From contig FN649738.1 in the NCBI GenBank assembly GCA_000310025.1, forward strand, positions 2,005,656 through 2,069,655: a stretch of 64,000 bases of DNA. The letters run 5' to 3'. Under the pieces are notes generated by a model. It did no database searches. It was given only the letters and a program-made list of their open reading frames with translations, and had not been told where the DNA came from. Of this stretch, positions 1-64,000 are shown piece by piece (position 1 is the first letter of the stretch; every line of letters begins with the position of its first letter). Position numbers and translations under genes: made by a program. Source of the DNA: Ectocarpus siliculosus. Taxonomy: Eukaryota; Sar; Phaeophyceae; Ectocarpales; Ectocarpaceae.

Positions 1-242
1 GAAGAGGGTTGAGGTCGCTGTCGTAGGGTGCAGATGAGACCAGAGGTAGCCATACAGAGGAGTGTTGAGTCAGCCCACTGCAGTGACAGTTATTTGGGTC
101 ACGTTCGTCGCACAAACCGTGCTTGCAATTTGAGATCATGTTGGAATGCAGCAAGAGCTGTTGAGAAGTATGTGGACGCTGAAGTGCAGAAATAGAATGG
201 ACTGCGCGTTTCGATAAAGAAGAACCCACCGGCGGCGACCAG
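1..242. other. Left edge, intron or upstream sequence of the first gene
   Basis: No exon can be supported here. The reading frame of the first gene is open from about 217 onward. A CCAG acceptor lies at 239-242, so this stretch is probably intron, with any earlier exon outside the window or unrecognised. Confidence 0.4.
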
Positions 243-3200
243 AACACAATGTCTCAAATTTATTTGCTCTGAACAAGCTCTGCACACCTACCGACTTCCC
301 CACAATCGGTCCACAGGTCGCTCGGGCCGACGCCCTCCATCTTCTCGCCACAAAGCTCGCAACATCAGTTGCGGGCGCGATCACACAAGGGACACAATAC
401 AACAGGGCGCAGCTACTATCAGCGATGCCTTGTCAGATGCCGCAACAGTCTCACGCGCGTGCGACAATTCATGTGGACCCGCCACCAGCCATCGACCGGA
501 CTGCCCTGAACGGTCTCCGGGCGTTTCTGTCGATGCGTCTTTTTCGATTCTTCGCTCACAAAGACGAAGTGCTGAGTGCCGACTCGAACGCCGACGGTGG
601 GGGCGACAACTCAGGCGGGCCTGCTCCTTCGGGCGGCTACGACGCTGATAGCCTTAGCCGAAGAAAAGGAAAGCACAAAGCGCGCCGGCGGCGGGGCGGG
701 CGCTTTCAGCTGGTCCCCCTGCGACTGCTGGAAGAACGCGGAGCATCCGGTGGAGGTCACAGCTTCGGGGGCAAGAGTAGCAGAGGCAAGGGGCCTGGTA
801 TCGTGCGAAACGGTCGCGGGCGAGGGGTGGTCCCGCGAGACGCAATCGGCCAGTTACTCAAGTGCTGCTGGGCGCTAGTTCCAGCTGGCGGGCCGACGGG
901 GACAGACGTGCCGGACGACGGCGCTCACGGGACGATCATGCCTGTCCCGGAGAAGAGGGCAGAGGCGGAGGCAATAGCAAGAATGTTGTTGGGGGCAGGG
1001 AGTAGAAGAAGGAGCGAAGGAGGGGGGCGAGAGCGAGGAGGCAGGCCTTCCGTCGGGCGGGTCAGTGTCGACACTCGAGAGGGGGAGGCGTTGGTGGCTG
1101 TGGTGGAATTCTTGCAGGGAGGAGGGACTATGGAGGTGAGCGCGTTCGAGGGGTGAGCCTGAACGGTTCGGGGAATCGTCGTGCGCGTGTTTGGTGGCGC
1201 TCTTTCACGTAAGGTTGTAGGGGAGGTTCTTAGACAGGCAGGCCTGGCTCGGTTGGTGTCGCTGTGCGATCTACGCACTAAAGAAAATATGTTAATGTTT
1301 TATTCTAGTCTACCATGTACGGCTCTCTCTGACCTGTGAGTCACATCCCCATGCCCCGCGTCCTTCTCGCGCCTAGACGCTCCGAATGGTGACCCCGTCC
1401 AACCAACAAACGCCCGACCAACAAGAAGCCGACGACGACGTCATAGAGCCACCAGCTCCCGCTCCTCCCGCGTGCCACCCGGGTGTGGTGAGCCCCCTGA
1501 CAACTCTAGGCGTTGTGGTGACTCTTGCGGAAGCACTGGCGGACTGCCTCCTCACCGGTAAATGTCGCCGCGTCTCTGCCTTGTTACCGCAGGGGTAACA
1601 ACCGAATACAGACTGTGTACATAGTAAGGGTTGCGCTTCTGCGCTAGCGAACACACGTGCCTAAGGACTGATAGGTAGGCGTGGTCGTTTACGTCGCTGT
1701 TGACAAATTGTGCAGCACTTACATGCAGCCGAACCTCGCTCCTTGTTTGTCGTGGTGCTAGTACTGATGTGCTCCTCGAGCTGAAACCACGCACCTACCA
1801 CGCGCTTCTAAACTTTTGTTGTGTTTTTTTAAGTGTCGCTGCTGCCGCCCGCCATCGCCCTCCCCCCTGCGCATTTGCCAACCATCTAGGAATCTCGTGT
1901 CCACGGGCGATTCATTTCTCGCGAAAAGCTTCCCGCTGCGAAGTGTCCCGAGTCGAACCTGCCGACGGCCACCACGTTGGCGACGGCGGTGACGGCGGTC
2001 CGACATCAGGGAAGCCCGAAGCACCTCTGGTTCTGTGGGCTATCGCAGATGTTTTTACTCTGCTTGCAGCGGCCACGCGTGTGGCAGACGGCATCGCAGC
2101 GCCGTTGGGGGGACTATCGAAGCAGCCGCAGACACGGGCCCCTGAGGGCCTTTCGGAGATAATTTCCTCCCTTCCGGCTGAGACCCTAGGTTTATCGCGA
2201 GGCTCCGAGCTGAACGCGACGGTGGTGGGGGTGGAAGAAGGTGACGATAGCGATAGCGGCGGCGCGATGGGGGAAAGAGGTGGTGCTACCAGCAGGCGGA
2301 GGGGAGGGGGAGGAGGGGAAGACGCATCGGGACAGAGCTCTCTGCTGTCTGCGACGTCCGCCCTTGTCTTTGTCAGGGAGTTTTTGGGCTGGGCCGAGAA
2401 AGAGAAGGGCAAGAGCCCGGCGGCGCTCGTGGCGGAAGGATGGGATGGTGGCATTGGCGTGTGGCTCGGGCTTGTTCACTCGGTGCAGACATTATCGCGG
2501 GCGTTGAAAACAACTAGGGGTAATTGCAGTCGAGATGGGGCCGGGGGAGTCTCAGTTGGAGGGGCGGCGACCCAGAACAGTGACCCGTGTGCTGAGGCAA
2601 TAGCTCTAGCCGTATTCCAGCTTCGAACAGTGGTGGGCACGCCGTCGGCAGCAGTCAGTGTTGTAGACCCGTCGGCTGAGGCCTCCAAGACGACCGTTTC
2701 CTCCGACGAGCGTTCGGCCGGCGCGGCATCTCCGTCGGTAGGACACGGCACCGCAAGAGGCACGCATGAAACCGACTCGCCCATCATGCACCAAACATCA
2801 CGCCGCCCCCCGCCGGGCAAGATGATAACGGGTTTCCTGACGAAGATGAGTATGAGGTGGAAAACGGCTTTGCCCTGGGGCCTGCCGAGCGTCGCACCCC
2901 CCCGCCGAACTTCCCGAAGGCTCGAGCGTAGGAGCCACCGTCGAGGCGGCGGTGACGGCGGCTGCGGTGGGCACGCTGTCGCCGGAGGCGTAAAGGCGGA
3001 GGCGGAAGACCTCTTCTTCGCCCTGCAAGCCGAGTTGCTACGCTCCGAGCGTTTGGTGCTGTCCATCCTACTAGTAGGCCCGAACGCCAGCCTAGCCCAA
3101 CGGGGCTGGACGATGCGAGCTGCGCTTGCCTCGGCATGCCCTCGCCAGCTTGCAGAGAACGTGGAGGAATGGCGATCACCACCCCCCGGCACTTCAGCGG

Positions 3201-6200
3201 CTTCAAGTGCTGCTACTAAATGTGCGCCCGACCGGCCACGCGCGTTTTCCAGGAGAGAGGAGCCACCGGAGTCAGGCTCTGGTCCTGCACGAGGTGCGGC
3301 GAGTTCTAACGGGAGGGTCGTGAGGGCTACCCTTCGAAAGAGCGCGACACTGGCTGGCGGTCGAAACGGTAGCGATGCCGCGGCAACGGAGCAAGAGTTT
3401 GGAGGGAAGTTGGGCCGGGCCAGCAATATGGGAGTGGGAGGACGAAGAGGGCTGGTAGGGGCTAAAGGAGTGCGCGAGGGTGGTGAGGGGGGAGACAAAT
3501 GGAATGGGCTCGGGGGCTTGTGCCGACTCGCAGCAGCGGAGATGCGAGAAGGCTTGGAAACCGGGCTGTCTGTGAAGCTCTCGCACGCCTACCTGGATCT
3601 CATAGAGCTCCTGGGCAGTGCTGCATTGGAGCACCGGTCTTGCGCTCGGCGAACACCCAAACCGAACGCCGCCGCCGGTCCTGCCGAGACAAGCGCCGCT
3701 GACAGGAGTTCGGAGCAGGGCTCTGCTGGTGCATGTTGGGGCCAGGCCGATGACGCCATGAACACCGGTGACGGGAACAAGGAAGATGCGGGAGGCGTCT
3801 TACTTTCCATCGTCACATGCCACACCGTCAGCCAGTCCAAGCTCTTCAACAGGTTGGTCCGCGGCGCCGTCCGATTGGACGGCATCGGCATCAGTCACCA
3901 CCCCCAGCCGCCCAGGAGAACCGCCGCGGCTTCGCTAGCAGAGCTACGGGCGCGGGATCGGGAGATCTCATGTGTAGCGAACCACCCCGATGGCGGTCAA
4001 GGCGGTGGCGGGGCAGGCTGCAACGGAGCAAACAGGGTGGAGGGGTTGCGAGCGGTTGCAGTGTCTCCGCCTTCTTTGGAGCGGAGCACTCGCTTGTTGG
4101 TTCACTGCGTGCGCTGGATCCGCGCACGCCACGGAAACAAGCGCGGTCGAACGGCGATACTGCTGTCCGAGGAGGACGGGAGCGAGTCAAGCGAGGAAGA
4201 AGGCGTCGGAGACGGTGGCGGGGACCGGGATAGGGACCTGCCGGACGCGGAGCATGCTTCTGGCAAGGGGAAAGGGCTTAGCGACTTGCGCGCCCGCGAT
4301 GGGCGGCAAAGCCGGTACAGCTTGTGCCCGGAAAAGGTTAAGTTCGCCTCCTCTCGGGAGTGCTTCGCCGCAATGCGCACGGCGTTGGTGGAATGCGAGA
4401 CCTCGCTGTCCTCGGTCGGTGGGGTAGATGTTGGTGGCGGCGGCGGGGCTAGCAGCACCGGCAACTTGGCCGACGTTTTGGCGACGGTTGCCTTCTGCCT
4501 GCGAGAGTTCTTCACGCCGGGATCAACTTCGACGAGGGTGAGGATGGCCGCGTGTACGACAAAGCGGCAGGCAGCAAAACAGAGAGGGAAGGGGGCCGAC
4601 AGCAACGGTCCTCCTGGCTCGCCCTCAGCGTCGGTGCCAGCTCCTGCCGAGGGAACTCGCGAGGGCAAGAAGGGCGACCGTGAGACAAGCGGCGATGTCA
4701 CTGGCTATGTCTCGCCCCTAGCCGCTCTCGGTGTGTTCCCGGATACCGTCAAGCTCTTGCTGATGCGTGTGCTCGAGCGAGTGTTCCTGGTAGGCAAGGG
4801 CGCACTTGCGTCCGCTTCGGCGACTCTGGCGAAACCTTCTTCCACGGCTACTGCAACCGTTGTGGCCGTACGTGCGGCACCACCAGCACCTCCACCGCTT
4901 TCACCGCCCCCTTCCTCGCCGCTGCCCAAGCGACGCCGCCAGCAACATGCGGCAACAGTAGAAAACGGGAAACCAGGCGATCAAGCGGGGGGTGCGCCGT
5001 GCAGAACGCCCGCCAAATGCGGCGGAACCAACTCTACCGAGCGCAGCGGTGGTTCGAGGGCGGCCAAGGACGGGGACTCCGGGTCGGGCAGGCGTCCTCC
5101 GCAGTCAAGATCGGTGTCCTCTAGCTCAGGTCGTCAGGGCAAGGGGGCGTCACAGGGGAACGGGAGAGCTGGGTCGGATGCTGCGGCCGCCGCTCACTCA
5201 GAATTGTCTAGGCTCGGGCAGGAAAGCGGGATGACGAAGGCACCGGAGGGGGCGCTTGATGCTGTGCTCGCGCCCGTCTTGCCGGCGGTGGCGCTCGCGT
5301 CGGGGGATTGCTTGCGGTTGATGCTGGCGGCGAGGACATGGGCTGAGGCGCTACGATTGAAGAGTCGAAGGGGGGGCGATGACCCGTGCCGGAAGAGGGT
5401 GAGGTTTCTTTATGAAAGGTCGTGGCTAGGGGGGGGGGGTGCGCCTCATCTATTGCTAACGCATCAAGTTCGTTGGACAAGGGGGGGTGCTTCTCTCCTA
5501 CGAGAAACGCAGCAACACTCGAATGCGTTGAGGTTTCTGCCAAGTTTTACATATATTGATGGCCTGTGTCATGCTCTTTCCATTCTAACGCGTGGCCATC
5601 ATGGTCTCATGTGGCGATCTGTTTTTTGACGATCGTGCAACATTCCCACCTAACCATGTGTCAGTTCAAAGTGATCTGCCGCTCTCTCTTGTTTGTATTG
5701 CATATTTCCCCAACAAAGTGAGTTTCACTCCCTTTCTGCCTCGCGGGGGGAAGAAGGGGGCGGGACGGGATATGGTTAGCTGGGTAGACGTAAAATCATA
5801 TGCCCTCCTCGTTGAATGAAATCCAAACGCACGCTCCTCCCAGTGAGTGAATAACCAAGGTGCTTGGGAGCCGTTGCGACGCACTCGCAGCGTTTTGTAC
5901 GAAGACGACGAATTGCTTCCCTTCCTGCTCTCGTGCACGGCACAGCAGCTCAACGCTAGCCTGGCGTATCTCTTGGTCCATGCCGATGCAGGCCTCAACA
6001 ATGCTCTTCAAAATCGAACGCTGCGAGCTAGAGATCGGGACGGCGGCGCACAAGACTCGCCAATTCCTAGAGCACTTCCAAGACGGTGAGAAGAACAGTG
6101 CGGTTAAAGCTGAGACCCGAAGTGGCGGCGTCAGGGGCGCAACAAGAAAACGCGCACGTGGTGGTTGTGACAAGGACGGTGGCGGCGGCGACCCGGCGAA

Positions 6201-6627
6201 AGCGAAGAAGCTTGAGCCGGGAGGAAGCACGACCATTAGTTGCGACGAGAACCTGGAGAGCGCCCTGCGGCTACTGCTGGCCGGTGCCGACACCGTTGCG
6301 GCGTGGCGGCGCGACTCTGCTGCAAAGGAAAAGAGCAGGGCTGCACGTCCGACGCATGGCGGCAAAAGAGGCCAAGCGCGCCGAGAACGGCAGCAGGGGC
6401 TAGGGCCGGGGGCGGAACACGAGGAGGGAGACGAGGAGGAGGCAGGGGGCCGGAGCAACAGTGTTAGACACCGGTTCACCGGAGCATCGGGAAAGAGAAG
6501 GAGATCTAGGCGCGCGCGGGTTAGGAGCCGCAACGTGGTGATCGATGGGTGGTTGGAGGAGGGGGGTGAGGAAGGAGGTAACCGGGACGACGCTTTCGTT
6601 GATTTGGAAGACTTCATCGAGGCTTGA
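243..6627 (+). CDS. Large protein of unknown function, 5' partial
   Basis: I do not recognise the family. Exons that join in phase are about 243-1135, 1377-1557, 1890-5418 and 5891-6627, giving roughly 1,780 residues. Supporting borders are GAG|GTGAGC at 1135, CTAG|ACG at 1376, ACCG|GTAAAT at 1557, CTAG|GA at 1889 and GCAG|C at 5890. The first in-frame ATG is at 425, but the frame upstream of it (from about 254) already reads like protein with leucine- and alanine-rich helices, so the true start lies further left. The protein alternates short hydrophobic helical blocks with long Gly/Arg/Ser/Asp-rich linkers, and ends in a basic stretch followed by an acidic C-terminus (DLEDFIEA). This pattern of helical blocks with disordered linkers would suit a nuclear or nucleolar scaffold, but that is only a guess. 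In the last exon the best frame seems to change near 5970-6010 (see findings). Long antisense frames here are shadows of the GC-rich coding strand. Confidence 0.65.
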
Positions 6628-7363
6628 TCACTCACCTGCGAATGACGCCTTTTGTTCGCAGGCTATCGGAAGGGATTACTCAGAATATTACGAAAAACTG
6701 TGTTGATATTTATAGTGTGCATTCATTGCAACAGACTTGCCCTCGTCAGCAATTTGTCCGTATAATCAGTCAGTTGTTTTTACCGTATTTAAGAAGTCAC
6801 CACGCATGTCGTTGTTGTTTAAGCATATGTATGCACATATAATGCATGGGGATTCGGATTTATCTCGTTTCACGGGGTGCGGGCACAGCTGCAGCGGCAA
6901 AAGCAGGGGAACGAATAGAGTGGTAGCCGGCTAAATCGAGACATTGCTTCATTTTTAAGCCGAGGGAATGCACCTTACATCGTGCCTGTGTACGGGGTGT
7001 GCTTGCGCATACCGATTCTGTCTGTGCCAAGAGATCCCGGTGCCGACTCATCCACCAAAGCAACAGGGTGCAAAATCTCGTCGCCCAGCTCTCGTTGAGA
7101 TCCTTGAAACAGGGTGCACGGTGAAGCATGAGGTGAAACACGCCTGTCCCAGCTGCTTCGCCCGACGATCAAGTTAGAGCCAGCTTTTCCCTCTACCGGT
7201 GCTTTTCCCGTTTCGTGTGGGACTTTCCGAAACACAAAAGGACGCTTCTCGCGTGGTTCGAACTCCCCGCACAGCGGCTTGTTCCTGAGTGTACAATGTC
7301 GTAGTTGGTATCTCGCACCGGCATCGCGTCAAGCGCACAACACATTACCACCAAACGTTCCAT
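6628..7363. other. Intergenic spacer between convergent genes
   Basis: This is the spacer between the 3' ends of the unknown-protein gene (+) and the methyltransferase gene (-). The + strand reads AT-richer than the flanks, as expected for 3' untranslated sequence. I see no gene or clear repeat. Confidence 0.5.
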
Positions 7364-10300
7364 CTACGACTTCCGTCGCCATACCGTCCCATCCGAACAG
7401 CCCCATTGAAATTTTCGCGCGTGTTCGCGGATAAGGAAGGGCATAGAACAGCGCCGTTCAAGCTCGAAGGCATCGTCGGCTTCCATTATCGACCGAATCT
7501 GGGAGGGTAGGGAAAGAGGGGGAGGGGGGAGGAGAGAGAGGAGAGGGGAGAGTCGCTTCAGAGAACGATGGTGGTTTGCTTGGTGTTGTCACGGATCTGA
7601 ATCTTGATCGAGCAACTTGCTTGGGTGTTCGATGCAAGACCGTGATAGGCTACTGCGTTGACGTTGTGGAGCCTTTGACTGCAAGACAAGGATAAGATAG
7701 ACACACCAGGACCTTAAAACAAAAAGGCACCGACCTGGGCAGGCCTGATCCGAGAGGACCACCATTAGCACCCACACAGTTAACTCGTATCAATTGATTT
7801 TGTTAGACTCAATAGCTCACCCGGTCGAAGCTGTCGACGTACTCCCCGTCCTGCTTGTCCGCGTCCCCTCCTTCTCGAAATCCCCCCAACCACTCCTGGA
7901 CAAAGTCATGCCAGAATCGTCATTGCGCTATTATAGATACATACGTGGCCCTGGACGAACATCGTGATAAAACACTTTTCTGGCCTGTGAACCTGTGAAC
8001 AAATCACCACCCTTGGCTGCATGACAATTGCTTGGGAACCACCGAGTCTGCCCCCGTGTGCACAGCGAGAAGGGGCCACGCCGACTCAAGCTCTATCTAG
8101 TCGATTCGCTCCGACGGGTAGGTGGAGACAAGCCAAACGGACGGACAATGCGAATGAGTACGCCCCCACCACCACCCCGCCCCGGGCGATTTGCTCACAA
8201 CGGTAATGTTCCATCTACCCCACATCTAGGTTCTGCGGGTTTGGGACAAACAACGCGTTCGTTGGGGGCACAAACGGTCCGCGAGTATCACCGGCGTTTG
8301 TCCCATCTTACCGACGTGGGCGTGTACTCCTTGAGCCACGAGTAGGGTGATATCAAAACTGCCACCCCCCCTGGCTTGACCAGGGCGGGAAGGTCTTCCA
8401 GAAATGATCGAGGCTTCGGCAACCTGAGGCATTGTACCAGTGCACCCAACATCAGGATTAGGTAAGGCAGCATCGGGAGGAATCACGTACAAATCAAAGG
8501 GACAACGTATCTGTGTTTCCTGGAATGAGAATAACGCACGAAGTCTACTGTATGCCCCCCCTGCCAAGTGTAGCCATGTCCGCCAAACGTGAAACGTTTG
8601 GGTAGCCGGGATACCTAATCAACCCATGGCACTTCTGCCCCCGAAAAAAATCACAACCACCACCAACGAAAAGCCGCCAGGAACCACAATTACATGGAAA
8701 TAAATCCATGGATGACGCACCGGCAGAGCAGGTTACTAGCGAGCACGGCGTCGAAAGACCCCAGTGCTTTCACGTCCAGCGAACAAGCGTCTCCCTGGGA
8801 AAACCTGGCTCGTGAAGGAACCGTTCCCTCCGGCAGAAATGCCTCCCTTCGAAAGACCGCCGACCCTTGCTCCAAGTACTCGTACTGTGTTCTGAACGAG
8901 GATCATTCGTTGGTTGTTGATGCGCACGGCGTGGGCCGGGGGCGGGGGGGGGAGAACTTGGCGACAGTGCCAGTTGCCAGCACAATACTGTTTATTATGG
9001 CGACAGTCCCTCCATTTTTCATGGTGAGACGTGTACTACACTCTTCAGTGTATGTAGAGTACTACACTTTTCAGTGTATTTTTTCGTACAACTACAACCA
9101 TCCAGGGTCACGCAGAAGGGGGGTAAACACCAAAGCTTTTTTCTTCTTTATTTTTATTCTCGTGCCCCACCTTTCTCCTGCGGTGCGTGCTGATCTGTAC
9201 TTTTATCGCGAGAAGGGTCCAGCCGTCTCTCTCCCTCGTCAACGGCGCTAACGTCGAAGTTTGGTACTCACGAGAGCTTTTCAGCTATTTTTCGCTTTCA
9301 CCTTGTTTCACCCGCAAGTTTTGTAAATTTTTCACCCCATGGGGATTCGAATTCACAACGTTTGCGACTAGCGGTTTCAGGATACCACTAGACCACCGGA
9401 GTCTACGAGTAAATAGGGAATCATGCTCGAAACACCTACCATTTCGGTGAAACAGAATGCTCCGTTTACTCTAGTTATTGTTTACCTTCCCTCCACTCTC
9501 ATCCGTTCGGCGGCCTCTACGAAACTGGCCGAAAAATCCACGCCCACGACCTGTGACGTCGGAAAATAATAAGGGCAGGGACAGAGGGGGCGTCCAACTA
9601 TAATCCCACGGGGTGATCGTACAAAGTTTTTTTTTTGGGAACAACAAGTGATCGCACGAATGAATGCTGCATCAACACGACGAAGATGGTGGTAATGGAT
9701 GGCTTTTGCATCGTGTCCAGTCGTGCCTCCCGAAGGAAAGGAGCAGCTCACGAGGCAGGCACGTGGAGAGCCACGCACAACACCTCCACGAACGGAAGTT
9801 GGGCGGAAAAGAAACATTCCCGCTTGGGCTCGTGGACAAGCATTGGTTTATGCGCATGGGCACACCAAGAACCAAAACCAGCAGCGGCAGCGGCAGCAGC
9901 AAAACGACGCTCCGGTTGAAAAAACAGAGTATCATGCAACACATGTGACATCCGTTCCATGTTTTTCAGCACAATGGCAGTCCAATAACGGCAACGAAAC
10001 CCGTTGCAGCCGCTTAGCCACCCGCCTTCTCGAACCTACTCTACTCTAACCCGCTCACCGTCCGTCCCCTACCTCGTCAAATGCCCGTGTCAGCTCGAAC
10101 GTGATCCCTCCCACGGCACACCCGACATCTAGCGCGCGGAGGGGGCGCCTGTTTGACCTTCCGGCCTTATACGTTTGCCCTTCGCCTCCCTCGCCAGTTA
10201 GCTGGTCTTTCTCTCTCTCCGGCGACGACGACAGAGGCAGTGGTGGCGATGTCTCCGTAGTCACGAGCGCCTCGGCACAAAGGCTTGCGCATCGCTTCGG

Positions 10301-10743
10301 AAAACCCAACGCGTCGGCCGGCCCGCAGTCATGAGGAAGGACTTCATCGGTGCTTGAGCGAACAAACGACATCAGGAAACCGAACGAAAGGAGGGGTGCA
10401 CAGCCGGGGGGGGGGGAGGGGGGTTGAAAAATACTCTCAACTATCGCAAGGTTTCACCTCAGCAATTGTCAAGTACTAGTCTACATATGTAGCATCTTGC
10501 TGTGTTACAGGGGGGTCCTACAATAACGCCACTTGCAGCTGTACCGACGTGCGGCATACTGTCAGCTAGGCACAACGTTTAACCTTGCCATGGGCCAGTG
10601 GGCCTCAGCTTGCCGCCTCACCTTCCAAAGTGAAATTGCAGGTATTCGTGGACCGCCCGCTCCCCCTCGTACACCACAGAACCGCTCGCCGCTGTGCTTC
10701 TCGCCGCATCAACGAAGGCGTTGCTGTTGGTGGTCGTCGACAT
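7364..10743 (-). CDS. 4-mercaptohistidine N1-methyltransferase (OvoA C-terminal type), stand-alone
   Basis: SAM-dependent methyltransferase related to the C-terminal domain of OvoA, which N-methylates the imidazole of 4-mercaptohistidine to give ovothiol A. Exons, in transcription order, are 10743-10622, 10352-10073, 9550-9486, 8891-8721, 8423-8312, 7895-7821 and 7498-7364. All have GT-AG borders and matching phases, giving 960 nt and 319 residues. Visible family blocks are VYEGERAVHEYLQFHFG (about 24-40), EVLPHDCGPADALGFPKRC (about 44-62), SAM motif I LDVGCAVGG (115-123), GVDFSASF (about 136-143), ARFSQGDACSLD, a FDAVLASNLLCRLP block, PGGVAVLISPYSWLKEYTP, EWLGGF, and the C-terminal MPFLIREHARKFQW with GTVWRRKS and a stop at 7364. 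The ATG at 10743 opens a 23-residue Ser/Thr/Ala-rich lead before the domain. There is no DinB-like or FGE-sulfatase-like sulfoxide synthase domain, and none is visible upstream before the next gene. A roughly 40-residue low-complexity insert precedes motif I. The family call is firm. Substrate specificity is inferred from the family. Confidence 0.94.
9131..9405 (-). repeat. tRNA-derived SINE (copy 1)
   Basis: Lies in an intron of the methyltransferase gene. Read on the - strand from about 9403, a tRNA-like head has an A-box-like TGGTCTAGTGGTA and a B-box-like GAATTCGAATCCC. A body follows, then an A-rich tail (T-rich on + at 9136-9160). The body words near TATCGCGAGAAGG recur in the copy at 12917-13235. 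Confidence 0.6.
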
Positions 10744-11159
10744 CCTGGTGTTCGTTTCAAGGAGATCGCCTTTGAGAGTGGGTGTTGGTTGACCACGGCA
10801 GACTAACTTGTACGACCATTATTTGGAGACATGTCTCCAACAATACTGTTGATGAGGGTATTGTCGTTGTTGGAGTCAGGACTGGTAAATAGCTATGTTG
10901 GCCAACACTTGATTTCATTCCAGGCTCTTCTGCTGATTGGTGCAAAACGTGGGCCATCGACTCACAAGCTAGCCGGTGGCTACGGCGGGGTGAACTGCTT
11001 CGGGATCGGACCGGGCAGCGGGGAGCGTGGGGGGGGATTGCATCGGTATTTGAGGGACAAGGCGATTGTGTGCACAAAATATCTACTGCTGTACGTGTGT
11101 AGGATGAGAACGCCTCGGTGATAGCAGAGAAAATAGACAAGAACTGTGTGTGAAAAAGA

Positions 11160-11590
11160 GAAAAGAGGGGATCGTCCTCGAAGGATGTCGGGGAGATTTG
11201 GACCCTTCTAAAGATCACCTCCACTCGGTTGCTATGTAGGCAAGCGAAAGTTTCTAGGGTTAGCAGGAAGCAGAGCGGCTGGCGGTGAGTCGATTCCCTT
11301 CTTAACGATCCAATGTGCGTGCAATGACGGGAGCGCTACAGTACGTCCTCCACGTTACCAGAAGTTCCACGAAATCGAATGTTCGAATGTCTCCGCGGTC
11401 CTCCATCTTTTTTTGGTGATTCCACCATTCTTTGGTGGGCGGTGGGATTTGAACCCTGACGATCTTCCTACCAAAATGTAACATCACTCGGACGTCAACG
11501 TAAAAGAGGTAATGGTCCTCAACCAACGTTGGGGAGATGGGACCTTTATATATAAAGGGCACTTCCATAAGTGGGGTAGATGCTTGAATG
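11160..11590. repeat. Dispersed short repeat, two degenerate copies
   Basis: Copies at about 11170-11224 and 11512-11575 share the pattern TCCTC(g/a)a..aacgttGGGGAGAT..ccct..., ending near CTTCCA or CTCCAC. Related copies occur at 59457-59515 and 59610-59663. A tRNA B-box-like GTTCAAATCCC lies on the - strand near 11440-11456, which suggests tRNA-derived elements. Confidence 0.5.
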
Positions 11591-12469
11591 TGGTGGCTCA
11601 TGTTAGCGTATGGCTTAGACCAAAGCACGAACGGTGTTCATGTGGAGCGCTCACTCGTTGGTATAGAACAGGATATAGGGCGTGAAGAAATTGATGACAC
11701 TCGCTGGTAATCAATGAGATCAGCCAAGAGCGGGGACGCATGACAGGCGTTCCCGGGGATGGGAAAGTCGCTGCGTAAATACGTAAATAACACACATGTG
11801 GAGGTCAGGATATGGAGATTCAGGGAGCACAGATACACGTACATGAAGAGTAGGATCTGAGAGGATATGTGATAATAGATTACCGTTCTTCGAGGGTCTA
11901 TGACTCTTACGATTCCCAACGGCTGCGAAGAGTTGATGAATCTTTAGGAGAATGGGATAAGGGTCCACGAAGGCTCGCCCACTCTCCTCGCCACCCTAGC
12001 TTGACTGAGTCGCTCGGTCACGCTTGGCATTCCTCGCATTCCTCGCTACATTGCACCAAAGGAAATACCCAACCTCCGGTGGCAGGACATAGCCACCACA
12101 CTCCCGGACTCTCTGCTCAGCCAGAGTAGAGAGCTTCCATACACAACAGTATTCAAAAGCGACATCGGGTTTAGTTCACATTTCCATTTAGTGTTTATTT
12201 CCAGAAGCCTACTTTTTGCTTCGCAAACACCGCATTGGTTCAAGCAACGCGAAGCAGTAGACTAACCCTGTGGGTGGAGTCTGAGAGTCTCCGGCGGATC
12301 GCTTCCGAGAGGCCTTGTTGTAAGTATTAATATCTGTAACTACGAGTCACAGCAGTACAACGGAAATGTAACAACAGGACCATGAGTGGCAACAATTTCT
12401 TGCTTCACTAATCCCTACCTACAGTGCAAAGGATGCACACCCTGTACAACTACTTTAGTTGGTAGTTGT

Positions 12470-12916
12470 TTGCCAGACAACTACTCTTCCAGGAAGGTGC
12501 GCACCTAGTTGCCTGCAGACACCTACTGGTTCAGATTTGTGCGAACCTAGTTGCCTGCAGACAACTATTCTTCCAGGAGGGTGCGCACCTAGTTGCCTGC
12601 AGACACCTACTGGGTCAGATTTGTGCGCACCTAGTTGCCTGCAGACACCTACTCTTCCAGGAGGGTGCGCACCTAGTTGCCTGCAGACAACTACTCTTCC
12701 AGGAGCGTGCGCACCTAGTTGCCTGCAGACAACTACTCTTCCAGGAGGGTGCACACCTAGTTGCCTGCAGACACCTACTGGTTCAGAATCGTGCGCACCT
12801 AGTTGCCTGTAGATGACTACTCTTCCAGGAGTGTGCGCACCTAGTTGCCTGTAGATGACTACTTTTCCGGGAGCGTGCGCACCTAGTTGCCTGTAGATGA
12901 CTACGCTTCCAGGAGT
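12470..12916. repeat. 42-bp minisatellite, main block
   Basis: About ten tandem units of 42 bp. The core is GCGCACCTAGTTGCCTGCAG followed by ACAACTACTCTTCCAGGAGG, with unit variants reading CACCTACTGGTTCAGATTTG or GTAGATGACTAC. The period is a multiple of three, so several frames stay open and read as 14-residue repeats such as CAPSCLQT. These frames are a by-product of the repeat, not evidence for a protein. Confidence 0.93.
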
Positions 12917-13235
12917 TTTTTTTTTTTTTTTCTCCCATCATTGGATTCTGTCGTCTGCCCCTCTGGCCCCTATTCTCCACTTCTACTAGCTAGACGACCG
13001 GGGTCACATGGGAGGGGGGGGTTGGACCCCCTCGTGCGGTTCCTGCCTGAGATATTTGTATCGCGAGAAGGTACAGCAATCCATTCCCTCCCGACCTTTG
13101 AAGTGTGTACGAACAACGAGCTTCGCAGCGCGTCGCTTCCAACTTAGACCAGGATTTCTTTAGTGAGACAAAATCTCACTTTGCCGGGACTCGAACTCAT
13201 GACTAACCCTAACCCACTAGACCACCGGGGCGACC
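12917..13235 (-). repeat. tRNA-derived SINE (copy 2) inserted in the minisatellite
   Basis: On the - strand it starts near 13235 with a tRNA-like head: A-box-like TGGTCTAGTGGGTTAGG and B-box-like GAGTTCGAGTCCC at about 13184-13197. It ends in a poly-A tail, seen as 15 T on + from 12917. The minisatellite unit breaks at AGGAG on the left and resumes at AGGAATGTG on the right, which is consistent with insertion and a short target duplication. Confidence 0.8.
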
Positions 13236-13400
13236 GGTCTAGGAATGTGTGAACCTAGTTGCCTGTAGATGACTACTCTTTCAGGAGCGTGCGCACCTTG
13301 TTGCCTGTAGTTGACTACTCTTCCAGGAGCGTGCGCACCTAGTTGCCTGTAGTGACTACTCTTCCAGGAGTGCGCGCAACTATTTGTGTTTACGAACAAC
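13236..13400. repeat. 42-bp minisatellite, right-hand remnant
   Basis: Three to four degenerate units of the same 42-bp repeat continue after the SINE (core CTAGTTGCCTGTAG). They end near 13400 in a diverged segment that recalls the left boundary at 12455-12485 (GTAGTTGT..GCCAGACAA against GTAGTTGTCTGGCAAACAA). Confidence 0.85.
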
Positions 13401-14019
13401 TAGCCGGTAGTTGTCTGGCAAACAAATAACTTAGTTAGTTTTAGTAAAGTTGTACAGGGTGTGAAAGGATGCCCTCATTACATGCATATGCTACAAGCGA
13501 CATCGCGCATTGCAGCAGTCCCTTCAATCAATAAGAGCAGCATCAAAGATTTATTCGTCCTTCTCATCTTCACATACCGATTAGAGACAGTTGGCCAACC
13601 GGCACAAGGAGTAGCCCTAGCAGCACCTCGGGAAAAGATGATAGCACGCACGCGGTTCATGACTTGGGCACCTCTGCCGTGCATGCTGCACAGCACATAG
13701 CACAGTCTCAGCCTGCAGTGGTGCACAGGATCACGAGGATACGTCGCGAGCGGCTCCGTGGATCAGCACGCGGTACCCCCATTCGTGTATGTATCCCGGC
13801 TACGTTGCCCCCCGGTCTTCCCTCCCTCTGGTCTGTGCCCTCTGGTCGATCGACACAGCATCTGAGGGTGTGGATAACACGCAGAGATAGGGAGAGAGAG
13901 GGAGGGCGCAGGTCGGCGTGTAGTATCTCACTGCCGTTGCGTCGGTTAGCGTGGTAATAGAAGGTGGTATTAGCGTCAGCGCACAGGAGAGGAAGAGAGT
14001 TCGTGGACCTCAAATACCT

Positions 14020-17000
14020 ATGGAGCCTCCCCAACAGCAAGGGGAGCGAGCTCTGTACATCCAGAAGGACGGCGCAATCAACCCAAGCAGCGCCAGCGGT
14101 AACCCTAACGGTGATTTCAATATGTCTGCCGACATTGTCGGTAGTGGCAGCGGCGGTGGCGCTGATGCAAGCAACGGCGTTTCCGACCTTGCTGGATTAA
14201 CAGCGGCAAAGATCGGGGGGAAGCCTCCGAGTGAGGCAGACAAGAAGGCAGCACCGAGGTGGGGATGATGATGGTGTAGCAGTTTGTTGTAGGTCGGCTC
14301 TGACGCTTCGTGGGTGTACGGGGGCATTTTGCTTGCGCTGATGTGGGTAACAGTAAGTGGGTGGTGTTTAGAAAATATCCAGTAGACATTTTTGTCTGCG
14401 ACACAGCAAACAGCATCTGAAGACAGGGCGCGCTTTTTCGAACAAGCACACCTATTGCTGTCGCCTCTGCCTACACTACGTACGGTTGCCGGCTGACGGC
14501 CTGCTTCGCGGTGACTCTTGCTCCCACACCACTGCAAGCAGCCATCTACCCCCTCCTCGGGAGCAACCGTTTCCTCAGAGCAGAGTGTCCATGTCGCGTT
14601 GGCACAGCATGATTAGGTTGTGATGCGCCGCTCTTCAGTATGCTTACGTATGGTACGTCTTTCCAGCAACCCAAGTAACATGTCGACATGTCGACCCCGG
14701 GAACCTGGATACGCTGTCCCCAAGTGTGGAGAACTCGCCGCTCCTGATCGAGAGGACTACATAAGTCCAACACGACCCTGGATACAGAAAGAGTTGACAC
14801 GATCACCGGAGCACACGCTTGCCTCCGAAGAATGTAGTGGTAGACAGAATGTAGTGGTAGACTGGGTATGCTTTCGTGGCTTTCATGACATGCTTCAACC
14901 CGGCGGACTTGGTTTCGTCTCGTGTATGTTGGCGTGGCCTCCGGCAGATCTGGGGGACCTGCGGCGGGCAAGCCAGGCAAAGACGGCAAGGGTACCAGCG
15001 GTAAGAAGAAGAAGACGACCGAGAACGGAGAGCGGAAGAAGAGCAAGGTAAAGTGGGTCGTGTTCGCGGCGGTCGCCACCTCGTTGGACGTGTCTTGCGG
15101 AATGCCATGATGGTGGCGGCTTTGTCTCTCGCGCCTTCTTCCGATCTTACACGCCAGTTGTGATCGGTTGACCACCGCACTTGCCAGCTATACTGGCTCC
15201 AACCTTCACAGGGAAAGGTGAATGAAACAGGGCGACGTTGTCGAAGCGAGAAAACTTCACACAACATAACACACCTTCCCAAGTCCAGATCACACCTACC
15301 ATCGAGAGAAACCGTCGAGGGCGTGAGGGTCTACTGCTGTGTGCGTTATCAGGATAGTTCCCCGTAATTGGTTCAGGTTGTACTTGCGCCGCGCTACTGA
15401 CTGTCTTCGCAATAGCCGTGCCCTGCCGGCTGTTGCTGCTGTCGCTATTGCCCTCGCTGGGCATGACCGAACATGGTCGCAACGTACTGGCTGGCGGATC
15501 TGAGCAGACTTGCAAACACGGGCCCGTAAAGAGCTCGCTTGCCTGCTGATCTCACAACTGCGCCATTTAACGCGGCACGAAGCGTTTGCCACGCCAGAAA
15601 CCGTGCGCTGCCACTGTACGCCTGACCCCATAACCGAGGCCCCTCATCTAATTGCCTCATCCACCAACCCTGAAGTCTCTCTGCTCCCGGGAATACTGTC
15701 TCATCATTCGGTGAGCAGAAGTCCAAGAAGAGCGGCAAGCATGGGGAGGCATCGGCAGACGGGGCAGCGACGGGAGCGACGCCAGGGAGCGATAAGACCA
15801 CCAAGGGCAAAACCGTAGCTAGCAAAACGGGCAGCAAGACCAAGGGTGCGGTTAAGAAGGTCGCTGCGGCAAGCGCTACCAAGAAGAAGGAAGGAACCAC
15901 CACGTCGAGGTGCGCGAACGCCGGCTCGTTTGCGAGAGTTGTCTGCGTGTGTTTGCGAACTTGTTTGATTCGTTCTGCAGGCCTGTGGCGTTGCCAATGC
16001 TGAAGCATCTCGTGTGTCATATTTCGGCTCGATTACTTCCCTTCGAGGGTGCTCTGGGATGGGAGAGCGGCCATGTGGCCTTCAACAGCCACAACGCGTG
16101 CAATAGAGCAAGCTCAACTCTTTTTTTGGAAATTCTTGTTTGATACTGTACATGTCCTATCGTGGCTTTCCCACGCATCATGTTCTGTGGGCATACGTGA
16201 TTGGACCATGCCGCCTCGCCGTGACTTAGCCCCAAGGCCGATTGATTGATTGATCTTTGTGTTCGTGACGACACCGCTGCTGTTGCTATTTGCAGCGGGA
16301 ACAAGAGCAAGGACCGCGGCCGGAGTGACAGAGATAGTCGAAGCCCCAGCTGGAGCAGCCGGAGCTGGAGCAGTCGCAGCCGCAGCAGAAGCTGGAGCAG
16401 CCGAAGCAGCAGCAGGGGGAGGAGGGACAGCCGGTCGAGGAGCAGCAGCAGGCGGAGAAGGGATAGCCGTTCGAGGAGCAGAGAACACAGCCGCTGGCAC
16501 GGATCCTCTTATCGAGGTAGTGGCGGCGTCCGTGGCTACTCAAGAGCGCCCCGCGAGCGTTCCTGGGATCGGTTTGGGAATCGGTCCAGGGACCAAGAGC
16601 GAGGCCGACCGCAGCGCGATCAGGAGAGGGACCGGGGCGACGGGCGACGGGGCTATCGCAGGGAAAGCGATCCTCCCTCTGGCAACAGAGGTCGAGACCG
16701 TGATCGAGATCGTGATCGAGATCGAGACCTGCCGAGAGGGAGAGATCGGGAGGTTGTCGGCCGGGGAAGAGGGGAGCGAGAGGAAACGAGGGATAAGGGA
16801 CGCAGGGACGATGCCGACTCAAGGGGCCCTGTTAGCGACAGAGACTATCGCGGCGGAGACAGAAAGGAAGCTCGTAGCGGTAAGAATGAGCCTCGCAGCG
16901 GAAACGGCAAGGAACAGGCCCAACGCGATGGCAACGTGAAACCTCAGGGCGGCAGGGGGGACCCCAACGACGATAAGAAGGAAGCTCGAGGGGACGTGAA

Positions 17001-17088
17001 AGAGCCTGTCAGCGATAGGAAAGGGTCCCGCTCGGATAGACAAGACCCCGACAAAGACAAGGAGGAAACTTCGAGGGAAGGCAAGGAT

Positions 17089-17122
<34 letters not shown>

Positions 17123-20100
17123 GGGTAGACAGGGGCGGTGAACAGCAGTACGGCGAGGACTCGCAAGGAGGTGGGAGCTACCGGCGGGACAGGGACTACC
17201 GACACCATGGGGTCGACGACCGCTACGGAGGAAACAGGGGGGGATACCGCCCTCGCGGGAGCAACGACTACTACGGCACCAGGGAGACCCGCAACCGAGA
17301 GCCAGCAGACCGCGACCACCGAGGAGAGAAGGGCTATACCAGGGACGGCAGGGACAAAGGGCACGATCAAGACCACAGGGGTCAGGAAGGTGACCGCGGC
17401 GGCAGCGTGCACGGGGGGGAACATCAGGGGCGGGGCATGGGACGAGAGCGCAACCCCCGCTCCGCGAGGACGGGGTCAGGGTTTGCAGACCAGCGCGGAG
17501 ACCGAGGTCCACCGCCGCCACATTCCGGGAGCGACGGCGGTCGGGGATGGGCAGGAGCTGGCCCCGGGGTGCACTCCGGAAGAGATGACGGCGGTGGCGA
17601 GAGGGGCGGGCCGAGGGGCGGATCGAGGGAACGCTACAGACGCAACAACGGCGAGAGCGGCGGCGGTCCCGCGGAGGGGATGCAGCACGACGGCGGCGGC
17701 CGCATGGGGCAAGGTCCTTGGAATGATCCTCATGTTCCCTACCCGTCGGAGGGGCGGCCTCGTCCTCAACAGCCGCAGCGAGAGACGTTCAACGGGGAAA
17801 GGCGCAGGGGCAGATCCCCAGGCGGTGACGACGAACGAAAGTTTGATGGGATGAGGGCGGGAGCCGGGGCAAATGGAGGGGATGAGCCGGGGCCAGTGCT
17901 AAGGTGAGACCGCTGAGGGCTGCTACCGTCCGCCAGCCGGTATTTGTCGGGGTGCGCGGCGGGGAGATGACTAGGCCCAAGCGCAAGTATCGTCTGCGCT
18001 CGCAGAGGGAACGTACTATCCGATTACTACCGTCAAGCTCTGTCATGACGCATGACCGTTTCGTTTTCAAGGCCTGTTTTGTTGTCTTGTCGTCCGGTGG
18101 GTGAGCGCGCTGTCATGTCATGTCATGCCATGCCATGCCATGTTGAGATTACCTTGCTACCCACCTCACTCTCAGTATTGTCAAGCATCCAACTCTTTCT
18201 GCTGTATTCCCGGTGGTTACGTTGTCTGCCCACATGGTTCCCTGTCCGGTGGTTTTGCCATGTGTTTCGTGTTTGTGTGTCGGTATAGGGACAAGCGCAG
18301 ACGAAGTGGCAGCAGAACAACCGGGCCTTCGGAGGCCGACCAAGCACCTGGGGATTCGTTTGCCGGGGCCGGCACGGGAACACTCACCGCTGGACCCGGG
18401 GCCTATGGACCAGGACACTCACCCGCTAAGCGTTTGAGGTGTGCGTGTGTGGTAGTAGTCCGTGGGGAGCGCCGCATGCGGGCGAACCGCACGTTAGCAT
18501 TCGGGGAGGAGGGTGAAAGGAATTAGTCTTCCTGCTAGGTTTCGATTTTTGTTCGTTTGCCGTTGGCCTCTCGTAACCAGCATGTGTGGCGTTGTCCAGG
18601 TAAGGTAGAGGGTGGGATTGAAAGGCTTCAAACAGTCGGAATATGAACAGGAGAACAAAGCTGTCGTCCCTGCTCACCCCCACCCCCATGTCCAACTCCA
18701 ATTGCTGGAGATTGGCCCCTTGTCCTTCTCGCAGACCGGCTTGTCTCCGCAACCACAGCGGGAAAGACATCATCCGCACTGCGGTGACTTGTAGAGCTTA
18801 ACTAGTTTCGTCGCACTCAACTATGATATGCTACATCTTGATATGCTATCTTTGCGTGTTTCCCTTTCATGCGGCAGGGGTGACGAGCCTCCGCCGTTCG
18901 CAGATGTGGGAGTAGCAGCACCGGGGGGTCGGGGAGGGATGAGAGGCGAGGAAGACATGCTGCGGCGCCCCTCTGGCATGCGCCCCGGGGGGCCAGGACG
19001 GGGCGTCGAGCCCGGAATGAGAGGCCCGGAGCCTGGGATGCAAGGCAGGGGGATGGGTGGCGGCCGGGGCAGAGGCGGCGGCCGCTTTGGGCCAGAGGGA
19101 AGAGGTGGACGAGGAGGAGGTGCTGAGTACGTGGAGGGAGGCCGAGGAGGGGACTTGCCCCCCCCGGATGGCTACCGGATGGACTTCCCCCCCGGTCAGA
19201 TGGACAGGTGAGCGAGGCAGCGGTATGCGGGGTGGTACATTGCTTGGGAGTAGCATCTACAAGACGGCAGAACCTCTAGAGAAGTAAGTGCTCCTCTCAG
19301 AATCGGCTCGTATCGTGCGTGCGATTCTGTCGGAAGATCTAGCTAGACCTTGGGCGACGATTTGTCTTGGCACGATCCTCGCACCACACCTCCAAAATAT
19401 GCCCGAACGGAACGCTGGAGCAGCGCTAATGTACACACGTCTTGTTGTCCCGTTGTCGTTATTGTAATTTGGAAACACGTGGGGAAGCTTTATGTCCCAT
19501 GTAGTATTCCGTGTTGACTGTATGCACACCGTACAATAGGAGGAACGAGCGAACGACTTGTTGCGATGTGAACGTTTATTATGGTTGTGGTTGTGAGGTG
19601 TATCGACCACCAAGAACGCTGTTAATTTCGTGGAAATGTATATAGATCCGTCACGTAGAAGACGACCAGTGCTTGTGAATAGAGGCTCGTCGAGTATATC
19701 AACTCACGCTCCGACGTTGATATCTATGCAGTTCTCGCTGCTCCCAGAATATCTATCATCTCTGTGTGTTGGGGTATCTTTCCATAGCCGCACCTTTGCA
19801 TCCCATTTATCTTTCCTTCTTGATCTTCGACACCTTTGGAACTGAGCAGCGATTTTCGGCCATGGTCTGTAAACTTGGGGGAGAATTGGGAGTTATATCG
19901 TAGTAGTTGCCCTATCCCAAACTTGTAGGCTGACTTGTTCTCTTGGCACCACCCCAGCTTGAACGATTGCACGATTGCACGATTGCGCGACAGGATGGAC
20001 CGGGACCGGCACCAGGACCGTGACCGAGACCGTCGCAGGGGACCCCCTCTCGTCGACAGAGACGGCCAGCCTCCCCCACCATGGGCAAACGGCGCCATGG

Positions 20101-23100
20101 ACGGCCCTCCTGACGGAGGCCGGGGGGGAGGAGGACGAGGACGTGGAGGAAGAGGAAGAGGAAGAGGAAGAGGTGGCCCGGGGTCGGAAGGGATGGGACC
20201 GTTGAACCGCATGGATCCAGGCCAGCCGCGGATGATGCCGGCCATTTCACCACCAGAAGGGGGCTTCGGGCCTCCAGAGCGGGTATACGGGAGAGGCGGG
20301 CGGGGTAGAGGCGGCGGAGAGTTCGACTTCGGGGGGCCCGACGGGGGGAGGGGGAGAGGGCGGGGGGGTGGGGGGGGGCGCGGTAGTGAGCGGCCGCCGT
20401 TTCCTCCGGGCGGCGTGGACGGGGCACCAGAGGGGAAGTACGATTCAGCAGGTAAACTTTCTTGCTTTTCCGGGTGTGTGGGTGTGTGGGTGGGAACACT
20501 CTTGTCTTACGTGGGAAGAGATTTGCTGTGCTGCCTGCCCTACGGGGGATTTTACAGCTCGCCCGGGGTCACGTTGTTGCGCCTTTTAATTTAATTCGGT
20601 GATGCGAGTGTGTGCTTGACGGATGGGCCGCGGTGTGTGCACGTGTGACACACGTGTGTTTGTTTCTTTAATTTTTAGTATGTACTATACTAAACGTGTT
20701 TATTGCTTGTGTTTATTGCTTTCTCGCTGGTACTAACTGTGGACGAGGTACCTATGGATGGGTCATGGCTTGGGAGGATTGCGAGCTGTTTTTTGGTATT
20801 TGTAGGCGAGCGTCCTGTGGATGCCAAAGGCGAACAAGCAGGCATTGTCGGCCATCGCACTGAGATACGTCGAAGGTCGGAAAGGAGGTCTTTGCGGAAC
20901 AATACGTGTAGTGCTCCGTCTTGACTGAGATACGTACGTGACATGTCAGTGCTACTTCGTAGTTATTTCGAGGGCACCAATCATACTTGCCATCCCTCTC
21001 AATGATCATGTTTGATTGAGCAATTATGTATCCCTCCCTTGCTGTGTGCATTCGTTGTTTGATAGGGCAAACCGCGGTTTCAATTTCGCCCAGATCGCTT
21101 AACAATATGCGGTGTTTTTCAGATCTCTGCGAGTGTCCGCCCAGGCGGTGATGAGTACCTTTGGTTTATTTCGAGTCACAAACACCAGCACCAGTCGATA
21201 ATGTTTTTGTTGCGGTAAGAACGTGTGCCGCAAGGCAGCAGATGGTGCTTGCATGCCGTCCGTCGTAGCAAGAACATCACTACACGCGACCGCCACCCCC
21301 GCCCCTGAACACACTGAACAAACACATATGCAGGCCGAGGACCAGAGCCAGTCGGGCCGAACGCTCGTGGCGGTGGCGGCGGTGTAGCCCCCTTAGCACC
21401 ACCCAACAATTTGTCGGGGGCCCCCGGCCCAAGGCAAGGAGGTCGAGCGATGTTAGGAGGGGGAGGAGGAGGACCCGACCGGCCGATGGGTGGACCGGAG
21501 AGAGGGCCAGGACTAGAGATGGGCGGCCGCGGGGGGCGGGGCGGCGGCGATCGCCACAGCAGCGGCGGTCGCGGCGCCGGCGGCGCACCCAACAGACTGG
21601 AGCAAGAAAACATTGCCGCCCCCCCCGGCGGGGGCAGACGGGGGATACCCCGCCCCCCTCCCGGATTTTGGGGACCGCGGGGCCCCCCTCCCCCCGGACA
21701 CCCCGCCTGGAACGACCCGGCTCTCGAGCAGTACATACCGAGGCAACAACACGGGAACGGGGAAGGAGACGGCGGCCGCCCGGGAGTAGGGGGGGGGGGA
21801 GGAAGAGGACGAGGCCCTGGCTTCTATCCGCCCCGGGGCGAAGGAGTGAGAGGAGGAGTCGGGGAGCCAAGGAGGCAGCAGCAGCAAGATGGGGGCCCGC
21901 CGCTTCACTTCGATGGTGCGGGGGGTCCCGGTGGTGGTGGTCAGCCTCCCCCGCCGTGGGCCGCAGCGGGCGGTCTTCCGCCGAGAGGATTCGGGGGGCC
22001 TCAGCAGCATCAGGGCCGGGGTGGTGCCGGATTGGGTGGGCCGATGAGAGGGCGGGGGCAAGGCGGCGGCGGCCGCGGCGGCCAGAATGGGTCTCGAGGG
22101 TCGATGGTTAGACCGGACGAGGGCAGGGGGCCACTGCCGCCGCCGCCGCCTGGTGACGGCCCGTGGCGGCCGATGGGTACGGCGCCGTGGGAGAACGGTC
22201 GGGGTGACGTGCTTCCGCCGCCGCCAGCAGGCGCCGGGTGGGGGCCGGGAGGGGGGTGAGTTAGACTATTACGCTGCCGTTTTTTTTGGGGGGGGGCAAC
22301 CGCCTGTGCTAAGTCGTTGGCGTTGGCGTTGTTGACAAGTGCACGGCGTGGATATAATAGCAGTTCGGTTTCGTAGTGGCGATTCAACGTTCGCATGGGG
22401 GTGATATTGGCACCTGCGCGTTAGTGATGTTGGCTGGGTCATACTTTTGTACCTGAAAGAAGAAAGCAGGGCGTTACAGTACTCGACCTCCCAGTTGTCT
22501 CCGTGCAACGATGCATCCCATGGTACATTGGCAGCAGGCAATAACCAAGACCAACGCACAGTGACCAAGACCAACTCTTGTCAAAAATGTATCCCCATCC
22601 CCTGTTGTCTAGCAACTGGGAGCAGGAAGGCGGGGGCATGCGGCGGGGCGACAGCAGGGAGAGAGTGTGGGGGCCCCCTGGCCCCGGAGGCGGCCCGCCA
22701 GGAATTGGAGGACCGGATGGTCCAAGGCTTCGGAGATCTCGATCCCGCTCCGACTCCCGACCGCGCAGAGGTCCTGGCCCTCCTCCTCACGGTGCCTGGG
22801 AAGCAAACAATAACAATATGAACAACAACAGGGGAGACGGGCGAGGGCCAAGAGGAGGAGAAGGATTCGGCGGCGAGGGATACGGTGAGGACTGCGTGCG
22901 CGTTGTTTGGTTTGTTATAAAGCGAGGGAAGGTGGACAGGTCAATTGTATCCCTGCCTTGTGCTGCTAGGCGGTACACTCTTTTCCTTACGCATACTTCT
23001 ACCGGTGTCAGATGTCAATATCGAAAGAACGCAGTACTTGTCTTGACGCTAGAATAGATACGGCTGCTTCCACTGTATACCGGCTGTCCTAATCGAAATA

Positions 23101-25074
23101 CCTGTTCAGGTCCCATGTGGGCAATCGAAGTCAGTGTCATACATACCATGATATGGAGCGTCGTATGTGTCGACAGGCCCGGTCAGGGAACACTTGGTAC
23201 ACAGTACACAAATAAAGGGCGGTCTTACTTATTGGAGTTTGCAATTGTACTGTACTGTAGAGGACTGCAACGATCGATCACGGTTGTATGTGACTTGTGT
23301 TATTTGCGTGTCTCCGTGGACACCCAGGTGAGTTGTACAGCAGGTATGATACATTCGTGTTTCTTTTTTCCGGGTGAAGGCGAATGTGGTATCTATGCCG
23401 CATTGTGGATGATAAATCTGCTTGGTCTCTAAACCAATGATGCATCACACCACGATTTTACACTAAACGGCGATACGTTTAACAATTCCCAGAGTCCTTC
23501 AGACTCAACCCTATTCCAAAACTTGTGATAATCTCAACGGTGATGATCAACGACAGCGGCTGTCCCTGGTTCCATGCTGCGCTCGTTGACACGCGTCCCT
23601 TGCTTTCTTCCGTGCTGCCCGTCGTGATGACTTTCACCGACAGGCCCCCCCGGCGAGCGAAGACAGCCCCCCTACGGCGGTCACCAGCAGTCACAGCAAG
23701 ACCGCTGGCAGGCCGATCAATGGCAACCACACCCCCGGCACGGCCCCGGCGGCGACTTCCCGAGGTTCCCGCCGGATGATGACTTGGAGGCGATAGCAGA
23801 GGCGGAAGCGGCGGCCCAAGTGGCCGAGGCGAAAGCGGAGGCAGCCGCGGCCGCTGCAGCCGCCGCCGCCGCCGCGGTGAAGGAGGAGGAGGAGGAGCGG
23901 GCCGAGGCGGCTGAGGTTGATCCTGCAGTTGTTGCCGTGGTGAGTTTCGTGCGACCCAAACTTGCCCTTCCTTGCAACCAAAAGCGACGCGAGCTTTTCT
24001 TGGGCGCAGCTTGTCCGCCCTTGACGCGACTCGCCAAAACACCTCACGTACTGCTTGCTGTGCCTGTCTAGTCGGCAGTATCGTTTTCGGCGTTCTTTGC
24101 TCTGGAGGTCATGCATGCATCTACGCGGGGTCTCTTGCAGCAAGTACGCTCGGACCACGCACGATGCTGATTGTCGCCATTTTGTAGCGCACCGCCCTGT
24201 TGATAGTGCGGAAGGCCAATATTTGGTACCATACTTTTTACCAACACACGTGGCTGGCTGTCTTGATTCCGTCGCCACGTTTCCTGTCCAGAGTCAGTCT
24301 TCCCCCAACACGCCATCATCTCATGTTACCACCCGCCCTCGTCTGTTCGTCCGCGTTCCCAACCGATCCTGTTTCGTTGCGGAACACAACAAAAAAAAGG
24401 CGGCCAACCTCGCGCCGGTGTGCGTGTCACGGCAGCTGCTGTCGGAGGGCGCTTACCGCCGCTTGGCCCTCGCGCGTCAAGCCGGAGATGATGTCGAGGC
24501 CGGGCTTACCTTCGAACCGGAGGAGGGATACGATGACGAAGAGGAAAGGGGCACAGGTGCGGGTGTGAAACCAAAGGAGGAGGCAGGCGTCAACGCCGGA
24601 ACCGCCATGGGCGAAGGGGCGACGCCTGCAAGCGGCACGGAGATGGACGGCGGTGACAACGGCTACGGCGACGGCATCAACACTACCCCGGCACAGTTGG
24701 CCACGGACGAAAGCGGCGGCGGCGGCGGCGGCGGCGGCGGTTCTCCGGATGGCGCAGAAGAAGAGGACGACCTTTACGGCGATCTCTACGGCGGCCTGGA
24801 CGACGACGGTGGCGGTGGGACTGACATGGACGGCGGTGTCCGAAATGGTGGCGGAGGCGGGGGGGGTCAGGACGGCGCGGGCGACGATGGCGGCGGCGTG
24901 GGCGAGGAGGGCCAAGGTGCCGGCGGGCTGAACGGAGGCGGTGCGGTGGAAGCAGGAGGAGGGGACGGTATGGCTGAGGAGGTCAGCACTCGTGCCGTTA
25001 TGAACGCTCTTAAGGTAAGGGAGGCAGGCGTGTTTTACCTGCCGCCGTTGGTGCAGAGATTTTACGAGATGTAA
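14020..25074 (+). CDS. SR/RGG-rich, largely disordered protein, probably RNA-associated
   Basis: Eleven exons join in phase: 14020-14258, 14948-15047, 15719-15909, 16296-17903, 18289-18438, 18878-19207, 19994-20451, 21334-22255, 22613-22884, 23644-23939 and about 24400-25074. They give roughly 1,746 residues. The order is a Gly/Ser-rich N-terminus, two Lys-rich exons, a long exon starting with dense Arg-Ser dipeptides, then Arg-Asp repeats and a polyglutamine run (about 17090-17119). Several RGG/Pro/Met-rich exons follow, with a second short RS patch in 22613-22884. Near the end are a helical Ala/Glu segment (about 23785-23935), a compact block beginning ANLAPVCVSRQLLSEGAYRR, and an acidic EEDDLYGDLYGGLDD motif. 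RS and RGG tracts are typical of splicing and RNA-processing factors, but no RRM or helicase core is visible, so the role is inferred. The last exon can be read through to a stop at 25072-25074. A good donor (AAG|GTAAGG) at 25014 leaves further 3' exons possible. Confidence 0.75.
17090..17119 (+). repeat. CAG repeat encoding polyglutamine
   Basis: About ten CAG triplets in frame within the long SR exon encode a glutamine run. Length polymorphism between strains is likely. Confidence 0.9.
18112..18143. repeat. Pentanucleotide microsatellite
   Basis: TCATG units passing into CCATG units, about six copies, inside an intron of the SR/RGG gene. Confidence 0.85.
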
Positions 25075-27124
25075 AGGCCTTGGTTTATTTTTGGACACTG
25101 CTATGCTTTCTTCTTGTACGGGTGGGTGCTGTGGAGTAGCGCACACGCACGAGGTACTTGCCGTCCCGTGGACATTCTAATGACATGCTTTTTAGGTGTG
25201 GTGGTGGTGGTCCTACCAAACAAAGCTGTTGTGTTTGGCGTCAAGCACCGCTTCACGTCCCGCGCTGGCGGCAGTGCGTGCTGGTGCTTGAAGCAGCTGA
25301 CTTGCGTCAATCCAACATGTTTAATTGTTCTATCTCTACATGAATATGCGACAACGAGCCCTCCTCCCCGCCGCTAAATTTCCCTCACCCGCTTGCCCCG
25401 AATGTCCCCGTCCCCGTCCCCTCGCTCGATTAACGCAGAGATTGGAGGGCCCGATTTTCATCCCTGCACCTCCAGAGGCTACACCTGTGTCTTTGATGTT
25501 GGGGGACATCTCCGTTGGGCTTCCCCTCAATGTTTTATCGGCGCCTGAAACGTACCACTAGTCCTGAGTTCTCACATCAATCGATTCTCCTGCTGGAGTT
25601 GCTACGGGGGTGAAAGCACTAGCCATCGCACCGTGGGTTTGAAAGGTTACACCCCGTAAAGGGGGGTAGGTGCTGTGTTTTCAGCGGGTTGTAGGGCACC
25701 CCTCCTGTGCTGTTATTGTTTCCATGGTATATATTAAGTTCTTCATGAACGGGTGTTTCGTATACAAGTACAAGGTAGTTTTACATTTCTTTTTTCTGGG
25801 AGTGAGTCGGATTTGGAGAATGTTCTCCGACCGGCCAAAAATAATCAGCATGTGTTGGTTTTGGGAGGAAGGTGTTTGATATTTGTCTGGTGTGGTTGCA
25901 GGCGTGAAGTGTAGCTGGCTTCTCTGGTGGTGGCAGGTACAGGGTGCAGGTCAATGTTTTAGTGTTTGGGCGAAGCGTTTTTATCGAATCACAAGAAAAC
26001 TTGATGTGTTATTTTTGTTGGAAGAAACCAGGATCATGGCACCGCTCCGACCTGAATCTTTTCGGTTTGCTGTCTCACCTTTCCGGCAGTGTAAGCGGGT
26101 GCTTTGCGACATTTCATTACATTGGTGTGCCTTGGTGGTGGTAAAGGGCGGGTTCTGCTGCTAAGGTACATTGAACTTCGTGCGTGAAAATAAGGGAGAG
26201 AGTGAAGGAGCATTTTGGTCGTTCGTCCGATGACGCGCGAAAAATTAGTTACTCGTTCAGATTGCCTCGTTCAAGCACGAATCAAATGATCAACATCATG
26301 TGTAAGTGTTGTTTCTCTCTGGTTTCTTTGTCCAAGCGCAGTTCCCAGCGGCAGTCGATTCTTTTCCCCGCCGAAACATGAAGGCAAGATCGTCGAGAGT
26401 AAGAAACCGCAGACAAGCCAAGAGCTCCCGACAAACGCGATGCCACCCTCGAAACTGCCACAGGTCCAACCAAGTGACGAAGTATTCCTCTGCGACGATC
26501 ACGCGCTTCGGAATGATCGAGACAATGCGTCCGGACGTTGCAAACGTGGGCAGATATGCGGGCACGGATGTTGGTAACGTGCCCCAAACCGGTTGTCAGT
26601 CCAGGGAGGTCTCCCCACTCAGAAATCGTGTGCCGCACCTTGACTTAGACGAGAATGTTTAGTCGAAATGCAACAACAGATCACGTCGCGATTTGTTTTT
26701 TTGGTCTTCACTTCAAATCAGGGCTCACAGCATATATTTGTGCCGTTTACTCCAACCCTTGGTCACACAGAAGGGTTCCTCTCCCTGAGGACCCCTACCC
26801 ACCCATCCTGTGGTGCTTTGCCTTCGATTTCTAGTGTGAGAAGAATGCAGCAACTATCTTCCCTCCGTGTACACACGAACTATTTGAAGCGCTTTCCACC
26901 CGGTCCATGATCAGCTTGAAATTCCCAAGTACGAGAATCAAACATCCTGCGTCTCAGGATGGATGGATGTATTATTAATGTGCTTGCCTATGTTTCATGA
27001 TCGATCGTGAACTCGTGCAGGTTAAAACGAATGCGGTCATGGGTGCTCTCCAATGCAAGCTCTAGGGTGGGTTTCGCCCTCTCGCGAGCAACTACAGCAG
27101 CAGAATCTTTAGGCATCGCTCCTT
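25075..27124. other. Intergenic or intronic stretch without a supported gene
   Basis: Contains open frames on both strands at about 26282-26662, but they overlap one another and show no family match or convincing splice context. A SINE copy lies at 26690-26960. The region could hold 3' exons of the SR/RGG gene if the donor at 25014 is used. Confidence 0.45.
26690..26960 (-). repeat. tRNA-derived SINE (copy 3), head diverged
   Basis: The body from about 26729 to 26900 (TTGTGCCGTTTACTCCAACC, then TGGTCACACAGAAGGG, CTCTCCCTGAGGACCCCTAC and GTGTACACACGAACTA) closely matches the copy at 48085-48415. The tRNA-like head at 26925-26960 is degenerate. A T-rich run (an A tail on the - strand) lies near 26693-26703. 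Confidence 0.75.
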
Positions 27125-27538
27125 TTAATAGTAGCTCCTGGGCCAAAACCAGTAGACACCGCGCTTTATCGCCTCGGTTGGATAGAGATCGTACAGTAAT
27201 TTCTTGGCACGCTCCGCCGCGAACTTGAAGGCGTGCTCGCGAACCCCCAACACAGCTGCCCTGCGTCTGACCGATATCGATGGAGCCTCTACGTCGTCCA
27301 CGAGAAAGGCCGCAGCCGTGAGGATCGTTTGCAACGTGCGGCTACCCTCGTTGGTTCTACGTTGTTTTTGCGTCTTCTCGATTGCTCGCTCCAACGAGCC
27401 TGCTGTGCTGGCCTTGGCTTCCAACCCTCGCAAGTGTTTACGGGTGTCCTTCGCAAACGTCGAGCCGATGTTTCCCAAGTGTCTCAGAGCGTTGTCATAC
27501 CCCATGCTGTCCATGGACGCGAGAAAAGTTTCCGTAGA
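27125..27538 (-). CDS. Unrecognised exon or gene fragment
   Basis: The - strand frame starts at a good acceptor (CCGCCCGCAG, ending at 27539) and runs 138 codons to a stop at 27125. The product is helical and basic (for example SLERAIEKTQKQRRTNEG, then ISVRRRAAVLGVREHAFKFA) and reads like real protein, but I cannot place it. It could be the 3' exon of a gene whose earlier parts lie at 28222-28570, with the MITE in the intervening intron. Given the repeats around it, it may derive from a mobile element. The + strand frames over the same bases look less protein-like. Confidence 0.4.
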   Translation of the reverse strand, partial: STETFLASMDSMGYDNALRHLGNIGSTFAKDTRKHLRGLEAKASTAGSLERAIEKTQKQRRTNEGSRTLQTILTAAAFLVDDVEAPSISVRRRAAVLGVREHAFKFAAERAKKLLYDLYPTEAIKRGVYWFWPRSYY

Positions 27539-27891
27539 CTGCGGGCGGCAGTCGACTGGCGCCGTTTGTGTGCACACATGACGAACGAGGAGGCGGAGGG
27601 TACGACGTTGCGCAACGCAATAATACATAAGCGCAAGGCACGACTGATGGAGAGACCATTGCACACACAAAATTGGGCACTTACTTTGCGTGGGAACCAA
27701 CAACACAGGCAGGCTCTCGCTGCACAACTACGCGGCTTCGATCCTCTCGGTGGAATTAACCCCCTCGGGGCAATTGTTTGTTTCTCGGCGAAATTACCGC
27801 ATGTATGTATGTGTTGATTGATGAGTGTATGTACAGCAGTAGACAAACTTATCTGCTGTGCTGTTGATTGACTGAAACCTCTAGGCGACAT

Positions 27892-28112
27892 TACCGTATA
27901 TGACACAAGATAACACAGCCCCTGGACCGATTTTCAAAGCTCGATTACTCCACGACGAAGAGGATGCATAAATGAAACAATACGTTTTCGAACAGCTCTC
28001 GACGAGACGATTCCAACGCTGCCGTTTTCGGCGCTGTGACTCTTCCTGCTGTTGAGAAATCGAGCTTTGAAAATCGGCCAAGGGGGTGTGTTATCTTGTG
28101 TCATATACGGTA
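27892..28112. mobile_element. MITE with about 53-bp terminal inverted repeats, TA target duplication
   Basis: The left end CCGTATATGACACAAGATAA and onward to TTTTCAAAGCTCGAT (27894-27945) is matched in inverted orientation by 28059-28110, with about four mismatches. A TA lies at each outer edge, as for Tc1/mariner (Stowaway-like) elements. The interior of about 110 bp has no coding potential. A diverged relative in the opposite orientation lies at about 53573-53770. Confidence 0.9.
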
Positions 28113-28221
28113 GTATCTCACCTGCTCAGCTGGCTGAATTGTCACCACTCTGGATCGGGTCCTGCCACCTCCTCGCAAAGCCGCCATGACGGGGTCGGCT
28201 ACCTCTCTGTCGGCATTCCTC

Positions 28222-28570
28222 CTAGCGCCACCACCGCTCGCTGCTGCTGCCACCCGAATGCCCGTGAGCCTTCTCCCACCTTTCGCGCTTGTTCTTGAGA
28301 ACGCTGTGAGCCAACTCGAAGGCTTTTGAGGTTACACTTTCTTCGGTATTCTCAACATAGACCTGGTATTTGTTCGAAGGCCTATTGGGGTTCTTTTTGT
28401 CGACGAGAGTAGTGGTCAACAGCACCTCTCCGCTACCCCTTGTTCAGTCTCCACTCGTGCCGTAATGTATGACATGTTTCTCCTTTCCTAGCCAAAGTAT
28501 GCGTTCGCACTTGCCCGGCTTTGACACTGGTGCCGCTGCCCCAGCCCCAGCTGCACTCATGTTTGACACC
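28222..28570 (-). pseudogene. Interrupted reading frame, possible mobile-element or decayed gene
   Basis: The frame starting at the ATG complement at 28570 (MSAAGAGAAAPVSKPGKCER onward) runs about 38 codons to a TGA at 28444-28446. The same frame then continues without shift through six more codons and 67 further residues (VDKKNPNRPSNKYQVYVENT and on to LKNKRERWEKAHGH) to a stop at 28222. Both halves look like protein, so a single premature stop is the simplest reading. The family is not recognised. A donor-like CG|GTGGTG lies near the 3' end, so the second half may have spliced onward to 27538. Confidence 0.4.
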
Positions 28571-28794
28571 GCTCTCAGCTGAGTTTTGGTCTGATCACTT
28601 TTCTGAGTGGCTCTACCCCCCCTAAATCGGCCAAGCGGAATCGATTGCCGAGCTGGACAGAAAACAAACCAGTTCGGTCGGGAATGCGGCGAAATTGTTT
28701 TTGAAGAGGTTCCCCGAACCAACTTTTTTTTTTTCTTAATATGACACAACGAATCCATCTCTATCTGAGAAAAGAGTCTAAGATAGATTAGCAA

Positions 28795-29832
28795 TGAATC
28801 GTCAGAGGAAGGCTAGCTATATTTCCTATTTTTTATGGCGATTATTAGAAAAACGGTTTTCCAAAATATCTTCTTTTCAGCTGCTGCGGATAAATTATAC
28901 ATCTCCGAAGATCTACTACGTAGATACCGAAGATTTCCGTAGATCAGCAGATAGATAGAATCTACGAAGATCTGACACAGCCGTTACGTTTTTTCCGAAA
29001 GATCCAATGTACTAATCCTCACAGCTAGTGTACATCTGCCGCTTGTATCTGACCGTCCGAAGGCCGACTACCATTCGGTCGGGTAAAAAGGTACGTGAGA
29101 CGCGTGCATAGCTCGATTGATTGCGTTCTCTTGACCGTGGTCCGATGAAACGAGGAGGCGGGGACCCGATCGGCGTTGGGGCACTCATCTCAGGCCGCGG
29201 AGGCGACGCTTCGGTCAGGTGGGATCACCGGGGGGGGGACATGGTTAGTTCTTGTGCGACAGCAGTGCACACTCAATGTACGAGGTGGTGGACTCGCCAA
29301 GTGTACGTCGGGCTGGGTACCCGTGAAGATACCACGGGCGGACAGGTGGTTGGCATGGTGTAAGGCTAGACATACATACATATATAGACTATTGTCACAA
29401 GAAGATGATGTTCGTACAATATAACCGATGGGACTATACAGTAGTCTACTGTAATGTAGGCTGCAGCATATAATATGCCGCATGATGTTTTGGATAATTC
29501 TTTGTGGGCAACAACAACGACTACTGAAGACTATATACTGCTAACGTCTACACCATACCGATATCTTAGTGTGTGTTGTTTCCTGGAATTTGGTTTTATG
29601 CAGTACCTTCGGTACTTTTCTGGACGCATTATCAGCAGCCTGGGTCAGGCACACATGAAAGATTTTCTCGCAATTACATGCGGAAACTGCGCTGGAACAG
29701 TAATTCCCGGCCAACGACATCACCTATGTAGGATACAGTTGGGAGTTGTTGCATTCCACCCACATCCTTTCCACACACTCCTCACAGCGTCCAACCTCTC
29801 GCTCTTCTCACTCTTCCCTCGACGACAACACG
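28795..29832. other. Intergenic stretch
   Basis: AT-rich from 28795 to 29000, with repeated GAAGATCTAC-like words (28905-28975). No gene is supported. It probably contains the promoter or 5' leader of the gene starting at 29833. Confidence 0.5.
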
Positions 29833-32800
29833 ATGATACAAAAAACAACTCACGGATGTCCACACCTGGTTGTTCCCGTCCGCAGCGGGCCCCGATCAAA
29901 TGATCAACAACAACAACGTGGTTCGAGGAGTGGCGGTGGGGCATCGACTTTCAACGTCTACTCGCACTTGGGACAGGGCGACGTGGGCAATCCCTACGAG
30001 CAACACAACTTAGCCGTAGTGGCTCCGAGAGATTTCTACGGGACAACAGATCCCATTAACCACAGAAGCAGCAGCCATAGGTAAGAATGCGCGATAGCTC
30101 GCTCAAGGTGAAACAAGTAGGGGGGGGCAGGGCGGCATCGATCGACGTCCAACCGCACATACATGGCATGCTTCGAAAGAACTACGATTATTACAGGCAG
30201 ACAGACAGGCACGAGTTAGGCCGCTTTATGTCCAAAACTAGACATGGCCGGCTGCCGGCCCTTGGCACTGACTGTAGCCTTGACATCTTAAACGGTTCTT
30301 GTTGTGTGTCTATCGGGACGTACGACTCGCAGGCAGGAACAATGATGACATTTGATCAGTGTTAACGGTAGTGCATGTAATGTGCAAGTAAGGGTCCTTT
30401 TGGGTCTTGTTGTGCTGCACGCTCAGCAGTATCCATCTCGCCATTGACCTCCCAACGCCACTTCCTTGCGCCCCCCTCCCGGGTTAGTTAATACTCCAAA
30501 CAAATCGTACCCCCAATGCCTCCTCTGCCTTACTAAGAGGTCTCCGTATCACCACCTCTCCCAAAAAGACGCTAGGATCCACTCCAGAAACAAAATAGTC
30601 TACTCGCAGCAGGACGAAAATGTTACAACAACTTATGGCATGTACGCTTACATCCGGAAAGATATCGCTCAAGGCACGGCAAAGCGTGATAAAAAAACGG
30701 GGGCTACTGTAGGATGAGTGATCACGAGCCTAACGGCAGTATCTTCGTCCTCCCACAAGCAAGCGCTGAAAGTCACACAACGGGTGGTGCTGTGTTTGGT
30801 GGAAATCGCTTCCTCATGCAGTCTTCGCCGCGGGAGGGTATAACAGGCACCAACTGCTGTCGGGCCAGACTTAAAACTCTCACGCCCGAAAAAATCGTTG
30901 CCGACGTTCACGGGGCCGACCGTTGCATCCTTTATGCATGCATGCATGCATGTGGAATGTTGTGCATGGGTTCGCTCAAATTATACTCTTGGGCAGCAAA
31001 CGGTGCTGTCTCAACTCTGACCAGGAGATTGTTCTTCATAGAACGAGGAAGTGCGACCTACTTGTAGTTCGTGTATAAGCACGAGACGAGCAATGTACCT
31101 AACTAATCGCTCATCGCTCTTCTTACCCGCCACCCAAGACGAGAAATGCCTCTCGTGCTGTCGTTGGTGCTGGTTCGATTCGCCAAGAAAGAAGCGAAGT
31201 TAGCTCTCCACTCATATCTGCCTCTCCCTACTGTCTCTGTAGATCCGGAATCTGGGAATAAACGCCTGCTCGACCCTAAGGGGAATTACTTTTGATCTAT
31301 GTGATATTTCAGTGCTGGCAGCAGGAGCGGCGGCGGTTCAAGAGATAGCGACAGCAGGCGCTCTTTCGCCAGCGCTGGCGCTCAGGCCATCGGTGGCGGC
31401 GGATCTCCCCACGTGACCTTCTAATTGTTGTTCTGCCGAGACACTGAGTTTGGGTGCTCCCCTTACAGTAGGTCACTTTTCTCATGATTCGATGCGAAGA
31501 TATCAGATGTGTTTGTTAGGCTGCTAGCGTTTAGTCACACACAACTTTTATTGCACCGCGTGTTTGTCCAATTCATCGTCGGTAAAGCCCCCCCGCCTGG
31601 GCCATCGCCCGCACGTAGGCCCAAAGGATGTCTCCTCTGCATTTTGACGTTCTTCTAGTGAACGATCACCACATCTGTTTTCGAACATGTATTTATTGAT
31701 TGTGTAGCGTCCAGGTTCTGTTCATGAAAGATAGCTACTGACTACGGAGAGCGGCGCTAATTAACTGGGGCATCCTCCATCCATGCGGCTTGAAAAACAA
31801 GGACGATAAGAGCCCGATATCAACAACGACGACCGTTCTCGACGCGTTCTTAAACAAACCGTGCATACATGTACGCCTTATCACCGAGCGTGAGACCGGA
31901 TTTGTAAAGAATCGTTTCGTGTTCGTTGTGCGCGGCGCAGATTTCCTCTAGGCGCTGCCGCAGCTGGGGAGGCGGGACGTCATCATCTGTGGGGGCGGCT
32001 CTCGCCTGGGGTACCCCGACAGGCAACAACCAAGTTGCTGCTTCGGATGCCTTCTACCGGAGGAACATGGGAGAGGGGCAGCTTTCCAAGCAAGAAAGGT
32101 CGGACGGTGTGCTACTCGCGACAAGAATTCAGTACAACATATGTTCACTGGGGGGGGGGATACGGGGATGGATCCTATCGGACCCGGGGATGCACGCGAT
32201 ACGAACCTCGCTACAGTAGATCCTGGGACGTTGGCTCGCTAGAAACTAGGAGGCCGTTTCGTTCCGCGAGTGAAAGCTTACACTTTGCCCTGTTCTGCGC
32301 GATCTGTCACTACTACTACCGAAAGACTGAGAGTGGCGCATGAGCGAAAAAGACACGCTCGGAAACCGAATGGATCGCGATGGCGCGAAGTTGGGGAGAG
32401 CTCGATTTACCTCCTATCGCGATACAAACAGATTGTATTATATACGGTACTACAACGTTGATTCTGTTACACACCAAAGGGTGCTTCGCTTTTTCGACCT
32501 GCGCAAATTGTCTCATGACCCATTTCCGTGCCGCCGACAGCTATTCAGCGTGTAGGTTCCATATGCCGCACCAAATCGCCCACACGACCGACTAACAATA
32601 CCTTCTCCCCCCCTTGCCTGGGCGACGAAACCCTGAAATCCTCGGCGCCGGCACTGTAGTCTACGGATGCAAGCGGCCAAATAAACCCACAACAGCTGCG
32701 CACGGCAATGAGTGCATCCTTAACTCCGTCACACGGCTCGTCTGGTGCTGTTCCGATCACGATACAGCAACAACGTGGGATTGACCTCTTCGCGCCTGAG

Positions 32801-33848
32801 CAGCGGTAACAGCAACGACCGCAGTATCCCGGGTCTAGAGAGCCCGTACCCCATGCCGATCACTCGCGACGGCGTAGACCCCAGCGGCAGCCAGAAGCCC
32901 GGAGGGTACAGGAGGGGCGCTCATGAAGACGACAGCGTCACCGCTAACAATGCCGTTTACGGTCCTAGCGGATCGCAACAAGCCCCCCCGACGAGCAAGG
33001 TGCGAGAAGAATACTGAAATGACACTGGGTCAGTCGGTCAGTCGGTCAGTCAGTCAGTCAGCACTCTCACACACACGTTCATTTGACAAAAAGGCTGAGG
33101 ATAAAGCAAGTAAGGGTGAGGACTACAATATAGGGTTTGCTTGTGTTATGAGTTGATGGGCAGATAACTTTATCGTCCCCTTCTACTGCCCTCGGCGAAA
33201 GGAAACCTTTGGCCGGCCTCTACTGGTACTCCTTGCACAGGACGTGCGTCGAGAGACACCAATGAACCCTCCCAATTTCCTCCGAGGTAAGAGCATGTGG
33301 TGTCTTACATGTAGTCCACACGACCTCTGCCGAGATCACCTACCTCTCCAGGTTTGTTTCTAGATGAATGTTTGTTAAACACACACCAGATGCTCTTGAT
33401 TACTACAGAATCCTTCTCATGCGCACCTCTACCTCGCCTCCCTTCTTCAAAAAAGGTGCCCTTGTCCCACGGCGGGCTCACGTCTTCCTCCGCGTACGGC
33501 TCGGGCTACGGGGGAGACTACAAGCCTTCGTCCTATCCACGACCGGCATGCCACAACAACACCGATCCCCGCCAAGACCAAGGTTTCGGCGGGTTTGGAG
33601 GCAAGTTCGGGGAGCGGAGCCTCATGACCGGTAGGAGCGTCGCTAACAGAGGCAAGGCTAGACGGGGTGGGGGCGGGGGTCTAACCCCGGGGTACGCTCC
33701 GTCCAGCGGAGGAGGGGTCGAGGCTGCGCTCTCCTCCAACGCTTTCGCTAGCGGGCACAGTCAGAACTGCGGGAATGTCATCACGGGCAGGCCGTCGTCT
33801 CGAGTTATTGCTCCGCCCGGAGGCCACTCTACGTTCAGTCTCGGGTAA
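29833..33848 (+). CDS. Ser/Gly-rich protein with C-terminal SPIRAL1/Jupiter-like motif
   Basis: Five exons join in phase: 29833-30080, 31313-31412, 31941-32098, 32768-32999 and 33456-33848, giving 1,131 nt and 376 residues. The protein is polar and probably disordered, rich in Ser, Gly, Asn and Tyr. Its C-terminus is the recognisable part: NCGNVITGRPSSRVIAPPGG followed by HSTFSLG. This matches the pattern GN..T.R.S.RV..PPGG.S...LG shared by plant SPIRAL1 and animal Jupiter/HN1 microtubule-associated proteins, so a role on cortical or spindle microtubules is likely. The weakest points are the start (ATG at 29833; an acceptor at about 29884 would imply an upstream exon), the GTGACC donor at 31413 (read-through would stop at 31422-31424 and give a separate 119-residue protein), and the third exon. 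The last two exons are the most secure. Confidence 0.62.
33033..33062. repeat. GTCA/GTCG tetranucleotide tract
   Basis: GTCAGTCGGTCAGTCGGTCA continuing as further CAGT units, in the last intron of the SPIRAL1-like gene. Confidence 0.8.
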
Positions 33849-34469
33849 ACATACTTCAACCTCTCAACCAACAAGAAGCCAAAAAACACATGTACGCGTG
33901 TACGCTTGCCGCCGCCGCCGCCGCCGCCGTCGTCGTCGTCGTCTTGGTTTGGTGGAGAACGACGTTTGTCTTGGCTGGATGTAGAATATCAACTACCACT
34001 GTTGTACTTGATGTTCCTCTTTCGTTGTCTAGTCGTGCGGGCAACACGTGCGGCGCGCAGCGTCAGTCAGTCTGTCCCTTTCTTCTAGAGTCCCAAGCTA
34101 TAGTCTACCTCTGCAAGCTTGTACGTACTCACACCCGCCGTGGTGTCGTAACCTCTACTCGGTTGCTAGGTTAATGTCTTCTTTACTCAACGACTTTGCG
34201 ATGGGGCGTTGGTGTTTCGTCTACCAGAGACAGATAGAATGCCACACGGCGGGTTGAATGCGAAGGACTCTACAGTAGTAACTGTTAGGGATATTTTCTA
34301 TCGCGTTTTGTTGTGTCAAAATGCAACTGGGAGTCGCCGGAGGCATTTATCTTGATAATACTGACTGCAACAGGCAGGGCACGTTGGGGGGGTGTAGGGT
34401 CCGTACATCATCCGTTGACGTTTTGGTGCCTACATCGCTAGATAGATACAACACGACTGAGACCCCAAT

Positions 34470-34800
34470 TTGCAACTGGGGAAAAGATGGGCCATATGGC
34501 AGAAGAAGAAGTTGGCGACCCCACTACGTTGCAAGCTTGTTCGTGTAGAGACCCATGGGGTACGGTATCCTTGAGGTTTCACCGCGCCGTAACAGAAATC
34601 GCGTCTGTCTGTCTGTCTGTCATGATCACGTTCAGTCGGAACCTCCGAATCACGCACTCTTTTTCGCCAAACGCCCGAGTCGCGACAAATCATCCCATAG
34701 GTCGCCTTGCAATACTTTAGACGCCCTCAGCCAAGTCTTAAGAGGAACGCAGGGTCGTCGTCGCCTGGGTCCTCTCTATCGAGCGTCTCCTAGATTTGAA
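34470..34800 (+). repeat. Dispersed repeat, copy A
   Basis: Shares about 320 bp, at roughly 85 percent identity by eye, with the reverse complement of 37590-37910. Shared landmarks are GGGAAAAGATGGGCC, ACCCATGGGGTACG, CTTGAGGTTTCACCGCGCCG, a CTGTCTGTCTGT tract, CCTCCGAATCACGCACTCTT, CGACAAATCATCCCATAGGT and GGGTCCTCTCTATCGAG. It encodes no intact protein. A fragment of it recurs near 35140-35210. Confidence 0.85.
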
Positions 34801-35518
34801 TATTTCTTCAGGTCGCAAAGGTTTCACACCGTGAAGAAACCTACGTACACAACGGAAAAAATTCCGGATCTTTGGAGATGCGATAAAACTGGTCCAGGGA
34901 ACAGCCTACACATCAACCCTCCTACTCTACAATAGTCGGCAGGTGCAAAGCTTGGTTCCACGTCCGCCCCGCCCCCCTCCTCTTGGATGCGACCGCAAGT
35001 GGCCAAAACAGCAGCAGTATCAATGTGCTCCTCTCGCTCATCAAGAACCGCACAACACGACAAACAAGAGCTCAACAAGAATGCGCCGATGAAGTCTAAT
35101 TGGTTTCGTCAATCCTTCAAAACTATGTATCTTGTTCTCTGTCATGATCACGTTCGTCGGAAGCTCCGAACCACGCACTTTTTGCTACGCTGCCCCCAAA
35201 CACAGCAAGGCGCGTAACCTGTAGTGCCCATGACGCGACGATACCACCAACATTTTCCGCCACGTCCGGAGTTTCAACCCCACCCAATAGTAAACGTGCC
35301 CTCTGGAAAACCCCAAAAATATCCCGATCGCGATTTTCATTCGAATTCGAAAAATAAATGGTAAATGAAAGTTTCAATATAACTCTGCAGGCATTCGTTG
35401 GCAAAACAAAACACGCTTCGCAACACACGGCCATCCGCCAAGATCGGTGAGCTAGTTCCACGGTTACCGCTCGGAGAGAGAGATGGGCAATCGTTGCACG
35501 CGGACTGCTGTCCCAGAG

Positions 35519-35584
35519 CAGGTCACGACGATATATTTATAGTGACAGATCGCAGGTCACGACGATATATTTATAGTGACAGAT
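35519..35584. repeat. 34-bp tandem duplication
   Basis: Two adjacent, nearly identical units beginning CAGGTCACGACGATATATTT, lying just downstream of the kinase stop codon. Confidence 0.9.
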
Positions 35585-35634
35585 CTTCTTCAGCAGAGCG
35601 CCGTTGCAAGCAGCCATTCTCGTCAATATCGTCA

Positions 35635-38600
35635 TCATCCGGACGACAAGGCCTCCGACACCGCCCTGAGTGCGTAGGCCGCGGCCTTCGCGCCCGGGTC
35701 GGGCACCCCCTCCAGGGACTCCGCGGCCACGTAGTTGGCGCGCCCCGCTAGTGCTTCCATGCCCCGCGTGGCCTCCGCCCCTTCCTCCGCCGCGGTGACG
35801 GCCTCCCCGAACGCTGATCGATTTGAACAACACCGTCAAGGAAAAAAGTGGAGGAAGAGAAAAGGTTATCTTGAGAGAACTGTGTCGGAGAACTCCTTAC
35901 GTTGACGGCAATATTCTGGGCGGGGGGGCTAGCGAGTACCTAATCGCTGCAACCGGGAGTTGTTTCTAGATACCACCACCCCAACACGACGAGGATGGGC
36001 GGTTCCATGGCACGACTGGTGGCAGGCGGCAATACATAGTCAGCAAGAGACGGACCCACTGCCAAATAACGACATAACCCCCGCTGTGAAGCAACCCCCG
36101 CTTCCTCATTTGCCTTGTCCACGCTACCACGCTCCCTCCCTTCCGTCCTGAGACGCGCCCCCCGCCCGGACACGCTACATGTACATGACACCGCACAAGC
36201 AACACGCGCATCACAACCAATTAGTGATTCCCCACCCACCTGAGGGCCCCTTTCGTCGGAGGACTTCCGCGGCCGGCACGATCGCGTCCAACACCGTCCG
36301 CATCCCCGCCTTAGCACCCCCGTAGAATTCCACCCCGACGACCCCGGCTACGAAAGCACGGCACCAAGCTGCCCCTCCGCCCTCTTGCTCTTGTTCTTGA
36401 GATGGTGATGATGAGGATGGTGGTGGTGGAGGAGATGACAGGGCGGCGTCTCCGGCGCTGAAGAAAATCTGAAGCACCCCTCCCATCGTGCCTCCCATCG
36501 ATTCGCCGACGCTGTCGTGTTGCATGTGTGCGACGGCGGTGGCGAGAGATTGCAAGGAGCACAATTTTAAGCCCCATGATATTATAAAACAAAATAAACA
36601 AGACGGCGAAATGAAGCAAAGCGAGAAGAAGATCGAGATGTGCTTATTGCCCGCTGTGACCGGTTCCGGCGACCAAAACAAAGGCGCTGATATTTGGAGG
36701 GAAGGAAACAGGCCACTGCTGTTGAGCGCACCATACCAATGATGTCAAAGACGCGTGGTCACATACCACTGACCTTGCTGCGCACTCAACTCCACTCCAC
36801 TTCCCACGCTCGTCACCTCGGGGGACGATTCAACACACCTACTGCACGGTAAGCGCACCTGTCGGACAAGGCCCGCAACAGCGCGCGCAGATCTCTGGTG
36901 GGAAGCCGGCCCGCTTCGAGCTCGGCCAGCACAGCCTCCGCACCCCTCTTGAAGGTGGTCCCGCAGTCGCCGTCCCCCGCTATGCAGTCCCACTTCGTCA
37001 GCTCCTGGTTCGTGGGTAGCGAGACGGGCGAACGGGTGGAAAAAAAGGTCAGCACCGCCTTCCCCTTGTAGGTGGTCTCCGCCAAAACGGCACGCACGTG
37101 CATGCACACATGAATGAGCACGACGGTGTGCCGGGGAGAGAGCGAGAGCGGTGAAGGACGCGGAAGGGCTTATCGAACAGATAGTATGTAGGTGGATAGT
37201 TACGCACGCATTACCGAGAGGGGGGGGCAATAGAAATAGACGGCGCAACTATTATAAGGATATATATGTACTGCATGAGTCATGCAAGAGATTAACATAT
37301 GCATATATCGTAAGAGCACGGAGAAGGAATAGAGGGTGGGGGCCCTGAACATAAAGACATTGTGTGTGTGAGAGAGGGGGGGGGGGGGGGGGGGGGGGGA
37401 AAAAAATAATCCCGGGGAAAGGGACAAAAAAGGGGAGCCCCAAAAAAAATCCCCCCGAAAANNNNNNNNNNNNNNNNNNNNNNNNNNNNNNNNNNNNNNN
37501 NNNNNNNNNNNNNNNNNNNNNNNNNNNNNNNNNNNNNNNNNNNNNNNNNNNNNNNNNNNNNACGGAAGAAAAAATTCAAATGTGGGAGACACTCGATAGA
37601 GAGGACCCAGGAGATGACGACCCTGCGTTCTTTTTAAGAAGGGGCTGAGGGGGTGTAAAGTAAAGCAAGGCGACCTATGGGATGATTTGTCGGGATTTGG
37701 GAGTTAGGTGAAAAAGAGTGCGTGATTCGGAGGTTCGGACTGAACGTGGTCGGGACAGACAGACTGACAGACGCGATTTTTTGTTACGGCGCGGTGAAAC
37801 CTCAAGGATCCCGTACCCCATGGGTCTATACACGAACAAGCTGGCAACGTAGGGGGGTCGCCAGCTTGTTCCTCTGCCATAAGGCCCATCTTTTCCCCAG
37901 GTGCAAGGGGGGGGGGGGGGGGGCGAGCGAAAACATAATCCAGGCAAAGCGACAAACAGAGGGAAGCACAGACAAAATCAACAGCGAGAGATGAATCGTG
38001 TGCGTGGGGGGGGGTGGGGGAGAGGGATGAAGGAACGTGACGTGACGTAAAGGACGGCAGGTACCGTACGCATCAGATCGCGACGACGAAAACCGAGCTA
38101 GCAATCTCTCACTCACCCACCCACCCCCTCTCAGCCGAAATCACAACAGCACAAACACAACATACACACACGCGCGCGCGCGCAACCTTCCAAGCCAACA
38201 GTTACAGCTCCAATTTCTGGAGTTTTCACTCGCCGGTTCGGCCGCAACCAGCGCGTTCGCTGCCGCCCTCACAGCCCCTTCCAACGCGCCCCACTCCCCG
38301 GGGGAAACGCCTCCTCCTTCTTCTTCTTGCGCTGCCGTCTCGGAACCACCTCCCGCCGGGGATGCGGCCGTGCTCACTCCTCCTCCCGACGACGACGAGT
38401 AGGGTGTGAGTTGGTGGGGCGGTCGCTTGGAGCGGGTGCCGTGGGCTTCGCGCCAGCCCGGGGTGTCAGCTGCGGCGTCCAGCCTGTTGTTCGGTGTTGT
38501 CGTTGTACGCGTATAATCATCATCATCATCATGTTGTTTTTGTTCTCTAATGATACTTGCTCTTAAAAGTTGCGGTGGTGGTCGTAAGTATGACGAAGGA

Positions 38601-41600
38601 TGATGGTGCTAGCAAGGCATGGGCGAGGGCGGTGATGGCATTCGGTTGACGGAACTCGTGCGAACGGTGATGAGAACAACTAACGAAGTCTACATGTTCG
38701 CGGCAAATATGCACATGCAATAGCTTTCAACATCACCAGCCAGGATCGTGCGCACAGCAGAAACAAACAAACATCACACAGAGGCACTGAACAAATGACT
38801 ACGCGCACGTTCATACACAACATGCAAAAGCAAGAAACTGCTGTGCAGAATGACACACTTGTATCACCATTTTTACAATATTTTTTACAGTATGGGAATC
38901 AAATCTCGCCTCTAAAAATCTTGTCATTTTTTCTTTTTTGGGGCGAAGTCTGCCTCGCCCAGTGTAGCGCACGCACCGGGCCAGAGAGAGTGCGTCAACC
39001 CGCATCACGGTCACGGACGCCCCGGCCATGTCCAAAGACGTCATGAACGAGCCGCAGAAAACTCTTTCGACCCTCGCGCCCCTCCCTTGGAGGTTGGATG
39101 TGGCACGCCGCGCGATGAGCATGAGCTCCATCGGAGGCGTTGCTCCGAGGTTGTTGACGAGAACGGCCACGCGCTGGTCCGCGGACAGGGGCAAGTAGTC
39201 TTGGCCCCCTAGAACAAGCAAGCGTCGGGTGGGGGGGGTAAGTTGGTACGCAATATATGACTAGGTCGTCACGAGCTAGCGTCTAACGTCGTCGATCGAG
39301 GAGAAGGGGGAGGGGGAGGGGGAGGGGGAGGGGGAGGTGGCGTAACGAGTACCGGCGCCCGCCGCTTGCAATGGTAATCAATCACAGCAGCGAGGGCGTC
39401 CCCCCCATCCAAGATCCAAGGGAACAGGGTAAATGGACGCACAACTTCCAGCGCAGCAAAGGAACACACAGCGCCAGCAGCCTGCTGGGGGCGGCATTGT
39501 GGTGGGTGGACATGCATGTAGTATATACGGAGTTTCTGGGGACACGGTCGCAATATTTGCGTTCAGTGCGTTGCTTGCCTTGGCTCTCCGAATCTACGAT
39601 GGCGGAAATCATAGCGTCGGTCAGCTCGTCAGCGGTCTGGAGCCCCGTCTGCGTGATGCCAGCCTCTCCGTGTATTCCCAGTCCGATCTACTTCCCCAGA
39701 AACAAGTGCGCAAAACAAACATGCAGTGCGACAACGGCAGTCATAAGGCAGGAGGGCAGGCGGGCGGGTGGCCTTCACCGAAACATCCTAGACAGACTTG
39801 AGCTATTTGACTAAGACAAAAAAGTGAACATCGTTGGAGAAAAGTTTCGTGCGTCAGTTTTTTTTTGTTATTGTTCCCGCTAGGAGAAAAAAAAAACGCT
39901 TGCCGCCACCATGGACGCCTGAGCCTTATCTTTTTGTGGAAATTGTTGCCCCGAAAGATACCGAAATTCTACGGTCATCGTGAATCGTCACGGGTCACGT
40001 GCGTCTGTCGGTTTCATTGGCTTCGCAACTACTGTGCCCTTGTACGAGCGCGACCGTTAGGTACTGCTGTACCGCCCCACAAATTAACCCAGAGTCGACA
40101 TGGGACGGCACACCGTATCGTGTTCCGTGAGTTCTACCCCGCCTCACCGCAAGACATCCAACGGCATGAAGGCGCCAAAAAATCATGAAGATCACACAGA
40201 TCGAACAACAGAAGGTCCACGAAGCGAGCGAGCCTCGTCTGGGACAGCAAACCCAGGTGCACTACAAGAAAACAAAACTCAACACGGCCGCCACATCCGG
40301 GTACCATACAATACAATACAATACGCGGCGGTATCAACACAAATGCCAATAGCACGAGGCACTTTCGAGATGCCGTATCCAGCGGTGGTACTCGGTGCTG
40401 CTGCCACACGCAGAAGCGGTAGCGACAAACATACGCCCCGACGGGCAAGACAGACAGCGGACCGTGGCGCGCGCGCTTCTCTTGGATGTACAGCATGCAT
40501 GCCCCGCGGGCGCTACGCTACATACCTCGATGGTGTCCGCGTCCAGTCGCGAGGAAGGCTCCTGACCGGGCAGCGTACACGTGGTTAGGGCGACCCCAAG
40601 AGTTCCCACGTTCTGAGAGGCCGACGCAGTTTCGGCTAGGACCTGTATGCAGGCAGGATCGACCACAATCATCACATCATCGCAACGAGCGGGTAAGACG
40701 AGTGAACCGCAAGTGCCAGGCGCGTTGGCAGCAGAGACAAGACAGCCGCGCTTGAATCAGCCGGAGCGGCGGTTGCGCCAGGAAAGCGCACGACAAGGCA
40801 GGCCACCACGGTGAGCAGCCTCACCACGAAACTCTTCGCCAAGCAGCAGCCGCAAAACCACGGCTGCCGCTCCCAATTTGATCACGATCACTGCCACAAA
40901 TCACGATCAATCGCATAGTCTAGCCTTCGAAGACACGAAAAAAAACACAAGCCTCTTTGCAAATCAATCTTCGAGTACACAGTACACAACAACAAACGCA
41001 CCTCTTCCAGAGACAGTCCCGCCTCGGCGGCAGCTCCGGCGACCTTGGCGACGAGGACGGTGCCCGCGACGCCTCTCCTGCCCGTGATGCCCTTGTCGCG
41101 AGGGAGAGCGCAGTCGTCCGCGACCACGTGCATACGAACCTGGCCAGCAACATCGCCGTCAAAACAAATGTGAATACAACAGCAGTTTCCTAGCAAAAGA
41201 GCCGCCATGTGTACCATGTCTACCTCAATCCGACGTTATTGGCGAACATAACACAACAGCAAAGATGCAGGTGCTATCTATGTTCCTTTCGTATCACTCG
41301 CTGGTCGTGCGGTCCGATGTAGCGATTCGAAACAGCATCTTTGGTCTCGTGAACCCTAGCATTACATACCTGGGGGGGGGGGTGATGCTCCGTTCTAGAC
41401 ACAAATAACACCCTGACGGACAACGTGATAGCACCAACACCTTCAAATGTATCACTACATGTACAAACACGACACGACGTACGACGTAGGGGTCTCCAAA
41501 GCAGCGCCTGCATACACGTCAAACCCAGGAAACCACCAAACTCTTCAACTCCACTCTGACAGACTCAGAAAGGCACTAACCGTTGTAAATAGTGGCGTTA

Positions 41601-44600
41601 TTGAAAAAAAAAAGTCGTCGTGAACGCTTCAACATAAATAGATCACAAGGACAAAGGGGTTCACCCGCCTGACTATAATGCTGGTACGAACTTAAGGGTT
41701 CTGAAAAAAAAAAAAAATGGGTCTCACGTTGTATCCCTCCGCCTTCGCGCGCTCGACCGCCATGCCGAAGTTGAGCCTGTCGCCGGTGTAGTTCATCACC
41801 AGCACCAGGCAGCCGAGGGGCCCGCAGGCGGCCCGGATAGCCTCCAGAACGGCCGACGCCGCCGGCGACGCGAAAACGCCTCCGCAGACCGCGGCGGTCA
41901 GCATCCCGTCGCCGACGTACCCGGCGAAGGCGGGCTCGTGGCCGCTGCCCCCTCCCGAGATGAGCGTGACTTGCCTGTCGCCGCCCAGCCGCGTGTATCG
42001 TGTCATGTTGTTTCTTGTTCAGCGTGCGAGTACTTGATAAGGGACGTGTGTGGCTGGCGAGGGGAGATCTTCGACGAAAATGAAAACACCGCCGCGAAAA
42101 CACATGTGTTCTGGGGAGACTATGAAATCGGCTCCGATTTTCGCAAAGGGTTATTGTACCGTTGGTGGTGGCATGAAGGTGAGGGGTCGTGGGGTTGTTT
42201 GCTAAGCGTCATGGGTTCGCGGCAGTGCGACAGGAACCTTCTGTATCATGCATGCGTGCGTGTGGTCTGGCAGACTTGTGAATCATACCTCAACAGGCCA
42301 AACAAAGCGTTCGCAAAGCACGCATCTTCTGTCTATCGTGGAGGCGATTTCTTTGTACGTGCTTTGCCTGTACCGAAGGACATCGAACGAAAAATGAATT
42401 TTTGTTTAACCGCGTAATAGTAGCTGCGTGCCCCCTGTATCCTATACACCAAGCAAGACACGAATCAACAGAGGGCACACGCAGATAGATAGACCCTCTC
42501 CACAGAGACCATAAAACGGATCGGTCAAGAAACAGCACGGCTGAAGAAGGGCGAACGACCTGCTGTAGAGTGCCATGGGGAAAGAGATGACAAACACATT
42601 GGGAGTGGTGCCCACCTTTCCTTGATGGTAGAGATGTCGGCGCGCAGCACGACGTCATGGTCCGGCAGCTTGGTCAGCCTCCCAGGGTTGCACACGTTCA
42701 CCAAGCCCTGCACACGGTTCACAACGCGCCAGATATTGAACGTGGGTAAATGCAAAGCTGGAGGCGTGCCGCCAATAGACAGCAGGTCCAGGCGATTACC
42801 TCGGTAACAACACTTGGGTGCTTCAAAAAATGTGTCTTTGGTATTTGTAGAGGTGTGCTGTATTTAGCATGACTTTCAGGAAGAGCACTATAAAATTTAG
42901 CCGTGTTTTCGCACAAGGGGTGAATCACCCTGTGGCATCTCCTGTTTTTTAGTGTTCAGCAGTATCGCCCCTGCATAAAGCCGCGTAGGAGGTCGCTGCT
43001 TCTGGAACCTTTAAGGTCGCGGCTGCGCCGAAGTGACGTCGTCAAACCCTTGCTGACAAGCCCCTTTGTCGCTGCACGTTGTAGGCGAGCTGGAAATACG
43101 CTTAGGTCGGTGTGCACAGGGGGGGGTAACTCCACCCCCCCTCTCGGGACCCCAGATGATAAACTTTAGAAGCGTTTCCCGTGTTAAGCCGCACTGAGCC
43201 TGACGTATTTTCATTGGTGAGCGGGTTCGCGCGGCCGATACAATCAACAAAGACACACACATACATCGTACGTTGTTTGCAACCTATGGTCTAGTTGCAG
43301 ACCACCTTGTTCCCAAGCACACTTGAGGGAAAAGGTACTGCTTCCTCTCGCATTCGTTTGCGATGTTTAATTTCTGCCTTCTACAACTCCCCAGGACACA
43401 ACATATATGCATGGTCAGATACACAAGATGGCCACCAAACTGTCTTGTTGAGCCTGTTGACCACAGGGGAGATATGGCTGTACGCTGCTCCGGGAGTTGT
43501 AGAAGCATCTTGTACGTTGGTCATGTGATATTATGAGTTCAGTGCTTATTTATCCTGGCCTCTTCTTCTTGTGGATAGAGTGACTATTTCGATGTGTGGT
43601 ATTAAACGTGCGTAGTCTAAGTTACAGCAGTATTGTAGAAAAGAAAATAATTAATGTAAACCACCGCACTACCGCACAGATAAGGCTTCTATGTAGCCCA
43701 GGGTCGGAGCGTTCAAGGTCCCAGGTAGAGAGGCAAGGCGGCACGGCAGTTGGAAACTGCGAGCGAGGGTGACTTAAAGAACTGAAAACATCGTTTCTCG
43801 AGCTCAGGAGTTCGTCCGCACATTGTTTTGACTGCTGCCCTATTCTGTACTTTAAAGTACAATAGACTAAATGCTGACGTAACCGCGGTACACATCTGTA
43901 TTGCACGTAACCCCACTGTCACGTGTGAAAATGTAATTTGCTCGCTGTGGAGCACTCGGAGGCAGGGCCTTCGATGAACGTCCGAACTCATGATCTCGAT
44001 AAGAGGTGCGAGTTCCACAAGAGTCATGAGATAGCGCTGTGATGCAAGCGGGCCGCTTTTCCTACTACTGAGTTTAAAAGTTGAACCGGGGTTAAGGTTG
44101 AGATTGGAGCGGGGCTGGAGTATTATACAAATCCGACCAGGACTTTAGATATGCCAGAATGTGGAGGACAGGTGTAGAAGTGTTGAAAATATACCGTTAC
44201 CCACGCTGCTGCGTAACTGCCGTAACTGTGCACACGTCGTTGTCTACCCGCTCCCGGTGGTGCGGGGGGATCCACCGTAGGCCTACATACCACTGCTGTT
44301 TACACACCGTGGTGCGTTAGGCGGTGGTAACTTTCGTTGCACATACAGAAGTAGGACAGGATACGTACGATCAGTGCCTTGCTGATGGTTCACCAGCAAG
44401 AAACCCTACCATGGATATGCATACGACCCTTCACAGCCACCTGCAGAGGTGGGGAGTGAGAGGTCGTCAGGCCTCCCTTCCCTCTCCCCTTCTGTGTCAC
44501 TCTATCTTCCGAGACCTTCTCCTTACCAAATCTCAAGAATGAAAGCTCCCAGACCCCGGTAGTGGGTGAACACTACTGTACCTACCCGACTGGAGGGAAT

Positions 44601-45273
44601 CTTGGGGTTATTTTTAGAGGGCTGGGCACATAAAACCAGGACTTTTAGATAAATAAGAAGAAAGCAATGTCAGCCGGCCATTCTGTCCCCTGGAGAACCT
44701 TCTTGCCGGTCTTGGCGGGGCTCTTGACGATAGATACACACTTCGATTGCAGAACTACAGCAGCGACCCACCGGCGACACAACAGCTTGCGAACGAAGAG
44801 AAATCGCGCTCCGTTCTCCCTACTGCGGAGCAAAAGGTTTCCATGCTCACCACAGCTGCTATAGCTATAGACTACTCCACATGTACAGCAGCAATGTTTC
44901 GTTCGGTCTCTCCGCCATGCATATACTGCTGTACCCACATGAGTGATCATTGATCCCACGAATCAACACCCAGCAGGTAGACAGCGTAGACGACCAATAC
45001 TTCTCTACCATGATACGTGCCTTCTTCTCTCCTTATTGGGTGTATATCAGAATGCCCAGGCGAGACGGCACGCCTGTTGTGTACCAAGAATTTTACACAC
45101 ATTGCAGCTTGCATGTTCACATAGAAAACGCACCTCAACACAAACAAAACACACCCATGGGTATGTTTTGTCTTCGGGAAGGCATGCTCACCCATACCCC
45201 ACCCCTCCGCAAACCATACCTCGATTATTTCTGGCACAATATTCTCCGGCTTGTTGATGAACTTCTTCGACAT
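35635..45273 (-). CDS. DAK: Dihydroxyacetone kinase (ATP-dependent, DhaK-DhaL fusion)
   Basis: Phosphorylates dihydroxyacetone (and glyceraldehyde in related enzymes) with ATP, linking glycerol and triose metabolism to glycolysis. Exons, in transcription order, are 45273-45220, 42707-42616, 42013-41728, 41139-41002, 40642-40526, 39687-39579, 39208-38977, 38483-38234, 37004-36859, 36511-36240 and 35813-35635. All phases match, giving 1,875 nt and 624 residues. The N-terminus MSKKFINKPENIVPEIIE is typical. The DhaK domain shows ISGGGSGHEP (about 67-76), NYTGDRLNFG, DDCALPRDKG with RRGVAGTV, and GLGIHGEAG, whose His235 is the expected residue that binds substrate covalently. LVNNLGATPPMEL and VFCGSFMTSLDMAG follow. 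After a low-complexity linker (about 350-410), the DhaL domain has AGDGDCGTT (Mg-ATP aspartates, about 435-443), ESMGGTMGG, YGGAKAGMRTVLDA and a C-terminal EGVPDPGAKAAAYALR. Two introns use GC donors: CAAG|GCAAGC at 39578 and CCG|GCGAGT at 38233. No targeting peptide or SKL tail is seen, so it is probably cytosolic. The gene shares a 277-bp upstream region with the dioxygenase gene. An intron contains the assembly gap. Confidence 0.96.
37462..37561. other. Assembly gap (100 N)
   Basis: Run of N inside a kinase intron. The flanking poly-G and poly-A sequence (37377-37461) looks like low-quality read ends. The gap lies next to copy B of the dispersed repeat. Confidence 0.99.
37590..37910 (-). 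repeat. Dispersed repeat, copy B (inverted relative to copy A)
   Basis: The reverse complement matches 34470-34800 (see copy A). It lies in the intron between kinase exons 8 and 9, directly beside the assembly gap. Confidence 0.85.
39299..39342. repeat. GGGGGA microsatellite
   Basis: Six-base GGGGGA units, about six copies, in a kinase intron. Confidence 0.9.
42708..45219. other. First intron of the kinase gene (2.5 kb)
   Basis: Bounded by donor GAG|GTATGG (45219) and acceptor TGCAG (42708) on the - strand. No exon of another gene is supported. It contains several ACAGCAGTA-type words (43621, 44882, 44923). Confidence 0.85.
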
Positions 45274-45550
45274 GGTGGCGTGTACCGCTTGTTGTGCTGC
45301 CTGTTGCTTTAGTGTGGTCAGCTGTCAGCTGGAACACGAATGCCAGATCTGAGATCAGAGATGCGGCGCAACAGCAGCGCGCTAGGGGGACTCGTCGATG
45401 CACACCAGGGAGGAAAGGGGGGAGGGGGGGTATGATGTCGCACCGATCCAAGTCAAGAAAACAGCAGGTCAAGTGAGTGCAGAGTGGGTACCACCCGAGA
45501 CCACCGTGGACCCATCTTCGCATCCTCCATCCATCCACACTGGCGGCACG
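45274..45550. promoter_or_regulatory. Shared 277-bp upstream region of two divergent genes
   Basis: Separates the ATG of the kinase (45273, -) from the ATG of the carotenoid cleavage dioxygenase (45551, +), so both 5' leaders and core promoters must fit here. No TATA box is evident on either strand. A small palindrome AGCTGTCAGCT lies at about 45320-45330 and a G-rich tract at 45410-45430. A bidirectional promoter is inferred from the geometry. Confidence 0.65.
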
Positions 45551-48500
45551 ATGAACAGAGTGTTGAATCTCGCCTTCAAGCCTGCCGAGTACCTGCTTAA
45601 TTGGCCGGTGAGTCAAATCATGCGCGCAACACGTCGTTGTTCATGCACGGAGAACGAACGAGTCGAAACATATGGTTTGCCGCACAAGTTTCGTTCATGT
45701 TAACTTGCTGTTTCCTGTAGTAGTGCCCAGCAGTCTCTTTGCTGCTGCTGTACAAGTGTAGCGATGGTTCCTCATGATCTGATGACCTATTGCCAAGACA
45801 CATGTTCGCGCCGCCCATCAAAACGCATGTGGAACACAACGCATGCTACGACGCACCCCCTGGCCGTCGGGAAATTTGAATATCTGTTGATTTACAACAG
45901 CAGTACTAGTTGATTACAAAGAGAGAGACCTACACGCCCACCACGTATTAGACTACACATCTACATATTCTTACGCTCGGGTTAATTTTTTAATTTTTTC
46001 TTCGGTAATAAGAAGAGTGAAAATACACTGCTTTAAAGTTTTCGAGTGATGACTGAGAAAAAAAAAAACTAGGTACAGAAAACGATGATGTTACCGGGAG
46101 GTTCAGGTGACATAAAACGGTACACAAGGAATTGACTAACTCAGCGTAAAATGCTCAGCATAAAATGCTGATGGAACAATGGAACCCCCCCTCCCCCTCC
46201 CTCCCCCTCCCTCCCCCTCCCCAGTGAGTGACTGTTTTCTTGGCGGCTGCAGCGGGGAATACCGGTACCGACGTACCGACTGCTGTCGCGCTGTCGCGAG
46301 AAAAAACAAAAAAACTCCCGCACACATAACACCCAGCGTGATGCGACTGTTGTTGAACTCTCATGTCACCGATCATGTGCGGAAATAATATGTGAACTCT
46401 GTGTGTGTCAGCATCATCAGTGTTCTCTGGTCACAGAGGATTAAGGAATAATAAAAACACACACAGAAAGACTACCCATTCGAGATATACCCACAGTCGA
46501 ACGGGATGTGGTGAAGTCTTTTCAGTGAGTGGAGGGAAACCGGCTGGGTACTGGACTTATTTCGAGTCTTTTTAAGTCTATACACTGATGATTTATACCA
46601 GTGATGCCAGCTGGTGCTAAGTACAAAAACATCTGTATAGGTAACTTACAGTTTACAATACATCCCCTGTAGTTCTCTGCTGGGTCAACGGCAAAATATC
46701 GGGGAGAAACCCTCCGTTGTGCCGTGTATTGTAAATTGTAACCTTTACAGGGGACACGGCGCAGTGTCTATTGACAGCTTGCTGGTTTATTAGACATATT
46801 AGGAATAACATTGTAAAATTCATGGAAGTGGAACAAAATTTACAGCAGTACATCATTCATGGAAGTGGAACAAAATCTACAGCAGTACATCATCAGTCCT
46901 ACATCACTCGTTTTTCAAATCTACAGATTTTTGAATTTCACGGACAGCAGGTGTTTCCCGCCGTTTTTAAAATTTACAAATCGTTTTTGATCCTTTGGGG
47001 TAACGTATCAGGGATGTTTATACAGCAGTAGATGAGAATGGTATACCTGGTGCATGGTAGGTAGGGCATACCATTCAGGTTGTATCATGTTAGCTTGTTT
47101 CTTGTTATGTTGGGTGTTGGTAAACATCATCAGTAGAGCATGGAAAGTTTCCAAATGATTGTTGTTGTCGTCAACTTCCCTGGTGTTCCTCAAAGCGGTT
47201 TGGCGAGATATCTTGTCGCAACCATGTCGTAATCACGTCGTAGAGCATCCGAAGGTCAGCAGCAGCAGCGAGTAGCAGTTGGTCTCTCCGTGTGGAGCAG
47301 TGGTGTGGACATGTTACGGAGTAGCGAAGAATACAACACGTAGAAATTACCCACCTGGATGTACAGCGATCAGCAGCGAAGACGATGTGTGTCAGCCACG
47401 AGGTCAATATGGGAGAGCACCTTAGCACGAAACCCGATACAGCCGTCCCGCTTTGCCTCAAGTCCTATCGGAGGGGCTATATATGTGGTACCACGGCAGG
47501 GATCCGAATGCCGGCTGCTCCGAACACAATGGGAGGCTTGCGGTAGGGATCAAACTGGGAATGTGCGAAAGGGGCTTCCCGACCATGGGCTCAACTGTAG
47601 ATTTGGAGGCCGTCGAGGTGTTGTATTTTCACCTGGTCATGTGACGTCATTGGGTCTAAGTTTTAGAAGAAATTTCACTGGGTCATATGACGTCATTTGG
47701 GATCCGAGATTAGAAGAATTTGGTTACAGCAATGATATTTAGCAAGGGACACGGGTCACTGTGTTCCCCCTTGCTAATGGAAAAGTAGGCAACTCGTTGC
47801 CGTTCTTATCCATCATTCATTATTTTATTGTCAAGTGTTAACCATTACTCTATTGTCGAGTGTTCCAGTTGTGATGTTTAAAGTTTTATTTCCTCGGGAT
47901 GTCCTACAAGAATTCATCCACACTGCGCATCCTTTCTTGCAAGGATTAGTACAATTTACTCAGGCCCCAAAAGGCGTGGATGCGCGAATCGATGAGGTCG
48001 TCATCCATCGCAGACGAGAACAAAAACAACAGCTAGTTGCTGGTCCACGTACGTACGTCAAGCAAACCCTCCGTATCATTACTTTTTTGTTTTTTTTGCG
48101 CTCACAGCATTTGTGCCGTTTACTCCAACCCGTGGTCACACAGAAGGGTCCCTCTCCCTGAGGACCCCTACCCACCCCTCCTGCGGTGCTTTGCCTTCGA
48201 GTTCTAATGCGAGAAGAGTGCAGCAATGTCTTGCCTCTGTGTACACACGAACTACTGTATGTAGCACTTCCACCCAGGCCAGGAACGGAAGCGAGAGAAA
48301 AACTCACTTTGCAAGAAAAGCTCGCTAATGCCGGGGTTCGAACCCCCGACCCTGGCTACTACATGCAAGGTTTTCGAGGACATCACCTAGCCTACCGGGG
48401 CGACCGGCAACTAGATAGGGGTAATGAGCCGCGGGGTGCGCCTCAGTCCTCGCAGTACATCAGTCTTACTCCGATTCGGTGAGATTTTAAACGCTGTAGA

Positions 48501-51500
48501 GCCCCGCAAACACAGCAGCGTGAATATCAGGAGCTACTGTATAGGTGCACCAGGCCGGCTTGCGACGGGCGCGACGAGGAGGAGGTGCTTGTGTGCCGAC
48601 GAGGGGGAGGCGGCCCCTTGGGCTCGTTTGTTTTTCCGTTGATGCCACGCACTGGCGAAGAACCAAAACATGAATGACGCTCGTTTGTTTTCCGTTGATG
48701 CCAAGCACTGGCGAAGAACCAAAACATTAATGACGTATTTCCGCGTGCGCAAGTACTGAATAGAATGCGGACAGACGCACATACCCATACATTACATACC
48801 GGCAAGAGGCACATGGAATACTGCGTGTACCTGGCGACGAATAGGTCATATCACCTCAGAGCGCCAGCAACAGCGTAGACATAGCATCTCGTGACATCGG
48901 GCCTACAACGTAGCCGCCACACTCTATGTTATCAATCAACCCTGTCGAATGTATATCCCACGGAAGTGACAGCAAGCAGTATTTTACGTGAGACCCGAGC
49001 AACAGAAAAAGCCGCTGACATATACGCCGAAAGTTCTGCAGACTGGCACCAGAATAGATGTGACGAACAAGCACACACCCGGAGACTGACGTCTTTTCAT
49101 TGATCAGCCGGTTACCGCGGTCGATGCTAATAGAGAAGACACACACATTTCAATTTCACGCAATAGAGACTCAGCAGCCACAGCAACAGCAGGCAGACGG
49201 CTTTGCCTCAAATCATGTTTGTCATCGAAGACAGCAGCACGGCATTGCAACCTGATGAACCGATCCCTGGCAACCATCCTGAGAACTGTGGAACCCTCGT
49301 CCAATCGAGGTGGTGGGTCTGTTTGTTCTCCGAGGAGCCCTCGTGTTACAGTAGTTTCCTGACCTCAGAGATGTAAGACCGTTGGTTGACACATCACACA
49401 GCTTCTCCATTATCCAGGGCTGGCCTCATGGAGGCATCGAGCATCCATATATCATTGTCGAAATCACGCCGCATTTCCCTCTTCTACACGTTACACGCGA
49501 ACCGGCACATCTCAGCAGTAGACGCTCACGTTCTCGAAGGTTTCTCTGGATCCGTGTCCAAGGGCGTGAACGATCGTCAGATGTGTGTACGTGTGATGTC
49601 ACTGTTGTGTCTTTCAGTTGGACCTACGCCACAATGCAACAACAATCTTCCCCGCTAGGTTACACTTGGCGCATGGCTATACCCACGGCGCGCAGGTTCG
49701 TATTGGTTCGGCCCCTGCTGTTTTTACAGCTCCCCTCAAATCTGTGAGGGGTAGGCACACGCCCAGCGGTGTGCGTGGCGGCGTTCTTCCTCTGCTTCTC
49801 CTCGTTTGAACCGCGTGTGTGAGATCGCCACTTTGTGTTCCCCATTTATCTCGACAACTCCCGGGGTTAGGGCAAGGTATCTCCTACGAAGGTTTAGGAC
49901 GAACGCCTGTGTAGCACGGCCATCTCCTGATGGAGCACCACCAAACCGGTACGACGAGAAGTGCCCCTATTTGTCTTCCTCCGCAGAAGCCAGCAGATCG
50001 TCAATCGGTGCTCTACACCCTAGTAAACGGCGGTGGCAGGGGCGACAGACAAATGGTGAAAGACTCGAAAAGCCCGGTATCGGCATTATTTCGCGCTGAA
50101 GCCGCCAGAAAACGGTACGGGGTGGTGGTCTTGGCCAATCAGCGTGGGGCCTTGGGTGCGATTCCCGAGTTAAATCCTTGTGTACTGCTGTGGTACCGTA
50201 TGCCACCTGAACCCCCAGGTATACCGTTTGATGCCATTGGCCCGTTTCAATTCTATTGTTGTAGGGAGTCACTTCGTCAGCAAGCGCGATAAAAACACAA
50301 CCTTGGAATGGCTTCGTTAAAACGTGGCGGCGTCAGCCGCTGAGACCCTGACATAAGTATGGGGTTTGGTGAGGCCTCCTGCGGTGGCAGAAGGACGTCG
50401 CTTGGGATACTCCTACCCTGGAGCTAGGCGCTCTCAGCGCAGGGAGGCATATGTTTAGAATGATCTCGACGGGACTGAATGTAGGGCGCGAGTGGTGGTC
50501 TCAAGATTTGACTACTTGCTGCTGTACATAACTCGTCCTCACGAGGCAGGCTTGCGGGAGCCAGCGAGACAGCAAGTGGTCGTTTTTCGACGACATTAAA
50601 AGGGAGAACGTTTCCGTTGGATCCGAAATGGTTCCAACGCCTGCTCCAAATTCGAATCTATCTGTCGGGTAACGATGCTACAATTGTATGCATAGAGTGC
50701 AGGATTTGAACTAACTTCGCACACCTCTCGCTCACGTTTCAGATTAAAGGTGCGCGAGGATTCTTGTTAGGGTCGGCGAAGACAGCAGACAAACAGTGCA
50801 AACAACGGTCGGTTCAGATTGACTGGTGGTGTACCACACACAAGCGAAAGTTTTGCTTGACCTCTCACGAAGAAGGACTTGAGCCTTGTATGTGTGTAGG
50901 AGGAATACGTGTACGTTCAACGCACAGTAGTCTTCCCTCTTGGTGGTGTGGCTTTGCCTATTTAGCTAGACAGTCGAGCCACCCCCCTCCCTTAATTATA
51001 GACGGAAAACTCAATACATTGGATGGTGAGCGTGTGTTGGCATTTGGTCACCAGTACAGCAGCACCCTTAATAAAACTTGTGGTTTCACAGCAGTGTCGT
51101 TGATGTTTGCAATACAAATCCTCTTGGCCATCTTCGCGTCGTTTGATCGCGCCGAAAAAAAGGACAAGGACAACAAGTTTCTGAATGGCGTGTTCGCCCC
51201 GGTACACGAAGAGAACACCGCCGAAGAGTGCGAGGTCGTGGGAACTCTGCCAGAGGTTGTGTGCGGGGAATTCGTCCGCAACGGCCCGAACCCGAGGTTC
51301 ATGCCAAAGGGGGGGTACCACTGGTTCGACGGGCTAGGCATGGTGAGTGAACAATGAATGCGCCCGCTCGAGAGGAATACCGGTATGCACGCGTGCACTC
51401 AAGGGTACATACAGATTGCCGGGGTTGATTTGAGTGCGGGTGTAGTTCGACAGCAATTGAGGGCGTTCGACGAAGTCGTCGAAGGGGAGGGAAGTTGGTG

Positions 51501-54500
51501 TTTGTTGAGCGTGAGAAAAATGGTTTTGTGACTACCGGTGTAGGGTGGTCTGACTTAGTGGGCTACCTGTGTTGCCACTCATAGTGGCCAGCTTGCCCCT
51601 TCTGGCAGTTACATCTGAGGAAGGTCAAGGCAGACGTTCTTTTCTTTGTGCGTTGGTCTTGCTTGGTGGAGATGTATTTCGAAGACTTGGATACACAGCA
51701 CCCCTCGTTTCACGACTATTTATCGTGGGTGGGATGATGATCAACGACAACCCACAACGAGTCGCTTTTTTTGTTTCTTTTTACATTTTTGGTGTGTCCC
51801 CCGTCGATCGATACTGTACATGCATGTGTAATGTGTAAGGTTCACGGTGTCCGCATAAAGCCCTCGGGAGCGGCATTTTACACGAACCGTTTCATCCGGA
51901 CCAAGAGGCTGCAGGCAGAAGAGGAGGCCGGCGAAGCTTTGGGCGTGACGTGAGTCTCTCCGTCCGCCGAGTGTTGGCGAGAAACTGGAGGGAGGGAGGG
52001 AGGGAGGGACGGAGGGCCCGGTTTCTCGTTTGTGGGTGCATGTATTGTTGAATAGTGTGGCATTAGGCAATGCATGTTTGCGTTAGAATGTCCTTGAAAG
52101 CCAACAAGGTCGACAATAAGAAAGAAGGCCATTGGTGGGCGTTCTTGGCCGACGACGTTGGATTTGCCTGGTGTCCCTCGGTGAGACTTGACAGCTACCC
52201 ACTGGTATCTCATGTGTGTTACCCCAAGCTGTTCAGAGATGTGCGGGGGGGGAGCGTTCCAAAAGAACCCTGACCTTGTCCAGACAGTCTGCGTTGCTGC
52301 ACCCCCCAGGTCCGGGAAGAATTGGTTTGCTTGAGGCAGGCACCACCAACTAGCTTCGTGATTTTATCCGACGCGATACGTTCTGGGTTGTCCTTTTTCC
52401 GACGCTCCGTGTAATATCAACGCCGCCGTTTGGCGGGTGGATCAAGGTATCGACCGACCGACTCCCCGGGGCAAGAACATCGATTTGGGCTACTGGAGAG
52501 AGATCATCATGCATCGGTGCACTTGAGCGGAATAGACACCCGCGGTGGTGAAACAGAGCTTGTGAAAGTCGGTCGCGACGCTGCCTGTCATGTTTTTTAC
52601 CCTTTTGAGCACCAATCGGAAGGTTCTTCGAGGGCGTTTCTACCGCGGCGGTGTTCTCTGTTTGCTGCTTGCAATTACTGACGCCATGTTGTATCGCTCA
52701 GCTCTGTTGTTTGTTTTGTTGCCGTGAACCTCCGTGCGTTTTCTTGTAGCATGGGGGACCTCTCGTCTAAGCTGAGCGTTCCCAAGCTCTTGCTGAGCAC
52801 CCTCAAGGAGAAGCTGGGGGTCTTGCCGGACTTTAGGGCGTTAAGGGAGACCAACGCCAACACATCGCTCGAGTTTCACGCAGGTGACGGACGGTGACGC
52901 CGCAACAGGCGACGTGGAAACGTATCTTGTTGTTGTTGTTGTTGTTGTTGTCGTCGTTGTCATTGCCTTACCCGCGGGCAACAGCAACCAACCGTGGTTC
53001 TACTATTCCCATCGTCCCGTCACAACCATTCAAAAAGGCCGGTTGATGGCCCTGCAAGAAGCGGGGGTGCCGTACGCGCTCCGCGTCATGTGCGACGGGG
53101 TCATCGAAACTCTCGGACGGACTTCCTTCGAAGGAAAGCTCGAGACACCCTTCACGGCGCATCCCAAGAAAGACCCTGCCACGGGCAAGCTCTACGGTTT
53201 CGGCTACCAGGTGGGGAGAAAAAACCCAAATTCAAAGCACAACACCCAGACTTTGCCTAGCTTTTTTCGGGCTTGTTGTCGATCTGAGGTACTAGTCCTG
53301 TTTTAGAGGGTTTTAAAGGGTTTTCGGTGGTTTTCGGAAAACGGAAGTATGCAGGTTGGAGGCCAGAACAATTCTCGATGTGGAGCCCACACGAGACGTA
53401 TGCATACCACAACGTTTACCCAATGAGGCCAACACAAATGTGCGGCTATATCAAACGGATTTCGCATGTCCTATGTTAACTACCTCCCCTCTCCCCGCTA
53501 CACTGTTTTCTAACTACACCTTGCAAGTCCAAGGGACGAGATATTCGGCCGGTGGGCCAACTTACCGTAGGTGACATGACACAAGATATCATACCCCCTG
53601 GACCGTTTCTCAGCAGAAACAGTGGCGGTGTCGAAAGAGGCAGCATTGGAACCGTCTCGTTGGGAGGTTTTCGAAAACATGCAGTGTCGTTCGGTTTAGA
53701 CATCCTCTTCGTCGTGGAGTAACCGAGCTTTGAAACTCAGTTTAGGGTGTGTGATATATTGTGTCACCTTCTTTCCAATAGGTCGGTGACTTTACAGCAA
53801 CTACGCGACGTGCCTTTCTCTAAGTTCCATATCAACACGAGCAAGTCAGCAATAACCCCTTGTGTGTGCAGCAGTGCGGGCCCGTGTCACGAACACTTCG
53901 TTGAGAAAAAGGCTCAATTGTCACAAAAGATAAGAAACATGGGTTAAGAAGTGCAGCTATCTCAGCCGAGGATCATATTCCAAAGTCAAAACAATCGCAA
54001 TAGCCTGTACTCTACGATGGTGGCGATTCTTGTCTGCGCGCCCGCACTACTGTGTTGTGCTGAGATGTGCAACGCCGCGCTTGTCCGCGCCGTACGTCGG
54101 CCTGTGCTGTGCTTTCGGTGCCTTGCTGTCCCACCTTTCTGTTTTGGGTCCTCCCTCGCCCAGATGCAAGGCAACCCTTTCTTGACAATGTACGTTCTGG
54201 ATGCGGACGGCAAAATCGAGCGCCAGGTAAGGCGATCGCGAGACATGCCATCGGGTACCGTACTGACGTGTTGAGAGTCGAACGAACGACGCTGTAGAAA
54301 CCTCATCTCTTCATGTGTCTGGCTCATCGGTTTCTGTAGTTGTGGTATGCACGAACCACAAGGCCGAAGGGTAACCATCTTGACGTTCAGATGCGCGTAG
54401 TCCCCATGGCGGGGCAGGCTACGGTGTTCCCTGCAGTTTCGGCAGGCGCTGCATTTTGTCCTCGGGCTTGCGTCAACAATTTGTCGAAGGTGTGGTGAGA

Positions 54501-57500
54501 GCGATACCCCAAAATCACACAGCGTGACCCCAACCACACAACAACAAAGTCGCCGCGTTGTAACTTGCGCCGTGCAACGAGCGGACGCCATTCATTATCT
54601 CACGGAATGTTTTTTTTCCCCGAAACCTCTTTTGCTACCCCGCTTTTTGACTTTCCCTACACACCCTTTCCCCGCCAAAGTTCCCCGTGGACGTTGGGAG
54701 AGCGACGGCCATGCATGACTTCGCCATCAGCGAGAACTACTGCGTTTTCCTGGACGTACCCCTGGTGTTTAAGGGGGAAAACCTCTTGAAGGGGAAGTTC
54801 CCTCTCGTTTACGACGACACGCTGGGCGCCAGGTGAACAGGCAACAAGAGCTCTACTGCTGTGGTTTTGTAGGCCCTGTTGTTGACGTTGACTGGCTGTG
54901 GGTGCTTGGTTGATTGTCGTTGATTGTTCTGGCCAACATCTTGTCTGCGGCTGCCCTTGATGCTGGTTGGTCCGGATGTGATCCTTTTCTGCATCTCTCT
55001 GCCCGTCGCTTTCCATGCGGCTGTTTTGTTCGTCCTTGATCGTGGGGGAAGCGAAGATTGTGGAGTGAGTGCTGGAAGCAGAAGCTCTAGCAGGAGCGCT
55101 TGCTCCGTGCACCGGACAGGACCTAGCGAAGCTCCTCTTTCGCTTTTCGAACATGACATGACAAGTCGTCAAAAGCCGCCCCTTGGACTCAACTTCGTCT
55201 CTCTCTCTCTCGGTCCTCACGCCAAAGCGCCTCTGCTATTGTCGTTGTTTGTATCGCATGGGTTGTTGTTGCTGTCTTCCGACCGTGTTGTTGTCGCTGT
55301 ACATGTCTCAGGATGGGAGTCCTTAGGCTCGACGCCACCGACGCGTCCGGCATTCAATGGTTCGACATGCCAGAGGTATGCACGCGAAACGAAAGTGCGC
55401 TACAACTTGTACAAAGCTTTGGGCACCGCCATGCTCGCTGGCAGAGTCGAGAGTGCTACCCTTCCCAAAGCAGTTGTCGTCAGGATCGGGAAAAGTCAGT
55501 GCCTACCTCGGGACGATGGTCTCAGGGCTAGGATTAGGGAAAAAATAAATACACACGCAGAAAGACTACCCATTCGAGATGCAAAACGAATTCGGAAATA
55601 CAGCATGGCACCTTTCATGGACCGCTGATGACGTGTGAAGTACTACGCGGGAGCGCTTGACTTCGAATCTATTATTTGTTCAAGTGTGTTCACAAAGCGG
55701 CCATCAATCCGAAACAAACTCTTCTCTCGTCTTCGGCGCATGATCCGTACGGCCGGTGTGCTGTTCTCGCTTACCCTTGGGGTGCGTCGTGCGGTGTGGG
55801 GTTGGACGGAATGGGAGCAGTGCTTCATGACGTTCCACGTGGTCAACGCGTGGGAGGAACAGGTGGAGGCCAACGGCACGGCGACCACGGTCCTGAAGGT
55901 AGTCACGTGCGATATGTTCGAGCTCAGCTTGGACCAGAACGACCTCAACCAGGAGACAACCGTCGGTGAGAATGTGTCGTGTACGGTAGGCATGTGCTCT
56001 AAGAAACGCCAACCCCCACGGCAACTGGGTGGGTCAAACTAAGGCACAGATAGAACGAAACCGAATGTTTGCTCGAGGATGCCTCCTCTTCCTTCCTCTG
56101 TAGGAGGGAGAGAAGGTCGTGGCATCATCGGCACAAAGGTGAAAGCTTCCGCACGGCTCTCGTTCATGCCTTGCCGCGCTATAAACGGTTGCCGCTGCCC
56201 GCAGGCCAACACGCCCGGCCGTACACGACCACGCTCAACCTAGAGACGAGCAAGGCGACCAGGGCATGCCTCGTGCCGCAGTCGCAGCCCCCTACGGAAG
56301 GCCTGGACTTCCCGCAGATCCGCAAGTCGTTGGTGGGCAGGAAAAACAGGTGAAGAAACCGTCGGAGATTGTCACATCTCCGCCCGGTCCCTCTTGGGAG
56401 GCAACGCGCATGCATTCATGCAGTCTTTGCACTCGGCCTTGCTTGTCTAGTCCTGGCGATGACAAGGCTCATGGCAACCACCGCGCTGTGGCGTGTGCTA
56501 ACGCCGACACAAACGAACAATACGACAGGTACGGGTACTTCATCGCTTTCGATGCGGGGGGGCTCGCGGCGGCGTTGGTCAAGATCGATCTCCAGGTAAG
56601 GGGGGACCGGACAGAGACCTCCGAGATTGGTTCGGTGAGAACATGCGCCAAGAGGGACAAGGGGCGGGGCAGCGAGGACGGTGTTCGGTGCAGAGGATGG
56701 CGTGTGCGAGAGGATGATTTTGGATATTTTAGCACATGTCGAAGCAGTTCGATTCCTTGTTTCAACACGCACGACGATAACACGTACCATACAATATGCG
56801 TAAGAAGCGGATGATTCCGAAGAAACACAAACAGCGAGTGATGGATGTGAGGGTGAGTTGTGGAGACAACGGTAGCAGTGGACGGGTTGGCAGACACGGA
56901 TAGTCTTGCTCCCCTTCCCTTCGCGATATTCGGAACGCCTGTTTTCCCCCGTTCTCAACAATATTTACAATTTCGTGGACGCGTTTTTTTTTTACCGTTC
57001 CGCTGCGGCAGGCAACCCCGGAGACGGCAGTGGTCGGCCGCATTGACCACGGGGAGTGGGTAGGCGGCGAGGGTCTGTTTGTCCCGTCCAACCCCGACGG
57101 AGTAGGCGACGAAGACGACGGCTTCTTGGTGACCTTTGTCAGCCCCAAGGATGGGGGTAACTCAGGTACTGTACTGTAGGAAGCAAGAATCCCGTGAACG
57201 GACGATCTCTTGTTGGTCGCGTGCGCTTAACGTAGAGTCCCGAGAAGCCGCAGGCGATCGCCGTGCCAACTTGGGTATTATAGTCATCATGAAAGCATAT
57301 GCCATCCCGTTCGCGGTGGACCACCACATGGGTAGCTCGTCTTACTACCCTTGCTGCGTCGCTGAGCATGGACGCCCATGCCAAGGGGGCTCCGCAAACG
57401 AAAAACGAGACAATGCTGAATGAACCGTTCGGCCCCCCTCGAACCGATGATGATACCCCCCCCCCCTTCGTCCCCCGCGAAACGCAACAACGACCAGAGC

Positions 57501-57634
57501 TCCGCGTGTGGGATGCCAAGACCATGAGTCCGGACCCCGTCGCCTCCGTCAAGTTGCCGGCGAGAGTCCCTCTCGGCTTCCACGCTATCCACATCACCGA
57601 GGCGGACCTGGCCACGCAGACGAAGCGCGACTAA
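45551..57634 (+). CDS. Carotenoid cleavage dioxygenase (RPE65/CCD family)
   Basis: Non-haem iron oxygenase that cleaves carotenoids to apocarotenoids. Exons are 45551-45607, about 51163-51342, 51840-51949, 52750-52883, 53038-53210, 54164-54226, 54681-54832, 55312-55375, 55821-55965, 56205-56349, 56529-56595, 57012-57165 and 57498-57634. All have GT-AG borders and matching phase, giving 1,581 nt and 526 residues. Family blocks are NGVFAPVHEEN, EFVRNGPNPRF, GGYHWFDGLGMVHGVRI, PFTAHPK, GNPFLTMYVLDADGK, MHDFAISENYCVFLDVPL, GVLRLDA, MTFHVVNAWEE, YTTTLNLET, GRKNRYGY, DDGFLVTFV, ELRVWDA and a C-terminal RVPLGFHAIHI. The four iron-ligand histidines are present at about 202, 251, 317 and 510. The first exon (MNRVLNLAFKPAEYLLNWP) and its 5.5-kb intron are inferred from phase, a consensus donor (CCG|GTGAGT) and the divergent arrangement. 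The acceptor could also be at 51168. Plastid targeting is not obvious. Which bond is cleaved cannot be told from sequence. Confidence 0.94.
46184..46221. repeat. CCTCCCCC-type microsatellite
   Basis: Pyrimidine tract of CCCCCTCCCT units, about four copies. Confidence 0.85.
46821..46893. repeat. 37-bp tandem duplication containing ACAGCAGTA
   Basis: Two units beginning CATGGAAGTGGAACAAAAT, each containing TACAGCAGTACATCAT. Confidence 0.92.
47636..47715. repeat. Imperfect duplication with two TGACGTCA palindromes
   Basis: Two units of about 47 bp each contain GTCATRTGACGTCATTNGGG followed by TAGAAGAA. TGACGTCA is the perfect CRE/ATF-type bZIP palindrome (47642-47649 and about 47687-47694). 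No nearby transcription start is evident. Confidence 0.75.
48085..48415 (-). repeat. tRNA-derived SINE (copy 4), best preserved
   Basis: On the - strand from about 48412, a tRNA-like head has GGTAGGCTAGGTGATG and the stem-loop GGGGGTTCGAACCCC (B box, about 48333-48347). A body follows (matching copy 3), then an A-rich tail seen as T-rich 48084-48098. It lies in the first intron of the dioxygenase gene. The head folds only approximately as a tRNA, so it is not called as a functional tRNA gene. Confidence 0.85.
48622..48734. repeat. 57-bp tandem duplication
   Basis: Two units beginning GCTCGTTTGTTTTCCGTTGA, each ending near CAAAACATGAATGAC or CAAAACATTAATGAC. Confidence 0.92.
52928..52958. repeat. 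GTT microsatellite
   Basis: About eight GTT triplets followed by GTC, in a dioxygenase intron. Confidence 0.9.
53573..53770. mobile_element. MITE, diverged copy in opposite orientation
   Basis: Shares with the element at 27892-28112 the outer words TGACACAAGATA..., CCCCCTGGACCG and (reverse-oriented) ATCCTCTTCGTCGTGGAGTA followed by CGAGCTTTGAAA and GGTGTGTGATAT..TGTGTCA. The inverted repeats are more degraded. It lies in the intron between dioxygenase exons 5 and 6. Confidence 0.8.
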
Positions 57635-58793
57635 TCCCCTCAGCAAGCTTTTTTTTGGCCTTTGGGTGCAAGCACGAGAGGAGGAAGCACTATGATAGTC
57701 TTCGGTCGCGTGTTGCTGCTGCCCTCCTTCCCGACGCCATCACCGATCCACAATATATGTTGCTTCGTTTTACGCTGCAGCCTGTTTCTCGCGGTCAGAC
57801 GGTGATGTACTATTTAGTCCGGGAGGAAGGGCAACAAGGGCAATTGTACGTTCATCGACATGCATGTGCGTATTTCCGTAACACATTTTCCACCGCACGC
57901 GGAGGAGTGCGAAAAAAGACGAAACACCCGTTCGTCGCTTTGGTTGTCCCGTGACGGCTTTGGTTGCCATGTAAGCCGCACATCTGGGCGTTGGTTTTCT
58001 GATATTTTTTGCAATAGTCTTGCTTTCGCGTTGTGTCGTGTCACGTTCGGGGTTCCTTTCCTTCGAGAGGAGCAATCTAGTTTTGTTTTTGTTTGCCTCA
58101 CCGCCAAGGTTGTGAGTGGTACGTACGTATGTATGTCGCCGTAAGACAGCCCAACTGTTGGAGTTCACGATGTCGGATAGGCGTTCGCACACACGGAAGC
58201 ACCGGGGTTGTACCCTTTGACATGGAGGTAAGCAACACCACCACCACAAAGCTTTGCGTTTGTATATGACCGTAAGACGGCCCGCTCCGCCTTTGGAGTC
58301 AACAGTATAGGATAGGATAGGTTTTCTCGCACACGTAAGGAAGGTGGCCGGGTGTTGTTCGCAGTCATTGTCAGGTACGGTGGTCACTACGGGTTATAGT
58401 TATATAAGAGGAAGCATGGATTTGGGAGAGTAAGAAAACTGTCTTGCCCCGGCTCTGGCCGATTTAAGAGAGAATTTAGCTTGTGGCTCCTGTACTGTAG
58501 TACAGAAGAACACGCCTGCACTTAAGAACCTCTATAAGACTAATAGTTTCGGCCGAGGTTGGGGTTGTTAGTTCCTATCAAGGGTCATGCTACGAATGGT
58601 CGCTATAGAGGTTTTAGTGTAGGGATTCTTAACGGAGCTCACAAATGGTGCTCAAGTTCTTTAATTTTGCTTTTTTTAAGGCTCATTTTCTTAACTAACT
58701 CCTGAGTCCTTAAGTGCGGGCGGGTTCTATATTGTCTTAAGTCGAAACGGAGAAAAGAACTGCATGTAAGCACGTGCCAAAACGGTAGACGCC
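57635..58793. other. Downstream region of the dioxygenase gene
   Basis: 3' untranslated and intergenic sequence. A short diverged repeat (CCGTAAGACRGCCCRNYC, then TTTGGAGT) occurs at about 58139-58165 and 58269-58300. No gene is supported. Confidence 0.5.
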
Positions 58794-58907
58794 ATGTCGT
58801 GGGCAGCGCTAGCGGGCAGCCGCTGCTTCAGCGTGCCCGATCACACGCCGGCCCCGCCAGACTTCACGACGCACCAATGCAGGGTCTGTGGACACTTACC
58901 TCCACGG
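58794..58907 (+). CDS. Possible first exon of an unrecognised gene
   Basis: An ATG at 58794 opens 38 codons (MSWAALAGSRCFSVPDHTPA and onward, with a CxxC in QCRVCGH) up to a donor-like CCACGG|GTGGGT at 58908. No later exon could be joined to it, so it may be chance. Confidence 0.25.
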
Positions 58908-61900
58908 GTGGGTTTGTTTGGTGGTTGGTGTGGTCGACCCGTATGGCGACAACGACAAGATGCACCGTGGCTATGACAACAAAAAAAACGTCTGTGCGCC
59001 TCAGGGTGCGTTTTTCATAGACATAGAATTCTACGCAGAGTTTGTGGCCGAATTTATATGCTGGTCGCCGAGCAGGGAAGGGAGAGAGCGCGTAGTCTAC
59101 GTGTAGCAGCATTGCATAGATAAACAGTTCGTTTGTTGCTCTCTCAACAGGGTCCATATTATTGTCGTTGCCGTGGAGATCATTTAACTTGTTGGTCGTT
59201 GGGTGCGGGTGAAAGTAGCTAACGACATCAAGTGTGTGCCGTGTAGTTAAGAAGCGTCCATGTGAACGGGTTGTGTCTACTGGAGGGTGTGACTGTGTTA
59301 TAGGCCTCTAGCAAGCACAGTTTGAACAACGTGATTCATATTTTGTAGCAGCACGTGTGTGTGTATTTGACCAACAGGGATAACTAAATATAGTCAAGAG
59401 ATCCGAAAGCGCATTGGATAGCATGTCCATGTCCATTGGTCTGTAAAGACAGAGGGAATCGTCCTCGACAGAGAGACAAAGACGTTGGGGAGGAAAGGGG
59501 ATCTCCACCATACCCTCCCCCAATTTTAAGCCGCTGGGCTACAAGTAAGTATGTTTTCCCGCGAGAGTTCGAATCTCTTCGTCGACGCCAATGTGAAAAG
59601 AGCGAATCACTCGTCCTCGACAAACGTTGGGAGATTGTGCCCTATATGAAGGGGATCTCCACAGATAGATTGATTCGATGGATATTGGGAGTGGCGTTTC
59701 AATCAGAACTCTAACAACGTTGTGAGTTCATCTCGGTTTTCAGTGAGTGGCACGAGTATACACAACAGCAGTAGAGGGGAGAGACTGCTGCAACCCTCTC
59801 GCTTGAAAACCGACGGCAAAAAAAGCATCGCGTGGGAAAGGTGAGCAAACAAAAGGGAAATTCCCTGTGTTATCGTCCTGTGTGCGCCCGGCAGATACGT
59901 CAAACATAGACTATACCGAATGGTGTAGGTTGATGCCAGTAGGCGGGGACGACAAACAGACGATACATGAACGTGTGTAGTCTTTAGACTAGAACAATAG
60001 TAAGCGCTTGAGATGAGCTCTGGGGGCAACGCAACCGCCCGCGAGCTGGTATTCCCCAAATACAAATGGGGGCCCTCTCAGTCGTCTGCCGTAACCGAGA
60101 AAAGGCACTGAAAATAAATGCGGGTGATCTGATGTGACAGGAATATATATTGTCCTGGATTCGAGGCTAGAGTGGTCTCTTCCCGTCCGTTGACGATGTC
60201 CTAGACGCAGGGGAATTCTACCATGTCACGTGTACGTGTGTGTGTCGGTCTTGCGGCGCAAGTATTTTCTGTTTTCCAATCAATGTTTACTCGATCACTG
60301 CAGCGGATTGACACGGAGGTCTTGAGGTGGAATGAACGTCTTTGAAGTAGTCCTCCAACGATCGCAACAACTCGTTGCAGAGCTTGGCGTTAGATTCAGA
60401 GCAAAACCGTTTTCGGTGCACAGTCTAGGTAGGGCTCTGGTGTTGACTTGGGAGGGAAACATGCGGTTCCTCGTGAACCACGTGCCAGCACCAGTACACT
60501 GTCTACGAGAAGGTAGCGAGTGGCTGGTGTTAAAACGGTCTCGCCGTCTGCCAGTGCGGGGGCTCCCGTCCTAGACTTTGAACAGCCCAAGACATGTACG
60601 CCAACAACCAGGAAAGCATCTTGATACAAAGTCCACGCCCCGAAAAAAAACAAAAGTTGACATTAATAATAATATCATGACATATTGAAGTTCATCGACG
60701 ATGCATGTCCTTGCTCAAAACGGAGGAATCCAAAAGCAAGGACGCTCAATGAACACCAAATGCAGATTGGGGACAACACACACTAACGTACAAGTCAAGC
60801 CAACGGAACTGAAGGAACGCGCCCGCGCGGGGCGAAACATTTCAGACTATGGAAGCAACCACATCATCGCCGTCCGGCCGGACAAAAAAATCACAGATGA
60901 ATCAAGTCAAGCACCTATCCATCAAGGAACAGCCAGATACACGACAAACACTAGATATGGAGACGCAACAATCAGAGGACAGAGAAAACTTGTATATAAA
61001 GGACCATCACAAGCGTTTGTGCGCTTTCGTGGTCAGGGAAACATGAACGAAGTGAGCCTGAAAGCAAAACAGCAGCAACCGAAACCGAAGTCGGTGGAGA
61101 CCACGCCGTCCGACATCACACCCACCATCAAATCACCCAGCAACTAGCTAGGTGAATCGAACCTTGATACGTACTCCCTCCCGCATCCAGTATCTATGTA
61201 TCAAGCAGCCGCATTGATCTCATGTGGTGAAAAGCCTCTTTCGTACAGTGTCTGGTTCGACGCGTCCACCATACTGATTTGCGGATCTTCGAGCACTGCT
61301 TTTCGATCCATTCGTCACAGCCATAAAAAAAATGGTACAAATAGGCCGGTCTCGAAAAAAACAGCACACGGAGACTGCTGTGCCTTGACCCCGTCATCCC
61401 AACTCCACCCCCGGCAAACCGAAAAGGAGGTACGGGACGCCGAAACACAGCAACCCTTGTAGACCACCGAATCACTATCTTACGGTGAAAGCGGCGAACG
61501 TCACGTCGTGTTGTCATGTTCACCCCTTGTATCTCTCCGAAATGAGTCGGGTTGGTATAACTCACACCCAAGAGTGTAGCCTAAAAACAAACACAAGCAT
61601 CATCGCAGAAACTAACCCTCCCCCCAACCGAGCAAAGCACAGACACCCAGCGAGAGGTCGCCGCGGACTGCTGCGTCGACACAATAATCACACACATCCT
61701 CCTTTCTCCGCACTGCTTGCCCCCTCCCCTCCCACCCCCCGTCTCGTTCACGATATTTTTATCCGGTTGCCGACAAACTCGGTTTCGCGTCGACCGGGCG
61801 ATCAAACGCTTCACACGCCGGGAAAAGAAAAAACCAGGGATCAAAACAGGTCCCCCTCTTGGCAAAAACAACTCTCTCCTTGTTATAGAAGGAAGAGCCA

Positions 61901-63571
61901 ACAACTACATTTTCCTCCCCATCCCTTCCCCTCCCCCAGCTAACTCCCCGTGGCCACGCCCAAAACCGTGTTCAAATTTTGTACCGGAGCCACTCGACGT
62001 AACAATAAACAACCGCCGACCAGGAGCGAGAAAGCCACGGCACCTATTGCCCTGATATGCGACACTCTCCGACCCCCTACAGCAGTAGTCCAAATCTACC
62101 GCTACTTGATTTTGTCCTCCAACACCGAATTGGCCACCCCATCTTCCCCCCCTGCTCACAAGTATATCGTACCCAACTACTGTATCGGTGAACCACCGTC
62201 CCTATGTACTGGCGTATGTTTTGAAGTCGATTCCTTATCCCCTCTACCCTTTCAGCATTTGCGAGCCGGCAGCGTTGTCTACCCTGTCAGCAAGCTTAGC
62301 GGAGTTCCATAGCGAGGGTACTCTAGTAACGACAGCCACCCCTCTGCCCCTACGAAGACCAGCGGAAAGTCCTGTAACTAAACCCGAAGCTCATTCGTGT
62401 CCCTTCTCTCTCGTTCCTGTATCTTAACCGCGCCTTTCATAAAGAAGGGTGCGGAAAAGTGGAAGCCGGTCGCCGCTGGCATACACAAAAGTCTAGGCGG
62501 CGTTATTCCGTCTAGTTTTCGCTTCCCCGTTCCTCAAGAAGGGTTTAATCGCCCTGCTTCCCGTACAGAATCAGCGCACGAGACGCGAAAAAAGGTGGTG
62601 AAAAAAGAACAAAGAAATAAAAAGAAAACAATGACGACGATGACTGTGACAAAACAACGACTATTGTTACTATTATTGCTATTATAGTAGCAATAATAGT
62701 CGCACATCAGGGGACAGAGCGCAAGAAGGGCTTGCGTCCGTCCGGCCTAAGAACGTGTCAGGGGGAACGGCCGAAGGGTACGCGCGAGGGGCACGGGCGG
62801 CGGGTGGGGTGGGGGTGGGGGTGGGGTGGGGGTCGGGTGGGGGCGCTTTGGAAGTTGCTGCAGCCGGTGGTGGTGGTGCTTCCAGTGCTGGTAAGCTGTA
62901 AGGCAGGCACACCGCGTATACGCGGGTGTGGTGGCACCCGGTAAAATGCTGGTCGCTCGCCGGGTGTCTTCCGAATGTACTCTCAGTAGAGACGTTGGTC
63001 GTACTTGCTCGGGGCGGACCGGAAATATCGGTGATTGGAACCCGTGAGGGGAGATTTGGAGATCGGACATTGGGTGGTCGGAAACTGGGTGGTTGAAGGT
63101 TCGGTGGCGTGGGTGGGGGCTCTTGCTCCAAAAAGAAGAGGCTTCTTCGCGTGTGTTGCAGCGGTGGACACTTTTTCGATTCTTGGTTTCGATAAGACAC
63201 ATGGGTAAAAGATGCCAGGGCTACGGTAAACATTTCGCACAGCAGCGTCATTCCCTGCTCTCTACTGCAACCTGCTTGTCTGGAAAGCAAAAAGCGGGCA
63301 TTTTTACTCATTGAATATAGGCTGTAATATACAATCGTACATGTTGTGCCGTTCCATAGAATCATACGCTTCGAAAGTGCTTTGCTGCACGTCTCTATTT
63401 CTTTCATGGATCTAAGGCACACGTCCAACCACCGTCAACAATCCCGCTGCCAACACCCACAGAAGCAGCAGTCATGCCAACGCACGCTCACCTCTACCTC
63501 CACCGACTCAAACAACCAAACCAGACCAAACGACAACAACTACAGCAGCAACGACAACAACAGCAACACAC
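58908..63571. other. Right-hand region without a supported gene
   Basis: Holds two copies of the short dispersed repeat (59457-59515 and 59610-59663). Unrecognised open frames lie at 60332-60574 (80 codons) and 60701-61147 (148 codons, Lys/Gln/Thr-rich), both starting with ATG on +. Another lies on the - strand at 62682-63428 (Pro-rich). None has a family match or clear splice context. A short perfect palindrome of GACTATTGTTACTATTATTG type lies around 62660-62701. Confidence 0.45.
59457..59663 (+). repeat. tRNA-like fragment flanked by two short repeat copies
   Basis: The pattern TCGTCCTCGACA...GACGTTGGG.. ending GGGGATCTCCAC occurs at 59457-59508 and 59610-59661. Between them is a tRNA T-arm-like AGAGTTCGAATCTCT (59563-59577), then TCGTCGACGCCA. 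No complete cloverleaf can be drawn, so it is treated as a SINE-like fragment. Confidence 0.55.
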
Positions 63572-63675
63572 CTTGACCGCGATCCACCGTCCCCGCGATG
63601 GTAAGCGGTACTTGCTGGGATCTTGGCGGCCTGGACCACCTGTCCCTTGACCGACAACTTCGATAGGTCCTCCAA
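63572..63675 (-). CDS. Possible exon of an unrecognised gene at the right edge
   Basis: The - strand exon is bounded by a good acceptor (TGCTACCGCAG, ending at 63676) and a donor (TCAAG|GTGTGT at 63571). It encodes LEDLSKLSVKGQVVQAAKIP and onward to GDGGSRS. The sequence reads like real protein and neighbouring frames do not, but no family is recognised and upstream exons would lie beyond the window. Confidence 0.35.
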
Positions 63676-64000
63676 CTGCGGTAGCAGAACAAGAACACGC
63701 ACGTGCATAAGAACGATCAGATAAACAACGAACGGAAATTACTGAGTCGGTGAGTTAGTTCCCTGCAATCAGACAAGAGTTTTGACACGCAACAAAACGA
63801 AGAAAAACGACGAGGTTGTGATGTAAGTTTTACTTACTACTCAGTCAAGTATTTTCTTGCAAACGCAACGACACTGGCCCACTGGCCGTCACACCATGGT
63901 GCCGAGGAGCCCACTCGATCATTCAAAGGCAAGGACTGGCTATTATAGCCAGATGGAGAGCTCAACGTTCGCCCATCACAGAAAATAGGTGGTCCTTCAA

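Follow-up and report, generated by a model that had tools for sequence, protein, structure and literature searches.

What would an OvoA-type methyltransferase do when it is encoded apart from a sulfoxide synthase? This question is raised by a gene in the 64,000-nucleotide stretch of DNA analyzed here (hereafter the window). An earlier note described it as a complete OvoA C-terminal domain lacking its synthase, and proposed either that the synthase is encoded elsewhere in a split pathway or that the enzyme acts on another thiol-imidazole, such as an intermediate of the ergothioneine pathway. We examined the gene model, searched the source genome for a synthase and compared the predicted protein with solved enzymes and with bacterial relatives.

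A free-standing methyltransferase gene

The ovothiol-methyltransferase-type gene is predicted to lie on the minus strand (window 10743-7364) and to consist of seven exons, all with AG/GT borders, that join in a single frame encoding 319 amino acids and a stop codon. Based on the splice model, its translation and comparison of signature and motif residues, exon 1 (10622-10743) carries the ATG and residues Y25, Y34 and H38 of the VYEGERAVHEYLQFHFG block, and exon 2 (10073-10352) holds SAM motif I (RALDVGCAVG), preceded by a low-complexity stretch at approximately residues 72-110. Exon 3 (9486-9550) encodes VVGVDFSASF with D139 and S141, and exon 4 (8721-8891) holds QGDAC and, further on, ASNLLC with N209 and L210. 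An intron divides the R213 codon after its second base, so that its third base belongs to exon 5 (8312-8423), which also encodes SPYSW with P239 and W242. Exon 6 (7821-7895) encodes EWLGGF, and exon 7 (7364-7498) carries PFLIREHARKFQ and ends with TVWRRKS and the stop codon. The frame of exon 1 stays open for 25 codons 5' of the start, to 10818, and contains no ATG before that at 10743.

The predicted protein matches the NCBIfam model TIGR04345 (ovoA_Cterm, the 4-mercaptohistidine N1-methyltransferase domain) at 197.7 bits (E 2.1e-58), above the curated cut-off of 170 bits, and generic methyltransferase Pfam models match it as well. Both the VYEGERAV-HEYLQFHFG and the GTVWRRKS blocks are present, in agreement with the earlier claims of a complete domain in a seven-exon gene with its own ATG. 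A tblastn search of the window with the synthase of contig C66 (described below) as query detected no synthase exon (best match 19.6 bits, E 9.9); as a positive control, the procedure recovered all seven methyltransferase exons. The gene model has no DinB plus FGE sulfoxide synthase on the same polypeptide, the combination that characterizes a bifunctional OvoA. The divergent neighbor expected 3.3 kb upstream is a putative gene, seen as a plus-strand open frame at 13924-14268 with an ATG at 14020. Two blocks of a 42-bp minisatellite (12432-13394) lie between it and the methyltransferase gene. Searches of the window with ARAGORN and for tRNA-like patterns found no tRNA. On the predicted splice model, then, a complete free-standing gene for an OvoA-type methyltransferase (OvoM-like) is present in the window.

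Similarity to solved enzymes

The best-scoring solved relatives among PDB sequences are OvsM (169 bits), OvoA (159 bits) and OvoM (123 bits). OvsM, a 5-selenohistidine N-methyltransferase (PDB 9bxh, 267 aa), is a separate chain like the window protein, and its signature residues agree with those of the window protein throughout the segment compared, except for a leucine in place of W242. OvoM, a 5-thiohistidine N-methyltransferase (PDB 9bxl, 273 aa), is 37% identical to the window protein over 208 aa and agrees with it at every signature residue in the segment compared; it too is a separate chain, which does not imply a separate gene in nature. The C-terminal (OvoC) domain of a fused OvoA (PDB 8khq) is 44% identical over 207 aa, again with the same signature residues in the segment compared, but it lies within a 728-aa synthase-containing chain whereas its counterpart in the window is a separate seven-exon gene.

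OvsM is named for ovoselenol, to which the selenosugar synthase SenB is linked. In the source genome the best SenB match reached just 16.3 bits (E 0.3), although failure to match does not establish absence.

An OvoA gene elsewhere in the genome

The earlier note suggested searching the genome for a separate synthase. We carried out this search with the OvoA synthase model TIGR04344 in the source genome (189 Mb in 492 contigs, the window being on contig C13). Its intron-rich genes are those of a eukaryote, presumably a brown alga. Seven exon matches were found, all on the minus strand of contig C66 (29267-35857) and none on C13. They cover positions 15-274, 277-319, 346-380 and 395-444 of the 444-position profile, as one gene; the 346-380 match holds one TGA, which we read as sequence past the end of an exon. 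The translation contains MEHERIHVE, which fits the HX3HXE iron motif (PMC4768315).

Downstream of the synthase exons and on the same strand, C66 also matches the methyltransferase model (25248-27021). The last synthase exon and the five exons that follow it (29407-29218, 28273-28078, 27773-27658, 27023-26823, 26264-26065 and 25385-25242) are predicted to join in one frame that terminates with ATVWRRD and a stop codon. The tract upstream of the acceptor at 28273 looks weak, and this acceptor was chosen because it keeps the frame. Thus, C66 apparently carries a full-length OvoA, with synthase exons followed by an in-frame methyltransferase domain. The idea of a genome without a synthase was accordingly abandoned. 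The split-pathway proposal was borne out insofar as a synthase does exist elsewhere, but a simple split does not describe the pathway: this synthase is followed in frame by a strongly diverged methyltransferase domain of its own.

Since the window and C66 share dispersed repeats, one of them 97.7% identical over 221 bp, and have a similar G+C content (54.4% and 55.5%, respectively), they very probably come from the same organism. Elsewhere in the genome, the EgtB model gave one match, the size of an exon, on contig C458 (G000:C458:151318-151449; 39.6 bits), covering profile positions 277-318 only. An EgtD-type histidine methyltransferase gave no match in the source genome at E 10, which does not imply absence since the control was positive in just 1 of 14 genomes; a role in the ergothioneine pathway, the second of the earlier proposals, is not favored.

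Differences between the two methyltransferases

The domain fused to the C66 synthase belongs to the same family as the window protein. It scores 143.5 bits against TIGR04345, below the 170-bit cut-off, and shares only 31% identity with the window protein over the aligned segment. At 13 family-conserved sites, gaps not being counted, the window protein has no changes and the C66 domain has 12, a count that is selected because the sites were picked after an alignment had shown C66 to differ. Among all 99 rows of the comparison, the window and C66 included, 92 have no change and five have one, the exceptions being a bacterial fused OvoA (locus L120) with eight and C66 with 12; leaving aside the window's own row, 96 of 98 change at no or one site. 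This selection affects the C66 count more than it does the finding that the window protein keeps residues invariant among the solved enzymes.

The residues changed in the C66 domain include N209, R213, P239, R299, E300 and K304 (window numbering), which, judging from conservation, probably line the substrate pocket. The SAM motif is largely kept, in the altered form EVGCGAGG, and the fused domain may still be active despite its altered residues.

Stand-alone relatives in bacteria

A first search of genome contigs with the window protein alone gave no relatives. We subsequently considered the best 80 of at least 392 relatives from a search of genome contigs, comprising 69 stand-alone frames and 11 fused OvoA. 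Sixty-five of the 69 stand-alone loci come from records titled as Verrucomicrobiota lines; the remaining four loci are L030 (Blastochloris), L058 (Kiritimatiellales), L091 (Chloroflexi) and L093. The frames are mostly about 240-310 aa. Like the window protein, the TIGR04345-type proteins of Verrucomicrobiota (within L029-L106) lack a fused synthase, and they are at most 50% identical to it. Stand-alone forms of this methyltransferase are therefore not new, as the solved separate chains also attest, and the free-standing form that the earlier note took as a departure is not exceptional.

The bacterial genomes differ from the source genome in their synthase content. A synthase over the cut-off was found in only 2 of 45 genomes with stand-alone relatives, compared with four of four fused controls. 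In the other 43, matches reached 57 bits at most and fell on the FGE-sulfatase portion of the model. With the EgtB model, searched at E 1e-12 in these 49 genomes, the DinB part was matched only in the six OvoA genes. We also drew 194 genomes from the phylum Verrucomicrobiota, that of genome G012 (locus L040), which is included in the draw and is at least one genome shared with the set of 45. Using thresholds of E 1e-30 for the methyltransferase and E 1e-40 for the synthase, 35 carried the methyltransferase (25 of them over the cut-off) and seven the synthase, all seven among these 35, which leaves 28 carriers with the methyltransferase alone. In our judgement this is too many for assembly gaps alone, genome completeness not being stated.

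Synthase and separate methyltransferase do co-occur in some bacteria. Genome G510 has a 725-aa fused frame and a separate 258-aa methyltransferase frame, and the two exceptional genomes among the 45, G031 and G044, combine their stand-alone loci (L061 and L094, respectively) with synthase frames that are 713 and 760 aa long. In genome G475 a synthase match extends over two frames of 561 and 428 aa (G475:C1:2889965-2891945), possibly a split or frameshifted gene.

Two further genes recur at the bacterial loci. A same-strand protein, mostly of 380-400 aa, is encoded in 34 of the 69 stand-alone loci (within L029-L106; for example, L088:2670-3812 and L086:2679-3833), and in 32 of the 34 its end lies no more than about 200 bp from the start of the methyltransferase. 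For the one member examined, sequence searches of Pfam, NCBIfam and PDB gave no match, and the fold predicted for it (pLDDT 93) is similar to that of the M29 aminopeptidases PepS and AmpT (Foldseek E 2e-9 to 2e-8, TM 0.41-0.51). This M29-like gene, found in about half of the bacterial loci, had no match in the source genome, where an empty search does not show absence. In 13 of the 69 loci there is also an amino acid ABC transporter set (for example, L086:4722-7194), downstream of the methyltransferase where coordinates are given; the binding protein was assigned by profile (SBP_bac_3), and the permease and ATPase were named by eye.

Origin of the window gene

Among the best 80 of at least 392 relatives, the closest matches to the window protein are stand-alone frames (48-50% identity), compared with 45% for the best fused OvoA. 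The best seven rows for the C66 domain, among the rows compared, are fused OvoA of Planctomycetota and Rhodocyclales type (34-38%). With different best relatives and 31% identity between them, a recent copying of the C66 domain to give the window gene is not favored, and the two are likely of separate origin. The C66 domain contains four introns, and by hand comparison none of them coincides exactly in position with an intron of the window gene; one pair lies only about 5 nt apart and possibly represents a shared old intron.

Phylogenetic trees placed the window protein inconsistently. In an 85-row tree it pairs with L030 (bootstrap 99, not settled; SH-aLRT 54), whereas in a 64-row tree, built from 40 of the 69 stand-alone loci, 6 of the 11 fused loci and 14 of 16 further loci, it groups with L044 and L071 (SH-aLRT 88). 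Left out of the latter were L124 (a 486-aa frame in which no methyltransferase was seen), L123 (the same gene as L060) and C66, which has a very long branch. The nearest rows by path are stand-alone in both trees, and no supported branch holds the window protein. Since trees that force it to group with mainstream OvoA outscored the quick free tree (p-AU 0.558 and 0.636), its descent from a fused OvoA is possible. A viral origin was considered and set aside: a first scan gave no relative and a second gave 15 weak matches of 25-39% identity.

Possible roles of the window enzyme

We suggest, with about an even chance of being right, that the window enzyme acts in trans on 5-thiohistidine, methylating its imidazole on behalf of the C66 OvoA, whose own domain may have decayed or changed substrate. 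The C66 OvoA would couple cysteine with histidine, 5-thiohistidine would then be freed by a beta-lyase, and the window enzyme, if expressed, would methylate N-pi of its imidazole (N1 in the older naming) in a SAM-dependent reaction, yielding ovothiol A. It is proposed for this last step because the C-terminal domain of the C66 OvoA has lost conserved residues, and may thereby have lost the reaction. One counter-case comes from the altered fused OvoA at L120 (genome G056): its methyltransferase domain is similarly changed (8 of 13 sites), and no second methyltransferase was found in the 26 kb read, about 12 kb on either side.

The bacterial stand-alone family need not act on the product of OvoA, because 28 of 35 and 43 of 45 carrier genomes are without a synthase. 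The window enzyme could belong to this family and use a different imidazole or thiol substrate, with the fused OvoA finishing ovothiol by itself. Its closer match to stand-alone proteins fits this idea, as do the restriction of EgtB-model matches in the DinB part to OvoA genes and the frequent position of the bacterial gene behind that of an M29-aminopeptidase-like protein. Because most of the bacterial relatives tested have no recognizable synthase, another substrate deserves some weight. Nonetheless, the window protein keeps all the signature residues of thiohistidine and selenohistidine methyltransferases within the solved segments compared, and none of the 69 stand-alone relatives is changed at more than one of the 13 sites, which argues for a similar substrate. 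Moreover, it is the fused C66 domain that is altered, the source genome does hold a synthase, and the M29-like partner was not matched there, uninformative as that empty search is. We therefore consider a different substrate somewhat unlikely.

It is distinctly unlikely that the window enzyme and the fused domain redundantly carry out the same imidazole methylation. The three bacterial genomes with both a synthase and a separate methyltransferase frame offer a precedent, but the fused domain has many changes and scores under the family cut-off, which speaks against it. The roles could instead be divided, with the fused domain performing the imidazole step and the window enzyme acting as the alpha-amino N-methyltransferase of ovothiol B or C. 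These methyltransferases are described as unknown or uncharacterized in passages of PMC8623360, PMC7551349 and PMC12631010, and a diatom makes ovothiol B (PMC7551349). However, such a division would need the canonical residues in the fused domain and not in the window protein, the reverse of what was found, and is thus very unlikely. Finally, the open frame upstream of the ATG might mean that the window exons form the end of a longer, unrecognized gene, or C66 might be a contaminant, since nothing besides repeats and G+C content was found to link the two contigs. Both are highly improbable given that neither the window nor C13 holds a synthase exon, that the bacterial relatives are mostly encoded as separate frames of about 240-310 aa and that C66 does share repeats with the window.

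Implications for ovothiol biosynthesis

Methylation in trans by the window enzyme might have a further consequence. Once the stand-alone enzyme had taken over imidazole N-methylation, the fused domain, its SAM motif kept, could have become an alpha-amino N-methyltransferase converting ovothiol A to B or C. We regard this as unlikely, yet the altered C66 domain is a candidate because the ovothiol B/C enzyme is still unassigned in the passages of the three papers cited above. A pairing of a stand-alone with an altered fused gene is not described in the titles and abstract openings of the part of the open-licence ovothiol literature surveyed. The source genome offers two candidates for the methyltransferase of ovothiol B and C, a canonical stand-alone enzyme and a residue-changed domain fused to OvoA. 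More broadly, our findings suggest that many bacterial proteins labeled "4-mercaptohistidine N1-methyltransferase" come from genomes in which no ovothiol synthase is recognizable, and hence that a TIGR04345 domain by itself is not sufficient grounds for inferring ovothiol production.
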